A stretch of 64,000 nucleotides of DNA from Diplolepis rosae (Eukaryota; Arthropoda; Insecta; Hymenoptera; Diplolepididae), in contig JAPYXD010000744.1 in assembly GCA_030998225.1 (NCBI GenBank), positions 1,240,001 to 1,304,000 of the forward strand. Direction: 5' to 3'. The first letter of the stretch is position 1. The number at the start of each line of letters is the position of its first letter. The notes under the pieces were generated by a model. It did no database searches, was not told the DNA's origin, and saw only the letters and a list, made by a program, of their open reading frames with translations. Positions 1-64,000 of the stretch are shown in pieces. A program made the position numbers and the translations under genes.

Positions 1-660
1 TCATATTTATAAAACAGTAAATAAAGAAGGATTGGAGAATTTATCGAAAAAAAAAAAATGATGAGAATCATCTTTTATGTTAGCTACCGGGTGTTCTGTT
101 ATTTCGAGCGGATAAGTTTTGTGGGATATATCAATTAGCGTAAGACCGCTAAACATTAGCCCCATGCTCAGTTTTGACTCACACGCTTATAAAGCACACA
201 TGCGTGTTTGTTTTGAAGTATTAGTGAAGAGGATGGGGACATCACTGAAGAGACGAGAGAAGGTTTCTCCTTTCATCTCGCCGCACATTTGCTACCGCCT
301 TTTTCGTAACAGTGTCTCAACTAAATCTTTAATTATATTGTATGTCTACTGGCAAAGCTGACGATATTATAAGTCCAACGCTAATATTGTCGTAAAAGAA
401 GTGGAGGAACAATGAACAACATTTCACCTTTTGATGAGGACTATAATCGACAATCAATTGCCTCTAAATGTTTTACATGTATTTTTATTCCCTGTGAAAT
501 TATTCCTCAATTTATATTCATCTTTTGTTCTATTTTTAGTTTTATATTTTATTGTATATGGGCGAATCTATACAACCGCTCGATTTCGTGTCACTTACGG
601 ATTAGGCTCTGTAAATATACAAAGTAAAAAAATGTACTTGATCTAAGCGAAACATTTTTT
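1..660. other. Unassigned AT-rich DNA
   Basis: No supported gene. Short open frames at 119-361 and 412-646 overlap in different frames, have no recognisable domain and look like chance. No clear element ends were seen before the arrays that begin near 661. Confidence 0.5.
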
Positions 661-845
661 TATTATACGATAAGTTTGTTTAATTCAAATAAACCCTTTT
701 CTCGGTGTAATTCAACCAATTAATTTGTTTCATGCAACCAAAGAAGGCTTGTTTGTATATTATTTGGTTAAATCAAATACATATTTCAATTGATTCAGCT
801 AAATTTGGGTTGATTCATCAAAATGGTTTAGTTAGACCTTAGGTT
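661..845. repeat. Outer palindromic-array element, left part
   Basis: Degenerate array of AACCAAA/TTTGGTT and ATTTGATT-like words, including 'ttggttaaatcaaat' and 'gggttgattcatc'. It resumes at 3563-3778 in the same style, ending 'aaatattttcctgagttt'. The 846-3562 element appears to have inserted into it, leaving TT on both sides. Its own left end is not clean. Confidence 0.55.
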
Positions 846-1190
846 CACTGAGAAAAATGTCTGGTTGACCGAACAAAAGTTTGGTAGACCCAACCAAATT
901 TTTTGGTTGCTATAGAAGCAACAAAATTGTTTTGTTGAGCTAACCAAATTACTTTGTTGGAGCGTTTGGTTGGACCAACCAAAAAGTTTGGTAAGCACAA
1001 CAAAATTTTTTTGTAGATTAAATGACCTTATTTGGTTGAGTTAACGTGATATTTGTTAGCTCAACACAATAATTTTTCAAACTGATCAAAACTTTTGTAG
1101 TTTCTACAAGATAGTTTTGTTGAAGCAATAGAATTTTTATTTTGAAGCAACAGTTACTTTGTTGAGGGAAAAATTTATTTTGTAAATGAA
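846..1190. repeat. Left palindromic-word array
   Basis: Words such as 'ggttgacc', 'cccaaccaaa', 'ttttggttg', 'tttggttggaccaaccaaa' and 'acaaaattttttttgt'-type inversions recur every 20-30 bp with little exact sequence identity. This forms the left end of the gene-carrying element. Confidence 0.7.
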
Positions 1191-1605
1191 ATATAAAATA
1201 TTTTGTATATGGAAAAAAACCGAGAGGGACAAAATGGATTGATTTAATAAAATGTGTTTTATTTGTAGAAATGTTGTTTAATTAATCATAATTAAATTTC
1301 GGAATACGGATGATTAGATGAAATTGTGATTAATTAAGAGATTTGTCTTAAAATAAAATTCACTTTAATTAACTAATGAAATCTTCGTCCTTCTATAGCT
1401 TTTGTCCCATACAGAAAATATTCTAATTTATTTAAACATCAAAATAAAGGAGTTATCGCCTTAAATTAAGAAGTTACAGTTATTTATAATTACGTTAGTG
1501 TCTATTATAATTATACGTATTGGAAAGTGTAATAATAACATACAGAGTGTAGAGAAAACATGATTATTTATTTTGTGAAATATATCAGACTTTATAACGC
1601 ACACA

Positions 1606-3198
1606 TTAGTACCAAGTTACGAATGCATCCCCATTTACATTATAAAGAATACATGAAGTTTTAACACAACGCAAACTTTCGTAGAACAAACACAGTTCAC
1701 AAATTTTTTTGGCTACAATTTCACAATGAAAGTTTTTGAATTGAAATCTGAAACATGTTTATCAACCTTCAGAATATGCACAACAAATTATACGAATTAA
1801 TATTGTATTAATATTATTAATATTTAAATTCTTACGGCTGACCGAAGGGATCGGTAAAACACAACAAATGTGAAACGATAATGTCTACTATCGAACTTTG
1901 ATCCGAATCAGATAATTCTTCTTTTTTGTCAGATACATTTAGGATAACTCTTCCTTTGAATGTGTCAAATAAAATTTGATAAAAGTCCTTGAATAAAAAA
2001 GATAAAATAATATTTTACCAGTAATTTTTCCTTTCTCCCTGTATTAAAAAAAAATTATCTTCTTAATGTTAATCAATGAATAATTTAATTTCTTTTTTAA
2101 GGTTCAATATATTACCAAAGATGGTAGATTGTCGAAAAATTCTTTTTTCGTTAAAGATGTCTCTTCAGTCTGTGGTTCCACATTTTCTTTATTTATTTCA
2201 AGCAAATTTTCTCCAGAAGTATCATTAAATGTTGCAATAATTTCATTCTGTGGTACATTAAAATTTTAATTAGTCCTGTCTATTTTTATTTTTTAACATC
2301 TAAAGCCAGTTGTCTTATTTTATTTTTTATTTTATGAATCTCTCAAAAATAAGATATAGGAAGAAGCATGCAATCCCAAAATGACAAGAAATTACATACC
2401 TCACTGTTTGTGGACTTATTTGCGATTCTTTCCCCTAATTTCTTATCTTTCGAATAATTGCTGGGCTTACTGGTCTCATTAGTGGATTCAATTGTGACAG
2501 ATTTAAGAGGAACTTGAGGTGTTTCATTAGATACATAATTATTCAAGTTGCGTTCAAATTTAATTTGAACACCCAACAACTCATTTTTCAAAAGTTTCTG
2601 CACAAAATTACTGCCCGGTACAAGAGCATTTAATGCTTCTAAACCAATTCCTTCAGCTAAAAATTAAGAATTGTATACTTTATTCGTGTGAAATTCATTC
2701 ATATTTTCCAGTTTTACGATGGCCATATTTCCATTACGATATTATTATTACGACTGATATATATTTATACAATATTATATCACAAAAAGTAATAAAATAA
2801 TAATAGACAAAACGAAAAATACTTAATGCAGTCTTTTAAAAATTTGATTTAAAAAAATCCTATTTTCAATTTATTTATAACGTCCATGAAAAATTATAGT
2901 AATTCTGAAGTCAATCTTGACCTTGAAGCGTCTATAAGTAATACATATTCTCACTTCCCATGTGAATAATCTAACCTACACTTTAAAGATATTTATCTTG
3001 TATACTACATTTAATTTAACGAAAAAATAAAGGTAAAAAAAATAAGGTGTTTGCGATATTACTTTAAAGTGTGTTGTTAGAATTTGAGAGATTAAATAAC
3101 ACGAATAAAATGTACCGAAATCACTTACCTGGAAATGTATCTATCAGAGATCCTAGGCCCCATTCCTCTAAAATCTGTTGTGTTTCAACGTCAGCCAT
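1606..3198 (-). CDS. SAM-domain-like protein, five exons, inside a CACTGAG-ended element
   Basis: Exons on the - strand: 3129-3198, 2400-2656, 2116-2247, 1836-1987 and 1606-1747. All four introns (472, 152, 128 and 88 bp) are GT-AG, and phases join cleanly (1, 0, 0, 2). The 250-residue product starts MADVETQQILEEWGLGSLID. Residues ~7-55 resemble a SAM domain (ILEEWGLGSLIDTF, then EGIGLEALNAL). A polar linker of ~100 residues follows (~56-153). Residues ~154-250 hold GRVILNV, SSIVDIIVSHLL and EIVAKKICELC, resembling the C-terminal half of uncharacterised multi-copy insect SAM proteins (recalled, not searched). The last ~25 residues before the TAA look unlike that family, so this copy may be truncated or decaying. 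Start: first in-frame ATG, with stop-free splicing throughout. Biochemical function is unknown; a role in mobility of the enclosing element is speculation. Confidence 0.72.
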
Positions 3199-3364
3199 CC
3201 TTTTCGAAACACATATACAACTCTTAGTTTAACTTTATTTTCTTTAAAACAACAAATAATACTAACCACCTAAATGTAAATAAGTGATTTTAGCTCGAAT
3301 CCACCATATTGAAAACAAAAGCAACGAGCGTTCCTCATGAATCGAAAGAGAGCTCTTGCGCGGA

Positions 3365-3562
3365 TGTGTGTTTGGTATGCCCAACAAAATTCTTTGATAT
3401 ACACTCAACAAAAAGGGCTTAACAAAATTTTTTGTTTAAGCCAAACAAACTTTTTTGTAACTTCAACTACTTTTTTGGTCGTCGCAACCAAATTTTGGTT
3501 AGAACAACCAAAACTGATCAACAAAATTATTTTGTAGCTGTGACATTATTTTTTTCTCAGTG
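3365..3562. repeat. Right palindromic-word array
   Basis: Array of 'caacaaaatt', 'aaattttttgttt', 'caaccaaattttggtt' and 'caacaaaattattttgt' words ending TTTTTTTCTCAGTG. It is the counterpart of the 846-1190 array. The open frame at 3337-3537 is a by-product of these words and not a gene. Confidence 0.68.
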
Positions 3563-3778
3563 TTAAGTCAAGCCAAATTTCGTTAAATCAACCAAGATTT
3601 GATTGAATCAACTTGAATAATTGTTTAATTCAATCAAATCGCATAAAAACAGTACATCTTTGTTTGTATAAAACAAAGTCATTGATTGAATCAATTACAA
3701 ATTTAGTCGCACGTGTGACAAGCAAATCCTTTGGTCTATCATACTAAATTTTGGTTGGATTAACTAAATATTTTCCTG
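3563..3778. repeat. Outer palindromic-array element, right part
   Basis: Continuation of the 661-845 array with 'gccaaatttcgttaaatcaacc', 'gatttgattgaatcaac' and 'ttttggttggattaac'. It ends near 'tattttcctgagt', a weak version of the CTGAGTG-type terminus. Confidence 0.5.
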
Positions 3779-3784
3779 AGTTTA

Positions 3785-5040
3785 ATATCCTATGCGCTAT
3801 TTCATGGTTCGTAATATTTGAAAATCTTTTCATATACTTATTGAAATAATAAAATTCATTTAAAAAGCTCCCCTATATTCCCGAGTTTCAAGAAATATTT
3901 TTTTAAATCCCATAAGTTTTAAGGAATCTCTCCTACAACATACGGTTCAGGAAAATTTCCTGAAATTTTAGTAAAAATACATTATATGAACAAAATATGG
4001 GATAATTTTAAACAAATTTTAGGAAAGTTTTCAAAAATTTCAAATTAGAAAATGAAATTCTATTAATTAGATAATAAAATTCAAAACGTGAGAAAAAGAC
4101 ATGTTATCTTTGATTCGACTCTGCCGACATTTTTTGGGCCATAGACCCATGTTATTAGCTCTCAACATTGCACTCATGGCGCAATTAATGTCACTGACAT
4201 CTTAATTTTTAAAGAAGAAATCCACATGTGAAATATAAGCGTTAGTATGGAATGTAAAAGACTATTGCCAAAAAAATCGCAAGTTTATATTCGCATCAAG
4301 GTTAAGAAATAAATAATAGATGTCACCAATTTGAAACTTAACTTTATAGTTGACAGTTAACGATCTATAGATTCCTGTAATAATGTTTTTATGACATTAC
4401 CTTCCCCATAAAATGGTTCTGTCAAGTATTTTTGGCTAACAGTCGATATTATATAAGACTACAATTTCCAAAAGTCTAACCGCCATCTAGCAAACAAAAC
4501 AGGTAAAAAAATCATCATCCTGAGCCTAGCAGCTATGAAATAACGCTAAAAAATGTATAAAGTAAGCATTTTTGCCAACTTTTATGTTTATTTTTTATTT
4601 TTTTATACCGTCTGATCTCAAAAGGCTTTTCTGCAGCGAAAAGTCACAGCTGAAGCTGAAGGCTATTTCCAACGTGGTTTTATAGTTATGGATGCGCAAT
4701 ATAGGCATAAAGCCATTAGGAAAGGAAGCAACATCGTGTTGTTCAATACCCTGGCCAACAACACAATGAGATTTTTCAAGATTTTGGGCAATTCTTAATG
4801 TCCCTGAAGAATCTTAGAATTTTATTGCTGCTCCTCTTTTGCCAAAGTGCAACGAACGACGAACTAGCCTCTCTGTAAGAATTATGCAATTTTCAAGGTA
4901 TACGTTTGCCAGTCTATGGTTGAAAATTGTAAATATTACTTTAAATTTTAAATTGCGAGTATGGATGGATTGGCCATGGATCAATCAATACAGCTGACTA
5001 ATTCAATAAAATCAGTTAAATCAGTTTCCCCCAAGATTTC
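3785..5040. other. Unassigned DNA
   Basis: AT-rich. No supported gene, tRNA or clean element ends were found. The short frames here lack any motif. Confidence 0.4.
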
Positions 5041-5044
5041 CCCA

Positions 5045-5288
5045 CACAAGGAGAAAAATGGATATTCAACTATATGTGACAAACATCTTATATATTCAGT
5101 TATAATATCTAGATATTGAACTCTAGTATCTGAATATTTAGCTTTACTATCTAAAATATTGAAAAAGGTTAATATGAATATCTTTGATATCACAGCTAAA
5201 TATTAAGATATTACAACCGAATATATAAGATGTTTGTCACATAGTTGAATATCTAGATATTGATCCTGAATATCCATTTTTCTCCGTG
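5045..5288. mobile_element. MITE with CACGGAG-type ends and TATCTAGATATT word
   Basis: Left end 'cacaaggagaaaaatgg', right end 'ccatttttctccgtg'. Arms of ~55 bp pair ('gatattcaactatatgtgac' against 'gtcacatagttgaatatc'). The interior is built of 'tatctagatattga', 'ttagctttactatctaaa' and related words. It shares its ends with the 911-bp element at 8565-9475. Confidence 0.75.
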
Positions 5289-5324
5289 CAATAATATGCA
5301 TTTATTTAGCTGAAACTTTAGTAC

Positions 5325-5819
5325 ATATAATAGAGGACGTATAAGCGGATGGCGTAGATAGACTACATTTCGTTCTGATAATGGAACAAAAATTTCCAAA
5401 ATATTTTGTGAAATTGAACTTTTTTTCATTTTTGAAACCAAATGTAGTCTACACTGAAAAAAAAAATTCGACGATACAGACATAATTGTGGTTCCTTGAC
5501 CTATATTATATTGAAGATTTACCGAAAACCAAGGTTTGCTTGTATTAGTTCAGCCTGTATGTGTATTCCAAACATATGAATTACTATTGCAGCAATATTT
5601 TTGATTAACTGTCAAATATATTTTGTTGAATTACTTAAAAACAATCAGCTATATTCATATGGCTGATAAATCCCAAGCATTTCTTTCAGTGTATCTGTCC
5701 ATTTTTATCTTCTCTACAATTTCCTAAATTTTGAAAACAAAATTTTACCTACTTGGGACATAAACATGTAGAAATCTAAAATAAATAAAATTTTTTAATT
5801 CCCGAAGTGTCACATGCCC
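5325..5819. mobile_element. TTAA-type MITE, copy A, interrupted
   Basis: The right half matches the intact copies at 19626-19988 and 51608-51977 and ends 'gtcacatgccc' followed by TTAA (5820-5823). The left end is not recognisable. The 240-bp element at 5452-5691 is inserted in it. Confidence 0.7.
5452..5691. mobile_element. 240-bp CACTGA-ended MITE, copy 1
   Basis: CACTGAAAAA...TTTCAGTG flanked by TA (5450-5451 and 5692-5693). Removing it with one TA restores the sequence seen at the same place in the uninterrupted TTAA-type copy at 51608-51977, which proves a 2-bp duplication. The second copy at 52939-53178 is inverted, also 240 bp, also TA-flanked, and differs at about three positions by eye. 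Confidence 0.88.
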
Positions 5820-5825
5820 TTAAGA

Positions 5826-6420
5826 CTCTATCAGATTTAAGGAACACATTCTCATCATGGCACTCGCGCTTCTCGCTCGATTTTTAGTAAACATTTCTAT
5901 AACTTTCTAATAATTTACATGATTAAAAAAAATTTGTAGACTGTTTTTAAGCAAACGATTTTTTATTTTAACGCTTATTTTGTACATGTCACATATTTTG
6001 GTTAAAAAATGGAATTTTTTATTTTTAATATTTAAAATCAAAACATAAAATATACATCTTGACAAAAAATGTCCTATTTAGAATTTGTAGACCTCATTGA
6101 GGCAAATCATTTTCCATCTCTACGTTTTTTTCGTATGTCACATATTTTGTTTAAATAATGGAATTTTTAAATTTTAATTGTATTTTTAAAAATTAAAATG
6201 AAAAATATACGTTTTATTAGAAACTATGTCAGACAAAATTTGCAGATCTTATTGAAACGAACAATTTTGCAAACTTACGTTTTTTTCGTATTTCACGCAC
6301 ATGAATTTAAAAAAATTGAATTTTGGATTTTCAATAGTATGTTTTTAAATTAAAAAGAAAAATATACATCTTTGGAAAAAATGTTGCGATTCAAACTTGT
6401 AGATCTTTTACGGCTCCAGT
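5826..6420 (+). repeat. Dispersed hairpin-family repeat, copy 1
   Basis: Begins 'ttaaggaacacattctcatc' then 'cactcgcgcttctcgctcg'. It shares its order of segments with copies at about 10205-11310, 16680-17830 and (inverted) 32010-33560. No coding capacity seen. Class unknown. Confidence 0.65.
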
Positions 6421-7180
6421 AAAGTATACTAAATCTCAATTTCATCCGATAAACAAGGTTTACATTGGTATGTTTAACTGTATGTTTTCGGTGCAGATGA
6501 ATAAAAAAAACCAGAAGATGGCGTTTGTAATAACCCTTCTACAAGTTTAATAAACGATATAGCATCCAATGCAATATAAAATATATATACAATTCAATAG
6601 GCCAATAGGTTATGACATTAGTTTTTCAATAAAATTCGCAATTTCCTTGTTTTGTTTCTTGGCCAAAATGTTGCACAATCATGTCACGTACAATTTTCGT
6701 TTAATCTACAAAGTCCTTTGAATACTTTCTTACTTAATCTATAATTCCTCGGGATCTCGCATAAGTTTTCATTGCCTGGTTTTCAAAAACCTTTTTTTTT
6801 ATTCTCATTTTTGGTGTTAGGTTCTTATATAACGTTTTTTATGATAGATGGATCAACTGATGCGGCAGAATTTTTTGGAATCGACGTTTAAGGCCCATCA
6901 ACATCAAATTTTATTACTCGAAATCTTCACTCACATTAAAGTACATATGTCAGATTTCGATTCCTGAGAAAGAACTGTCTATTTTCTCAAAAATAACTAG
7001 AGTGCCTCAACAATACTTGAAAAGTTTAGACTCACTAATAACTTAAATGGCGTAGCATTACATTTCTTTTGAATAATTTACAATTTTTCCTCAAGAGGGC
7101 CTCACTAGTTGAAAAGGAAAACTTACGAGTATCTCAAATAAGACTTTTGAAAATTTCTACTTGGGATGTACCGAAAATCT
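6421..7180. other. Unassigned DNA
   Basis: AT-rich stretch. No gene, RNA gene or repeat ends could be supported. Confidence 0.4.
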
Positions 7181-7186
7181 GTATTG

Positions 7187-8040
7187 TACTAAGATGAAAA
7201 GTACAGGGAAAGTTCGAGTTAAGACTAATATTTACCGTTTTTAACGGTAACGGAGGGATATTGGCTTGGTAGGTTAAGTTTACTGTTTTCACAGTAAAAT
7301 ATCTGTTTTCAAGCTAGAAAATTTTTTCTGAGTAAATTGACAATACTTTTTCGATACACGTACACCGAAAAAAAATCTCAGTAGGTTTGACTACTTTTAA
7401 CTTACTTTCCGTAGTTCGTAATGGCCCCAGTGTCATTTTTGAAGTTAAGTGAACTGCAGGAACATAGGTAAATCAAATAAGAGCAGTAGTTGAATCGATG
7501 AATATTCTTAGTACATTTCAAAACTTTATTTACTTTCAAGCAGTCTTTAACTTACTATTTTTATATACAAACTTACCTACAAACACACATTCCCCTCTAC
7601 ACTACACAAACGCTCGTTTATAGGTAGTATTAAAAATTATTCTTAAAGCTGCGGATTCGAACCCTCTTTACTTATAATTAACGCATTACTAACCTAACGA
7701 CTAAGCCTCTCGGCTGCGCACGCTTGGAATACAAGAAAGAAAATAGCGCTTATAACCTTCAACTACTGCAGGGCCGTGTAAGAAGTGTATAGGCCCCGTG
7801 TGATCGGGAATTTTTAGATTTTATCCCGATTTATGATTCTGATTAAAATTTTTAATTATTAAATCGATTTTCTATAAAATGAAATATTTTTGAAATAAAC
7901 AGATTAAGTTTTTGAATTAAAGAACGTTACATAATAAAAAGATTTATATACATTTTAGAATTATTAACTTTGATTATTGTATATTAGTGATACTTTATAC
8001 AGGTTATGATTCCTTTAACTTTTGTTCTCAAGAGTAAAAT
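7187..8040 (-). mobile_element. Partial diverged copy of the 1525-bp element
   Basis: Inverted relative to the copies at 13904-15428 and 44005-45529. It shares 'ccgtttttaacggtaacgga', the tRNA-like segment, 'aggccccgtgtgatcggga' and the AT-rich unit with 'aaatcgattttctataaaat'. The subterminal GGGGCCC parts and the ends are missing, and it has only one AT-rich unit where the full copies have two in tandem. Confidence 0.75.
7645..7730 (-). repeat. tRNA-like (SINE-type) segment, diverged
   Basis: On the - strand: A-box-like 'gcgcagccgagaggc', then 'GGGTTCGAATCC' as B box. The spacing suits a tRNA with a long variable arm (Ser/Leu type). No acceptor stem closes, so it is not a functional tRNA gene. 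Confidence 0.6.
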
Positions 8041-8190
8041 CAACGTACGTATGTTCAGAATCTAAAAATTTTGAGTTTTTTCAATTCCAAAAATATGATG
8101 AAACTTTGGAATCAAGAAAATTATCTCATAACGAAATTATGCATTCAAGTTCGCAATAAGTTATTCTAACTTATGAAGTACTATTAAAAA

Positions 8191-8352
8191 AAATAGTACA
8201 CATGGACTCCATACTGGGGCAGTACTAATCAGTACCGTGCCAACGCTCTGCGCGGTACTAATGATCAGTACTGGCATTGCTCCTCATGTACAACTGGCGC
8301 GGTACCATGCCGTTCGTAAGATCCGACATAAGTCCGACTTGTCCGCCTGGGT
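8191..8352. repeat. GTAC-rich palindrome repeat
   Basis: Contains 'actggggcagtactaatcag', 'gcgcggtactaatgatcagt' and 'ggcgcggtaccatgcc', ending 'gtccgcctgggta'. Same family as 9602-9955, 42536-43170 and 58539-58708. The CCAGTACTGG-like words are imperfect palindromes. Confidence 0.65.
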
Positions 8353-8564
8353 ACACTCGTTTACTTAAATCAGAATAATAATATCAAGTCGAAACATTCA
8401 GCGGTTAAATAGCAGGCACTGAGGAACGTCTTAAAGACGTTGGTTTTAAAACGCAGTTGCAGCTTAAAATGAACTTTGTATATTTCCAATATTTTTATAA
8501 TAAATAAATTTAATTCTTAAATTACACTCTTTAAATCCGAATTAGTCAAAACTGACTAATGATA

Positions 8565-9475
8565 CACGGAGAAAAATGGATATTGACCCATAATATCTAG
8601 ATATTGAGGCACAATGTCAGTAGCATTCAACTATGTGACAAACATTTAGATATTCTACTTGAATGCCTGCAGATATTGAAAAAAAGATATTAACCACCAG
8701 TATCTCAGATATTGAGCTTGATTATCTAAGATATTAAGAATGAATATTCAAGATACTAAACTTCTGAATATCCTCGTTAGTAAACTTGAATGTCTGAGGT
8801 ACTAGAGTTGAATATCTCAGATATTTAACATCAATATCAGGTATACTGAAAAGGTAAGTTATAGATGTTACAGCTCAATGTCTAAGATACTCAAAAAATT
8901 ATTTTAAAGGTTATAAAATAACTACATATTCATTTTTTAGAAAAAAGTCAAATTATATTTTATTATTTTCTTTTCTATAAAAGTAATGCAGATGTTTGAA
9001 CCAAATTTTCATTATCTGGCATGTCTAAAATTAATTTAATGTTCTTGTTAGAAACTTAACCTCAACACTAAGGTTAGAATTCATTCTCGGCTATAAACCA
9101 GATATAGAGAAAAAACATAACTTATATGTTTTACTTACTGCATCTCAAGTTAAAGATCCGATCACTTTTATTCCATTAGAAATACTTATTAGAATTTAAG
9201 GAAATTTATCTTTCCGGAACGCTGCAAGCATGTCAATCTTAGATTCACTTAGATTTCGATGAGAGCGAAAAAGTGATCACATGACCTTTATATATATGCG
9301 CGCGCACTTCATGCTTCAATATCTAAACTATTGAATCTGAATATCAAATGTTACTTCTCGGCAAAATCTTATATATTGAAAAAAAAAATTTTAATATTGC
9401 GTGTCAATATCTAGATATTATGGATGAATATCTCCTATTTGAATATCTACTTTTCAATATCCATTTTTCTCCGTG
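8565..9475. mobile_element. 911-bp CACGGAG-ended element with TATCTNAGATATT word array
   Basis: CACGGAGAAAAATGGATATT at the left and its complement ending 'ctccgtg' at the right, flanked by TA (8563-8564, 9476-9477). Both ends carry arrays of 'tatctagatattga', 'tatctcagatattga' and 'tatctaagatatta' words. The ~400-bp middle (8890-9300) has no open frame of note. Confidence 0.85.
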
Positions 9476-9601
9476 TAGTTAAATTTAAGTAATTGTTAGT
9501 AGAAAACGTTACAGAAACATTAGTAAAAATAAAATTACTATAATTAATTAGGCAAATATATTAAACTATTAATTATTGTGAGATAAATTAATTTATCTAT
9601 A

Positions 9602-9955
9602 TCTGTACTGGGGCAGTACTGGACCAGTATCGCGCCAATGCTCGGCATAAATCCCTAAGTCGGCTTCTAGCCAGCATTTGGACTCTATACTGGGGCAGTA
9701 CTGGACCAGTATCGCGCCAATGCTCGGCATAAATCCCTAAGTCGGCTTCTAGCCAGCATTTGGACTCTATACTGGGGCAGTACTACACCAGTACCGCGCC
9801 AACTCTCGGCATAAATCCCTAAGTCGGCTTCTAACCAGCATTTGACTCCATACTGGGTACTAATGATCAGTACTGGCATTGCTCGTTATTTACAACTGGC
9901 GCGGTACAATGCCGTTCGTAAGATCCGGCATAAGTCCGACTTTTTCGCCTGGGCT
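9602..9955. repeat. 82-bp tandem repeat within GTAC-rich family
   Basis: Unit starting 'tactggggcagtactggacc' occurs at 9606, 9688 and 9770 (82-bp steps), with a partial fourth at 9851. Each unit includes 'gctcggcataaatccctaag'. The tail matches 8260-8345 and ends 'cgcctggg'. The 64-residue frame on the - strand here is a repeat artefact. Confidence 0.85.
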
Positions 9956-10204
9956 GAGTCAAAATTCAGTAAGATAACTCCTATTAAATAAAAAAATTTA
10001 ATCCCTATTTAAAACTTATCTTTTTGCTTGGAGGCAAAATTTTAATCTATTTGATTGAACTATAGTAAATTTGGATAAGATATTCATGATGTAATACATT
10101 TCTTAATTTATGAAAATTTAACTCAATTCAACTATATTCAATACCTTAAACAAATCAAAAAACAGTCATTTTCTTATTGCAAATATATTTTTACTTGAAA
10201 ATGA

Positions 10205-11310
10205 TTGTCTTGTGCTCTTCGCATACGTTTAAGTTTATTTCTTATAATTTAATACTGAAGCTCAAACCAATTTAATGATATTAAAGATGATGTAAATTAG
10301 TCATTTTCTCAAATTCACTCAGTTTCTTTTTCAGTTTAAGTGAAACAGGAAATTCAATTTACTTAAGGCTCTATTGGCCTTAAGGAACACATCCTCATCA
10401 TGACACTCGCGCTTCGCGCTCGATTTTCTGTATGCATTTTTGTAACTTTTTAATAAATTACATGATTATTGATAAATTTATTTTCTTCCAAATATCTCAA
10501 AAAGGAAAAACAATCGTAGACTTTATTTAAGGAAACGATTTTGCAGAACAACGCTTATTTCTTATCTCACATATTTTGGTGAAAAAAATCAAATTTTTTC
10601 AATATTAAAAATCAAAAAATTAAAATATACATCCTGTCGAGAAATTTCTCGATAAGAATGTGTAGACCTTATTTAGCCAAACAATTTTTCATCTCAAAGT
10701 TTTTTTTGTATCTCACATATTTTGTCTAAAAAATGAAGTTTTTGAATTTTAATCGTATTTTTTGGAATTGAAACGAAAAATATATGTTTTATCAGAAACT
10801 GTGTCAGACAAAACTTGTAGACCTTTTTGAAACTAACAACTTTGTATTCTTACGTTTTTTTCTTATTTTACATATTATTGTTAAAAAATTGAATTTTGGA
10901 TTTTCAATAGTTTTTTTTTTAATTAAAAAGAAAAATATGCATCTTATGAAAAAATGTTACAATTCAAATTTATAGGTATTTATTTATTCAATAATATTGT
11001 ATCATAACGTTTTTTCGTATCTCGTATAATTTAACTGGAAAATGGAATTTTGATATTGACTTTTTTCGAATTTGAATATGCTGTAACATTTCTAATTTTG
11101 ATTTAATCAAAAAATGTTATCAGGATAATTTTTAGAGATTTATGAGCACTATCAAACCAGTATTGAAATTTTTGATTTTTTCAAAAAAGACACTTTCGTA
11201 AAAACCATTTTTTCTGACTCAGGGGGTCTCAAAACGTAAAGATTTGATGAAAATTTCGAAAGTCATTTTTCACATAAAACCAATACCTTCTCATCCATGA
11301 TGAGAATGTA
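10205..11310 (+). repeat. Dispersed hairpin-family repeat, copy 2
   Basis: Contains 'cgcgcttcgcgctcg' (a near-perfect hairpin), then a run of similar blocks each built on 'cgtatctcacatattttg' and 'aaaaatatacatctt'. It ends near 'ctcatccatgatgagaatg'. Closest to copy 3 (16680-17830). No gene. Confidence 0.7.
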
Positions 11311-13520
11311 ACAATGCGTGAACACTTCTCTCTGGATTTGACTGTTTTTCAGTGAAATACTACTAATTTACGGTATAATTTTTACTGAAGTGAAAGAGTA
11401 ACTCAATTTTAACTATTTAACCAGTGAAATTATCACTGTTTCAATTTTCAAGAGTTTGTAACATAAAAATTTGATAGATTTCAGTACATTTCCAATACCG
11501 CAGTGTAGGTAAAAAATTCAATCTTACTTTCTCCTAAATTCATATTCTGTAAAGGCATATAGAAAATGATATTACATTTGCGTAATTTCCATAGTAGTTT
11601 ATTGAAAAAAAAAATTAAATTTATAGAATCGTAGATTTCCGAAAACAATGCTTGGGGATACTAAAAATATAATTTTAGCCTGTGTAACCCTGGGCGTGCC
11701 CAGTTGTAAATTGTCCAGATATTATGAAAACAAATAATAAAGGTACATCATTGCTAACTTCTCATATTCGAGGAAAAATTATTGCCTTCAATTGACTTAT
11801 ATTATCTTATTCTACAATATTTGAAATAAAATCGAATCGTACTCCAGGAAAGTGAAAATAAAAGTGTTTTCCGGGCACTCCCTATAGTAATTGGCTTGAA
11901 TTCCATTTACAGCGTACAAGCCAATCGTTTTTCCGATAATGGACTAATTCTGATTTTACAGTGTCTTTATGCCATAGATTAATTCCAATTGTCCAGCAAT
12001 TTGAATCGTTCAATTGTTATTTGCTAGACTTTTACAATTCTAATTTCCTACTTAAAAATACATTTTTACAAAATACTTTACATATAATCGCTGAAAATCG
12101 TACTTTTCACTATTTGTTTATACTCATTACCATTATAAGAATAAATCTATTCTCTTAATTGATGTGTTATAACATAAAGAAAGTCCTTAAAAAGTGAGTT
12201 CAGGAATAAACTCGAAGAATTGTTTAAAAGTGAATTTTCCCTATGAGATATGATATATTAGGAAAAAGGCGACTCCCCCAACCCCCAGATTTGCTAACTA
12301 TCCTAAATCCCAGTAAGTGAATTCCCGAGAAAAATAAAACTGGTTGAAATATTAACTGAGAGTATTGACACCGAAGATTGAAAGGAATATTCATAGTCAA
12401 CTGATTCACGTGGAAAATAAAAGCCAGGTATGCAAAGTATTTGACTTTTGAACGACTCTTGATGAATAAATTTATTAGTTTGTACTGAAATAAGGAGGCT
12501 AAGGATGAGAGATAGAGATATGAGGGGTGGAAAAGTCACTTCAAGCAATTATCATTAGGGTGTTAATCCTGTTAGAATTGAAAGATGCTTCATGGGGGGG
12601 CCGTTACGAAATATTCGCATACGCTAGTTTGGGATCCCTAACACTGGCTAATCCGATTTGCTGGACAATAGATACGGTCTAAAGGTCAATTTTATTGGCA
12701 CTATTGCCATTATTAGCCCTATTGGCAAAACTTGACTTTTGCTCAGGACCGGTTGACCTGGTGGCAGGTGGGGGAAAAAGACCCTTGGCTTGAAAACGGC
12801 TCCGCAAATTTGCGGTACTCTTCGTTCTTCAATTGCCTTGCGAACGCCCTTTTCGGTTATGATGCATCACTTATTATAGAATTTCTACTAATTCTCTCAA
12901 ATTTTACAACGGTAGCGTAATTAAGTTCTATTCTTTCTAACTTTGAGTAATATTTCATCTCCTCTACAAATCGCCAATTAAATTTTCCTCAATATTTACT
13001 ACTTTATCATAATTAGTATTATTAATCTACTCATATTTATTATGCAACATTATTTACTATATATATGGAAAAGAATAATACAATTTTTATAAAGTTCGTG
13101 ATAACCATTTTGAAATTTTTTGTATCCAAAATTGCAGGGTTAAAAGCAGATTAGCTGACGGAATAAACTGCCTATAGATTTCCCATAAAGCAAAGTTACA
13201 TCGTACATACAGGTAAATTAGGCGTTTAATCAAACCGTTTAATCAGCAGCATGATTGCAACCACATCTGCTCCGTGTGTTCCCGCCAATTATCCCTCGTC
13301 ATTTACTAGTCATGTTCAGTAAATACAGAAGTTGAGAACTTTGATAATATAATTCTCTAAATTAAAAATTTCATTATGCCAAGGAATAAACAAAATATAG
13401 ATTGAATTATGAACTGTCATTAGTAATAATATTATATCATTATTTCATAATAATTGAGAAAATTAATGTTTTACAAATTACAAAGCTGTAAGAGAATTTT
13501 TCGCCATATGTGACTTCTTA
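11311..13520. other. Unassigned DNA
   Basis: No supported gene. Short frames at 11961-12158, 12224-12548 and 12732-12920 show no domain and no splice partners. No clean element ends seen. Confidence 0.35.
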
Positions 13521-13645
13521 ACTCCCTAAATCAGAATCAGTAAAATTCCCTGGGAAACAGTGCATAATTACGGTAAAAACCTCAAGACTGATAATCAGAT
13601 ATCTACTGTTTTCCAGTGAATTTTACTAATGCAGATTTAGGGAGT
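13521..13645. mobile_element. Short inverted-repeat MITE
   Basis: ACTCCCTAAATC at the left pairs with GATTTAGGGAGT at the right, with further pairing ('cagtaaaattc' against 'gaattttactaatg'). About 125 bp; target duplication unclear. Confidence 0.6.
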
Positions 13646-14332
13646 ATGAAGCTTTAGTCACCCGGAGCGTAAAATTTATTCTGTCGGAAGTTTATAAATT
13701 TTCAGATATATGTATCGCATTTACTAAAAGATAATTAAATTTTTTTAAATTAATTCCAGTTTTACAAAAATGTACTTTCTTAATTTTGAATTAGTAAAAA
13801 TTCATTCACCATGAGTTAATCAAAAATTTTACTAATTCTAGGTAAGATTTGATTACTGACTGAATTTGAATAATTCATAGTACAATTTCCTTGATTGAGG
13901 GTATCCCGTGTAGAAATTGCCCTATCTTTCCTTATTTCAAGTTGGGTTCTAGTGGGGCCCGGACTAGAATTTCCTCTTCTAGAAAAAACTGGTGGGGGCC
14001 CTGTTAGCACCCGATTACTATTTCTAGTCCAGAAAAAACTGATAGGGCCCCTGTCAGGTTCCAGAGAGGAATTCCTTGTTTCGCTCAAGTATGGAAAATC
14101 TATTTGTATTTAGCGGGGCCCCGACTAGAGAATCCCTACTTGTAATATTTGTGGATGAGGTTAGGTCCATTAGATACAACATAACCTTTATTCTTTATTC
14201 CCATTAAAATTTGATCTTATCTGAGAAAAATGGAGATTTTCTGAACACGGTCTTGAATATGATCAATACTTAAGATAACCTGTATAAAGTTTCACTAATA
14301 TACAATCATAAAAGTTAATAATTCTAAAATGT

Positions 14333-14640
14333 ATATAAATCTTTTTATTATGTAATGTTCTTTAATTCAAAAATTTGAACGCTTTCTTTCAAAAGTATTT
14401 TATTTTATAGAAAATCGATTTAATAATTAAAAGTTTTAAAAATTTTAATCAGAATCATAAATTGGGCTAAAATCTAAAAATTCGCGATATAAATCTTTTT
14501 ATTATGTAATGTTCTTTAATTCAAAAATTTGAACGCTTTCTTTCAAAAGTATTTTATTTGATAGAAAATCGATTTAATATTTAAAAGTTTTAAAAATTTT
14601 AATCAGAATCATAAATTGGGCTAAAATCTAAAAATTCCCG
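14333..14640 (+). repeat. Two tandem ~155-bp AT-rich units
   Basis: Each unit runs from 'atataaatctttttattatg' to 'gggctaaaatctaaaaattc'. The same pair is in the second element copy, and one diverged unit is in the inverted copy at 7820-7960. Confidence 0.85.
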
Positions 14641-14721
14641 ATTACACGGGGCCTATACACTTCTTACACTGCCCTGCAGTAGTTGAAGGTTATAAGCGCT
14701 ATTTTCTTCCTCGTATACCAA

Positions 14722-14800
14722 GCGTGCGCAGCCGAGAGGCTTAGTCGTTAGGTTAGTAATGCGTTAATTATAAGTAGAAAGGGTTCGAACCCACAGCGTT
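14722..14800 (+). repeat. tRNA-like (SINE-type) segment
   Basis: 'gcgcagccgagaggcttagt' resembles a Pol III A box and GGTTCGAACCC at 14782-14792 is a perfect B box. The length between them suits a Ser/Leu-type tRNA. There is no matching acceptor stem. It is carried inside the 1525-bp element. Confidence 0.65.
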
Positions 14801-15444
14801 AAGAATAATTTTATCTTATTTGATTTACCTATGTTCCTGGAGTTCACTTAACTTCAAAAATGACACTTTGGGGCCTTTACAAACTACGGAAAGTAAGTTA
14901 AAAAGTAGTCAAACCTACTGAGATTTTTTTCCGGTGTACATGTGACGAAAAAATACTGTCAATTTACTCAAAAAAAATTTCCTATCTTGAAAACAGATTT
15001 TTTACTATGAAAACAGTAAACTTAACCTTCCAAGCGAATATCCCTCCGTTGCCGTTAAAAACGGTAAATATTAGAGTCGTAACTCGCATTTCCTCTGTAC
15101 TTTTTCTATCAGTTCTGGAAAATCCTTTTTATTTTTTATTTTCTCAGTGAGATACCTGAACAAAATTGGTCACGTGACTCTGCTAATTTTAGCACTTAAA
15201 TTAAATGCGGAGGTCCAATAGGGCCCTAATGGTGTCCTTTTTTGTAGGTGGGGTAGTGTAAGGGCTGACCTCACTAAACCCCTACTAGAAAGTCTAGTAG
15301 GGCCCACGTCGACAAAAGCGTTACGTTACCGACGGGGCCCTGACTAGTTTTCCACGCTATATCCCGACTAGAGATAGGGCAAACTCGTCGGGGCCCCACT
15401 AGACCTCTATCAAAATTTCTACACGGTATAACTTTAATAATTAA

Positions 15445-15605
15445 ACTAAGATCGTTGGTTGATTCGAACAAAGTTTGCTCATATCAACTGAAATATTTGT
15501 TTAATTTAATCGAATCGTATCCAAACAAACCATCTTCGGCTGCACAAAACAAATTATTTAATTAGATTAACTAAAAAATTTGTTCAATCACATTCACTAC
15601 CGTTT
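15445..15605. repeat. Palindromic-word array, fragment
   Basis: 'gttggttgattcgaacaaag', 'atatttgtttaatttaatcg' and 'catcttcggctgcacaaaac' match the AACCAAA/ATTTGATT word family. No clean ends. Confidence 0.5.
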
Positions 15606-15889
15606 AAAGTCAGCATTTTTTCATAAAATAAGCTCGTGATTATTATAAGGAAATGCTCATACCGTTAGAAATTCCTTCCGGTATTTTTCAAGACACAGTC
15701 TGGAGTTTTATAGTTATACAATTTGATAAAATTAAAATTAATTCAAAAGAACTCAATTGGTTTTTAGTACATTTTAGAGATAATTATTTAATTTAGAGTT
15801 ACGAATGAAATAAATATATAATATGAAAAAAAATATTTCGATACTTTTATCTGAAAATTATGACACCTGCAATGAAAAAATGTTATGTA
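15606..15889. other. Unassigned DNA
   Basis: Short AT-rich gap between two array fragments; no feature supported. Confidence 0.35.
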
Positions 15890-16256
15890 CTGGGCAACTG
15901 AATTTAAATTTATTTGATCTAACCAAATCACTTTGTTGGATAAACGAAGATTTTTTCGATAAGTTAATCAGAATTTGATTGGATTATCTGAAATATTTGT
16001 TTGATTTAACCCAACAGTATCCAAATAAACCATCTTTGGTTGCATAAAAAAAAATCTTTAGCGAATCGACCAAAAATTTGGTATAAGCATAATAACAAAA
16101 CCGTTCGACCAAAATCTTCGTTATACCTAACTCGAGCGAAAAAGTTTGGTCAAAAGAAGAAAAATGTAGTTCATCCAATCAAAACAAATTTTGAAATAAA
16201 CCAAATGCAGTCAGCATAACGATTTTTTTCAACTAACAAACATTTTTTTCAGGGTG
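15890..16256. repeat. Palindromic-word array element
   Basis: Left 'tactgggcaactgaattt', right 'catttttttcagggtga', with words 'gatctaaccaaatcac', 'cgaccaaaaatttggt' and 'gaaaaagtttggtc' between. The 64-residue frame on the - strand is an artefact. Confidence 0.6.
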
Positions 16257-16679
16257 AAGATTCTATTAATTTTCATAATTCCAGTAAATACATCAATCCT
16301 ACAAAGGATTCGTTGTTTTCAATGCGTTTAATCGAACAAATGTATTCTACCTTTTTAAAGTGAATAAAAGAAAAATTTCTTTAACAAAATAATTTTCTTG
16401 GTAACTTTGGCGACCTCTACTTTATGCATTTTTTGTCGTAGCGCAGCAATCCTAACACAGTAATTGTAAAAAATATAGTCCTCTACAACTTTTATGCATG
16501 GAATTTTTCTGTGCGACTAACCGTTTTCGCAGAAAAATATTTTGGAAATAAATTTTGGATTAAGGAAAATATCGGGGGGGGGGGGAATCCCCAATTTTTG
16601 GTTTTAAACTTCTCTTACGTTCATCTAATAATTCGGGAAAAAATCGACTGCGCTCCGTCTTTTTTGGACCTCGCGCTTA

Positions 16680-17830
16680 GCGCTCGGTCTTACGCTCTTC
16701 GCATACATTTAAGTTTATTTCTTATAATTTGATACTGAAGTTGAAATCAATTTTATAATATTACAGATGATGTGAATTACACATTTTCTCAGTCACTAAA
16801 TTTGTTTTTAAGTTTAAGTGAAACAGTAAATTAAATTCACTTAAGGCTCTATCGGCCTTAAGGAACACATTCTCATCATGACACTCGCGCTTCGCGCTCG
16901 ATTTTCTGTATACATTTCAGTAATTTTTTAATAAACATATCACATGTTTAAGCTAAAAAATGGAATTTTTCAATAGTGTTTCTTATAATCAAAGCATAAA
17001 ATATAGATTCTGTCAAGAAGTGTCTTGATGCAAGAATTTGTAGACCTCATTTAGGCAAATAATTTTCCATCTAAACGTTTTTTCGTATCTCACATATTTT
17101 GTCTAAAAAATTGAATTTCTTAATTTTAATTGTATTTTTGGAATTGAAACGAAAAATATATATTTTATCAGAATCTGTGTGAGACAAAAATTTTAAATCT
17201 TTTTAAAATAAACAACTTTGCATCCTTACGTTTTTTCGTATTTCACATATTATTGTTAAAAAAGATTGAATTTTGGATTTTCGATAGTATTTTTTTAAAT
17301 TAAAAAGAAAAATATACATCTTATGAAAAAATGTAGCAATTCAAATTTGTAGATCTTTATGTAGAGAATAATTTTGTATGATAACTTTTTATCATATCTC
17401 GTATAATTTAACTGGAAAATGGAATTTCGATATTGACTTTTTTCAAGTTTTTACATGCTGTAACATTTCTAATTTTGGTTTAAGGGTACTTTTACTTTCT
17501 AAATTGAAAAAAAGACAATATTTAAATATTCAAAAAAAAAAAAAACTATTTTACTTCTAATTATAATTTTTTTAATACATTGTTAACAATCTTTTAAGGT
17601 GTACAAAAAAATTTTTTTGGGCACTTTTAATTACTTTTTACCACTGCAGAGGGCGTCTTCCAAAAGATGCATTTTAATTTGCTGGACACTTTTTTGCCTT
17701 CCTGTAAAAAATTCATTTAAAATTGCAACGCGATTCAATTCAAAACGTAAAGATTTGATGAAAATTTCGAAAGTCATTTTTCACATAAAACTAATGCCTT
17801 CTTATCCATGATGAGAATATAAAAAAATTG
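16680..17830 (+). repeat. Dispersed hairpin-family repeat, copy 3
   Basis: Same segment order as copy 2, including 'ggctctatcggccttaagga' and 'cgcgcttcgcgctcgatttt', with internal deletions. It ends 'cttatccatgatgagaat'. Preceded by a G run at 16573-16584. Confidence 0.7.
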
Positions 17831-19345
17831 CAATAAAACCAAGTTGAAAACGATTTTTTAAATTGAAACTAAATATTGAGTATCAATATAATTATATATA
17901 GCGTCCAAACAAATACTGGGCTGTAATAATCTTAAATATTTTTTATTGTAAATAAAAGCTCCTGGGCTTAACGCATTGCCATCATAAAAATAAGTTCAGC
18001 AATCAACTCTCGAATTTGAAAATCAGGAAAGGCTTAACAAGAAAGGGTTTTTTCCCAGTCCACGTCGTTGTGCTCAAAGTTATAAAAAATACTAAGGTTT
18101 TATATTTTTACCACACTTGACGTTAAGAGTTAAGGGTTAAGGATTGATACGTTAAGAAGTTTAAGATTTTAAGAAGCTTGAAAAAAGGAGTGAAGCTGAA
18201 CGATCGTAATTATCCAGGGACAACACTTTCTTTTCTACCCGAAAATTATATTGCTGAAAATGCTTAAACGTATAAAATAAAAAGGTAACCGCATTGCTCG
18301 GTTTAAGCGGATTGGGATTCGAAAAATGGGAAAGGGTTTGCGAGCAGGAAGCTTAAACACCGTAAGCCATCATAAAGGGTTGGAATGAGAAATTTTTTTA
18401 TTTTTATATAGCACACTTTTGTCCCTGAAGAAAATTGGAAGTTAACGTTATTTTTCCAGGTAAATTTTTTTCTTCACATCTGTAAAGGGACTTAGGGATC
18501 CGAAACAGAAGGTCACAGACTCTGCAAATTATTATGATAAATTTAACTCTCATTTGATATTTTGGAGTATTTTTAATAAAAAAATTATTTACTCACTCAT
18601 TTTAAGCCAATATAATTATAAATATTTATAGAAAAGAAAAAAATATTTCAAAAATCCATTCTTTATGCTTTCTTTTTATTTGCTGCAATTTTAAAGCTTG
18701 TCGTATATTTTCTGAAACCCATGTTGTTGCTCTAGTTTAAATATACGTCATATATTTGCAATTTTGTGAATGACACGAAGGAAAAAACGCTCCAGATTTA
18801 ACTACAGTTGTATATCACGAAAAAATTATGACGGAAACGTTAGGCACAAGTTTTAGTTACCGTAGATCTCAGGCAAAACGGTTTTACAGAAAATGCCAAA
18901 AAGAAAGAAAAAGATCGATCCCGTTTTGAAAAATTGTTGACCATCCCAATAAAGACTAATAAGTTCAGTCGTAAAATATGAATTATGGTTTCTGGTACCG
19001 TTGCTCTAGTTTCGGTTTTGCCCTCCCAAGTAAAGCAAGATTGCATTTTACTATTTTAAAGTCAGGTACAGTTTTCTTACAATCTCGACTATTTGGCTGT
19101 CGACACAGAAAAAATTATGGTAATTGACTTTCAGACGAGACTTGTAAAAATTTATGGTGAAAAAATAGTATCAATGGTTCATGGATTTTTTGAAATTCAT
19201 AAAATTTCAATTGTAAGCTTTATTATCAGATTAGTATTTTTTCATTTACTTATTTTCATAGAATTGCTGCTAAATGTGAACGAATTAGAAAATTTTTTAA
19301 TTTATTCTGAAACTTTGCAAGCGCAAAAGTTGTAAATACTAGGAA
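17831..19345. other. Unassigned DNA
   Basis: No supported gene. Frames at 18840-19046 and 19093-19335 have no recognisable domain or splice context. Confidence 0.35.
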
Positions 19346-20136
19346 CACACAGAAATAAATTTACTTGATCCAATCAATCCATTTTGTTAGAACAAGCAAG
19401 ATCTTTGGTTAGGTCAAACAAAATTTGATTCAATGAACAAAAATTTGGTTTTGATTTAACCAAATTGTATCTAAAAAAATTTATTTGAATCAAATAGCAT
19501 TTGCTTAATTCTAAAAAAATATCTTTGGGCCAAATAAATATTTATTTGAATCAAATATATTTTTTTCCAAAACAAACAAATTATTGTATTCGTATGTGGT
19601 CAAAGATATCATTTATTTGATTTACGGGCATGTGATACTTACAAAAAATAGGAAGTTCATGTGAACAACTTGTTCCAGTTTCTACATGTTTGTGTGTCCG
19701 AGATACGTTAAATTTTATTTTCAAAATTTGGGAAATGATAGAGAAGATGAAAACAGGCGTAGATAGGCTACTTTTGGTTTTGATAATGGAAAAAAAATTT
19801 CCAAAATATTTTGTGAAATTAAACTTTTTTTTTTTAAACCAGAAGTTGTCTACGTCTGTTTTTATCTTATTTACCATTTTCCAAAGTTTGGAATAAGAAT
19901 TATATATTAATTTTAATTAATTTTCGACACAAACGCGTAGAAACTTAAAATCAATCAATTTTGCTAATTTACCAAGTATCACATGCCCTTAAGGCAGGAA
20001 TTTATTTGATTTGAATAAATTTTTATTTAATCAAAGAGGCTTTGTTTGAATCAAATAAATTTTATTTTATTTAAATAAATAATTTTTTCGAATCAAAGAA
20101 ATTTTCTTTGATTCAATCAAATCTTTTTTCTGAATG
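19346..20136. mobile_element. Palindromic-word array element (AATCAAAT/ATTTGATT), interrupted
   Basis: Left 'cacacagaaataaattt', right 'aaatcttttttctgaatg'. The interior consists of 'gtcaaacaaaatttgattc', 'aatcaaataaa' and 'tttgaatcaaataaatt' words. The TTAA-type MITE at 19626-19988 is inserted in it. Confidence 0.65.
19626..19988. mobile_element. TTAA-type MITE, copy B
   Basis: GGGCATGTGATACTTA...AAGTATCACATGCCC, with TTAA on the right (19989-19992) and TTAC on the left (19622-19625). 363 bp. Internal inverted arms 'aggcgtagataggctactttt' and 'cagaagttgtctacgtctg' produce overlapping frames on both strands that are not genes. Confidence 0.85.
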
Positions 20137-21458
20137 TAAATTATTCAATATTTAAATAATTTGCAAATTCAAATTTATAAATTAAATTATTCACATTGTC
20201 TATAATGCTTTAAGTTGAACACAAGTTTTGAAATGAGTCGTGATTTAGAATGCAATTTAATTAAAGAACTATATATTGTTTGAGATTCTTGAAAATTGCA
20301 TGATTCATGTTCTATAGAACCAGCCTTCCGTGAACTTCTGACATTGATTTACAAGTTAGAGGAGAAATGGGCGAATCAGGGCGTTACCAGATAACATAAT
20401 TGTTGTTAATCTAAATTTCTCCCACGATGAGGGAAAAGCTGCACCCAATTCGGAGTCAACTAGTGCGGCATTCGACCTTTGAGAAAAAAGTTGTAAAAAT
20501 GTTTCGTCCCGAGTAAAAGATGGTAATTCAGTGATCCAGCTTTTTGAAGCAGACCCAAATTTTTGTTATATTTTTTCATTGTTTTGGATTGTAAAAACGT
20601 TTAAAATGGAGCAAAACTTCCCATCTTTTACGATAGTGGCTTGCTACAAGAGCTCAAGCTCCGAAATTGAGAAGAACCGAAGCCAGAGGTAACTTCCCTT
20701 ACTTTTTATGAGGTTTATGGTTGTCTTCCTCGGATCTTAGGTTTTTCGTGGCTACTTTATACTTTGCTTTAGACTTGGATTGTAAATGTGCCATAAATGT
20801 GTTTTCAAAATGTTTTTGGCATCTTTGACAGATTTCTGAAACGAATTGGGTAACGGAATAAGAGAATTCGACCAGATACGAGGTTATACATATTTTAGGC
20901 TATTTACACTGTAAGCGTTTTCTATTATGGTATCAAAAATAGCTATATTTGCCAACACAAAGTAAAAAATTTGCTACAAGTTCATTAAAAACAGTCAAAG
21001 CAAAATTTATTGAAGAAAATTTTATAAATTTACAAATATCTCCTGTCGAATGCGCAGGTATTTTCTGCCGAACTTTATAAGTATTGCGGAAAATATGTGC
21101 AAGTTTGCTAAATCTGTCAATATTAGGAAAAAATTTACATTCTCATTCTATCTACAGTGTTAAAATTTTTCGGAGTAAACAGCTGTGACAGTTACAAGCG
21201 TCGGACCCAATTTTCTTCTATTTATAGTAAAAATGAATCAATAACAATTTTCAGATCTAAATTAAGTTTTTTCGATTCCATGTATCAAACTTTATTTAAC
21301 TTTAAAAAGTGGAACTTTACTTAGTATATCCTGCTTAACTCTATTTTTTAACAGTGTAGAGTTCTTTGATAAGTGTAAAAAATTTACTCGCAGTCTTTTT
21401 TGAACTGTGATAATTTTTTGAAAAATTTTCTTTAAGATTGTATAATTCGATAGCATGA
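20137..21458. other. Unassigned DNA
   Basis: No supported gene or element. Slightly less AT-rich at 20370-20720, but open frames are short and without motifs. Confidence 0.35.
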
Positions 21459-21657
21459 GAAAAATTTATTTGATCTAACCAAACTATTTTATATATATGA
21501 TTAATCGTTTGAAATGTTTTTTTCTTTTTCGTTGCAGAAAAAAACATTGCAAACTTGAATTAGGTCTCAACTAAGAATTTTTTCAAACGCATAATTGGCA
21601 TATTTCTTGGTTAATCCAACTACATTTTAGTTGGATTAACCAAATATTTTCCTGAGT
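21459..21657. repeat. Palindromic-word array element
   Basis: 'gaaaaatttatttgatctaacc' at the left; 'tccaactacattttagttgg' then 'aaatattttcctgagtg' at the right. Same family as 15890-16256 and 33627-33785. Confidence 0.55.
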
Positions 21658-21671
21658 GAAGCAACGTAATA

Positions 21672-22389
21672 CACTCAAAAAAAATATTTTATTCAATCAA
21701 AGAAAAGTATTTGTTCAAATCAAATAAATTTCTGCCTTAAATCAAACAAATTATATTTCTGACAATATATATATTGTCAGAATAAAAAAAAAACAAATTA
21801 TTGTATTCGTGCACGAATACAATAATTTGTTTTTTTTTTTAAGAAAAATGTATTTGATTTAAACAAATATTGAAGACATGTATTAATGTTGATAGTTTGC
21901 TTTAGGGGCCAAGGTCAATAAAAACTCAATGTTTTACATAATCAAATGTTTCGTCTCTGATGAAAGCCCTCATCAGTAATTTATTTTGGATCTTGAGTAA
22001 GCTGTGACTTTTTGTCTATAGGAAGTTATATCTTTTCCTTTTTCGTTTTCAAGTTGTGTGGTTGCCCGAAAAATGAAAAACATAACTTTTTATACACAAA
22101 TAATCACAGCTTACTCAAGATCCAAAATAAATCACTGGTAAGGGCTTCGATCAGAGCCGAAATGTTTAATTATACGTAAAACTTTGAGTTTTTATTAACT
22201 TCGGGGCCCAAAGTCAATTAAGGGTCAATGTAAGTCCAGAATATGAATAAACAAATACTCATTTGTTCCAGAGATATTTTTTAAAATTAAACAAATCTTA
22301 ATTAACTGAAATTAATATTTTGTTTGTATAAAAAAAAACCTTTTAAACAAATTATTTTTTTTCATTCAATCAAATCTTTTTTCTAAGTG
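21672..22389. mobile_element. CACTCA/AAGTG-ended array element, interrupted
   Basis: Left CACTCAAAAAAAATATTTT, right 'aatcttttttctaagtg', flanked by TA on both sides (21670-21671, 22390-22391). Word is AATCAAATAAATTTGATT. A near-perfect ~25-bp inverted pair sits at 21785-21840. The fold-back at 21871-22248 is inserted in it. Confidence 0.75.
21871..22248. mobile_element. Penelope-type fold-back insertion (decayed)
   Basis: Starts 'tgaagacatgtattaatg', ends 'gtccagaatatgaat', as does the 32713-33172 insertion. Direct flanks AAACAAATA (21861-21869, 22249-22257) are a longer duplication than for the DNA elements. Two inverted copies of a terminal-repeat segment carry decayed hammerhead cores near 21955-21995 and 22135-22175 ('ctggtaagg' in place of the core). 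Confidence 0.75.
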
Positions 22390-22920
22390 TATATTTTTAT
22401 TTTCCTCACGATTTTTCATGTGACTGAATCAAAATTTATAAAATTCTAGTTGAAACATTGAAATTTTTCTCAATTTGGAGAATATGACATATTTACCAAA
22501 ATCTGCGTATATACACTGATAAATCAGTGAAAATTCACTGACATGTCAGTATGTATACGCTTGTTGTAATCAATATTATACTTATCAGTGATTCAGATTT
22601 GAGAGTATTCATATTGTATCAAAATGAACATATATCTTTAAGAAGTATGCACAAAAATATCTGATTCAATATTTTTAACTTCCCTTGATGTATGAAATTG
22701 GAAAAATTGCCAGTCAGATAATTTCGGTAATATACTCAGCAAAAACTGAAAAACACTTGAATAAAATCCGGAAAAATGCCAAAATCATCAATTTTGTGGA
22801 AATTTGATAATTTAACGGATCTGCTGGAAAGCAGAAAACAGGACCATTGTTTAGAATATAATCACTAATTATTAAGGTTCGTCTATGTTGATTCAGTCGT
22901 ATAGTTCTATCACATGGATC
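22390..22920. other. Unassigned DNA with a small CACTGA-word cluster
   Basis: Includes 'actgataaatcagtgaaaa' and 'ttcactgacatgtcagtatg' (22517-22556), short palindromes in the style of the arrays but without element ends. Otherwise nothing recognised. Confidence 0.35.
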
Positions 22921-22924
22921 GAAT

Positions 22925-22933
22925 TATATAAAA
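22925..22933 (+). promoter_or_regulatory. TATA-like motif upstream of eve (weak)
   Basis: TATATAAAA about 560 bp before the eve start codon. No clear initiator at the expected +1 was found. TCAGT initiator-like words also occur nearer the gene (about 23278 and 23419). The true start of transcription cannot be fixed from sequence alone. Confidence 0.22.
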
Positions 22934-23490
22934 TAGAACATCTCAACTAACGAAAGATATTATATTGTGATGACTATTGTTACATAATAGCACAGGAGCA
23001 GGGAGATTTACCCAAGAGTGAATCATAACAAATTTATATGGCGGAATTATTAGAGATAATTCTCTCACCAAGATCCATAGCAGTAGCACTTTCCCCTCTA
23101 ACATGAAACAGCAATGAGGGGACCAAAATGTGGGCGTGAAAGTTAAAGAGCCTTCAGCCAACCAGAGCAAGACTCTAGATCAATCAACCAATGAGACTAC
23201 CTGAATTTGGGATGGTAGCCTCCTCTTTCTTCTCCAGTTTCTCCAGGACATAAATTCAACGTTTCCGAGCGACATGACTCAGTTGCACAAATGCATCTTC
23301 CACGCGACGTCGAATAGTTCCTAATAGAACCACTTCTCCAAACAGTGTTTCTATCGGGATCTTCTTTCGAATGAATGTATCGTCGCCACCTGATTTTCCG
23401 AGGACAAATTTTGTGATATCAGTGAAGTGATAAGATTGTGTGCAAAAACATTTTGGAAGGACAGTTTTAAAGAAAAGTGAAATTTTAAAC

Positions 23491-26400
23491 ATGCAAGGCT
23501 ATTTACAAAGGACCTTTGAAGTTCCGAGGGAGGAGGAGACAATTGTCGTGGATCTGGTTCCACCACAATATCAACTCAGTCCACCTCATAGTCCACAAAA
23601 TAATTCATCCATTAAATCTGATAAAGGTTAGTTTCATTCGCCAGATCGACAATTCTTTTTAAATATCAATCATTATTCCTCTCATAGTCTACAATTTTCA
23701 TTGGCTAAATATTTGTTCCTCAAATATATCTTCTAATTTTTTCACAATTAACTCAATTTTCCATTTTCTGTTTACGGATATCTTGAAATATTTTTTATTT
23801 TTCACCTTATTCTATATTTGAAATGTTCAAGGCACTTAAATAGTAGTTGAGAAATATCTTGATGATTCACTGGGGTTCGTTGGAAGAGTTAGAATCGATA
23901 ACATTGATAGAACCTAATCCAATTCGAAATCCATAGGAATTATTAATCCTATTATCGTAAGAAAACTTGTTTCTATTAAGCAGTACTGGTACTCTGCTTT
24001 AGCCCTTTATTTGACACTAATTCCAATTTTGTTGGTTCAAAACAATAATCTAGTAGTTATACCTAGCCAAATGGGCGTCGAGTGTAGGAGATTACTCGGA
24101 GCTTTGTTTGTACACAGGTTTACAAGTTAAACTTTTCGAGATACGATAATTAGTCGTGGGGATAATCCAATTGATTCTCTGTTGTACATCGGAACGATGT
24201 ACATTAGAAATTTGAATACCCCCGGGTTCCAGCCTCGACGACCATAAACGCAACACTCCCAAAGATTTGTACCTTCTCTCTAATCCTTCCAAGAATAAGA
24301 GGAATTCTTACGTCCTTTCCCAACTCTGCCTGAAGTTTATTGCGGTAATTATTTTACAACCCGATTCCTTGGAACGCAAGGATTTTTATTGCAGGGATAT
24401 TTGAAAACTGGTGTGTTGAATATCTTTTCATGCCACTTTTACCCCCTCGCTCGTATACCTTTACGGAAATTAACGGTTTAACAAGCTTTAATCTATTATC
24501 TATTTTCTACACATCTAGCCTAATTATTTTCCTTTAACAGTTTTATTGCCTAGCAAAGTTCTTCTTTTCCTTGGGGAAAGTTAAAAATTGTCTTCGCAGC
24601 ACATCAAAGAAATTATATAAACCACATAATTTTTATATGGAGACACCGACATTGTCGTTAAGTGCCCGAGAACACCTCATCTTACAGATGTTTCTAAAGA
24701 TCAGCTCTGTAGGGAGTCTTGAGTCTCTGGACCACCTACTTCTCTTCGCTGGTCATCTTCTTTTTCAGACATGTCCAGACTCAAAAGAAACCGCCCGCAC
24801 TATTTTCGTTTGCATCCGGACATTTTCTAATTGTGTGCCGTCGGCCGCTTATCGGAACTTTACTTTCTAGTTTTTCCCTGAAGTTTAGTTTCTACTCTTC
24901 CTGAAAGCGCTCAAGGTTAATGATTCAAGCTCTCTGACGAACCCAAGTAGCCAAAACAATAATTGTTCGAGAAATAATTAAGTGAGCCTTTGAAATGACT
25001 AGGGTTGAATTAAACATTGTGTTGGATAATTTTAATTTTTAACAAATATTGTTCTTTATAGATACATCTGCCAATCAGGAGCAAAAGCAACAACAGCATA
25101 TCCCTTCAATGGATCCCAATATCCGAAGGTACAGAACTGCATTTACTAGAGAACAGTTGAACCGTTTGGAAAAGGAGTTTAATAGAGAAAATTACGTGAG
25201 CAGACCCAGAAGATGCGAGTTGGCTGCTCAGCTGCAGCTTCCAGAATCCACTATCAAGGTAATTATCACCATGCAAATTGAAAAATAACTACTGATGTTG
25301 ATTTGTATTAAAATTTGGCAAACAATCTTGAAGGACGTAATAATTATGCGAATATAAAAGATGTGCATTAACGCTTCTCTGAATGCGTAATCAACTTATT
25401 TAAGACCACATTACAAGATTGAGAACTATTAAAATTGAATACATTATTGTACGACTAAAAAAAAACGCCGCCCACTCAGAATTTCTAACACTCAGATTTC
25501 TTACGTCAGAGGCTTAATGAATGCAATTAGATGTTTTTTTTCCGTTCGGTCTTTCAGAGCAGAAGAACTTGTTGCGCGAGCTGCCATATTTGGTCAGCGA
25601 TTTTAGCTTCAAAAGAGCTGTTGTGGTATTCTTTTTCTTTTTATTGAACAAGCAAATAGCCGATCACTAAAAACAAACATGAGTAAGCCTAGAAGCTAGT
25701 TGATCCGTTTCCAGGCTTACTCTGGCCAAATCTTGATTCTTTTCGATATTCTTGATTACCTACTGCCTATACGCATTCAGTTGATTCGTTAGACCCTTGG
25801 AGGTGCTAAGCGCATTGATTAGCAGCATTTCTACTCTGACTATAGAATTCTCCCGATCCATTAGCATATATTCTCATATTAACATGAGAAGCGAGTTTGC
25901 CTAATTTCTTACAAATCAGTTCTTATAGAAAAGTTCCAATATAATGTTTGAAATTCCTCGGTTAAATTCAAAATAATATTCTTAAACAAAAAGTTTTTGA
26001 TTCCAGGTCTGGTTCCAAAACCGTCGCATGAAAGATAAACGCCAGAAAATGGCAATGGCATGGCCCTACCCAATGCCCTACGGAGATCCAAATTTCACAG
26101 TAGCAGCTTTGGCAGCGATTGCTGCTGTTAATTCAAGCGCGCTTCCGTCGCCTTATCATCCAGGAGTAGGAATGCCACCAGGTGCTTTAGCTGGAGGTTA
26201 TCCCGGTTTAGCTGCCTACTACGGAACTCGTTACTCTCCCTATGGAGGATCTGCGCCGACCTCAAACGCAGCATCCTTGTCTAGGCCACACCTCCAAACA
26301 CCAAGTTATCATCACCCACATCTTCTACAATCCCACCACGATCTTTCACCTCTTCATGTCGCAGGTTTAGGCGTGTCAAATGTTGGAAACACACCGTACA

Positions 26401-26756
26401 TGAGCCCGCCGATATCTGCAAACAATAATCCTACCTACAGGTCGAACTTGATGCCCGAGATGAGCAGCCCAGTTCATTCAGATACATCTAGTGATTGCGA
26501 GTGCACGGGATCCATACATCAGCACAATTCTTGTCACATTATTAACTCGCAAGGCAAGACCTCGCCACCACTAAAACCTGTCGCAATTCCCAGCCTACCA
26601 ACTCAAATCCAAACGGTACACATCTCTTATGAGACTAAATCGATGGCCAATTATGGAATAGGCCTTTCAACTTCTCCAACTTTGCCAAAAAATACGAAAG
26701 TCGAGCCACCCAAACTCTTCCAGCCGTATAAAAATGACATTACGGAGACAGCGTAA
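23491..26756 (+). CDS. eve: Even-skipped homeodomain transcription factor
   Basis: Exons 23491-23626, 25062-25258 and 26007-26756, GT-AG introns of 1435 and 748 bp, phases 1 and 0; 360 residues. The homeodomain spans about residues 66-125 with [30 protein letters not shown] and helix 3 VWFQNRRMK (Trp48, Gln50, Asn51, Arg53). The second intron splits it between homeodomain positions 46 and 47. The N-terminus ([19 protein letters not shown]) and the C-terminal LFQPY motif (Groucho-type contact in Eve) support orthology. An Ala-rich stretch (AALAAIAAV) follows the homeodomain. Known role: nuclear pair-rule segmentation and neural repressor. Start: only ATG upstream in frame; the reading frame before it lacks another ATG. 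No neighbouring host gene is visible. Confidence 0.96.
23627..25061 (+). other. eve intron 1
   Basis: 1435 bp, GTTAGT...TTTATAG. No mobile-element ends were seen in it. Open frames at 24092-24292 (-) and 24571-24904 (+) show no motif. Could hold regulatory sites, none identified. Confidence 0.85.
25259..26006 (+). other. eve intron 2 (within the homeobox)
   Basis: 748 bp, GTAATT...TTCCAG, phase 0, between the codons for homeodomain residues 46 and 47. Contains no recognisable repeat. Confidence 0.9.
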
Positions 26757-27860
26757 GATGCGCTTTCAATTGAGTTGCGCTTCTATTTTAAGTCCACGGA
26801 AGAAATAGTTGGAGAAACTTTACTCCACTTTTAGCAATGTTGGAACATATGAACAAGTTGGAGATTATTTAATATTATTATCAAATATTCTCTGTGAAAA
26901 GAGGCACGCTTTGACTGCTGGGTATCGACTGAAATTTTTTGGAAAAAGACTGTGCTAGGATTTGAGCCCGGGACTTTCGATGCGATCGAAGCAGAGAATA
27001 TTATTTAAATTGAAATTTAATTTGCATAATGCGATATAAGAGGACACCTATCTGATACGCGATTAATAAACTTCCAATAATGTAGGCAGTGGCAAAAATT
27101 TCAAACCACCACCTAATTTGAATATTATATAATTTTCTACTTGCCCATATGTCTCGGCTTTGCTTAAAAGTTGAGTAAAGGTTCTCGAATTATTTCTCTC
27201 CGTGTGTAATTAGTTGTAGCCAGAGAAATAGATTGGGAGAGTCTAAAACTAAAGCATTTTTTTTCTCAATGACAATTTTTTTCCAGTGAAGGTTTAATAG
27301 TTTTACCAAGTCTACATTGTATGTATGATAATTTTGAAAAGAATTATTTTTATAATTTATCGGTGAAAGATAGAATTTGTGGTACTCCTTCATTGAAAGA
27401 AAAAACTCTCCCCGATTTAACATTTTCTCTGGGTGGTCTTTCCTCGAAGGAATTTACATAACTGAACAATTTTAAATTTATTTTCGGTAGATCTGAAAAT
27501 TGTAAATAATGAAATTTATCGAATCACTGCCACAACGATACGTCTCCAGCGCGATTGCTTTGTTTGCAGGTATTCTAAGTTGTAAATATTTTAGTAAAGG
27601 TACCTGTAAACCAACGAAATTTTTACGTAGAGTAATAAACCATCAATGTGTGTATGTTTGTTTGTGCTTAAGGTATATTGCTAATAATGTAAAGGTAGAA
27701 TAAGTAATTTATTAAATTTGCGAATATATAATCGATAGTCCAGGTGATTTTTGTTTTAAAAAATCAGAAATGTCACTGTTACTACGAGTAAAACAGATAT
27801 TAATTGAATAAGTGTTGTACATGTGTCTATACAGATAAATATAAGCAGAGAATAAATACA
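26757..27860 (+). other. eve 3' region
   Basis: Probable 3' UTR and downstream DNA. AATAAA occurs at 27065-27070 (within a repeat fragment) and 27851-27856; either could direct cleavage. 'ggatttgagcccgggac' near 26958 resembles a reversed Pol III B box, perhaps a SINE remnant. The frames at 27190-27423 and 27509-27703 are unsupported. Confidence 0.4.
27030..27115. repeat. Fold-back MITE fragment in eve 3' region
   Basis: 'gaggacacctatctgatacg', 'cgcgattaataaacttcc' and 'aatgtaggcagtggcaaaaa' match the fold-back and its flank at 40455-40575. Confidence 0.55.
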
Positions 27861-28739
27861 CAATATTAATAATATGCCGCTTTTATTTTTTCACATCCTC
27901 GCACAATATTTCATATACAGTTCAGCTTCAGAAATTACTTTTAAATTATCTATTTTCTTTACATTTAAAATATTTTCCGAGTAAATTTTCGTTTTTCAAA
28001 AAAAATCTTAAGTTAAATGTCCTAGTAATCGGAACACAAATAATTTTACATTTTATTGGATTATCATTGATTTTGACACTTTTTTATAATCCATGATACT
28101 AAGTTGTACTATCAATTGTATTGTATTTTAATTAGAATTGTTATATGGGAAGATATTAAATTTGTGTGAAATTTGACATCCTATTTTTTATTAAATGTCT
28201 ATATTTTGGAGTTTTCGAAAATATTCCTCGACTAAAATATACAATATGCAAAATGAAAAATAGCTTTTGTTTTATTATTTTTTATTAAGTCTAGAAATGG
28301 AAAATTTAAGTTTATTCGAAAATGACAATAGGTAGCGGAAATGTTCTAAGAATAATTCTTGTAGAACTATTCTCGGTAAAAGACTTTAATGCTTTGTTTT
28401 CTTTTTCTGTAATGTCATTTCCTGAGAAAGCAAACATTTTAGTTATTCTTCCTGATCTTTTTTTTTGGGAAAGTTTGATTGGCGTCTAAAATATTATAAA
28501 ATTAACTTGAGTTATAGTATTAAGTCACGAGAAATAAACTTGAAGGTCCGCGAAGATCGCGAGACTGAGCTCCAAGCGCGGCGACCGCAATGTGCACCTT
28601 GCGAGCTGCACGCGATGAAAACGCGCCCGCTGCCACAAATAAAATCGAATGGATTTTTCATTAAAAAATTTTTTTTTATAAGAAGTTATTTTTTATTTCA
28701 CTTCTTGTTTGAAAACTGAAATTATTCATTTATTGAAAA
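27861..28739. other. Unassigned DNA
   Basis: AT-rich, with one GC-rich patch at 28545-28635 ('ccgcgaagatcgcgagactg', 'gcgagctgcacgcgatg'). No coding or RNA feature could be supported. Confidence 0.35.
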
Positions 28740-29065
28740 ATTTTCACCAACTATTCTAGATCAGTTTTCATTCAACAAAATATTTGGATGGATCAAACAA
28801 AGTTTTTATTGATTTAGCCAAAAAAATGGTCATATTTTGGTTAAAAAAACTATATATCTTGATTGCTTTGACAACAGATTTCCATTTACTTGATACAATT
28901 CTTTCGTTCATATCAGAAAATTTGACTAAAGCAAACAAATTATTATTATTATTATTTGAATATTATGGTGTACTTTTTGTTTTTCACATAGATGCTCCAT
29001 AACAAATTAATTGATTTATTCATTAATTTCCTTAAATCAACAAATTATTTTCAACTGCGTAAAGG
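28740..29065. repeat. Palindromic-word array
   Basis: 'cattcaacaaaatatttgg', 'gatttagccaaaaaaatgg', 'gactaaagcaaacaaatta' and 'caacaaattattttcaactg'. Ends weak. Confidence 0.5.
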
Positions 29066-29130
29066 GGCATTCAGAAAATATATTTCTATAAAAATTTCAT
29101 GATGAAAATTTAGAAATTATTTAAAATCTT

Positions 29131-30370
29131 TTGATGTTGAATAGTTATCCTAAAAATTTCATAAACAAACATATCAAAAACAGGATTTTCCAATTAAAAA
29201 ATAAAGATAGAAATTCCTTTTTCATTCCGACGAATAATGAAAGAGAAATAGACTATAAGCGTGTAATTTCTATTCCTTATTATGGAAATTTATCTTGTAA
29301 AATTAAAAGACAACTGAAAGAATACAACATAACCACTGTTTCCAGAAACATTTCAAAATTAGATAAATACATAAAATTAGGGAAAGACCCTTTGAATAAA
29401 TCTGAAATTTCAAATGCAGTTTATCAAATTCCATGCTTGGATTGCACTGAGAAAACTGGAGTGTCAAACTTTGAGTGTCAAAATGTAGATAGTCAGTCTG
29501 AACTTCTAGATAGTACAACACTCTTTCCGAAATTTTTTCTTTTTGGTCAGGGAGACACTCATTTGATATTCTGCTTAACTGTTACCAGTGTCAGAATCAC
29601 TATAAAGAGTGTCGATTGGCGAAATACGCGCCAAAATTGTAAAGTCACGTGGGTTCGCCTATTTTTCCTCCAATATCACCAGCGTGGACTCTAACCTCAT
29701 TGCCGGTTTCGCGTCCTTTACGTGTTAAAGTGTCACGAGGGTTATTTTTGCCAACTAATTGACGAGTACCTATTTCACTTGCTATAATAACATAATAATT
29801 GTGAAAGCTTAAATGTAATAGTTTTGAGGTTAGCCATAGAGGTAGATTATAGTATATTTTTCATTCTTCGATAATCTATTTTTCTCTCTGCGATGATCAA
29901 CTTTTCCCTCTAAAGTATTCGAGTTGACCATCTTATTTTGACAATTCACAGGTAATAAGTTACACTATTAGAAGGCTGTCCTATAGTTTAACCTCAAATA
30001 TAGTCTGCTTCACCCTCCAAATGTTTAGGTTGACACTCCAGTTTTCTCAGTGTGTTCAAAAACCTATGTAGGTCAAACGGGAAGAATGCTTTTTGTCAGA
30101 TGTGATGAACACAAAAAAAACATTAATTTAAATGAAAAATATCACAATGTTGTTACAAAACATAGAATAAACAATAAGAATGATACAGGTTCTCAACATA
30201 ATTTTGATTGGGACAATGTTGAAATTTTACATAAAGAAACAAATTATTTCAAAAGAATGATTGCAGAAATGTTTTACATAAAAAAGGAAGGAAATAATAG
30301 CATTAATTTGATGTCTGACTTAAAAGATTACAATGCTTCTTATGATATTATTTTAGATCACCTCGCATAA
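29131..30370 (+). pseudogene. Penelope-like retroelement C-terminus with GIY-YIG endonuclease, interrupted
   Basis: Only the C-terminal part remains: 29131-29444 and 30053-30370. The first part has SIPYYGNLSCKIKRQLKEY and a linker ending in a Cys pair (PCLDC), typical before the endonuclease. The second begins SKTYVGQTGR with R and EHKK following, a GIY-YIG-type nuclease (the Y-V-G variant), and ends at a TAA. The two parts are in register once the 608-bp insertion and one TG are removed. Reverse transcriptase sequence upstream is absent (in-frame stop at 29122-29124), so the element is 5'-truncated. Known role of the family: target-site cleavage and reverse transcription of retroelement RNA. 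Inactive here. Confidence 0.85.
29445..30052. mobile_element. 608-bp CACTGAG-ended element inside the Penelope-like frame
   Basis: CACTGAGAAAACTGGAGTG...CACTCCAGTTTTCTCAGTG, flanked by TG (29443-29444, 30053-30054). The reading frame of the interrupted retroelement shows TG is the duplicated target. The middle lacks an open frame. Its ends match those of the TA- and TT-flanked elements. Confidence 0.88.
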
Positions 30371-30438
30371 ATTTAATTTTTAAATATATTAATTAACCTT
30401 ATAATTTGATTCCATATTTTGCATAGTTTGCATAGTTT

Positions 30439-30612
30439 GCATTGGCTTTAGAGTCCATAAATAAATATCAGTGATATTTATTAAAATGAAACGTCTGATT
30501 AAATAGACTTCTTGATTTATGGACCCTAAAGCCAATGCAAACGTTCCAAGTTTTATAAATTAGATATAATATTCATATTGTGGAGTTGCATTGGCCCTTA
30601 ATTAATAACACA
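30439..30612. repeat. Terminal-repeat remnant of the Penelope-like element
   Basis: Inverted arms 'gcattggctttagagtcc' and 'ggaccctaaagccaatgc' (30439-30538) match the arms of the 32713-33172 fold-back. 'gaaacgtctgatta' is a hammerhead leftover without stem II. 'aatattcatattgtgg' and 'cccttaattaat' (30571-30605) match the end of the same fold-back in reverse. Confidence 0.72.
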
Positions 30613-31944
30613 GGTCTGCAAGGTTTTGTTGTTGAAAAGCTATGGGTCGTTTCCGGAGTAATTTTTGACGTAGAATCCGAACCCGGAATCAGAATCAGCT
30701 TATCACGTCAGGATTTTGAGATATTTGAGGTTATGTGCTCGAAAAATGGGGTTTTTCGCTGGATTTGAGGTTATGTACAGGTCGCAAGAAATTTTTTTGG
30801 TTTTTTTCTCAAATGTCATCATTTAGCACTACTCTTTTCCTTAAAAATGAGCTATTTAACAGTCGCGAGCGATTTTTTTCACAAAGATATGGCCATATCA
30901 AGTTTTGACATTTATCCGAACAACCTTATGAGCATTCACATTGACTCTTTGGTGCCTACCATTTTTCATTCGAAAATTTATCTTGAAAATTTGTGCCTGC
31001 GGGTTTTGATGGTCTGTGAATAAGAATTTACAGTCAGAAAATTGAAATTTCCATTTCTCAGATGGCGGATTCAAAATGGCGTATCGAAATTTACGAAATT
31101 ATACGATTTTGCTCTCAAAATGAAATGAATGAAATGAATAACTATACCGTTTAAAGCCTATTAGAGTCTAAAGACATCCGTTAATGCCCTTTATCATATT
31201 TCAAAACTTCAGACAAAAATATTGATCATTGTAAAAAAAATTGGGGGAAAACTAAAATACTTTTCTTTAGTAGTTATTTGACCCACTTGAAACATGCCTT
31301 TAAAAAGTTTTATTTCTTAGGGTTCTTGTTATCAAGGATGCACACCTGAGTCTCAATACTGGGATTTTTATTCGATTTACAAAATCGTTTATAATCCTCT
31401 CATCCAGGGACTAGAACTATTTACAATTTCAACCCTCATGGGCCTGAACATGAACCCTATGTAATTGTATGCGAACATTTACTAGTGATACACACTCGCT
31501 ATCAATCTGAGAAGAGATATGTGCAGATAAAGAATGCACACAAGAGAAGGAAGCGTTGGGACAAAGACAGAGATGAAAAGGGAGGTGGAGGATGATCGGA
31601 TGAGCCAAGGGCGATTTTGTAAGGGCTGTGAACACATGGGGCGCATTAAGTAGATGTAAATAGCTTGACTGCGTGACAGCAGATTTTGGCTACCGGTAAC
31701 TTTATGTAGAGCAATTAACTCTCTGCGCGAACAAGCTAGAGGGGTCGACAGGCCTCAAAAGGAACAAGATAATTCCATATGAAAATACTGACTTAACCAC
31801 CTCTATTGAGGTTTATCTTTTTGGCGCATGCTGTTAAATAGTCGAGGTACCCAAATAGGATTTTGTCAAAATTTTTTAAATTGATAAAATGACGGTCTTT
31901 TCCCCGAAAATCGATTGTTTTAATGCATTTTTTTATGATATTAT
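30613..31944. other. Unassigned DNA
   Basis: No gene supported. A 68-residue frame at 31429-31635 (-) and one at 30580-30768 (+) have no domain. Confidence 0.35.
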
Positions 31945-32005
31945 GAACAGTAAAAAAAGTATATATAGGATATTTGTCACATAGTTGAATATCCATTTTT
32001 CTCCG
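31945..32005. mobile_element. End fragment of the CACGGAG/TATCTAGATATT family
   Basis: 'aggatatttgtcacatagttg' then 'aatatccatttttctccgta' equals the right end of the 5045-5288 element. The left part is missing. Confidence 0.65.
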
Positions 32006-32781
32006 TAAACTTAAGTTACGAAAGGAACCTTTTCATGGATGGTTGGATTTCAGTCCTTAATAGAGTTTTCACAATCTATTAGATTTTTTTAATTTTCATC
32101 ATAAATGAGAAAGTATTAGTTTTATGTGAAAAATGACTTTTGAAATTTTCATCAGATCTTTACGTTTTGAGACCCTCTGAGTCAGAAAAAATGGTTTTTA
32201 CGAAAATGTCTGTCTGTCTGTAATTGCAGTAGAGGTCGTGTGCGGCATAGCTCTCAATAGAATTATCGGATTGGATTGAGCTTTGGCATAATTTATCGGA
32301 GCCGAAAAAGTAAGAACAAGTTCGTTAACCAGCCACATCCGCCCAAAATTGTCAAAATAGGAGCATTTTTTGTGTTTTTGAGAAAAACTTTATGAAAAAA
32401 TCAAAAATTTCAATACTGGTTTCTGACAGTGCTCATAAATCTCTACTAATTATCACAAAATCATTTTTCGACTTAACTAATATTAGGAAAGTTACAGTAT
32501 GTTAAAACTTGAAAAAAAGTAAATATCTAAATTCCATTTCCCATTTAAATTATACGAGATACAAAAAAAACATTATGATATATAATTAATAATTCTTCAA
32601 CACAAAAAGATCTAAAAATTTGAACTGCAACATTTTATCATAAAATGTATATTTTCTTTGTAATTTAAAAAAATACTATTGAATATTGAAAATTCATTTT
32701 TTTAAACATAATTGAAGATATATGTTGATGTTGGTAATTGGCTTTAGGGTCCAAGGTTGATAAAAACTCAGAGTTTTACAT

Positions 32782-32823
32782 AATCAGACGTTTCGGCTCT
32801 GATCGGAGCCCTCATCAGTGATT
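32782..32823 (-). ncRNA. Hammerhead ribozyme motif (minus copy)
   Basis: Same sequence as the + copy at 33022-33063: stem I AATCA/TGATT, CTGATGA core, stem II closed by GG/CC and CTC/GAG with one bulged G, GAAAC, cleavage triplet GTC. No independent stem III; the palindromic ACGT would allow one only between two molecules. Confidence 0.75.
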
Positions 32824-33021
32824 TATTTAAATCTAAAATGCTTTCTGGTATCCAGTTTGTTAGGTTATGTGAATGAAATATTTACCTCAAAGTAATATCA
32901 AAATTTATTTACCTACATGTAAAAACATAATGATAATTACTTGTTAAATTTTTACAAAAAATTTTTTATACAAGATATCCTATGTTAGCAAAACCTTTTT
33001 CTGTATTTTTAGATTTAAATA

Positions 33022-33063
33022 AATCACTGATGAGGGCTCCGATCAGAGCCGAAACGTCTGATT
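33022..33063 (+). ncRNA. Hammerhead ribozyme motif (plus copy)
   Basis: Stem I AATCA (33022-33026) with TGATT (33059-33063); core CTGATGA (33027-33033); stem II arms around loop CGATCA with a single bulged G; GAAAC (33051-33055); cleavage triplet GTC (33056-33058). Stem III is reduced to ACGT, as in minimal forms thought to act as dimers. Family knowledge: such motifs occur in Penelope-like terminal repeats. Activity is not shown. Confidence 0.78.
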
Positions 33064-33626
33064 ATGTAAAACTCTGAGTTTTTATCAACCTTGGACCCTA
33101 AAGCCAATTACCAACATCAACATATATCTTCAATTATTAATTAAGGGTTAATGTAAGTCCAGAATATGAATATTTTAAACATAATATATGTAAAATACGA
33201 AAAAACGTAGGATTGAAAAATTGTTCGCTTCAATAAGGTCTATAAATTTTGTTTGATAGAGTTTTTGACAAGATGTATATTTTATGTTTTGATTTTAAAA
33301 AACACTATTGGAAATCAAGAGTCCCATTTTTTATTCAAAATATATTAGATACAAAATAAGCGTTGAAATAAAAAATTGTTTAATTAGATAAAGTCTATGA
33401 TTGTTTTTCTTTATTGAGATATTTGGAAAAAAATTAATTATTTTAATCATGTAATTTATTAGAAAGTTACAGAAATGTATACTGAAAATCGAGCGCGAAG
33501 CGCGAGTGTCATGATAAAAATGTGTTCCTTATGGCTGATAGAGCCTGATGTAAATTGAATTTCCTTTTTCATTTGAAATCAAAAACAATTTTAGTAACTT
33601 TGAGAAAATGTAACAGATCATAATTA

Positions 33627-33785
33627 AAACATTTGGGAAAAAAATTTTCTTAGTCTAACCAAAACATTTTGTTAATTCAACCAAGATCTTGGGGTACGTC
33701 AAAGAAATTTGGTCCGCCGTATAATTAGAAAATTCTTGGTTAATCCAACTTAATTTTGATTGGATTAAAAAAAAAAATTCTGAGT
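33627..33785. repeat. Palindromic-word array element
   Basis: 'gtctaaccaaaacattttg', 'ttcaaccaagatcttgg' and 'taatccaacttaattttgattgg', ending 'aaaattctgagtg'. A small member of the AACCAAA family. Confidence 0.6.
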
Positions 33786-33880
33786 GAATTCTAAGTCTCA
33801 ATTAATGGGTAATTGATTAACAAACTCAATCAGAGAACCTCATTGATACAACTAATATGTCTAATAATCTATTTTTTCTC

Positions 33881-34080
33881 TCCCCCCCCCCCCTCCATTT
33901 CCAAGTGAAAGGACGCAAATTCTACAACTTTTATTCACTTTCTATCTCTAAAATAAAGAGGGATAATGACAAATTATTTCAGCCTTTACCTTATCTATCC
34001 ACCTGTATCTCTCTTTATCTGTTGCCTCTATTTTCTACCTTTTTGTTACTGCACCTCTATCTTTTTTAACTTTTTTCCAA
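33881..34080. repeat. C run and pyrimidine-rich TATCTCT tract
   Basis: 'tccccccccccctcc' then repeated 'tatctctctttatctg', 'cctctattttctacc'. This is the complement in style of the purine tract at 35330-35745. The 70-residue frame here is low-complexity and not a gene. Confidence 0.6.
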
Positions 34081-34094
34081 TCCTTTTGTATATT

Positions 34095-34560
34095 TTTATG
34101 TGCCTCCGGCGCGGAAACTCGTTTTTCCGTTACAGCTGAGAGTAACGGAATGTTGTGTGTTCCGTTGCAGAGGAATATAATGTAAAAATTGAACTGCGCA
34201 TGCGAATATAGTCTTACAGCGAAGCAGAATCTTCTTCTTATTCTTCTTCGTACAGCGTTAGCACCCTACTGACAAAGCCTTGTACATTTGAACTGCGCAT
34301 GCTCTATTACAACAAGCTACTATTACACAAGATCGATAAAATCAGAATGGCTGGGACTAGTCGCGAAATATCAAGTGTAATGACTGGAGCCGCAAACAAC
34401 TACAATACTAGATTAGATTCGAGTGTACGCGTAAAAACTCGTATCCGCACCGAAGTCACATAAAATAGAATACGTGCCAATGCACACAATTCGGGAAATT
34501 ATGAGACTCGCGACAATGCTCGCAGGACTATCGCGCCTCGGCTTCGTCTCGGCTGTAATA
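34095..34560 (+). repeat. CpG-rich family, outer half, copy 1
   Basis: 'cgcggaaactcgtttttccg', 'gaactgcgcatgcgaatata', 'gggaaattatgagactcgcg' and 'ggactatcgcgcctcggc'. Inverted match at 49670-50225. No open frame. Confidence 0.65.
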
Positions 34561-34800
34561 TACTATACTATCACTTCTTTTTCGGCTCTACTTATCTTTT
34601 TCCTATCCTAGTCTACCCTTTTCTATCTCGTTTTCAATATACTAATTTTCCGAATTTTTTTCAATCTCTTCCATTCCGCCACACTCTCAATTTGTCAACT
34701 AAAAGCAAAGCTATGATTGACTGGGTTCTTTGAATTCGACCAATCGACCGGATTATGATAGGATTAAGTGGGAATTGAAAGAGATAGGAGCAAGAATATA
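34561..34800. other. Pyrimidine-rich spacer, unassigned
   Basis: 'tttttcctatcctagtctac' style sequence with no gene; it separates the two CpG-rich halves. Confidence 0.35.
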
Positions 34801-34804
34801 TTTT

Positions 34805-35325
34805 TTCTACTAGCGGGCCATAAAGTGGACTTTATTGCCCCGTGCGGGGCAAAAAAATCGTGTGCAACACGGAAAAACATTTATTTTACTCGTGTGGTTG
34901 TTACCCTCGCTGTGCTCGGGCATCAAACTTCACACTAGCAAAATAAATTTTTTTTTCCCTAGTTGCACAATGTACTATTGTGTCCAAACGGGCGGAAAAA
35001 GTCGCATTGCATGCTTGTGCGTAGAGCGGCATGGAGTCAATTGTGCCTTGGCGTCAAAATCGGGCGAAATGTTCATACCGCCCGCTTCAACGGGCAAAAT
35101 GTTCATACCACCCGAAACTTATCTGCCCGCGGCTAACTACGCACTCGCACGCAACGCGACTTTTTCCACCAATTTGGACACAAAACGTCGTGTGCACTTC
35201 GAGCGACATGGTAGCGATCTGACTCGTGTGAATACCGCCCTCGCTACGGTCGGGCGGGTACACTTCGCATACTCGTCACAATCGCTACCATGCCACCCTT
35301 GGTACACAATCTACTATTATGGTAT
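34805..35325 (+). repeat. CpG-rich hairpin-module repeat, copy 1
   Basis: Successive inverted modules: 'aaagtggacttt', 'gccccgtgcggggc', 'gcccgcttcaacgggc', 'ccgccctcgctacggtcgggcggg' type arms, and 'gacatggtagcgatctg' against 'cacaatcgctaccatgcc'. Related copies at 38429-38940 and 50230-50445. A 164-residue open frame (34835-35329) and its overlap on another frame are by-products, since the same DNA is open on both strands in copy 2. Confidence 0.72.
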
Positions 35326-35329
35326 GTAG

Positions 35330-35745
35330 TAAGAAATAGAAAGAGATAAAACTCGATGTACATTAAGACAGAAATAGTAAAAGACAGACGGGGATAAATG
35401 AGAGATAAGTACATAGAGATAAAAAAGAAGCAGTTCGAAAGAGTTAAGAATGGCAATATGTTGACAGGGATAAAAAAAAGCATATATGGGGATAAACGAA
35501 GGACAGGCAGGGATAGAGAAGAGAGAAGTAAATGAGGTAATATTAGAGATGTATTGAATAGGAGATAGAAAGAGTTAAACGGAAATGAACAAAAGATAGG
35601 TAGGGATAGAATAAGATAGACTGAACTTTTTATCCCAGAGTAATATGTTTGTAAAGCAATTAGCAGTTCTTGAATTATTAAAAATATAAATTAATAGAGA
35701 TCAATATTACTGTGATAAGGAATACATTGAGGGATAGAAAGAGAT
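35330..35745. repeat. Purine-rich GGGATAGAAAGAGATAAA tract
   Basis: Loose tandem 'gatagaaagagataaa' words. The tract continues beyond two insertions (35747-36024 and 36056-36801) at 'tagatagaaagagattaaa' (36805-36825), so both went into the same host repeat. Confidence 0.65.
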
Positions 35746-35746
35746 A

Positions 35747-36024
35747 CACGGAGAAACTTTTTATATCAATTTTTACTATAGTATTTTTCAAATTAGGGAA
35801 AAACGTATCACTTTGAGAATTTTCGTTAGTAAAATACTAAACTTTATAATAATGATATGAAACTTCAGCATAATTCATAGCAAATTTTACTATAGTTTAT
35901 ACTAAAGTTTCATATCATTATTATAAAGTTCAGTATTTTAACTAACAAAAATTCTCAAAGTGATACGTTTTTCCCTAAATTGAAAAATACGATAGTAAAA
36001 ATTGATATAAAAAGTTTCTGCGTG
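35747..36024. mobile_element. 278-bp CACGGAG-ended MITE, TTTACTATAGTAAA word
   Basis: CACGGAGAAACTTTTTATAT...AAAAGTTTCTGCGTG flanked by TA (35745-35746, 36025-36026). Long arms of ~110 bp pair; words 'ttttactatagt', 'agtaaaatacta' inside. Shares its end with the 1143-bp element at 39006-40148. Confidence 0.85.
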
Positions 36025-36055
36025 TAGATATTCCAGAGAATGTTGGATAGATTAA

Positions 36056-36801
36056 GGACGTTCTCTTGCCCGTAGATGTGCTCATCCAACTCTATCATAG
36101 GTTGTGGGATTACTGTTAAGCTTTCTAACCGAATGAGTTGAGCACCGTTTATGCGCAAAAGTAACAAAATGTGTCTTCTGCGTCGATTTGTGCGATTTGG
36201 CAACACCGCAATCCTGTCTTTCTCATATCGAGTCGAAAGCATATGGTGTGAGAGAGGTTATATTATGAGTTTATTGACAGTTTGTAAATACTAATAAGAT
36301 GTCTAATAAATTTCGCAAAAAAAATTGATTTTTTATTTCACAAAAATCAACTGCTCGTAAAAACAAAGCTCTGGAAGCAATGCCAAATGAAAGCGTACAT
36401 GCGCGCTGTTGATGTGGTGTTTCCAAGTCACCATATTTGCTTCAGCAAGCCGGCTAAGAATTTGTGCAACTGCGAGTTTCAACAACGTATATCTTTAAAA
36501 GTAGTGCCGGTACACGTATTTTTTATGATGGCATACGATTCCTTATAATCTCTAGTATAATATACTAGTTTTCCAAAAAAATCTAAAGAAAATTGTGCTT
36601 TTAATGTAAAGAAAGGTATCGCGAAACTGAACTACGCCTATCTAATACGTGTTAAGAGATTCAACTTTAGAGCTTAATTTCTCGATTTTAAGTACCGGTC
36701 TTGATGCTAATCTTTTTACCGCTTTGTAGATCATGGTAAAAGGTACTTATTTACGAAGTTTGAAAGAAATCTAAAGAAAAGTGATTTTCAAGAGAACGTC
36801 C
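36056..36801. mobile_element. 746-bp TTAA-flanked element
   Basis: GGACGTTCTCTTG...CAAGAGAACGTCC between TTAA copies (36052-36055, 36802-36805). Insertion into the purine tract. No convincing open frame; the 95-residue frame on the - strand crosses the element edge. TTAA duplication is typical of piggyBac-like elements, but the ends are not classic for that group. Confidence 0.8.
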
Positions 36802-36826
36802 TTAATAGATAGAAAGAGATTAAATT

Positions 36827-38428
36827 TGTCGCATAGGCTTCCGGATTGAAAATGTTATAGATACTGTGGATAGGTTTGTTCAATTTAATCAACAATTTGA
36901 TTTAAGTCAAGTGCAATCATAGTTGAGAGATATTTTTCAGATATTTCTCAATCATATAATTCTATCAATAATCATAATAATTTCCTAAATCTATAAAGAA
37001 TAGCCAAAAATAGTTAATAGTATTTGATTTAGTTTATGTTTGCTGCATCGACACAAAAAAATTGCTCTCTAGATGCTGATAAAAACATGCAAACTTATAA
37101 TCATAGACTTTTCGATAAATTACAACATTATTAAAAATAATAACGACAATCACAATTAAATCGTAATTTTGTCCGATAAGGACCTGTCTAAAATAATTGC
37201 TCAATCAACTTCCAAAATTATTTTTCTTAACAGGTTTTGTAACTTTTTTACATTTAGAAACCGTATAAAAAATGAAGGTGTATTTTTATTTCAAAAAATA
37301 TAAATATGTTTTAATATCAAAATTATTCAAACAACACGTTCATCTTGCATGGCAAAAAGAAAAAATAATTTTAAATATTTTTAAAATTAAAAATAGTGCT
37401 TAAAAAAGTGCGAACAAAGTAAAATATTGTCACAGTCGCCCCTTTCATGACGTTATTAACTATACAGGCTAAAAAGACTTAAAACGTTAAAATATTTGTT
37501 TATATATTAGATCAATTCAAACAAAAGTAGATATTTAGATTTCATAAATTTGCACGATGCCAATTTTTTACCCTATAAGGAAACAAATGTAATAAAAATA
37601 TGCATTCTTATTAGTAGCAAATTTTCAATTTTGAATTTTGTTAAATGACTAAGAATCATCACTTTATGTTCAATTTGTACCTATTTTTGGAGGTCATTTG
37701 AAAATTATTGCCTGTATATTGCATTACAAATTACGTATCATTACATCAGTGTTAAAGTTCACACTGTACAAGTAAAGTTGGGGCATCCCTGCAGCTGTCT
37801 CGTCGAAAAAGGCTCGAGGTCGTATAATTCATAAAATCATAAACTCCTTCAAGCTCTCATAAACTCAACCTGACCGGGGTGAGATTGTTCAAAGGAAAAA
37901 ATACTAATCTACCCTCATAAATATAAAATGAGTCTTTTTGTCCCAGAGATGTAAAAAAGCTACAGAAAAAATGATCTTGGGTCACTGGGTCCCCAAATAA
38001 TGTCTGAAAAGAACGCAGTAAAAAGAAAATTCAAAAAAAATTATATCTTTCTCACAATACAATAATATTTTTATGAGATTCATTAAAGTAGGCCTATAAA
38101 ATAATAAAGAACAATTTCAGCCATCTATAAGCAGCTTACAGAAATTTCATTCATAATTTAAGCTGACCCCTTAATTTACAATTTTCTTCAGGTAAATTTT
38201 ATTTTCAGATAAAAACATGTCGTTTCTAAAAGTAACCCGTGCAAAAATTCTCCGATCTAGCCCTGATCTGGAATAAAACGCCACCTCTGACATGGGCCCG
38301 TTTTGGGAGGCTAAAAATACGGCTAAGATCGTTGTGATAATCCGAATTTTAATTCAACTAAAAAATTTATGCACGGAACAACTTTTGATTTTACTTCAAG
38401 GATCATAATAGTAGTTTTTCTACTACGG
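36827..38428. other. Unassigned DNA
   Basis: AT-rich. No gene, RNA gene or clear element end could be supported. Confidence 0.35.
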
Positions 38429-38940
38429 GGTCATAAAGTGGATTTTATTGTCCTGTGTAGGGCAAACAATAGTAGATTGTGTACCAAGGGCGGCATGGTG
38501 GCGATTGTGACGAGAGTGAAGTGTATCCGCCCGAGCGTAGCGAGAGCGGTATTCACACGAGTCACATCGCCACCATATCGCTCGAGGTACACACGACGTT
38601 TTGTGTCCAAATTGGTGGAAAAAGTCGCGTTGCGTGCGAGTGCGTAGTTAGCCGCGGGCAGACAAGTTTCGGGCGGTATAAACATTTTCCCCGTTGGAGC
38701 GGGCGTTATGAACATTTCGCCCGATTGCGTCGCCGATGCGCAATTGGCTGCATGCCGTTCTACGCGCAAGCATGCAATGCGACTTTTTCCGCCCATTTGG
38801 ACACAAATCCATTTTCTGACCGCCAAGTAGAAAAAATGTTGTGCGCGACACGGGGAAAACATTCATTTTACTCGTGTGGTTGTTACCCACGCTTTGCTCG
38901 GGCATCAGACACAGTTTTTACACCAGTTGTAACCGAGAAG
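38429..38940 (-). repeat. CpG-rich hairpin-module repeat, copy 2
   Basis: 38465-38820 is the reverse complement of the 34975-35325 modules ('gtccaaattggtggaaaaag', 'ccgcgggcagacaagtttcg'), while 38821-38915 runs in the same direction as 34860-34930 ('ctcgtgtggttgttaccc'). The part order has been inverted. Frames of 143 and 154 residues on opposite strands are artefacts of the inverted modules. Confidence 0.72.
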
Positions 38941-39005
38941 TAATGCCAGTACCATACTGTTGGTGCTCTAGTGGTTTCTTACAGGCGCAGTACTAATTAC
39001 TATTA
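38941..39005. repeat. GTAC-rich repeat, left part
   Basis: 'gccagtaccatactgttgg' and 'gcgcagtactaattac'. Continues at 40151-40310 beyond the inserted 1143-bp element. Confidence 0.6.
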
Positions 39006-40148
39006 CACGGAGAAACTCTTCATTGCAAAATTTAGTATTATTATATTTATTTTTACTAAAAGTCAATAGGAAACGAGGATATAACGTCACTTTTTTAGAA
39101 ATTACTATTTTAAGTATTTAACTATGGAGTTACTAATAATATTGGAGAAAATGGTGATATAATTGTATTTATGCCTAAAAACAAAAGCAAATTTTATTAC
39201 TTGAAATAGTAAAATCGTAATCGACACATCGAACGAATTATATTGAAGTAAACCCAATAAATGTTTCATTAATTGCTAAAAAAGAACGTTAAGTTTACAA
39301 AAGACAATAGTAAAGTCACATCTTCTGTCTAACCGAATTACCATAGTCTTTTGGGGATAGTGGAACCATATTTATAACTTTTCCTATCGAAAATAGGAAA
39401 TAATTGCACCTCCATGATATAAAAAAATCAGTCATTCGTAAATTTTACCATATTTCTTATTAGATTTTGTGGGCTACATAGAGAGAGTATTTATAAACAT
39501 AGTTACATATTTACATACACGTATATATATATATCAATATAAATAATAAACATACCAATGCACGATCAAATACTAATTCAACGCAACTTAACCTAACTGC
39601 ACAACGCACACATTCATAAACGCATCGCAGTGATATGTCAATATTGTCAATTACAATGTAGCAACTTCATTATATACTGAACTGTGGAAACTTTTATGAT
39701 TTGTGAGGAAAAGCTCGGTAGTCCCTCTGCTAGATTCTCGGGTAATATCAGAAAAGTTCGGCGTATCTGACGTCACTCTGCAGTACATTTAATATTTCCA
39801 ATGGGAATTTTGACAACGTACTATTCCAATATACGATGTATTCGATTGCAAAATATTCAAGTCTTTCTCTCTTCATTGTTCATTACTATTGACATTGGTA
39901 ATTTCTCTAAACTATTTTGCAATTTATATTATTCAAAAGACCAATTCTTGCATAGATAGTTTTACTTTTTATTTATATATAGGTATCACTTATTTCTAGT
40001 TTCAATTTCCCATCAAAGATATTAATCTTTGCAACTCTCAATGGTAATTTATAAAGTTGCACTATATTTACAATTGGTTCAGGAAATGTATTTCCTCCTA
40101 CTGCTATGGTAAATAAAACTAGATTTTACAATGAAAAGTTTCTCCGTG
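39006..40148. mobile_element. 1143-bp CACGGAG-ended element
   Basis: CACGGAGAAACTCTTCATTG...CAATGAAAAGTTTCTCCGTG, flanked by TA (39004-39005, 40149-40150). 'ttactattttaagtat' and 'taaatttagtatta'-type words near the ends. The middle has short AT microsatellite (39521-39532) and no open frame. Confidence 0.82.
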
Positions 40149-40150
40149 TA

Positions 40151-40310
40151 CCGGCTCAATACCGATGAAAGAATTGTGCCAACCTTCGGAACAGTACTGG
40201 TTTAGTGCTGGCTGTATACAGAATCAAAATACTGGACCGGCATAGAAGTTTCATCGACAGTTGGCATTCTACTGGTTTGCTACTTCCGCAGTATTAATTA
40301 TAATTTTAAC
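40151..40310. repeat. GTAC-rich repeat, right part
   Basis: 'ggaacagtactggtttagtg', 'actggaccggcatagaag' and 'ttccgcagtattaatt'. Same family as 42536-43170. Confidence 0.6.
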
Positions 40311-40477
40311 ATTTTTGACATATCCATTCAAAATGTATTTTTATAAATAATTTAATAATTATTTTTAGTTAAGTGTTCTACACATTTTTCAGTTTTTTTG
40401 AAAAGGAATTATATTTTTCAGTAAAAAATACAATATCAAATCAATTAGTTGAGTTTGAAATTTTTGTCACTGCCTAC

Positions 40478-40575
40478 ATTATCGGAGGATCACCAGTCGC
40501 GTATCGAAATTGTCTACGAGGACACCTGTCAACAACGTATCCTATTTGATACGCGATTAGTGATCCTCCGATAAT
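40478..40575. repeat. 98-bp fold-back
   Basis: Arms ATTATCGGAGGATCAC and GTGATCCTCCGATAAT, extended by 'tcgcgtatc' and 'gatacgcga'. A related fragment lies in the eve 3' region (27030-27115). Overlapping frames are artefacts. Confidence 0.75.
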
Positions 40576-40989
40576 GTGGAGAATTAGATGTCGGACGCCT
40601 GTATATAATCCAGTCGAATTAACATGGAAAGTTGGGAAACATGGATGTGAGAGCAAGATCCGAGATTTTTATTGGAATCGCTCAAAAATATCACAGTAAT
40701 TGACGTACCATGTTTTGCGCCTCGAATTTCCTTGATAGCATGATTTTTGTACACATACTGCAAGTATAAAGCTATCATATGCAATGATTAGATGAGTGGT
40801 TTTTATTTTTCAACACATCCAAACGATTATTTAAAAGGGGGTTGTAATTTTTACATTAATTGCAAAATGAATAACTCCGCGGTTTTTTGACAAATTCCAA
40901 ATCTGAAAAGACGCTGTGAAAGTGCTTGCAAAAACGAATCTTTTAGCGCTTTGAACGCTTCAATTCGACCTTACAATCTGAAGTTATTA

Positions 40990-41355
40990 AATCCCAAAGT
41001 CTGCTGCATGTGAGTGAGATTGGAAGGTCGAATTTCAAGTTTTAACATACTGTAACTTTCCTAATTTTAGTTTAATCGAAATATGTTATTAGGATAATTA
41101 GTAGATATTTATGTGAACTACCAGAAACTAGTATTCACATTTTTGATTTTTTCATAAAGTTTTTCTCAAAAACACAAAAAATGATCATATTTTGACCATT
41201 TTGGGCGGATGTGGCTGGTTAACGAACTTGTTCTTAATTTTTCGGCTCCGATATATTATGCCAAAGCTCAATCCAATCCGATAATTCTATTGAGAGTTAT
41301 CGAGTATACGACCTACTACTATACTAGAAAGACAGACAGACACAGACAGAAATCG
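40990..41355 (+). repeat. Dispersed hairpin-family repeat, far-end fragment
   Basis: 'gcggatgtggctggttaacg', 'gctcaatccaatccgataat' and 'gacagacagacacagacag' equal the far end of copy 4 (32200-32520) in reverse. Confidence 0.65.
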
Positions 41356-41361
41356 TTTCTT

Positions 41362-42483
41362 CACTGAGAAAAACGGATCATAAAACCTGGATGTTAAAAG
41401 TAAGGATAGTATTCGGTAACATAAAATATGTTAAAGTGTATGATCTATAATCTTTATCTAATATATAAGGATATTAATAAACATAATCTCCAGATGTTAC
41501 ATTCTTATAATCTTCAGAAAATAATTCGTAACATCTGCAGATAATAAACCTACACTGAGAAACTTTTCGCTAGAGTAAATGATAAGATTGAATGAAGGTT
41601 TAGTACAATAGTGTTTTAAAATGAGGAAACCCGAGGTTTTATTACATTTATTCATATTATGGCATCGAAATTCAATATAGTCATAACAGTCTTTAAAACG
41701 TGTAGAAGAGAAATTAGTATTTTAAATACCAAATATTATGAATCTCCATTCGAAAAATAAAGAGTACTAAAAAATGATATTATGATTACTAAGTGTTCTA
41801 AAAATAAATTTAATAAGTCGAACAATGAATATTATAACCTAGAAACCACATTTGAAAAATTCATATTGTGAATATGATCTTGCCACAAACCTTGTGACGA
41901 GCAGCAAAAATCAAAACATTCATTCTCGGTTTTTCGTATAATTCGTTTCAGAATGTCGTCCGAGTGCTCCCGACGTTATCCGAATAGCTTCTTAGACTCG
42001 AATCCAAGTCTGGCCAACTCAGTAGTGGCTTATAAGCGACATTTATTTCGTAATATGGCAAGCGAGAATAGCCGAGAGGCTTTAGGCGTTAGGAATGCGT
42101 TTAGTTAATGTAGATATAGGTAGAGTTAGAGGGTTCGAACCCAAAAGCGAATTTTGAAATTTAATTTCAAGCTTATGCGATTATAAATAGTGTAGCATTG
42201 TGTACTTAAAAAAGGTATGATAATAATATTTTTGTATGTGTTCCCACTGAAAACTCCCCTCTTCTGAGTGCCAAAGCTCTCCCCTCTATCTTCCTTTTGT
42301 TTTGCACGCGTTAAATCTGGTATGTTTCAGTTTATAATCCAAGATATTATCCGATACTATCTTTTTTTTAACATCTACAGATTATGGTTTTAATAATCTA
42401 GATCGCTGTCCCATAGTTAATAGTCCAAGATTATACCCGATAACATATTTTTCATTACCGTTTACAATCCATTTTTCTCAGTG
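41362..42483. mobile_element. CACTGAG-ended array element with ATAATCTAGATTAT-type word
   Basis: Left CACTGAGAAAAACGGATCAT, right 'ttacaatccatttttctcagtg'. Flanks TT and TA do not match, so the two ends may belong to different insertions. Words 'tatgatctataatctttat', 'taataatctagatcgc' and 'agtccaagattatac'. A second CACTGAG terminus at 41553 (TA before it) starts another element whose far end was not found. Carries a tRNA-like segment. Confidence 0.6.
42062..42150 (+). repeat. tRNA-like (SINE-type) segment
   Basis: 'aatagccgagaggctttagg' as A box and GGTTCGAACCC at 42132-42142 as B box, with a long stretch between them as in Ser/Leu tRNAs. No closed acceptor stem. Sequence differs from the segment carried in the 1525-bp element. 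Confidence 0.65.
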
Positions 42484-42535
42484 TAGAATGCTTATGAAAT
42501 TAAAAAATTTCACCAAATATAATCCCGTTAGTATC

Positions 42536-43170
42536 AGTTGATAATACTGGACCACTACTGCTTTAAAGTACCAGCCCAGTACTGACTGCAAATTTCTAGT
42601 AAAGTTATCATTAGGTGTCTAGCTAGTACCGCGGTTGATAATACTGGACCAGTAGTGCTTTTAAGTACCAGCCCAGTACTGACTGCCAATTCCCAGCTGA
42701 GTTATTATTATGGATCTAACCAGTACTATGCCAGTATTCATGCAGATATTGCACCAGTACCCTGTCAGTACTAGAAATGCGGAGACGGTACTGGCATGGT
42801 ACCGCGCTAGTAGTAAATTTCCACCTGGGTAGTTGCACAATATACTACTTCGTCACTATCCAGGTGGATATCCAGTACTGGGCGTCTGTATGGCGCCAGT
42901 ACTGGTTCGTAATGCTCTGTTGTAGTGCGTGTGCGTAGTACAACGGTACTCGAGACCAGTACCGAATCTGTACTGTCAAACCACTAGCGCACTGAAATGC
43001 CGGACTTATCCTTTTTGTATTAGCACCGGCTTAGTACTGCTTCGATCATGGAGCCAACCTTTCGCCAGTACTGGGTCAATTGTCGATTATCTATACTGGC
43101 CAACTGTACTAAGGCAGTACTACGCCTGTGATGAACTCCGGCGAAATACAGAAATTTCCACCTGGGATAT
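42536..43170. repeat. GTAC-rich palindrome array, two or more units
   Basis: A ~105-bp unit starts 'ttgataatactggaccac' at 42538 and recurs at 42643 ('ttgataatactggacc'). Boundaries 'aatttccacctgggta' (42820-42835) and 'aatttccacctgggata' (43152-43168) match the right end of 58539-58708, so more than one element may abut. The 107-residue frame at 42929-43252 is an artefact. Confidence 0.7.
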
Positions 43171-44002
43171 ATGGCGTAAAGTTTGCGTCTGTATGGCAAA
43201 CGTTATTTTTATGAGATTTTTTTGCGGGATAAACAAAGTAAGAGAGAAGTAGGAAGACATTTTTAGATTATATTTTTAAAATCATCAACTTCAATTTTGC
43301 AATTTTTTAGAATTTTTACTTTACACACATTATGCGTGAAAATCAACTTTTGATTCATCGAAAACGATGCGTAAAGACGTATTTTACGCATATAAAGAAA
43401 AAAAAATGATTTACCAGTGAAATATTATTTGAACTTTTGCATTTCAAAAACAATAAATTATTTGCATTTATTTTATAAACAATCAGTTTTTAAACCCTTT
43501 CACTAGAACTGGACTTTTTTTTCTTGATAATAAATTCAAATGAAATGCGAGTTGAATAATGGAGGGTCCGAATTTTTATTAGCGTCATCACCTCCAGAAA
43601 ATCCCTTCGGGTCATCAAGTGCTTGGCAGATATTTCAATCTGCTTTGGAGCCGTTCGTCGATTCTCAAATTTATGAAATATTAATATCCAATTTATACCC
43701 CTGATGCAAGAATAATCCCCTCAGAAGGTACATAATACTCGCCCCCTGACTTATAGGAAAATTATAGCGAGAGCCGACCCTCTCACTTTTGCTAATATAT
43801 GTAGTATATACTTCACGTAATAGTCAGCGTTTCCGAATGAAATTGTAGTTATAGTGTCCGAAATCAGATTTGATCAGCAAATCATTTATCTTATCAGAAC
43901 AACCATTAAGATTTTGCTCTTCCGCTTCTAATTGTCACTTTGGGATGTCGGAAAATTTGATAACATGAAATTGATTGTATGTATACCATATACGCTATAA
44001 AC
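43171..44002. other. Unassigned DNA
   Basis: Nothing recognised; short AT-rich frames only. Confidence 0.35.
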
Positions 44003-44004
44003 TA

Positions 44005-45529
44005 TCCCGTGTAGAAATTGCCCTATCTTTCCTTATTTCAAGTTGGGTTCTAGTGGGGCCCGGACTAGAATTTCCTCTTCTAGAAAAAACTGGTGGGGGC
44101 CCTGTTAGCACCCGATTACTATTTCTAGTCCAGAAAAAACTGATAGGGCCCCTGTCAGGTTCCAGAGAGGAATTCCTTGTTTCGCTCAAGTATGGAAAAT
44201 CTATTTGTATTTAGCGGGGCCCCGACTAGAGAATCCCTACTTGTAATATTTGTGGATGAGGTTAGGTCCATTAGATACAACATAACCTTTATTCTTTATT
44301 CCCATTAAAATTTGATCTTATCTGAGAAAAATGGAGATTTTCTGAACACGGTCTTGAATATGATCAATACTTAAGATAACCTGTATAAAGTTTCACTAAT
44401 ATACAATCATAAAAGTTAATAATTCTAAAATGTATATAAATCTTTTTATTATGTAATGTTCTTTAATTCAAAAATTTGAACGCTTTCTTTCAAAAGTATT
44501 TTATTTTATAGAAAATCGATTTAATAATTAAAAGTTTTAAAAATTTTAATCAGAATCATAAATTGGGCTAAAATCTAAAAATTCGCGATATAAATCTTTT
44601 TATTATGTAATGTTCTTTAATTCAAAAATTTGAACGCTTTCTTTCAAAAGTATTTTATTTGATAGAAAATCGATTTAATATTTAAAAGTTTTAAAAATTT
44701 TAATCAGAATCATAAATTGGGCTAAAATCTAAAAATTCCCGATTACACGGGGCCTATACACTTCTTACACTGCCCTGCAGTAGTTGAAGGTTATAAGCGC
44801 TATTTTCTTCCTCGTATACCAAGCGTGCGCAGCCGAGAGGCTTAGTCGTTAGGTTAGTAATGCGTTAATTATAAGTAGAAAGGGTTCGAACCCACAGCGT
44901 TAAGAATAATTTTATCTTATTTGATTTACCTATGTTCCTGGAGTTCACTTAACTTCAAAAATGACACTTTGGGGCCTTTACAAACTACGGAAAGTAAGTT
45001 AAAAAGTAGTCAAACCTACTGAGATTTTTTTCCGGTGTACATGTGACGAAAAAATACTGTCAATTTACTCAAAAAAAATTTCCTATCTTGAAAACAGATT
45101 TTTTACTATGAAAACAGTAAACTTAACCTTCCAAGCGAATATCCCTCCGTTGCCGTTAAAAACGGTAAATATTAGAGTCGTAACTCGCATTTCCTCTGTA
45201 CTTTTTCTATCAGTTCTGGAAAATCCTTTTTATTTTTTATTTTCTCAGTGAGATACCTGAACAAAATTGGTCACGTGACTCTGCTAATTTTAGCACTTAA
45301 ATTAAATGCGGAGGTCCAATAGGGCCCTAATGGTGTCCTTTTTTGTAGGTGGGGTAGTGTAAGGGCTGACCTCACTAAACCCCTACTAGAAAGTCTAGTA
45401 GGGCCCACGTCGACAAAAGCGTTACGTTACCGACGGGGCCCTGACTAGTTTTCCACGCTATATCCCGACTAGAGATAGGGCAAACTCGTCGGGGCCCCAC
45501 TAGACCTCTATCAAAATTTCTACACGGGA
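44005..45529 (+). mobile_element. 1525-bp DNA element, copy 2
   Basis: TCCCGTGTAG...CTACACGGGA flanked by TA (44003-44004, 45530-45531). Every block read by eye matches copy 1 at a constant offset of 30101, which points to very recent movement or duplication. Frames of 79 and 64 residues near the left end on both strands come from the GGGGCCC/CTAG subterminal repeats. Confidence 0.9.
44823..44901 (+). repeat. tRNA-like (SINE-type) segment in copy 2
   Basis: Identical by eye to 14722-14800; B box GGTTCGAACCC at 44883-44893. Confidence 0.65.
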
Positions 45530-45789
45530 TAAATGCATTCAAAAAAATATTTCGTCAACATCGTACTACATCTTTTTTTCAATAAATCGATTTTCTAAAA
45601 ACTAAAGATTCTTGTAGTAAATATACGTAGAAATTCTAGAAATTATTATTATTCAAGATAAGAGCCTTTTTTCAGAAAATTTAAGAAATATTACATTTTC
45701 GTAAAGAAAAAATAGTAAATCGCATTACAAATTTGTATTCTATTTTTCAGACAAACTCAAAAATTTTGGGAATTTTATTTTTTTTCATT

Positions 45790-46025
45790 TCTAGAATAAT
45801 ATTTTTGTATAGTCAATTGCCATTAATCAACATTGGCATCGTTATAAACCATTTATTTACACCCCAAATCTTTGTTTATTCCTATTCGACTAATTTTCCG
45901 CGTGTTCAATTTCCTAGTCCTTTAAATTAAAATGAAATAAATTTAAATTAATTGGAATAATCATTCTGCCCACAATACCAATGTTGTTCAATGGCAATTG
46001 ATTATGCAAAAATATTATTCTGCTT
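45790..46025. repeat. Fold-back
   Basis: 'gtcaattgccattaatcaac' at the left pairs with 'gttcaatggcaattgatta' at the right, with 'agaataatatttttg' and 'caaaaatattattct' beyond. It lies next to the left end of the 4.6-kb element. Confidence 0.65.
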
Positions 46026-46490
46026 ATTTTTCGTATTTTTTGCTCAAATGCGTAAACATTAGGGTGTGCCAAAAAAACGCGATAATTTTTTTTTTTCACG
46101 AAAACTTGAAAATATCGTAGAATATGTCAAAACAAAAATTCTGTCCAAAGTAAAGCTCGTAATTTCAATTTTAAGAGGTTTCTCATCGTACCTAAAGTTT
46201 TTCCATTTAAATAACACAGATTACACAGGTACACGAAAAAATATTTTTTTTAACTGCCTCGAATGTTTTGACTGATTTTTACGTTTTTTGGTGCGCTGAA
46301 TCCAAATCTTAGTAACCAATTTGTTCCATCACGTACACATTTTTTTCTACATTGGGTTATCCTTAGTCATCGGGTTAAAAATAAGGTTCATTTCACTGTG
46401 GTAATAACCAGCAAATTTTTATTTCAAAATTTAGTAAATGAAAAAAAATGAAATTGGCCAACACAGTTTACATGTAAAGTCACTCTTGGG

Positions 46491-46622
46491 TCAATGAATC
46501 TCCTGGTGGGCCCGTTTCTTCTTCCCCTGAATGCTTTTCTTGGTGCGTTGCTTTGCGTATTTTTCATCAGGGGTTTCCCGCAGCAGCAACCAGCATAAAT
46601 CAGCCATCATATTGGTATAAAA
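46491..46622 (-). pseudogene. Possible C-terminal coding remnant
   Basis: The - strand frame reads ...NMMADLCWLLLRETPDEKY then a Lys/Arg-rich tail (QRTKKS, GKKKR) and a TGA at 46491-46493. The composition (acidic/aromatic then basic tail) is unlike the AT-rich frames around it. It may be the last exon of the transposase of the enclosing 4.6-kb element. The family could not be named, and no upstream exon was found. Confidence 0.35.
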
Positions 46623-46679
46623 TGAATACAAAACCTCCTAAAATATCATGAGGGAGTGTTTCTAGTTAGTTAACCATTC

Positions 46680-46860
46680 CCGAGTCGAACTATTGATTCT
46701 CTATTGATTCTCTAAGATGCTCCATTTTCGAGGACTTGAAAAATCAAAAGAGGCGAATTAGCTGTTTCCCGAGTCGAAGTATTGATTCTCTATTGATTCT
46801 CTAAGATGCTCCATTTTCGAGGACTTGAGAGAATCAAAAGAGGCTTATTAGCTGCTTAAA
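46680..46860. repeat. Two tandem ~86-bp units
   Basis: 'cccgagtcgaactattgatt' and 'cccgagtcgaagtattgatt' head two units that both contain 'gatgctccattttcgaggac'. Their complement style reappears in the purine tract at 49000-49140. Confidence 0.8.
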
Positions 46861-47430
46861 TCAATGTAATTTTGATCCTCTGTTGATGCTTTTCTCCTGC
46901 AGATATTTCCGTTTCTGCACCTTGGAGGATCTTAAAGAGTAGCGACGAAGATTCTCCTTACCTCCTCTATGATACTCCATTTTTAAAAGTATATAATTCC
47001 TAATGACGTCAGGAATTAGCAACGGTTTATTATTATTTATATTTATCGTGTTGATTAAAAGAGAAACGAAAATATAGTAGCAGACTTTTGGAAAAAAATG
47101 AGGAATGTATCAAAGTATCAATGTCTGGTACATGTCGAATTTTGTTTTGAAAACATTAATTTTGAAAAATATTATTTTTCGAAATAAAAATCCAAATGGT
47201 ACCGGAGATTGATTTTTTGATGGATTCCTCATTGTTGCCTACAGTTTCATGATTATATTTACATTCCTGTCCTAATCAACCCGATGAATATAAATAATAT
47301 AAAATGGTTGGTCATTTGTGACGTCATTACGCATCACATACCCTCAAGTACCAGAATGAAAAGGGTTCAATAAGAGCGAGTCCTCGATTTTTCGAAAACT
47401 ATTAGAGATTTTAAAACGTTTTTTTAAAAA

Positions 47431-47569
47431 TAAAAGTACTCTCGAAGGACTACGCCGCTACTATCTAATAGATAGTCCAGTTCCCATCGTTGTTCAGAAT
47501 GGCCTGGCACCTTTTCGGCATGCTTTCCACTAATTTTTCAGCGTAGTCCGTTGGTAATTCTTGCCATTA
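47431..47569 (-). pseudogene. Duplicate end of the Tc1-type relic
   Basis: Near copy of 48257-48393 (element end and the last residues of the transposase frame, 'aacgatgggaactggactat' on the - strand). It diverges at 'ttgccatt'. Confidence 0.75.
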
Positions 47570-47819
47570 CAGGTTTATTATACTTGAAAAAACGTTGAAA
47601 AAAATATTTTTCTTTTTAATGCCGGTTGACTTCCGGCGGAGATATGGTTGATTCAAAATGACATTGCAAAATCTGGGCGCCACGATTTCTCCAGTTGGCA
47701 TTGTCTGAAACACACAAACCAAATTTTTTATTAAAGTACTCATGAATGTCTATCGCCCCTATCACCATCATAAAAAAATATTAATTTTGCTTGTACTCTC
47801 ATATTGGTAATTTTATGTT

Positions 47820-48065
47820 TTTGGGGTTGCTGATTACGAATCTGCCATAATATTAGCAAAATTAATTTGTTTAAATAAATTTTTCATATAAAATACAAAA
47901 TTTGCGAGTGGCATATGTTTTCCATGGGTTTCGAGGTCGCTGATTACGAATCTGCCATAATATTAGCAAAATTAATTTGTTTAAACATATTGTTTAAATA
48001 AATTTTTCATATAAAATACAAAATTTGCGAGTGGCATATGTTTTCCATGGGTTTCGAGGTCACTG
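47820..48065. repeat. Tandem ~118-bp duplication
   Basis: 'gctgattacgaatctgccat' through 'ccatgggtttcgaggtc' occurs twice, the second with an extra 'tgtttaaacatattg' segment. A third partial start is at 48061. A (TA)n run follows at 48098-48115. Confidence 0.8.
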
Positions 48066-48256
48066 ATAACGAATCTGAAAGTTTTTTTGCAATTGCTATA
48101 TATATATATATATATGTATGTTTCATTTTTCGACAACTTCCGAAACCATCTGCGGTAAAAGAAGGTTTCTACATTATTTCTAAGGGTATAAAGTGTCCGA
48201 AAATGCAAAAAAAAAAAATCGAAAAAAAAAATAAAATTACCTGACTACCCCCTTAA

Positions 48257-48894
48257 AATAAAAGTACTCTCGAAGGACTACGCCGCTACTATCTAATAGA
48301 TAGTCCAGTTCCCATCGTTGTCCAGAATGGCCTGGCACTTTTTCGGCATGCTTTCCACTAATTTTTCAGCGTAGTCCGTTGGTAATTCTTGCCATATCTT
48401 CCTGATTTTTTGCGAGAGCTGTTTCAGGGTGAAGACACATTTTCCCGTAAGCTTCCTCTTTAAAACACTCCAGACATTTTCGATTGGATTCGCATTGAGG
48501 GACTGTGATGGCCAGTCCAAAGTTGTGATGCCATTTTCTGTTTTCCAGGCGGTGCAGAGGCGGCTTCGATGTTTCGGGTCGTTAGTTTCTTGTAAGATCC
48601 AATCGGCCGTATCGGCTCCAAACATCTTTATAGCAGACCTTAGAAGACCACGTTCATATATTTGGAGCATTTTCTGAGCATTCAAGTTCTCGGTGAAGAG
48701 CTCTAAACACCCAAAACCGCGCTGTATTTAGCAGCGGCTGTATAGGACATAAGTGGTCCCTTTGGATGGGTACACAAGAAGACCGCTTCAAAACGTTTCG
48801 CGTACTCAGAACTCATTATGACTCACGTCTACTCTCTCAGACGATTCGAGCGCTACTGAATCGACTTGGTAATTCCGCCGTAGTCCTTTAAATG
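48257..48894 (-). mobile_element. Internally deleted Tc1-type transposon
   Basis: Inverted ends 'gaaggactacgccgctac' (left) and 'ccgccgtagtccttta' (right). Encodes only the first ~37 and last ~125 residues of a Tc1-type transposase; see the pseudogene entry. It sits inside the 4.6-kb element. Confidence 0.78.
48293..48816 (-). pseudogene. Tc1-type transposase, N- and C-terminal pieces
   Basis: N-terminal piece 48703-48816: starts MSSEYAKRFEAVFLCTHPKG and continues into an SYTAAAKYS helix-turn-helix-like start, then a TAG. C-terminal piece 48293-48685: NDPKH, DWPSQS and NPIENVWSVLKRKL are Tc1-family hallmarks, and the last Asp/Glu (in IENVW) is kept. The usual second catalytic Asp of the DD34E triad is Thr here (QETND where the family has QQDND): spacing Thr-34-Glu fits. 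About 200 residues, including the first catalytic Asp, are missing between the pieces. Not functional. Confidence 0.85.
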
Positions 48895-48999
48895 TACATT
48901 CATTAAAAAAAAAAAAGTTCAAAAATCTAATAGTTTTCGAAAAACCGAGAACTCGCTCTTGTTGAACAGACTGTATATGACAGAAAGAGCAGAGCAAGA

Positions 49000-49145
49000 A
49001 ACAAAAGAGAATCCAGAAAGTATCAAGAGAAGCAAAAGAGAATCAAAAGAGTATCAAGAGAAGCAAAAGAGAATCAAGAGAGTATAAAGAGAAACAAAAG
49101 AGAATCAAAAGAGTATCAAGAGAAGCAAAAGAGAATCAATAGTTC
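49000..49145. repeat. Purine-rich tandem tract
   Basis: Repeats of 'gagaagcaaaagagaatcaa' and 'gagtatcaagagaagc', roughly 30-bp steps, ending 'caatagttcgattcggg', which is the complement of the 46680 unit start. It probably forms part of the long inverted arms of the enclosing element. Confidence 0.75.
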
Positions 49146-49639
49146 GATTCGGGTTACAACCTCTATTTTGTGCCAAGAAAATAAACTGCAGTCGGCTAAA
49201 AAGAAATTATCTAAACATTCCTTATATGGGTATGAAATCAAATTTTGTAAGAAAACGTGACGTGATGGAACATTTTGGCTGTTTTTCCTGGATTCAGCGC
49301 CCCAAAATCTATAGGAATCAGTTGCAAAACTGGAGGCAGTTTTTGATCGTTTATACCCGTGTTATAGGTATTTTCTACATTATTTACTATATTCTAAACT
49401 TTTTGTGCTACCATCAATAGTTTATTTGATAAAAGTTGAAAATATATAAAATGAGACTTTGAGAATCTGTAACTTAGTAAATATTCATGATACAAAAAAT
49501 GTATTCAAAACTTTTTTGTAGAGGGCTAAATATACTACAAAATTTCCACCTAAATTTTTGTCCTATCTTAAATAGTTTAGCTTAAAAATTCAAAAAACTC
49601 ATAATGTTTACTCATTTATTTGATGAAAATAGTATATTA

Positions 49640-50445
49640 TGTGCCTAGGCACATAATGAGGGTGATTGCGAGACGAGCGACAATGTTCGCAGGAGATCGA
49701 AGCCAAGGCGTATTCGAGGCGTAGGTGAGGCATAGTCGAGGCGTAGCCTAGACGTAGCTGAGACAAAGCCGAGACGAATCCGAGGCGCGATCAGTCCTGC
49801 GAGCATTGTCGCGAGTCTCGCAATGTCCCGAATTGTGTGCATTGGCACATATTCTATTTTATGTGACTGTGGTGCGAATACGAGTTTTTATGCGTACATT
49901 GGAATCTAATCTAGTACTTATTGTAGTTGTTTGCTGCGCTAGTTGTACGAAGCGGGCGCAAATTGGCGACTAGTCCCGGCCATTTTGATTTTATCGCTCT
50001 TGTGTAGTAGTCAGTGCTAACACTGTACGAAGAAAAAGTGAGAAGAATAAGAAATAGATTGCGTTCCGTTTTACGAAGAAGAAGGATAAGAAATAGATTG
50101 CGTTCCGCTGTAAGACTATAATGCGCATGCGCAGTTCAATTTCTACATTGTATTCCTCTGTAACGGAATATACAACATTGCTTTACTCTCAGCTGTAACG
50201 GAAAAACGAGTTTCCGCGGCTGAGGCACGTAATAGTAGATTGTGCAACTAGGGAAAAAAAAATTTATTTTGCGAGTGTGAAGTTTGATGCCCGAGCAAAG
50301 CGAGGGTAACAACCACACGAGTAAAATAAATGTTTTTCCCGTGTTGCACACGATTTTTTTTCTACTAGCGGGTCAGAAAGTGGATTTGTTTGCCCCGAAC
50401 GGGGCAATAAAGTCCACTTTATGGCCCGCTAGTAGAAAAAATAAT
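49640..50445 (-). repeat. CpG-rich family, copy 3
   Basis: Inverted match to 34095-34560 ('cgcgagtctcgcaatgtccc', 'cgtaaaactcgtattcgcac' type blocks) and 34805-34980 ('cgtgtgttgcacacg' region). Terminal hairpin 50371-50442: 'ctactagcgggtcagaaagt' against 'actttatggcccgctagtag' around 'gccccgaacggggc'. It splits the right arm of the 4.6-kb element. Frames here are artefacts. Confidence 0.72.
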
Positions 50446-50639
50446 TTTATCATAACTTGCGGAAGGAAATAATGTAGAAAATTTAAATGGAAAAACTTTA
50501 GGTACGATGAGAAACCTCTTAAAATTGAAATTACGAGCTGTACTTTGGACAGAATTTATGTTTTAACATGTTCTACGATATTTTTCAAGTTTTCGTGAAA
50601 AAAAAAATTATCGCGTTTTTTTGGCTCACCCTATTAAAC

Positions 50640-51603
50640 ATATAGCCTCCTACTACCAAAATTCCGAAAGTTTTTTTAAAATTCTAACTTCCTCTCAAAT
50701 AGTTTAAGAATTCTTAGAGTTAGAATAAAAAGACCTAAAAAAAATGTCGAAATCTTGTAGGTGGATGTTTAGGTTGACAGGTGTCATGAAGACTTATGCT
50801 TCATAAGAAATACTTTAGCTTATACAGAAATTGGAAAGAATTTAAAAGTTGTCGTGTAAAATCGGAATTGTGCTTACGGTCGATAAAAACTTAAACCGTA
50901 AACGAGTTTGTCTCGCGGACGTAAAGAAATGTTGACAGCTTCTGGTCGCAATTCCATGGACCTCCCGCAGTTTGAGTCACCAACGTCTACATCCGAAAAC
51001 TCCTGAGAATTTCAAGATACACTCAATTTGCGTGTCACCCTCAATTTTCACGGTTAAGAAGTTAAACACGATTCTTTGCCGTGTAGGAATATTTTTCTTT
51101 ACGCTACGAACCAGCATAATGATTTCGCCATACCCAATCTGTTATATCTCAAAAAGCCCAAAAAAAATGGACGCATGTAAATGAAAGCAAATAAATGAAA
51201 CGTTTTAATTTCATCTTCATTTAAATTCAACTTGCGGATTATATAATCAATTTGTATGATTGAAATCATTTAAATTGAGTTCTATTTTCCATTATAGTTC
51301 ATTTTCAATAAATAAATTACTAACAATCTTTGAAAAATATTAAACTTTTAAAATTAGTAGAAAAATGCAAATTTGTATTGAAGTAGCATGAAATCGTTTA
51401 CCAATTTCTTTAATTTTCTGCCAGTTCATAGTTAAATTCTACGGATTCAAATAATAATAATTAAATTTCTATTATTGAATTTGATTACTTATTTCTTACC
51501 AAATAAATTAGTGAAAATTAAAGTTCTACTAATTAAACAGTATAACTTACTATGATTTTATAAGGCACTAAAGCGATTGGTAAACGATATATTACTGTTC
51601 CAA
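50640..51603. other. Unassigned DNA
   Basis: No gene supported; the 70-residue frame at 50972-51184 has no recognised domain. Confidence 0.35.
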
Positions 51604-51607
51604 TTAA

Positions 51608-51977
51608 GGGCATGTGATACTTAAAAAAAAAATAGGAAGTTCATGTGAACAATTTGGTCCAGTTTCTAAATACATATTTGTGTCAAAAATACATAACATT
51701 TTTTTTCAAAATTGGAGAAATGGTAGAGAAGATGAAAACGGACGTAGATAGACTACTTTTGGTTTCAATAATGAAAAAAAAATTTCCAAAATATTTTGCG
51801 AAATTACACTTTTTTTCATTTTCGAAACCAAATGTAGTCTATCTACGTCCGTTTTTAACTTTTCTATTACAATACAATTTCCTAAATTTTAAAAACAAAA
51901 TTTGATGTACTTTGGACATAAACATGTAGAAACCTAAAATCAATAAAATTTGCTAATTTTGGAAATATCACATGCCC
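51608..51977. mobile_element. TTAA-type MITE, copy C (intact)
   Basis: GGGCATGTGATACTT...AAATATCACATGCCC between perfect TTAA copies (51604-51607, 51978-51981). 370 bp. Internal arms 'acggacgtagatagactac' and 'gtagtctatctacgtccgt' form a second hairpin. TTAA duplication suggests piggyBac-type mobilisation. Confidence 0.9.
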
Positions 51978-51981
51978 TTAA

Positions 51982-52938
51982 TAGTTGTTTTTCTTCTTTA
52001 GATTTGATGGATAGAATGAAAATAAGTCTTGAATTTTCTTTTAATCATCATAAAAGAAGTAATATGGAATAAAAATAATTAAGATCGTTCTGAAAAAAAT
52101 AAATAGAATAATTTATGAGAAGTAGCATCTTTGCAATGCACGATTGGAGGCGGTTGTATTTACAAGTTTGCGACGGAAGAAAATTTGAAAATATCGTGAC
52201 TGGAACGTAAGAAAGTAAATCGAGGGTGAAAGATCGAAGAACGATTCATTCCCAGTTGAATTTTGGGTGCCATGACGAAACGGCAAGAGGCACAATATTT
52301 GGATGAAGGCGAACCTGTGGCTAATTGAAAAGTCAAAACTCCAAAAGAAGGGGCTGCTAAGCAAAGTTGTACGTGAAAGCGTGGAAGCTCTTTGTCCTGA
52401 GTAACTACTCCCCGTGGTTTTCTCTTTAAAAGAAGCCCCCCTACAATCTGGAAGTAACGAGATATATATTTTCTATTTCTTATATGTCTCTGATGTTGAG
52501 ACAAAATTAATATCACTACTTGTAATTATTGAAATGGTTCACAAGAAACTTTTCAGGAACAGGTCAGATTAGCAAAAGTAATTGCTTCTAAAATAAAAAT
52601 ATCACAAAATTACATATCACACGTACACTGATAGAAATGGTTCGGGAGTTTTAGCCATTCGATTGTAGGTTGGGAATTTATAATTGTATTTATAATATAA
52701 TATGTCTCTCTGAACCATGCAACATATTGAAGACAGCAATCGAGATATTATAAGTGGAACTGGTCAAATCAGAAATATAATATGCATGGGAAGGCGAACG
52801 ATAAATATTGCTATAGCAGCCAATAATATGGTTGATTCTCTCATATATTTATTCAGTTATAATCGGATCGTCAAAATACACATCCCATATTGCTGTATCT
52901 ATGCCAGCAATAAATCAAGGTTAAATTAATCATAAATA
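51982..52938. other. Unassigned DNA, less AT-rich at 52120-52440
   Basis: Two overlapping frames on the - strand (52113-52364, 52160-52516) lack a known domain. The moderate GC content and lack of repeat matches make this a candidate unique segment. Confidence 0.35.
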
Positions 52939-53178
52939 CACTGAAAGAAATGCTTGGGATTTATCAGCCATATGAATATAGCTGATTGTTTTTAATTAAT
53001 TCAACAAAATATATTTGACAGTTGATCAAAAATATTGCTGCAATAGTAATTCATATGTTTGGAATACACATACAGGCTGAACTAATACAAGCAAACCTTG
53101 GTTTTCGGTAAATCTCCAATATAATATAGGTCAAGGAACCACAATTATGTCTGTATCGTCGAATTTTTTTTTTCAGTG
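52939..53178. mobile_element. 240-bp CACTGA-ended MITE, copy 2 (inverted)
   Basis: CACTGAAAGAAATGCTTGGG...TTTTTTTTTTCAGTG flanked by TA (52937-52938, 53179-53180). Reverse complement of 5452-5691 with about three differences. Confidence 0.9.
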
Positions 53179-53338
53179 TATAGTTGTAACGGACATTCCT
53201 TTCTATCAGTGTAGAAAAATTGAATATAAAATTTCATAATTTTTATTGATTTCTTTTTATTCAAAACTTGAATTACAAACTATGAGATAAGTTTTGAGCT
53301 TTTTGATTTTGATTACTTTCATTATTTTGTGCATTTCA

Positions 53339-53434
53339 ATCTTTACAGAAATTTGAATTAATCTTTAAATTTATGCATTATTTCCTATATTTTAATCCTT
53401 ACAGAGATTTCAAATTAATCTTTTAATTATGGCA
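53339..53434. repeat. Two tandem ~40-bp units before the hammerhead motif
   Basis: 'aatctttacagaaatttgaa' and 'aatccttacagagatttcaa' head two similar units ending 'taatctttaaattatg' and 'taatcttttaattatgg', about 55 bp apart. Short tail duplications next to terminal repeats occur in Penelope-like elements. Confidence 0.55.
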
Positions 53435-53471
53435 CTGAAGAGGGCCCCCATATGTGGCCGAAACGTTTGCC
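53431..53471 (+). ncRNA. Hammerhead ribozyme motif, second family
   Basis: Stem I GGCA (53431-53434) with TGCC (53468-53471); core CTGAAGA (position 7 is free in the consensus); stem II GG/CC and CC/GG with one bulged G; GAAAC (53460-53464); triplet GTT. Stem I and II differ in sequence from the 33022 motif but keep pairing. Confidence 0.72.
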
Positions 53472-53624
53472 TTTCATTTTTACGTCCTTTTTACGTTTTT
53501 TTTTATAACTATTGCTAATTTTAAATAAAGAAAATAAGAAGAAACTGACCCAATGCCAAAACAAAAAAAAATCAATAAAAATTATGTAATTTTGGGTCAA
53601 TACAATAGCAGACATGTTTCCAAA

Positions 53625-53666
53625 CATGTCAGGTTTCGACTCTGTTCGAAGTTCTCATCAGTGATC
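53625..53666 (-). ncRNA. Decayed hammerhead motif
   Basis: On the - strand: GATCA then CTGATGA, stem II GA-(A)-CT/AGTC with the same bulge position, GAAAC, but the cleavage triplet is changed (CTG). Inverted relative to 53431-53471, so the pair forms a fold-back as at 32713-33172. Confidence 0.55.
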
Positions 53667-53774
53667 TTTATTTCTAAAATATCAAAACAATAAATAAAAT
53701 ATTGCACATATATAGTATAAAATTACAAAGGATTATTTGTGCAAAATAGCAAAGAATTGCTAATAAAAGTTTTA

Positions 53775-53900
53775 CACTGTTAGAAATTACTACCGTAATT
53801 TCCCGAAACATGTGACTGGATGAGTTTTATTCAGTTACAGTTTCGTGAAAAAGAGACAGAACAGTTACAAAGTGTTGAATATTCTATATATGTTGACATT
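53775..53900. mobile_element. End of a CACTGTTAGAAAT element
   Basis: CACTGTTAGAAATTACTACC and 'gagttttattcagttacag' match an end of 63229-63690. The partner end was not found. Confidence 0.55.
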
Positions 53901-53979
53901 ATAATTTCATTATAAAAATTATTTTAATTTATTTTAAAATATATTAAGGTAAATCTAAAGATTTATAAAATCTTTTTAA

Positions 53980-54051
53980 CCCTTTGCGGTCGTATTAATT
54001 TTATACATAACATGTTTTGGTGGCTGAGAGTAGACAAACGACCGCAAAGGG
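53980..54051. mobile_element. 72-bp TTAA-flanked MITE
   Basis: CCCTTTGCGGTCGT...CGACCGCAAAGGG between TTAA copies (53976-53979, 54052-54055). Ends CCC/GGG with TTAA fit piggyBac-type elements. A single similar end is at about 62193-62210 ('ttaaccctttgacgacggg'). Confidence 0.85.
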
Positions 54052-54119
54052 TTAATATCTTTAGTATTATGCTTCAATATTAAACTATTTAAATTAGCAA
54101 TAAAAATGAAGGAGAGCCA

Positions 54120-54245
54120 TTTAAATTATAAAAAGTATAATCTGGATTATACTTCTGATAATCTAGATTATACTGTTTATAATAAAAATGTCTATCTCAT
54201 AGTAACTGGATCTAGATATTATATACATCTTGAGAAACTGAATTT
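54120..54245. repeat. ATAATCTAGATTAT-word array fragment
   Basis: 'agtataatctggattatact' followed by 'gataatctagattatactg' and 'ggatctagatattatatac'. Same word family as 41362-42483; no clean ends. Confidence 0.55.
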
Positions 54246-56586
54246 TACGTAGATCGAATAATTTTTTAATTCGAATTCATCATCCGTTGCGAAAGGGTTT
54301 AAAGACCATATTATCAAAAATTGAAAATTAAAGATATTGAGCTGCATATTTTACATTTTTTCAAAACTTTTCTTCACATATTTTATTTTTGATTTCGCAT
54401 TTTGATTGAAATGCGCCATTACCCGCGGTTCCTCGATAATAAGTCCCCAAGAAGAAAATCCAATGTTAGCAGAACATTATGGCCAAAAGCCTACGTCATA
54501 AACGTCATAAACATCAGTAAACAGAAAGCGTAGCTTTTAAATACAAAGCCGAGCTGAGGGTCCAAGTTTTACAAGGGCTGCAGTTAATATTCACTTAAAG
54601 GAGTCAACCCCTTCTCGTGCCGACATTTTTTTCTAACCGACCTGGCATGTCTTAAAACCCTTTTTCTCCCTTGCTTTTATTGTTTCGGCACTCCTTGCAC
54701 CTTTTTTTGTACTCTTTTTTTACCCTTTTGGTCCAGGCCATCGCAATCTGACCCAGAAAAAAAAGATAAGTACCGCTTTAGGTCTTAAGTCGTCATATAA
54801 AAATTTGCTACACCCACCAATCGAAAGCTCCGGCCTAATGAAAGATAGCAATTCAACTTCTGGGTCTCTGGGTCCGACTGTCACGTACGATTCATTTTCC
54901 CTGTTTTTAAACAGTTTCTCTAGTAAATGTTATTGTAAAGGGTAATTAAGTATTCCCTCGGTTTTATTACTTTCTTTTGAAAGTAAGTTAGTCCGAAGGA
55001 CGTTGGACAGGATTTGACTCTTTTTTTTCTGAACAGATACTGGTCTGTAAAATTTCTAAACTCTCTTGGGTGTAAAATGCGGAAGCTAAATCGTAACTAT
55101 GAACAAAAATAATGTTAATGTTATGTAGAAATTAGAAAGTGTCCTTCAAAGTTTTTTCAATCTTTAATTTCCTTTGAATTGATAAATTGGCTTAAGGGGG
55201 ACCTCCACCATGTGACTCGGTTTTCGGGTAAAAATTCAAAATTTTTTTTCTACAGAATGGCATAAGATATCACAATGACTTTTTTTGCATGTTGTTCGTT
55301 TATTACTCAAGATAAAAAATATATTTACATGAAAAGTTCGAAAAAAATTGTTCACGGTATACTCGTCCTCGAACGTAACCTTGTCGAAAAGTTGGAGCCA
55401 AAATGTGACCATGATTTTAGCATCCCAGGACGAATGAAATGAAAAAGCGTAATAAAGTTTTAACCAGTAGCGTGATGGCTTTCGTTCGGGATATAAGTTT
55501 TCAAAAATTTTGAAATGAAGCGAAATGGCACCTATTTCTAAAAAAAAAAGAAATTTTGGCCTATTTTCGATAGTTCATTTAGTGATAAAAGTGCGAAAAA
55601 TGAAAATAAAATAAATCTAGCATCCTGAACGGAAGAGGCAAGTTCAATGAATATTCACTCTATAAATCAGCTTAATTCACCATATACTTTTCTTGTAATT
55701 GTGGTCAGTTTCGAAAAAAATAGTTTTGATAAAAACGTGTTTAAAATTAAAGTTTAAAGCCTAGTCATCTTTAAAACTTTGTGAGAAATATTCGTCCACT
55801 ATCAAATAATAAAAAACTAATTATTCAAGGAATTATTACTTCATTGGATATTCAAGTGACATTACGTCATTATTAACTAACTAAATAGAATCAGAATCGT
55901 CCCCCACTGATTCAAGGCGCATGCCTTGCTCTTCCCGTCTTTTAACCTTTGTTGCCAAATAATTAAATAGCATTGGAGAAAGTTCCAGAAAGGAATTCAA
56001 TTTGAGCTAATCAGTTAAAAACAATTCAAGACTTAAATTCGAATGAATACGAACCAAGTTTTCAATCCGCATAAATCCAAACTCGAGTTAATTCAACCTG
56101 AATTTTCAATTTGAATCAGTTGAAATATATCCTAGGTCGAAATAAATAGGATTGCAATTCCGCTTTATGTCAACTCGAAGTCGGATTGAAAGTTTGATTC
56201 GGATTAAAGTCTCGGATTGAAGTCTCGGATTGAATTGGATTAATTAATATTTATTTTCAACCGATTTTCATCGAATGAGATTCAAAATATTTTTCTGATT
56301 GGTTCGGGATGATTCGTAATGAATAGGATTCGCTTGGGTTCGACTCCAATCTGAAATATTTTTACTAGGGAAGATAACAATGTCCAGCTTTATCGAGGTA
56401 TTAAAATGAAAATGAACGAAAAAATGTTATTAAATCTTTTTTTTTTTTGCACGTAAATGGTATTCTACGTGCGATCAATAATTGTGCCATTACATTCCAA
56501 TCACATCATGATGTAATTAACGAGTAATGAGTCACACGAAGTATCAGAAACCGTGAAAAACCACATCAAAATTGTATTCAGGCAGT
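54246..56586. other. Unassigned DNA
   Basis: No gene supported. 56170-56240 has three loose 'ttgaagtctcgga' tandem words. The rest lacks clear repeats. Confidence 0.35.
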
Positions 56587-56587
56587 A

Positions 56588-57935
56588 GGGGAGAAGCGGC
56601 GAAATTGGCGCACCTAATAGAAAGTGCGAGTTTAAAAAGAAAGTATATGACTAAAAATTATGAAAAAATATTTATTTAATAGCTGGATATCTTTTCTATA
56701 CTTTTCAATGGATAAAGATTGCATTGAAAATTATTAAAGCAGGTTTTTATTCAGATTTCCGAAGGACTGCACCTGCGTCAATTTACCCGCCATGTCGGGT
56801 AAATTGACGCACTATTATTATAATCTTCTCTTGTCACGTATTAGTTATATTTTCATAGATTTAGAATTACATTTCAGTAGCAAAGGTTGATGAAAAGAGG
56901 TAGTTATAATTTGAAATTAAATTTGAGATAGTATATCAATATATGTGAAGTTTTTTATACCTTTATTCACATAAACCAGCCAAAGTTAAAATATATTTTA
57001 TATTTGTACAATAAAATACTGGCAATTGTGGATATTTAAGTGAATATTCAAATTGAAATCATTTTTATAGAGAATTATTTGAATTTGTAATCAGAAGTAT
57101 ATACAATTATTAACTTTAGAAGACTTATAAATAATAGAAACAATCAATCAAAAATACAAATTTTTTACTTACATTGCTTTCACATCTTAAAATCGAGAAA
57201 ACTTTCAAAACACTGTCAGACTGCAAATTAATTATTAAAAATCGCTTTTAAAATGCCTTAATACCTCAAACTTAAAAAAAAATTTAACCACTGATTGTTC
57301 AAATGAATATAACCTTACAAAGTCGTTACATCAGTTTTGCGAACCACATTACCTCCCATGTCACAAAAAATCTTAAGAAAAAGATTAGCAGAAAAGTCCA
57401 GCAACATTCAAATGTATATATCTATATATTAATAATTGTGTACTTACTATCTTCTTTATATTTTCAATCATAAACATCCGAGCACTTGACTTCAGTCACC
57501 GGTTTCCAGAAACACAACACGTGTGCCAACTTCGCCTCTGATTTGAATCTCGTATGCGCCAATTTTGCCGCAAGTGTATCGTTCATTATTTAAATACTTT
57601 TTACGTAAAATGCTTATTTTTTCATACAAATATTCTATCCTAATCGTAAGATTAAATATCAAAGATTATAAAATCGTTGCATTAATCTAATTCACCTTGA
57701 ATTACTATTATTTAACGATTTAACTCAATGGCTTCGAACATAACCATTATGCCAAAAAACGATTAATCGCAATAAAACTGTATTAAGCAATTAGATTTTT
57801 ATAATGTTTTCTATCAAATACATATCATACAAGAATGCACACGATAGAACTATTTTTATTTTTTGTTATGTTATCATTTTCTGAAAAATAGGCTGCGCCA
57901 ATTTAGACGACGCGCCAATTTCGCCGCTTCTCCCC
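56588..57935. mobile_element. 1348-bp TA-flanked DNA element
   Basis: GGGGAGAAGCGGCGAAATTG...CAATTTCGCCGCTTCTCCCC flanked by TA (56586-56587, 57936-57937). A second inner hairpin at 56768-56808 ('tgcgtcaatttacccg' against 'cgggtaaattgacgca') and 'cgtatgcgccaattttgcc' near the right repeat the same word. No open frame, so non-autonomous; Tc1/mariner-like by the TA flank only. Confidence 0.85.
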
Positions 57936-57937
57936 TA

Positions 57938-58439
57938 TGCGGAAAAACTCCCTATTTTCACAGTATTCACGGAAAACCAAAAACCACCCCTTATTTTTGA
58001 CCTTTGACCGGCCATTGTAAGTGATATAATTTACCTATAACCCCGATTTTATCATCTTTGAGTAGATAATTTCATGTACAACAAATTGGACCCCCTGAAA
58101 TTGATTGTACGATCGATTGACAAAAAGATATAAAATAAAAACAAACTCATCCACAAATTGACAGGGGGTAAGTATTTTTTCAAAGTAAAATATCTTTATC
58201 TACAGTACTATAACGTTTCATTTTAAACCAAAGGATGTCCGATTGGTGCGGCGCCACGGCAAAATTTCTGCACGAGATTTTTTTAAGGCCATGTATTTTT
58301 TTTCGCCCATATAACTTTTTTTTTGATGAAAATACCATTCTAAAACTTTGGGAAATGGTAGAGATTTTAAAAGTGGACAAAAAGATATCGAACCGAGGAC
58401 TAACTTGGTCACTTGGCCCACCTAGGAAATGGCCTTAAA
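57938..58439. other. Unassigned DNA
   Basis: Three overlapping short frames on both strands (58180-58438) contain no recognised domain; the region looks repeat-derived but no ends were found. Confidence 0.35.
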
Positions 58440-58728
58440 TGAGCAAATCATTTTTGGTTGAATAAAACGAATGCTTTGATTGAATGAAGCATTTGGTTAG
58501 CCGTATAATAAACAAACTTTTAGTTGGATTAATTAATACCCAGGTGGAAAAGTCCAGTACCGCGCCAGTACAGATGGACAACTTCCAGCCAAGTTACCTT
58601 TCGGAGCTACGACGGTGGTGGCCATACTTATCCCAGCACTATGCCAGTATTGCAAATCCTTCTGCGGTACTGGCACGGTACCAAGCCGGTTGTAAATTTC
58701 CACCTGGGTATTTTTCTAAGTGCAAGAT
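58440..58728. repeat. Palindromic-word array element, interrupted
   Basis: 'aatcatttttggttgaataa', 'gaagcatttggttagccg' and 'cttttagttggattaatt', resuming after the inserted element as 'tatttttctaagtg'. Confidence 0.6.
58539..58708. mobile_element. 170-bp GTAC-rich MITE, intact
   Basis: CCCAGGTGGAAA...TTTCCACCTGGG flanked by TA (58537-58538, 58709-58710). Interior words 'agtaccgcgccagtac', 'ctggcacggtacc'. Defines the ends of the GTAC-rich family seen at 8.2, 9.6, 40.2 and 42.5 kb. Confidence 0.88.
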
Positions 58729-58769
58729 AAATTTTCTAAACAGGGAATTCCAAAAATAATAAAAATCTA

Positions 58770-58955
58770 CACTGAGAAAAAATGCTATTGAATCAAAAGC
58801 ATTTCTTTCCAAAAGCGTGTATTTCATGGATTCAAATCAATATGCCATAGAATTAGTAACATATTTATTGGTTCTTGTAGTATATTTTTATGAATTAATA
58901 GTATACATGCTTTTGGAAAGAAATGCTTTTGATTCAATAGCATTTTTTCTCAGTG
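58770..58955. mobile_element. 186-bp CACTGAG-ended fold-back MITE
   Basis: CACTGAGAAAAAATGCTATT...AATAGCATTTTTTCTCAGTG flanked by TA (58768-58769, 58956-58957). Arms of ~60 bp pair ('caaaagcatttctttcc' against 'ggaaagaaatgcttttg'). Sister copy at 62928-63109. Confidence 0.9.
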
Positions 58956-58959
58956 TATT

Positions 58960-60164
58960 ATTCAAGTTTTAGATATTAAAAGTTTACATATTAATTAGTT
59001 TAATATAAATAATAGTAGTTATAGAATAGGACCTGCAAATCTCAGAGAATCAATTCCGTCCATACGAGTTGTCGTAAAGTTAATCGTCCGTTTGATCTCT
59101 GGTGGTACAATATTTCCCTGATAAATGGGAAGCGTTTCGAATCCCCCTTCGCGGAACTCATAATAAACTCAATGATAATAAATAACACGTTATGCATAGT
59201 TAAAGTAGCAGGGTTGGGTGTTATGGCACGCCATGACAAATTGAGAGTCTTTGAGCTATCTGATGATTGTACTTTACTCTCGATACACACTCAATACGCA
59301 GACACGAGCGATTATCCATAGGGTTCGATCTGTTATGGGAATTAATTTCTGTTCTATACAGGAATCTCTCGTTATCGATGTGAACGAATAATGCTGGGAA
59401 TTCACTCAAAGCTTCCATGGGAACAACCAATAGCTATATTGTTTATGTTAGAAATATAGTAGAACAATATTTTATTTTATTTATTACTATAATGCTTATG
59501 ATTTGAAATTAGATAGAGGATATAAAAAATGAAAAAAAATATATTATGTATACTTGTTATGAATTTAAAGAAGAGTCAGACACAATAGGCTATTTAACTT
59601 TGGACACTTCCGATAATTGCTAAAAATATTTTTAAGAGGTATCAACACCTATTTTCTCGAAAATTTTACATGAAAGAGACTTTCTGTGGACATGATCGTA
59701 TTTAGCGCTCCTGATTTAGTAGATGACGCCTTTTTTTAATTTGTATTAAGAAAACTTGCATTGAAAAGTATTGGTAAAATTTATACGTCCAATTAAGTGA
59801 ATGTTATTTATTTATTTTCCATTCCTTTCTTACCCTCAGGTTTTTATTGCATTTACTGGATCCCTTTCTATGGCCTGTATAGTGACAGTATTTTTGTGAA
59901 TACTTTGGATTCCAGTTTACCTGAAGTTAAACATTTTTAATTTATCTAGCATAAATATGAAATGTGTAAAAAAAATTACTTTTTCACAATTTATCATTTT
60001 TATACAGATAGAATTCTAAGAAGTTGGAGTATTTAAGACCATAGACGCCATAGACCAACCAGATCACGTGGCCAAAGCAGGTCAATTTATTCGTGTGAGA
60101 CAATCTTTCTGTACTCATAATAACTTTTGGAAAACTTGGAAAATATCATAGAATACAATAATTA
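58960..60164. other. Unassigned DNA with open frames at 59042-59430
   Basis: Two overlapping - strand frames (59042-59290, 82 residues; 59221-59430, 69 residues) are less AT-rich than their surroundings but show no domain, splice partner or known start. Left as unassigned unique DNA. Confidence 0.35.
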
Positions 60165-60304
60165 ACGTCTGTCTGGTTCGTTTGAGTAAAAATTTTGGAA
60201 AAAATTCTTTTAAAAAAAATGCAACTCTAAAATTAACCGGCAAAAACACTTAACTACGTAAAATTTTTTGCAAACATTTTTATTAAAACGAACCAGGCAG
60301 ACGT
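60165..60304. repeat. 140-bp fold-back
   Basis: ACGTCTGTCTGGTTCGTTT at the left against AAACGAACCAGGCAGACGT at the right. No clear target duplication. Confidence 0.65.
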
Positions 60305-60379
60305 TTCATATTGTCTTCTCTCATGTCTTCCATACTATTCAAAAAGATATTTTGTGTACGAAAAAATTTGTCGTACATG

Positions 60380-60605
60380 CACGGAGAAGTGAAAATTGTT
60401 GTATTAACCAACCGGATTGTTTATATAAAACCAACAACATTTTTTTGCTGTCCCAACATATTTTTAGTTTTTCCAACAAAGCTATTTATTAAACCAACAA
60501 AACAGTTTGTTATTGTGTTTTTCTTGACAAAACTTTTTGTAAAGAGAACTAAAATTTTATTGGGACAGCAAAAAATTATTTTTCTGTTCTATACTTTTTT
60601 CCGTG
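60380..60605. mobile_element. CACGGAG-ended array MITE (AACCAACA word)
   Basis: Left CACGGAGAAGTGAAAATTG, right 'ctatacttttttccgtg'; flanks TG and TA do not match. Words 'ttaaccaaccgg', 'taaaaccaacaac', 'caacaaaacagtttgttat' and 'ctgtcccaac'/'ttgggacag'. The 134-residue frame at 60311-60715 is an artefact of these words. Confidence 0.65.
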
Positions 60606-62927
60606 TAACTTTAACAGAAAGGGGTAGAGTATGGATAAAAGAGAAATCTAAGCTTTTGAGATACGGCACTTGGCTTACCGCATTATACCTCTGTTTGTCC
60701 TTGTATCGACATTAACTCTAACCGCCCGGAAATTGAGAATTAAGAGAAAATACACCACATTGCGTAACAACTGGCATATTCGCTATGGATTAATGTGTAG
60801 CAAAAGTGTCATAAATTTTTGAAAAATCCTCAAGTACGATGGGTTTATGTGTTTATGCATTTATGTTTACTTTTATGGTAGCTACAACCAGAGCGACCGG
60901 AAAGTCCACGGTTGTACTACAACTAATGGACAATCAGGAGCGCAGCTTCCAAAATCATTTTCCACCCGTCAATATTTGCAATTATCGTTAAATATTCTAA
61001 TAATTTGTTTTACTCTTTATCAATTATTTATATAAATCATTATGAACAATCAAAGATATATATATATATAATGTTTACTTCTAAGTGAAAAATGTTGTTT
61101 AGTTTAGTTTTGTGAAAGAAACTGAGAGAAAATGTTGGGAAACTGTTAAAGTGCGCCCCTGGAGGTTTGGTCAGCAACAATAGATCGTCGACGGATAGAA
61201 TCGGTAGAAGTTACCACGTTTTGCCCTGTGAAGGACCAAGAATTGGAAGCGGCGAAACACAGCTGTAAATCTTCCAATGGTTTTATTTTGGTTTACTATC
61301 TCCTTGACGTCCTTGTCCAGGAATGTTTGCTGCAATATTACCTTCAACTCGGTAAGAACAGATCGAAGCCAAACTTCACAAATGTAGCCACAAATCCATG
61401 TCCTCAACAGAATAAAAAAACCGCTTATGAAGTAAGCTTCAGAACAGATTCATGATTTTATGACTCTAAGCTTGTAGAACATAGAACTAATTTTTCAACC
61501 TTTAACTTCGATGATTTATGCTTCTGCAAAGGAATTTCTTTGAAAAAAATTTGCAACAGTGAAAGAAAACAAGACTAACTAAGTTTGTTTGAAATTAAGC
61601 TGGGAAGGTAGACTCAAGTTAAAGATTAAGAGGATATAGTGCGGACTTTTATCGGAAACAATATCATTTTGTATAAAACAATGTCGAGTACATAGCGACG
61701 CGATTTATATTCTATAAAATAGAAGATCCCATAAAAACGTAATTCGGCCATAAAAGGTGGAAAAGGCCTCTGCAAGCCGACATTCGCAGGTTAATAAAGG
61801 TAAGAAGAGGTGTACCGCGGGTTAAACACGAAGGTGAGTTAATTCCATCAAGCAGACCTGATTCATTATCCAATATTGGCCCTCGTAAATCCCAACCGGG
61901 CCAAATAAATTATCGTTCTGAACCATCACATCCTCCCGTCCTACCGATTCGAGTTGAATAGCTCTTTGGAACAAGTAAACCTTGAGAATCCATAAATTTT
62001 GTGTCTCAACTACTCGCTCTATAGGAATCATTGCAAGATGTATCAGAAGAAAATACACAATCTTGCAAATATAATAATTTTTTACACTCACATCACAGGA
62101 AAAGATAATTTCTCTGGTAATAATAATGAATTTTATTGCACTGATGAGATTATCGTTAGACTTGTGGTTCTACAATAAAAAATAATAATATTAACCCTTT
62201 GACGACGGGAAGCAGGTATTCGTGCTCTCCACAAACTATTTCGCCGAATTTTCTTAAATTTGACAGATAGCAGTTTTTGTTAGTTTTATTTTATTATATG
62301 AAGTCGAAAAACCGATATTCAAGATGGCGAACCCTATATAACCGACTTTGTAATGGTCGAAAAATACAAGAGCATCATTCAATATTCACACTAATAAACC
62401 GAGTTTGAAATTAGCTACAGGTTAAAAGAAATAATCTAACTCAGAATATACCAACTAATGATTACAAGTAACTGAGATGTATTTACAGTTTGAAGAGCGC
62501 TAAACATAGATATTATAAAAAAAAATTTATATTAAATAGATACGGTACACACATTTGGAATGCTTATAAACAAATATATAAAAATATAAATAAATAAAAT
62601 ATTAAGAATAGAGTTCCAAAAAAGTTACTGTAAATATCGACATATCTTTCATTATAATTTAATTTTGCTAAATAGTTTTGTTGTTTTGTAAGATGAAATC
62701 AGTGTTATGCATAGAAAATAGTATATTGTGTAACAAGTAAGAAAAGCATGCAGTCCTATAGATTCTTATGTGAAAGATTACACTAATTTACAAATGTATT
62801 CTAAAACTTATAATAATGTCTCTAATTAATAATTATTCCATACACAATTAACAATATATCATATGCTAGAGATAATAATCATATTCATATTCTGGACTTA
62901 TTGTATCGACCCCCGTGTGTAAATAAG
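60606..62927. other. Unassigned DNA, partly unique
   Basis: Frames at 61171-61455 (both strands) and 61822-62091 (-) are the longest but have no recognised domain. Short (AT)n at 61056-61071. A lone 'ttaaccctttgacgacggg' end at about 62193. No gene supported. Confidence 0.35.
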
Positions 62928-63109
62928 GAGTGAAAATGCGATTGAATCAAAAGCATTTCTTTCCAAAATCATGTATACTAGTAATTCATAAAAATATACT
63001 ACAAGAACCAATAAATATGTTACTAATTTTATAGCATATTGATTTGAATCCATGATATACATGCTTTTGGAAAGAAATGCTTTTGATTCAATAGCATTTT
63101 TTTTCAGTG
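62928..63109. mobile_element. CACTGAG-ended fold-back MITE, second copy
   Basis: The left end has decayed ('gagtgaaaatgcgattg'); the right end reads 'atagcattttttttcagtg' followed by TA. Arms as in 58770-58955. Confidence 0.8.
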
Positions 63110-63228
63110 TAGTTGCAATTACCGACTTCATGTGGTCTGGTTGATCCCTAGCCTTATAAGCTGTTCAATCTACTTACTAAGTTTTGTTATCCAAGATAGT
63201 TAAAGTTAACATCTCGGTTTCAAGACTT

Positions 63229-63690
63229 CACTGTTAGAAATGTTCAGGAAATTACAAAATTTTTATGTTACAAAGGTAACGTAAAATTTCACGATATTTA
63301 TAATATTTTTGAGTAAAGGTATCTTAAAATTGCGAAAAATGTACTGAATAACCTGAAACTTTTCTTAATATTATGAAATCCAACTTAATTTTTATAAAAT
63401 GTATCACAAAATTACGAAATTGTAAAATAAATTTCAGTTACATGTAAATGCATAAAACTACTTCAGTTATCTAGAACATGAAACTATTCCTGTTACAAGT
63501 TTCGGAATATCCAGATACAAATATCAGAATATTCAAGACTTTGCAACTGAAAATTAAGAATTTGTTTCTTAAGTTTACTAAGAAGTAATTCAATTTTATA
63601 AAATTCTATCTTAATTTTACGAAACTGTAACTGAATAAAACTCATCTAGTCACGTATTTCGGGAAATCACGGCAGAAATTTCTAACAGTG
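63229..63690. mobile_element. 462-bp CACTGTTAGAAAT-ended element
   Basis: CACTGTTAGAAATGTTCAGG...GCAGAAATTTCTAACAGTG with TT on both sides (63227-63228, 63691-63692). Interior of 'ttacgaaattgtaa'-like words. End shared with 53775. Confidence 0.78.
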
Positions 63691-63692
63691 TT

Positions 63693-63786
63693 AATATCTA
63701 GTTAGTTCAACCTCAATATCTAAGATCGTAATCCGATATTTAAGCTTCTAAGTTATTACCCATTACATACATTTTTTTCTCAGTGT
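63693..63786. mobile_element. Half of a CACTGAG-ended array element
   Basis: 'tatctaagatcgtaatccga' words leading to 'acatttttttctcagtg' and TA. The left half is missing or was replaced by the neighbouring insertion. Confidence 0.55.
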
Positions 63787-64000
63787 ACCTTCTGTCATAT
63801 ATGCTCTATGAAGATTTCTCTAATAGCGCTGAAAAAACGTTACTAATATATGGCAATGAGAATGCCTTTGTATAAAATTAGTAGTACACTATGAAAATAT
63901 TTCGAAAAATGTCCATACAATTCGTTAGCGACTATTCCACGTTATTGGAAAATTGAACTTTCATAAAGATTTTTGGAAATTTGGTTGGAATTTTTTTTTA
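63787..64000. other. Unassigned DNA to window end
   Basis: No feature seen. Confidence 0.35.

Follow-up and report, generated by a model that had tools for sequence, protein, structure and literature searches.

We found that the 2.7-kb element at positions 846-3562 of the window, the 64,000-nucleotide stretch of DNA analysed here, is mobile, and that it is very probably non-autonomous, having arisen by internal deletion from a 7.1-kb cut-and-paste transposon that belongs to the CMC (CACTA/EnSpm-Mirage-Chapaev) clade and carries two genes. The window copy is itself ordinary; the two-gene parent, in which a SAM-domain protein is the partner of the transposase, is the novel side of a known clade. 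The architecture of the element, its deletion, its target-site duplications and the motif order of the transposase were all observed directly.

The element begins and ends with perfect 12-bp inverted repeats, both exact matches to CACTGAGAAAAA (846-857 on the plus strand and 3551-3562 on the minus strand), and is flanked by a TT target-site duplication (844-845 and 3563-3564), in agreement with the CACTGAG ends and outer TT described in the earlier note. With at most one mismatch allowed, the window contains this 12-mer 20 times where 0.76 would be expected, and none of 100 shuffles reached 20. Adjoining the repeats are subterminal arrays (858-1170 and 3361-3550) of the palindromic words TTTGGT/ACCAAA and TTTTGTT/AACAAAA. 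We counted 13 words in 846-1170 and 10 in 3361-3562 compared to 2 in the 2190-bp interior, and none of 300 dinucleotide shuffles reached the count at either end; the words were picked after the earlier note, which had pointed to such arrays, was read, so this count is a check and not a blind discovery.

Shorter elements with matching termini had also been claimed for the window, and we recovered five, all with a 2-bp duplication. Four have ends that match at 12 of 12 positions and read CACTGAG or CACGGAG: 8565-9475 (TA duplication), 29445-30052 (TG), 39006-40148 (TA; alternative left end at 35747) and 58770-58955 (TA; alternative right end at 63785). The fifth, 41553-42483 (TA), matches at 10 of 12. 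Locus L015 holds a 607-bp stretch whose start and end are like those of the 29445-30052 element, which indicates that this family also moves. The flanks of the 2.7-kb element (694-845 and 3563-3790) each contain separate words of the AATCAACC/TTGATT type as well as motifs that resemble ends, with TTTTCTCGGTG at 697-707 (assessed partly by eye); judging by these words and motifs, the element may be nested in an older related copy.

A DNA search placed the window element at 35 or more sites in the 757.7-Mb genome (our own count from 104 match rows), a lower bound because the best 40 of 294 candidates were scored. We examined 22 of the 35 copies (20 fetched copies, L002 and the window copy) and located both ends in 18. 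A 2-bp duplication flanks 16 of these 18 (13 TA, 2 TT including the window copy, and 1 TG), none is present at L012 and L018, and in no copy with both ends does the duplication extend to 3 bp; L010, L011, L013 and L025, in which the right end was not located, were left out of this count. These results bear out the proposal that the element is mobile and multi-copy, with arrays at its ends and duplications of 2 bp. A single-copy gene, or gene copies never flanked by arrays, had been named as findings that would speak against it; as far as these were examined, the gene exists in many copies, which have the array ends in common. Translated open reading frames, inspected by eye, revealed a nested mariner-like insert in L012 and a nested LINE-like insert in L014, and L013 (C195:4529852-4538500) is a broken copy followed by a retroelement-like stretch.

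The relation of the 2.7-kb form to its parent is seen in L009, a 7.1-kb copy that matches both halves of the window element and has 4387 bp more at element position 847 (between window positions 1692 and 1693). Read on the gene strand, this extra DNA holds the rest of SAM exon 5, four more exons up to a stop codon, and then a transposase gene with two C2H2 fingers; the final 28 residues of that transposase also close the window gene. As spliced, with junctions placed by eye, the L009 SAM gene has 9 exons and 538 residues. Because the extra DNA continues both genes, the window gene is a head-to-tail fusion produced by one deletion. The deletion junction has an overlap of about 1 bp, and L010 and L011 have a different deletion with about 5 bp shared (both by eye). 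The earlier note had suggested that the 2.7-kb element might be the complete form, a reading we reject since the additional 4.4 kb of L009 completes the SAM and transposase genes, both of which the short form cuts mid-exon; it was right that no transposase lies within 846-3562, as that part is deleted relative to L009. The parent has its two genes on one strand, with the SAM-domain protein upstream and the transposase downstream, and the short copy would have moved in trans.

As it stands, L009 is itself defective: its transposase is spread over three frames, and at the left end it has TACTGAG in place of CACTGAG. The next best match, L030, is interrupted by 4 stops where it aligns, and L042, L043 and L046 are partial copies of the L009-type transposase. 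We found no intact L009-type transposase among the copies of this family, and no source enzyme for the short copies there. A public ENA protein, P0001, shares 99% identity with 68% of the L009 transposase, so the element or its host occurs in another public data set.

When the genome was searched with the L009 transposase, 80 match rows were obtained; the best 79 of 798 candidates were scored and 30 loci were kept, with 30-43% amino-acid identity to L009. Copies are at least 99.6% identical within each of two families, A (L031, L032, L033 and L047) and B (L035, L037, L038, L039, L040, L041 and L045), and have mostly open transposase frames of about 830 residues, which makes a requirement for the SAM gene directly testable. 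Family A, delimited at both ends, is represented by a 7084-bp element (C373:344860-351943) that has CACTGAGAGAAA and TTCTCTCCGTG as its ends and is flanked by an AA duplication, and by a sister on C73 with a TA duplication. Its ends are of the CACTGAG/CACGGAG type, its array word TTGTTTGA/TCAAACAA occurs 10 and 5 times at the ends and 0 times in the 6150 bp between them, and it encodes an intron-split SAM-like N-terminus (by eye). Family B was delimited to the right of the transposase only, where the element ends in TTTCTGAGTG and adjoins its own palindromic word. Short derivatives of family A that keep the SAM exons found no support in the right parts of two 98% copies, L063 and L064; these match family A between about 2.0-2.2 kb and the right end, and lack about 77 bp near the transposase start. 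At G000:C176:58306-63071 two family A type 5' ends, about 1.2 kb from each other, point in opposite directions.

SAM exon 9 lies upstream of the transposase and on the same strand in 27 of the 30 loci; L044, L046 and L053 are without it, and L043 and L046 overlap one stretch. The SAM-type gene noted in the window therefore belongs to the element, in a full-length version. A reading in which this gene is a passenger, or a captured host gene dispensable for movement, seems to us unlikely. It draws on the SAM homologues being unannotated or uncharacterised genes in ants and other insects (Solenopsis, Monomorium, Linepithema, the sawfly Athalia, Leptopilina and the aphid Macrosiphum), and on homologues with other N-terminal domains: P0033 (Leptopilina), P0034 and P0035 (Linepithema) are annotated as longer host genes with an extra precomputed Pfam domain (PF05485, PF02755), and could be gene-model fusions or possible cases of domestication. 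The association with the transposase, however, holds in those 27 loci across families at 30-43% transposase identity to L009. Furthermore, among 8 pairs tested for dN/dS, the sole between-family pair computable for both genes (L035/L050) gave a SAM ratio as low as that of the transposase (0.08 for SAM exons 7-9, 126 codons, and 0.10), although dS above 2 makes these ratios rough, and another pair, L048/L057, gave 0.27 for SAM exon 9. Silent sites were saturated in L052/L056, L052/L054 and L031/L035, which gave no SAM ratio, and close pairs were weaker (L009/L042, 0.58; L009/L043, 0.23; L009/L030, 5 replacement changes and no silent one). Selection on the SAM gene thus appears supported, but more thinly than its place in the element.

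The SAM fold was assessed on a homologue, P0032, whose model (mean pLDDT 72.3, N-terminus 84-91) has a predicted five-helix SAM fold at its N-terminus, nearest to the SAM domains of BICC1, Shank and tankyrase. The comparison with the BICC1 SAM gave probability 1.00, a target TM of 0.79 and an rmsd of 1.3, yet an E-value of 0.48, with no match at E 0.001; P0031 matched SAM_1 below the cut-off (E 0.0019). The SAM domains of BICC1, Shank and tankyrase form polymers. By analogy with TnpA in maize Spm, the SAM partner would self-associate and help bring the transposon ends together, and we infer that it is an accessory protein that keeps the two ends together. For some of the multi-copy unannotated SAM-type genes of insects this offers an explanation: they may be second genes of CACTA-like transposons.

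In the window copy the fusion gene has the five exons and 250 residues previously assigned to it, and the exon coordinates proved correct. On the minus strand, exon 1 (3129-3198) holds the start codon and the first half of the SAM domain, exon 2 (2400-2656) the second half, and exons 3 (2116-2247), 4 (1836-1987) and 5 (1606-1747) follow, with four GT-AG introns and a stop after residue 250. The 5' part of exon 5 is the start of SAM-gene exon 5 and its 3' part (1609-1692) encodes the 28 transposase residues, so that the first SAM exons are joined to them in frame across the deletion junction at 1692/1693. This frame is intact in 1 of the 22 copies examined, that of the window. A common damage that breaks the frame is found in 14 of the 22, which belong to a majority subfamily that has lost 35 nt near the 5' end of exon 2 (inside the exon, with the acceptor kept; the gap was displayed base by base in 5 copies and taken from the exon pattern in the rest) and about 80 bp that include the exon-3 donor (2059-2138). 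These 14 copies have the fewest private substitutions (0-0.72% in exons and 0-0.64% in introns, compared to 0.53% and 1.67% in the window copy and 2.33% and 1.84% in L002) and are by this measure, which reads low when a sister copy is in the sample, presumably the youngest.

We consider it quite improbable that the fusion is functional, as a repressor of the parent transposase like KP of the P element or as a factor favouring amplification of the short form. The frame and all splice sites are kept in the window copy, and substitutions unique to that copy are scarcer in its exons (4/753) than in its introns (14/839; Fisher P = 0.034, or 0.049 when exons are compared with all other DNA of the element). 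This was one test, uncorrected, and the copy had been selected because its frame is open. One intact copy in 22 disfavours a KP-like repressor, as does the shared loss of exon-2 sequence and exon-3 donor in the copies with the fewest private changes. The 250-residue fusion is probably non-functional and would be an accidental by-product of the deletion. The earlier suggestion that the SAM-like protein is a mobility factor is therefore split by these data: it is unlikely for the 250-residue protein, because that form is intact in a single copy, and it may hold for the full-length protein, whose gene belongs to the element. The window copy shows that one deletion can yield a tidy-looking fusion gene without evident function, a caution for gene annotation. 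Scarcely credible is a 2.7-kb ancestor into which the transposase was later inserted: in the window family the short form greatly outnumbers the 7.1-kb one, but the extra DNA completes two genes that the short form has cut mid-exon, and distant families in the genome have the same two-gene order.

The transposase of about 815-830 residues comprises two C2H2 fingers, a RAG1/Transib-like DDE core and a possible BAH-like tail. Applying the CMC/CMCT catalytic motif definition given in passages of PMC12730594 to 26 sequences, with gaps set aside, we found D299 in 26/26, D389 in 25/26, C409 and C412 in 26/26, H611 and H615 in 24/24 and E635 in 23/24. Similarity to profiles is weak: Transposase_21 was matched by 5 of 26 (best E 9e-4), DUF4218 by one (4.4e-5) and Plavaka by two (best 0.0019; for L031 below the Pfam cut-off), and pieces of L009 gave nothing above Pfam cut-offs. 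The predicted fold of the core is that of RAG1/Transib among the matches listed, with other transposase folds possible, at about 11-12% sequence identity to RAG1. A PDB sequence search with the tail returned only RBM22 (E 0.27 and 1.6), and the best 60 of 132 matches to the whole alignment are zinc-finger chains. The zinc fingers may recognise the subterminal arrays, and the transposase would cut at CAC/GTG and prefer TA targets.

We tentatively propose, as a possibility short of a probable one, that these elements are a diverse and recently active insect lineage with an obligate two-protein machine, in which a RAG1-fold transposase, equipped with zinc fingers and a BAH-type chromatin reader, acts with a self-assembling SAM partner that bridges the palindromic arrays. 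If true, this would stand as a solution parallel to the pairing of RAG1 with RAG2; should transposition require the SAM protein, the system would be one of RAG fold with another partner.

Tested on its motifs, ends and duplications, the parent falls in the CMC clade: the ends are CA..TG, the duplications lie within the 2-5 bp of that clade, being of 2 bp in 16 of 18 copies of the window family and AA and TA in family A, and profile similarity to named member families (Transposase_21, Plavaka, DUF4218) is present, if weak. The undescribed element class put forward earlier accordingly finds no support, the transposase having the CACTA/EnSpm-Mirage-Chapaev-Transib motif order. The preference for TA could fit the Mirage or ESTA sub-lineage. 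Transib and RAG duplications are 5 bp long, and we rejected Transib since those here are of 2 bp and none of 18 reaches 3 bp. Animal TRC (SmTRC1) was likewise rejected, its ends starting with CCC in the passages of PMC1636069 compared to CAC here (CACTGAG in the window family, CACTGAG/CACGGAG in family A); a passage of PMC4298943 describes another animal family with CCC ends and 2-bp duplications. Likeness to TRC, as those PMC1636069 passages present it, extends to Transposase_21 similarity, a cut-and-paste transposase, 2-bp direct repeats, more than one protein product and, in TRC, transcribed truncated copies; the difference is a separate SAM-domain gene here, where the passages give alternative splice forms of one element. 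Since Repbase now files Mirage and Chapaev under EnSpm, according to a passage of PMC4455052, similar elements may sit there unremarked. Among the matches listed from the open-licence PMC literature, we found neither a SAM-domain gene tied to EnSpm/CACTA elements nor a BAH domain in an EnSpm/CACTA-type transposase, absences that carry little weight.

From RAG1/RAG2, ProtoRAG and Transib the present system differs in its 2-bp duplications, in a SAM partner instead of RAG2, and in its low identity to RAG1. The KP derivative of the P element encodes an intact repressor, whereas 21 of 22 copies here do not encode the 250-residue protein, so that no maintained product of the short form is seen. In its workings the element resembles maize Spm, which likewise has subterminal repeat arrays, two proteins and abundant internal-deletion derivatives. 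TnpA and TnpD of Spm, however, are splice products of one gene, whereas the two proteins here come from two separate genes.
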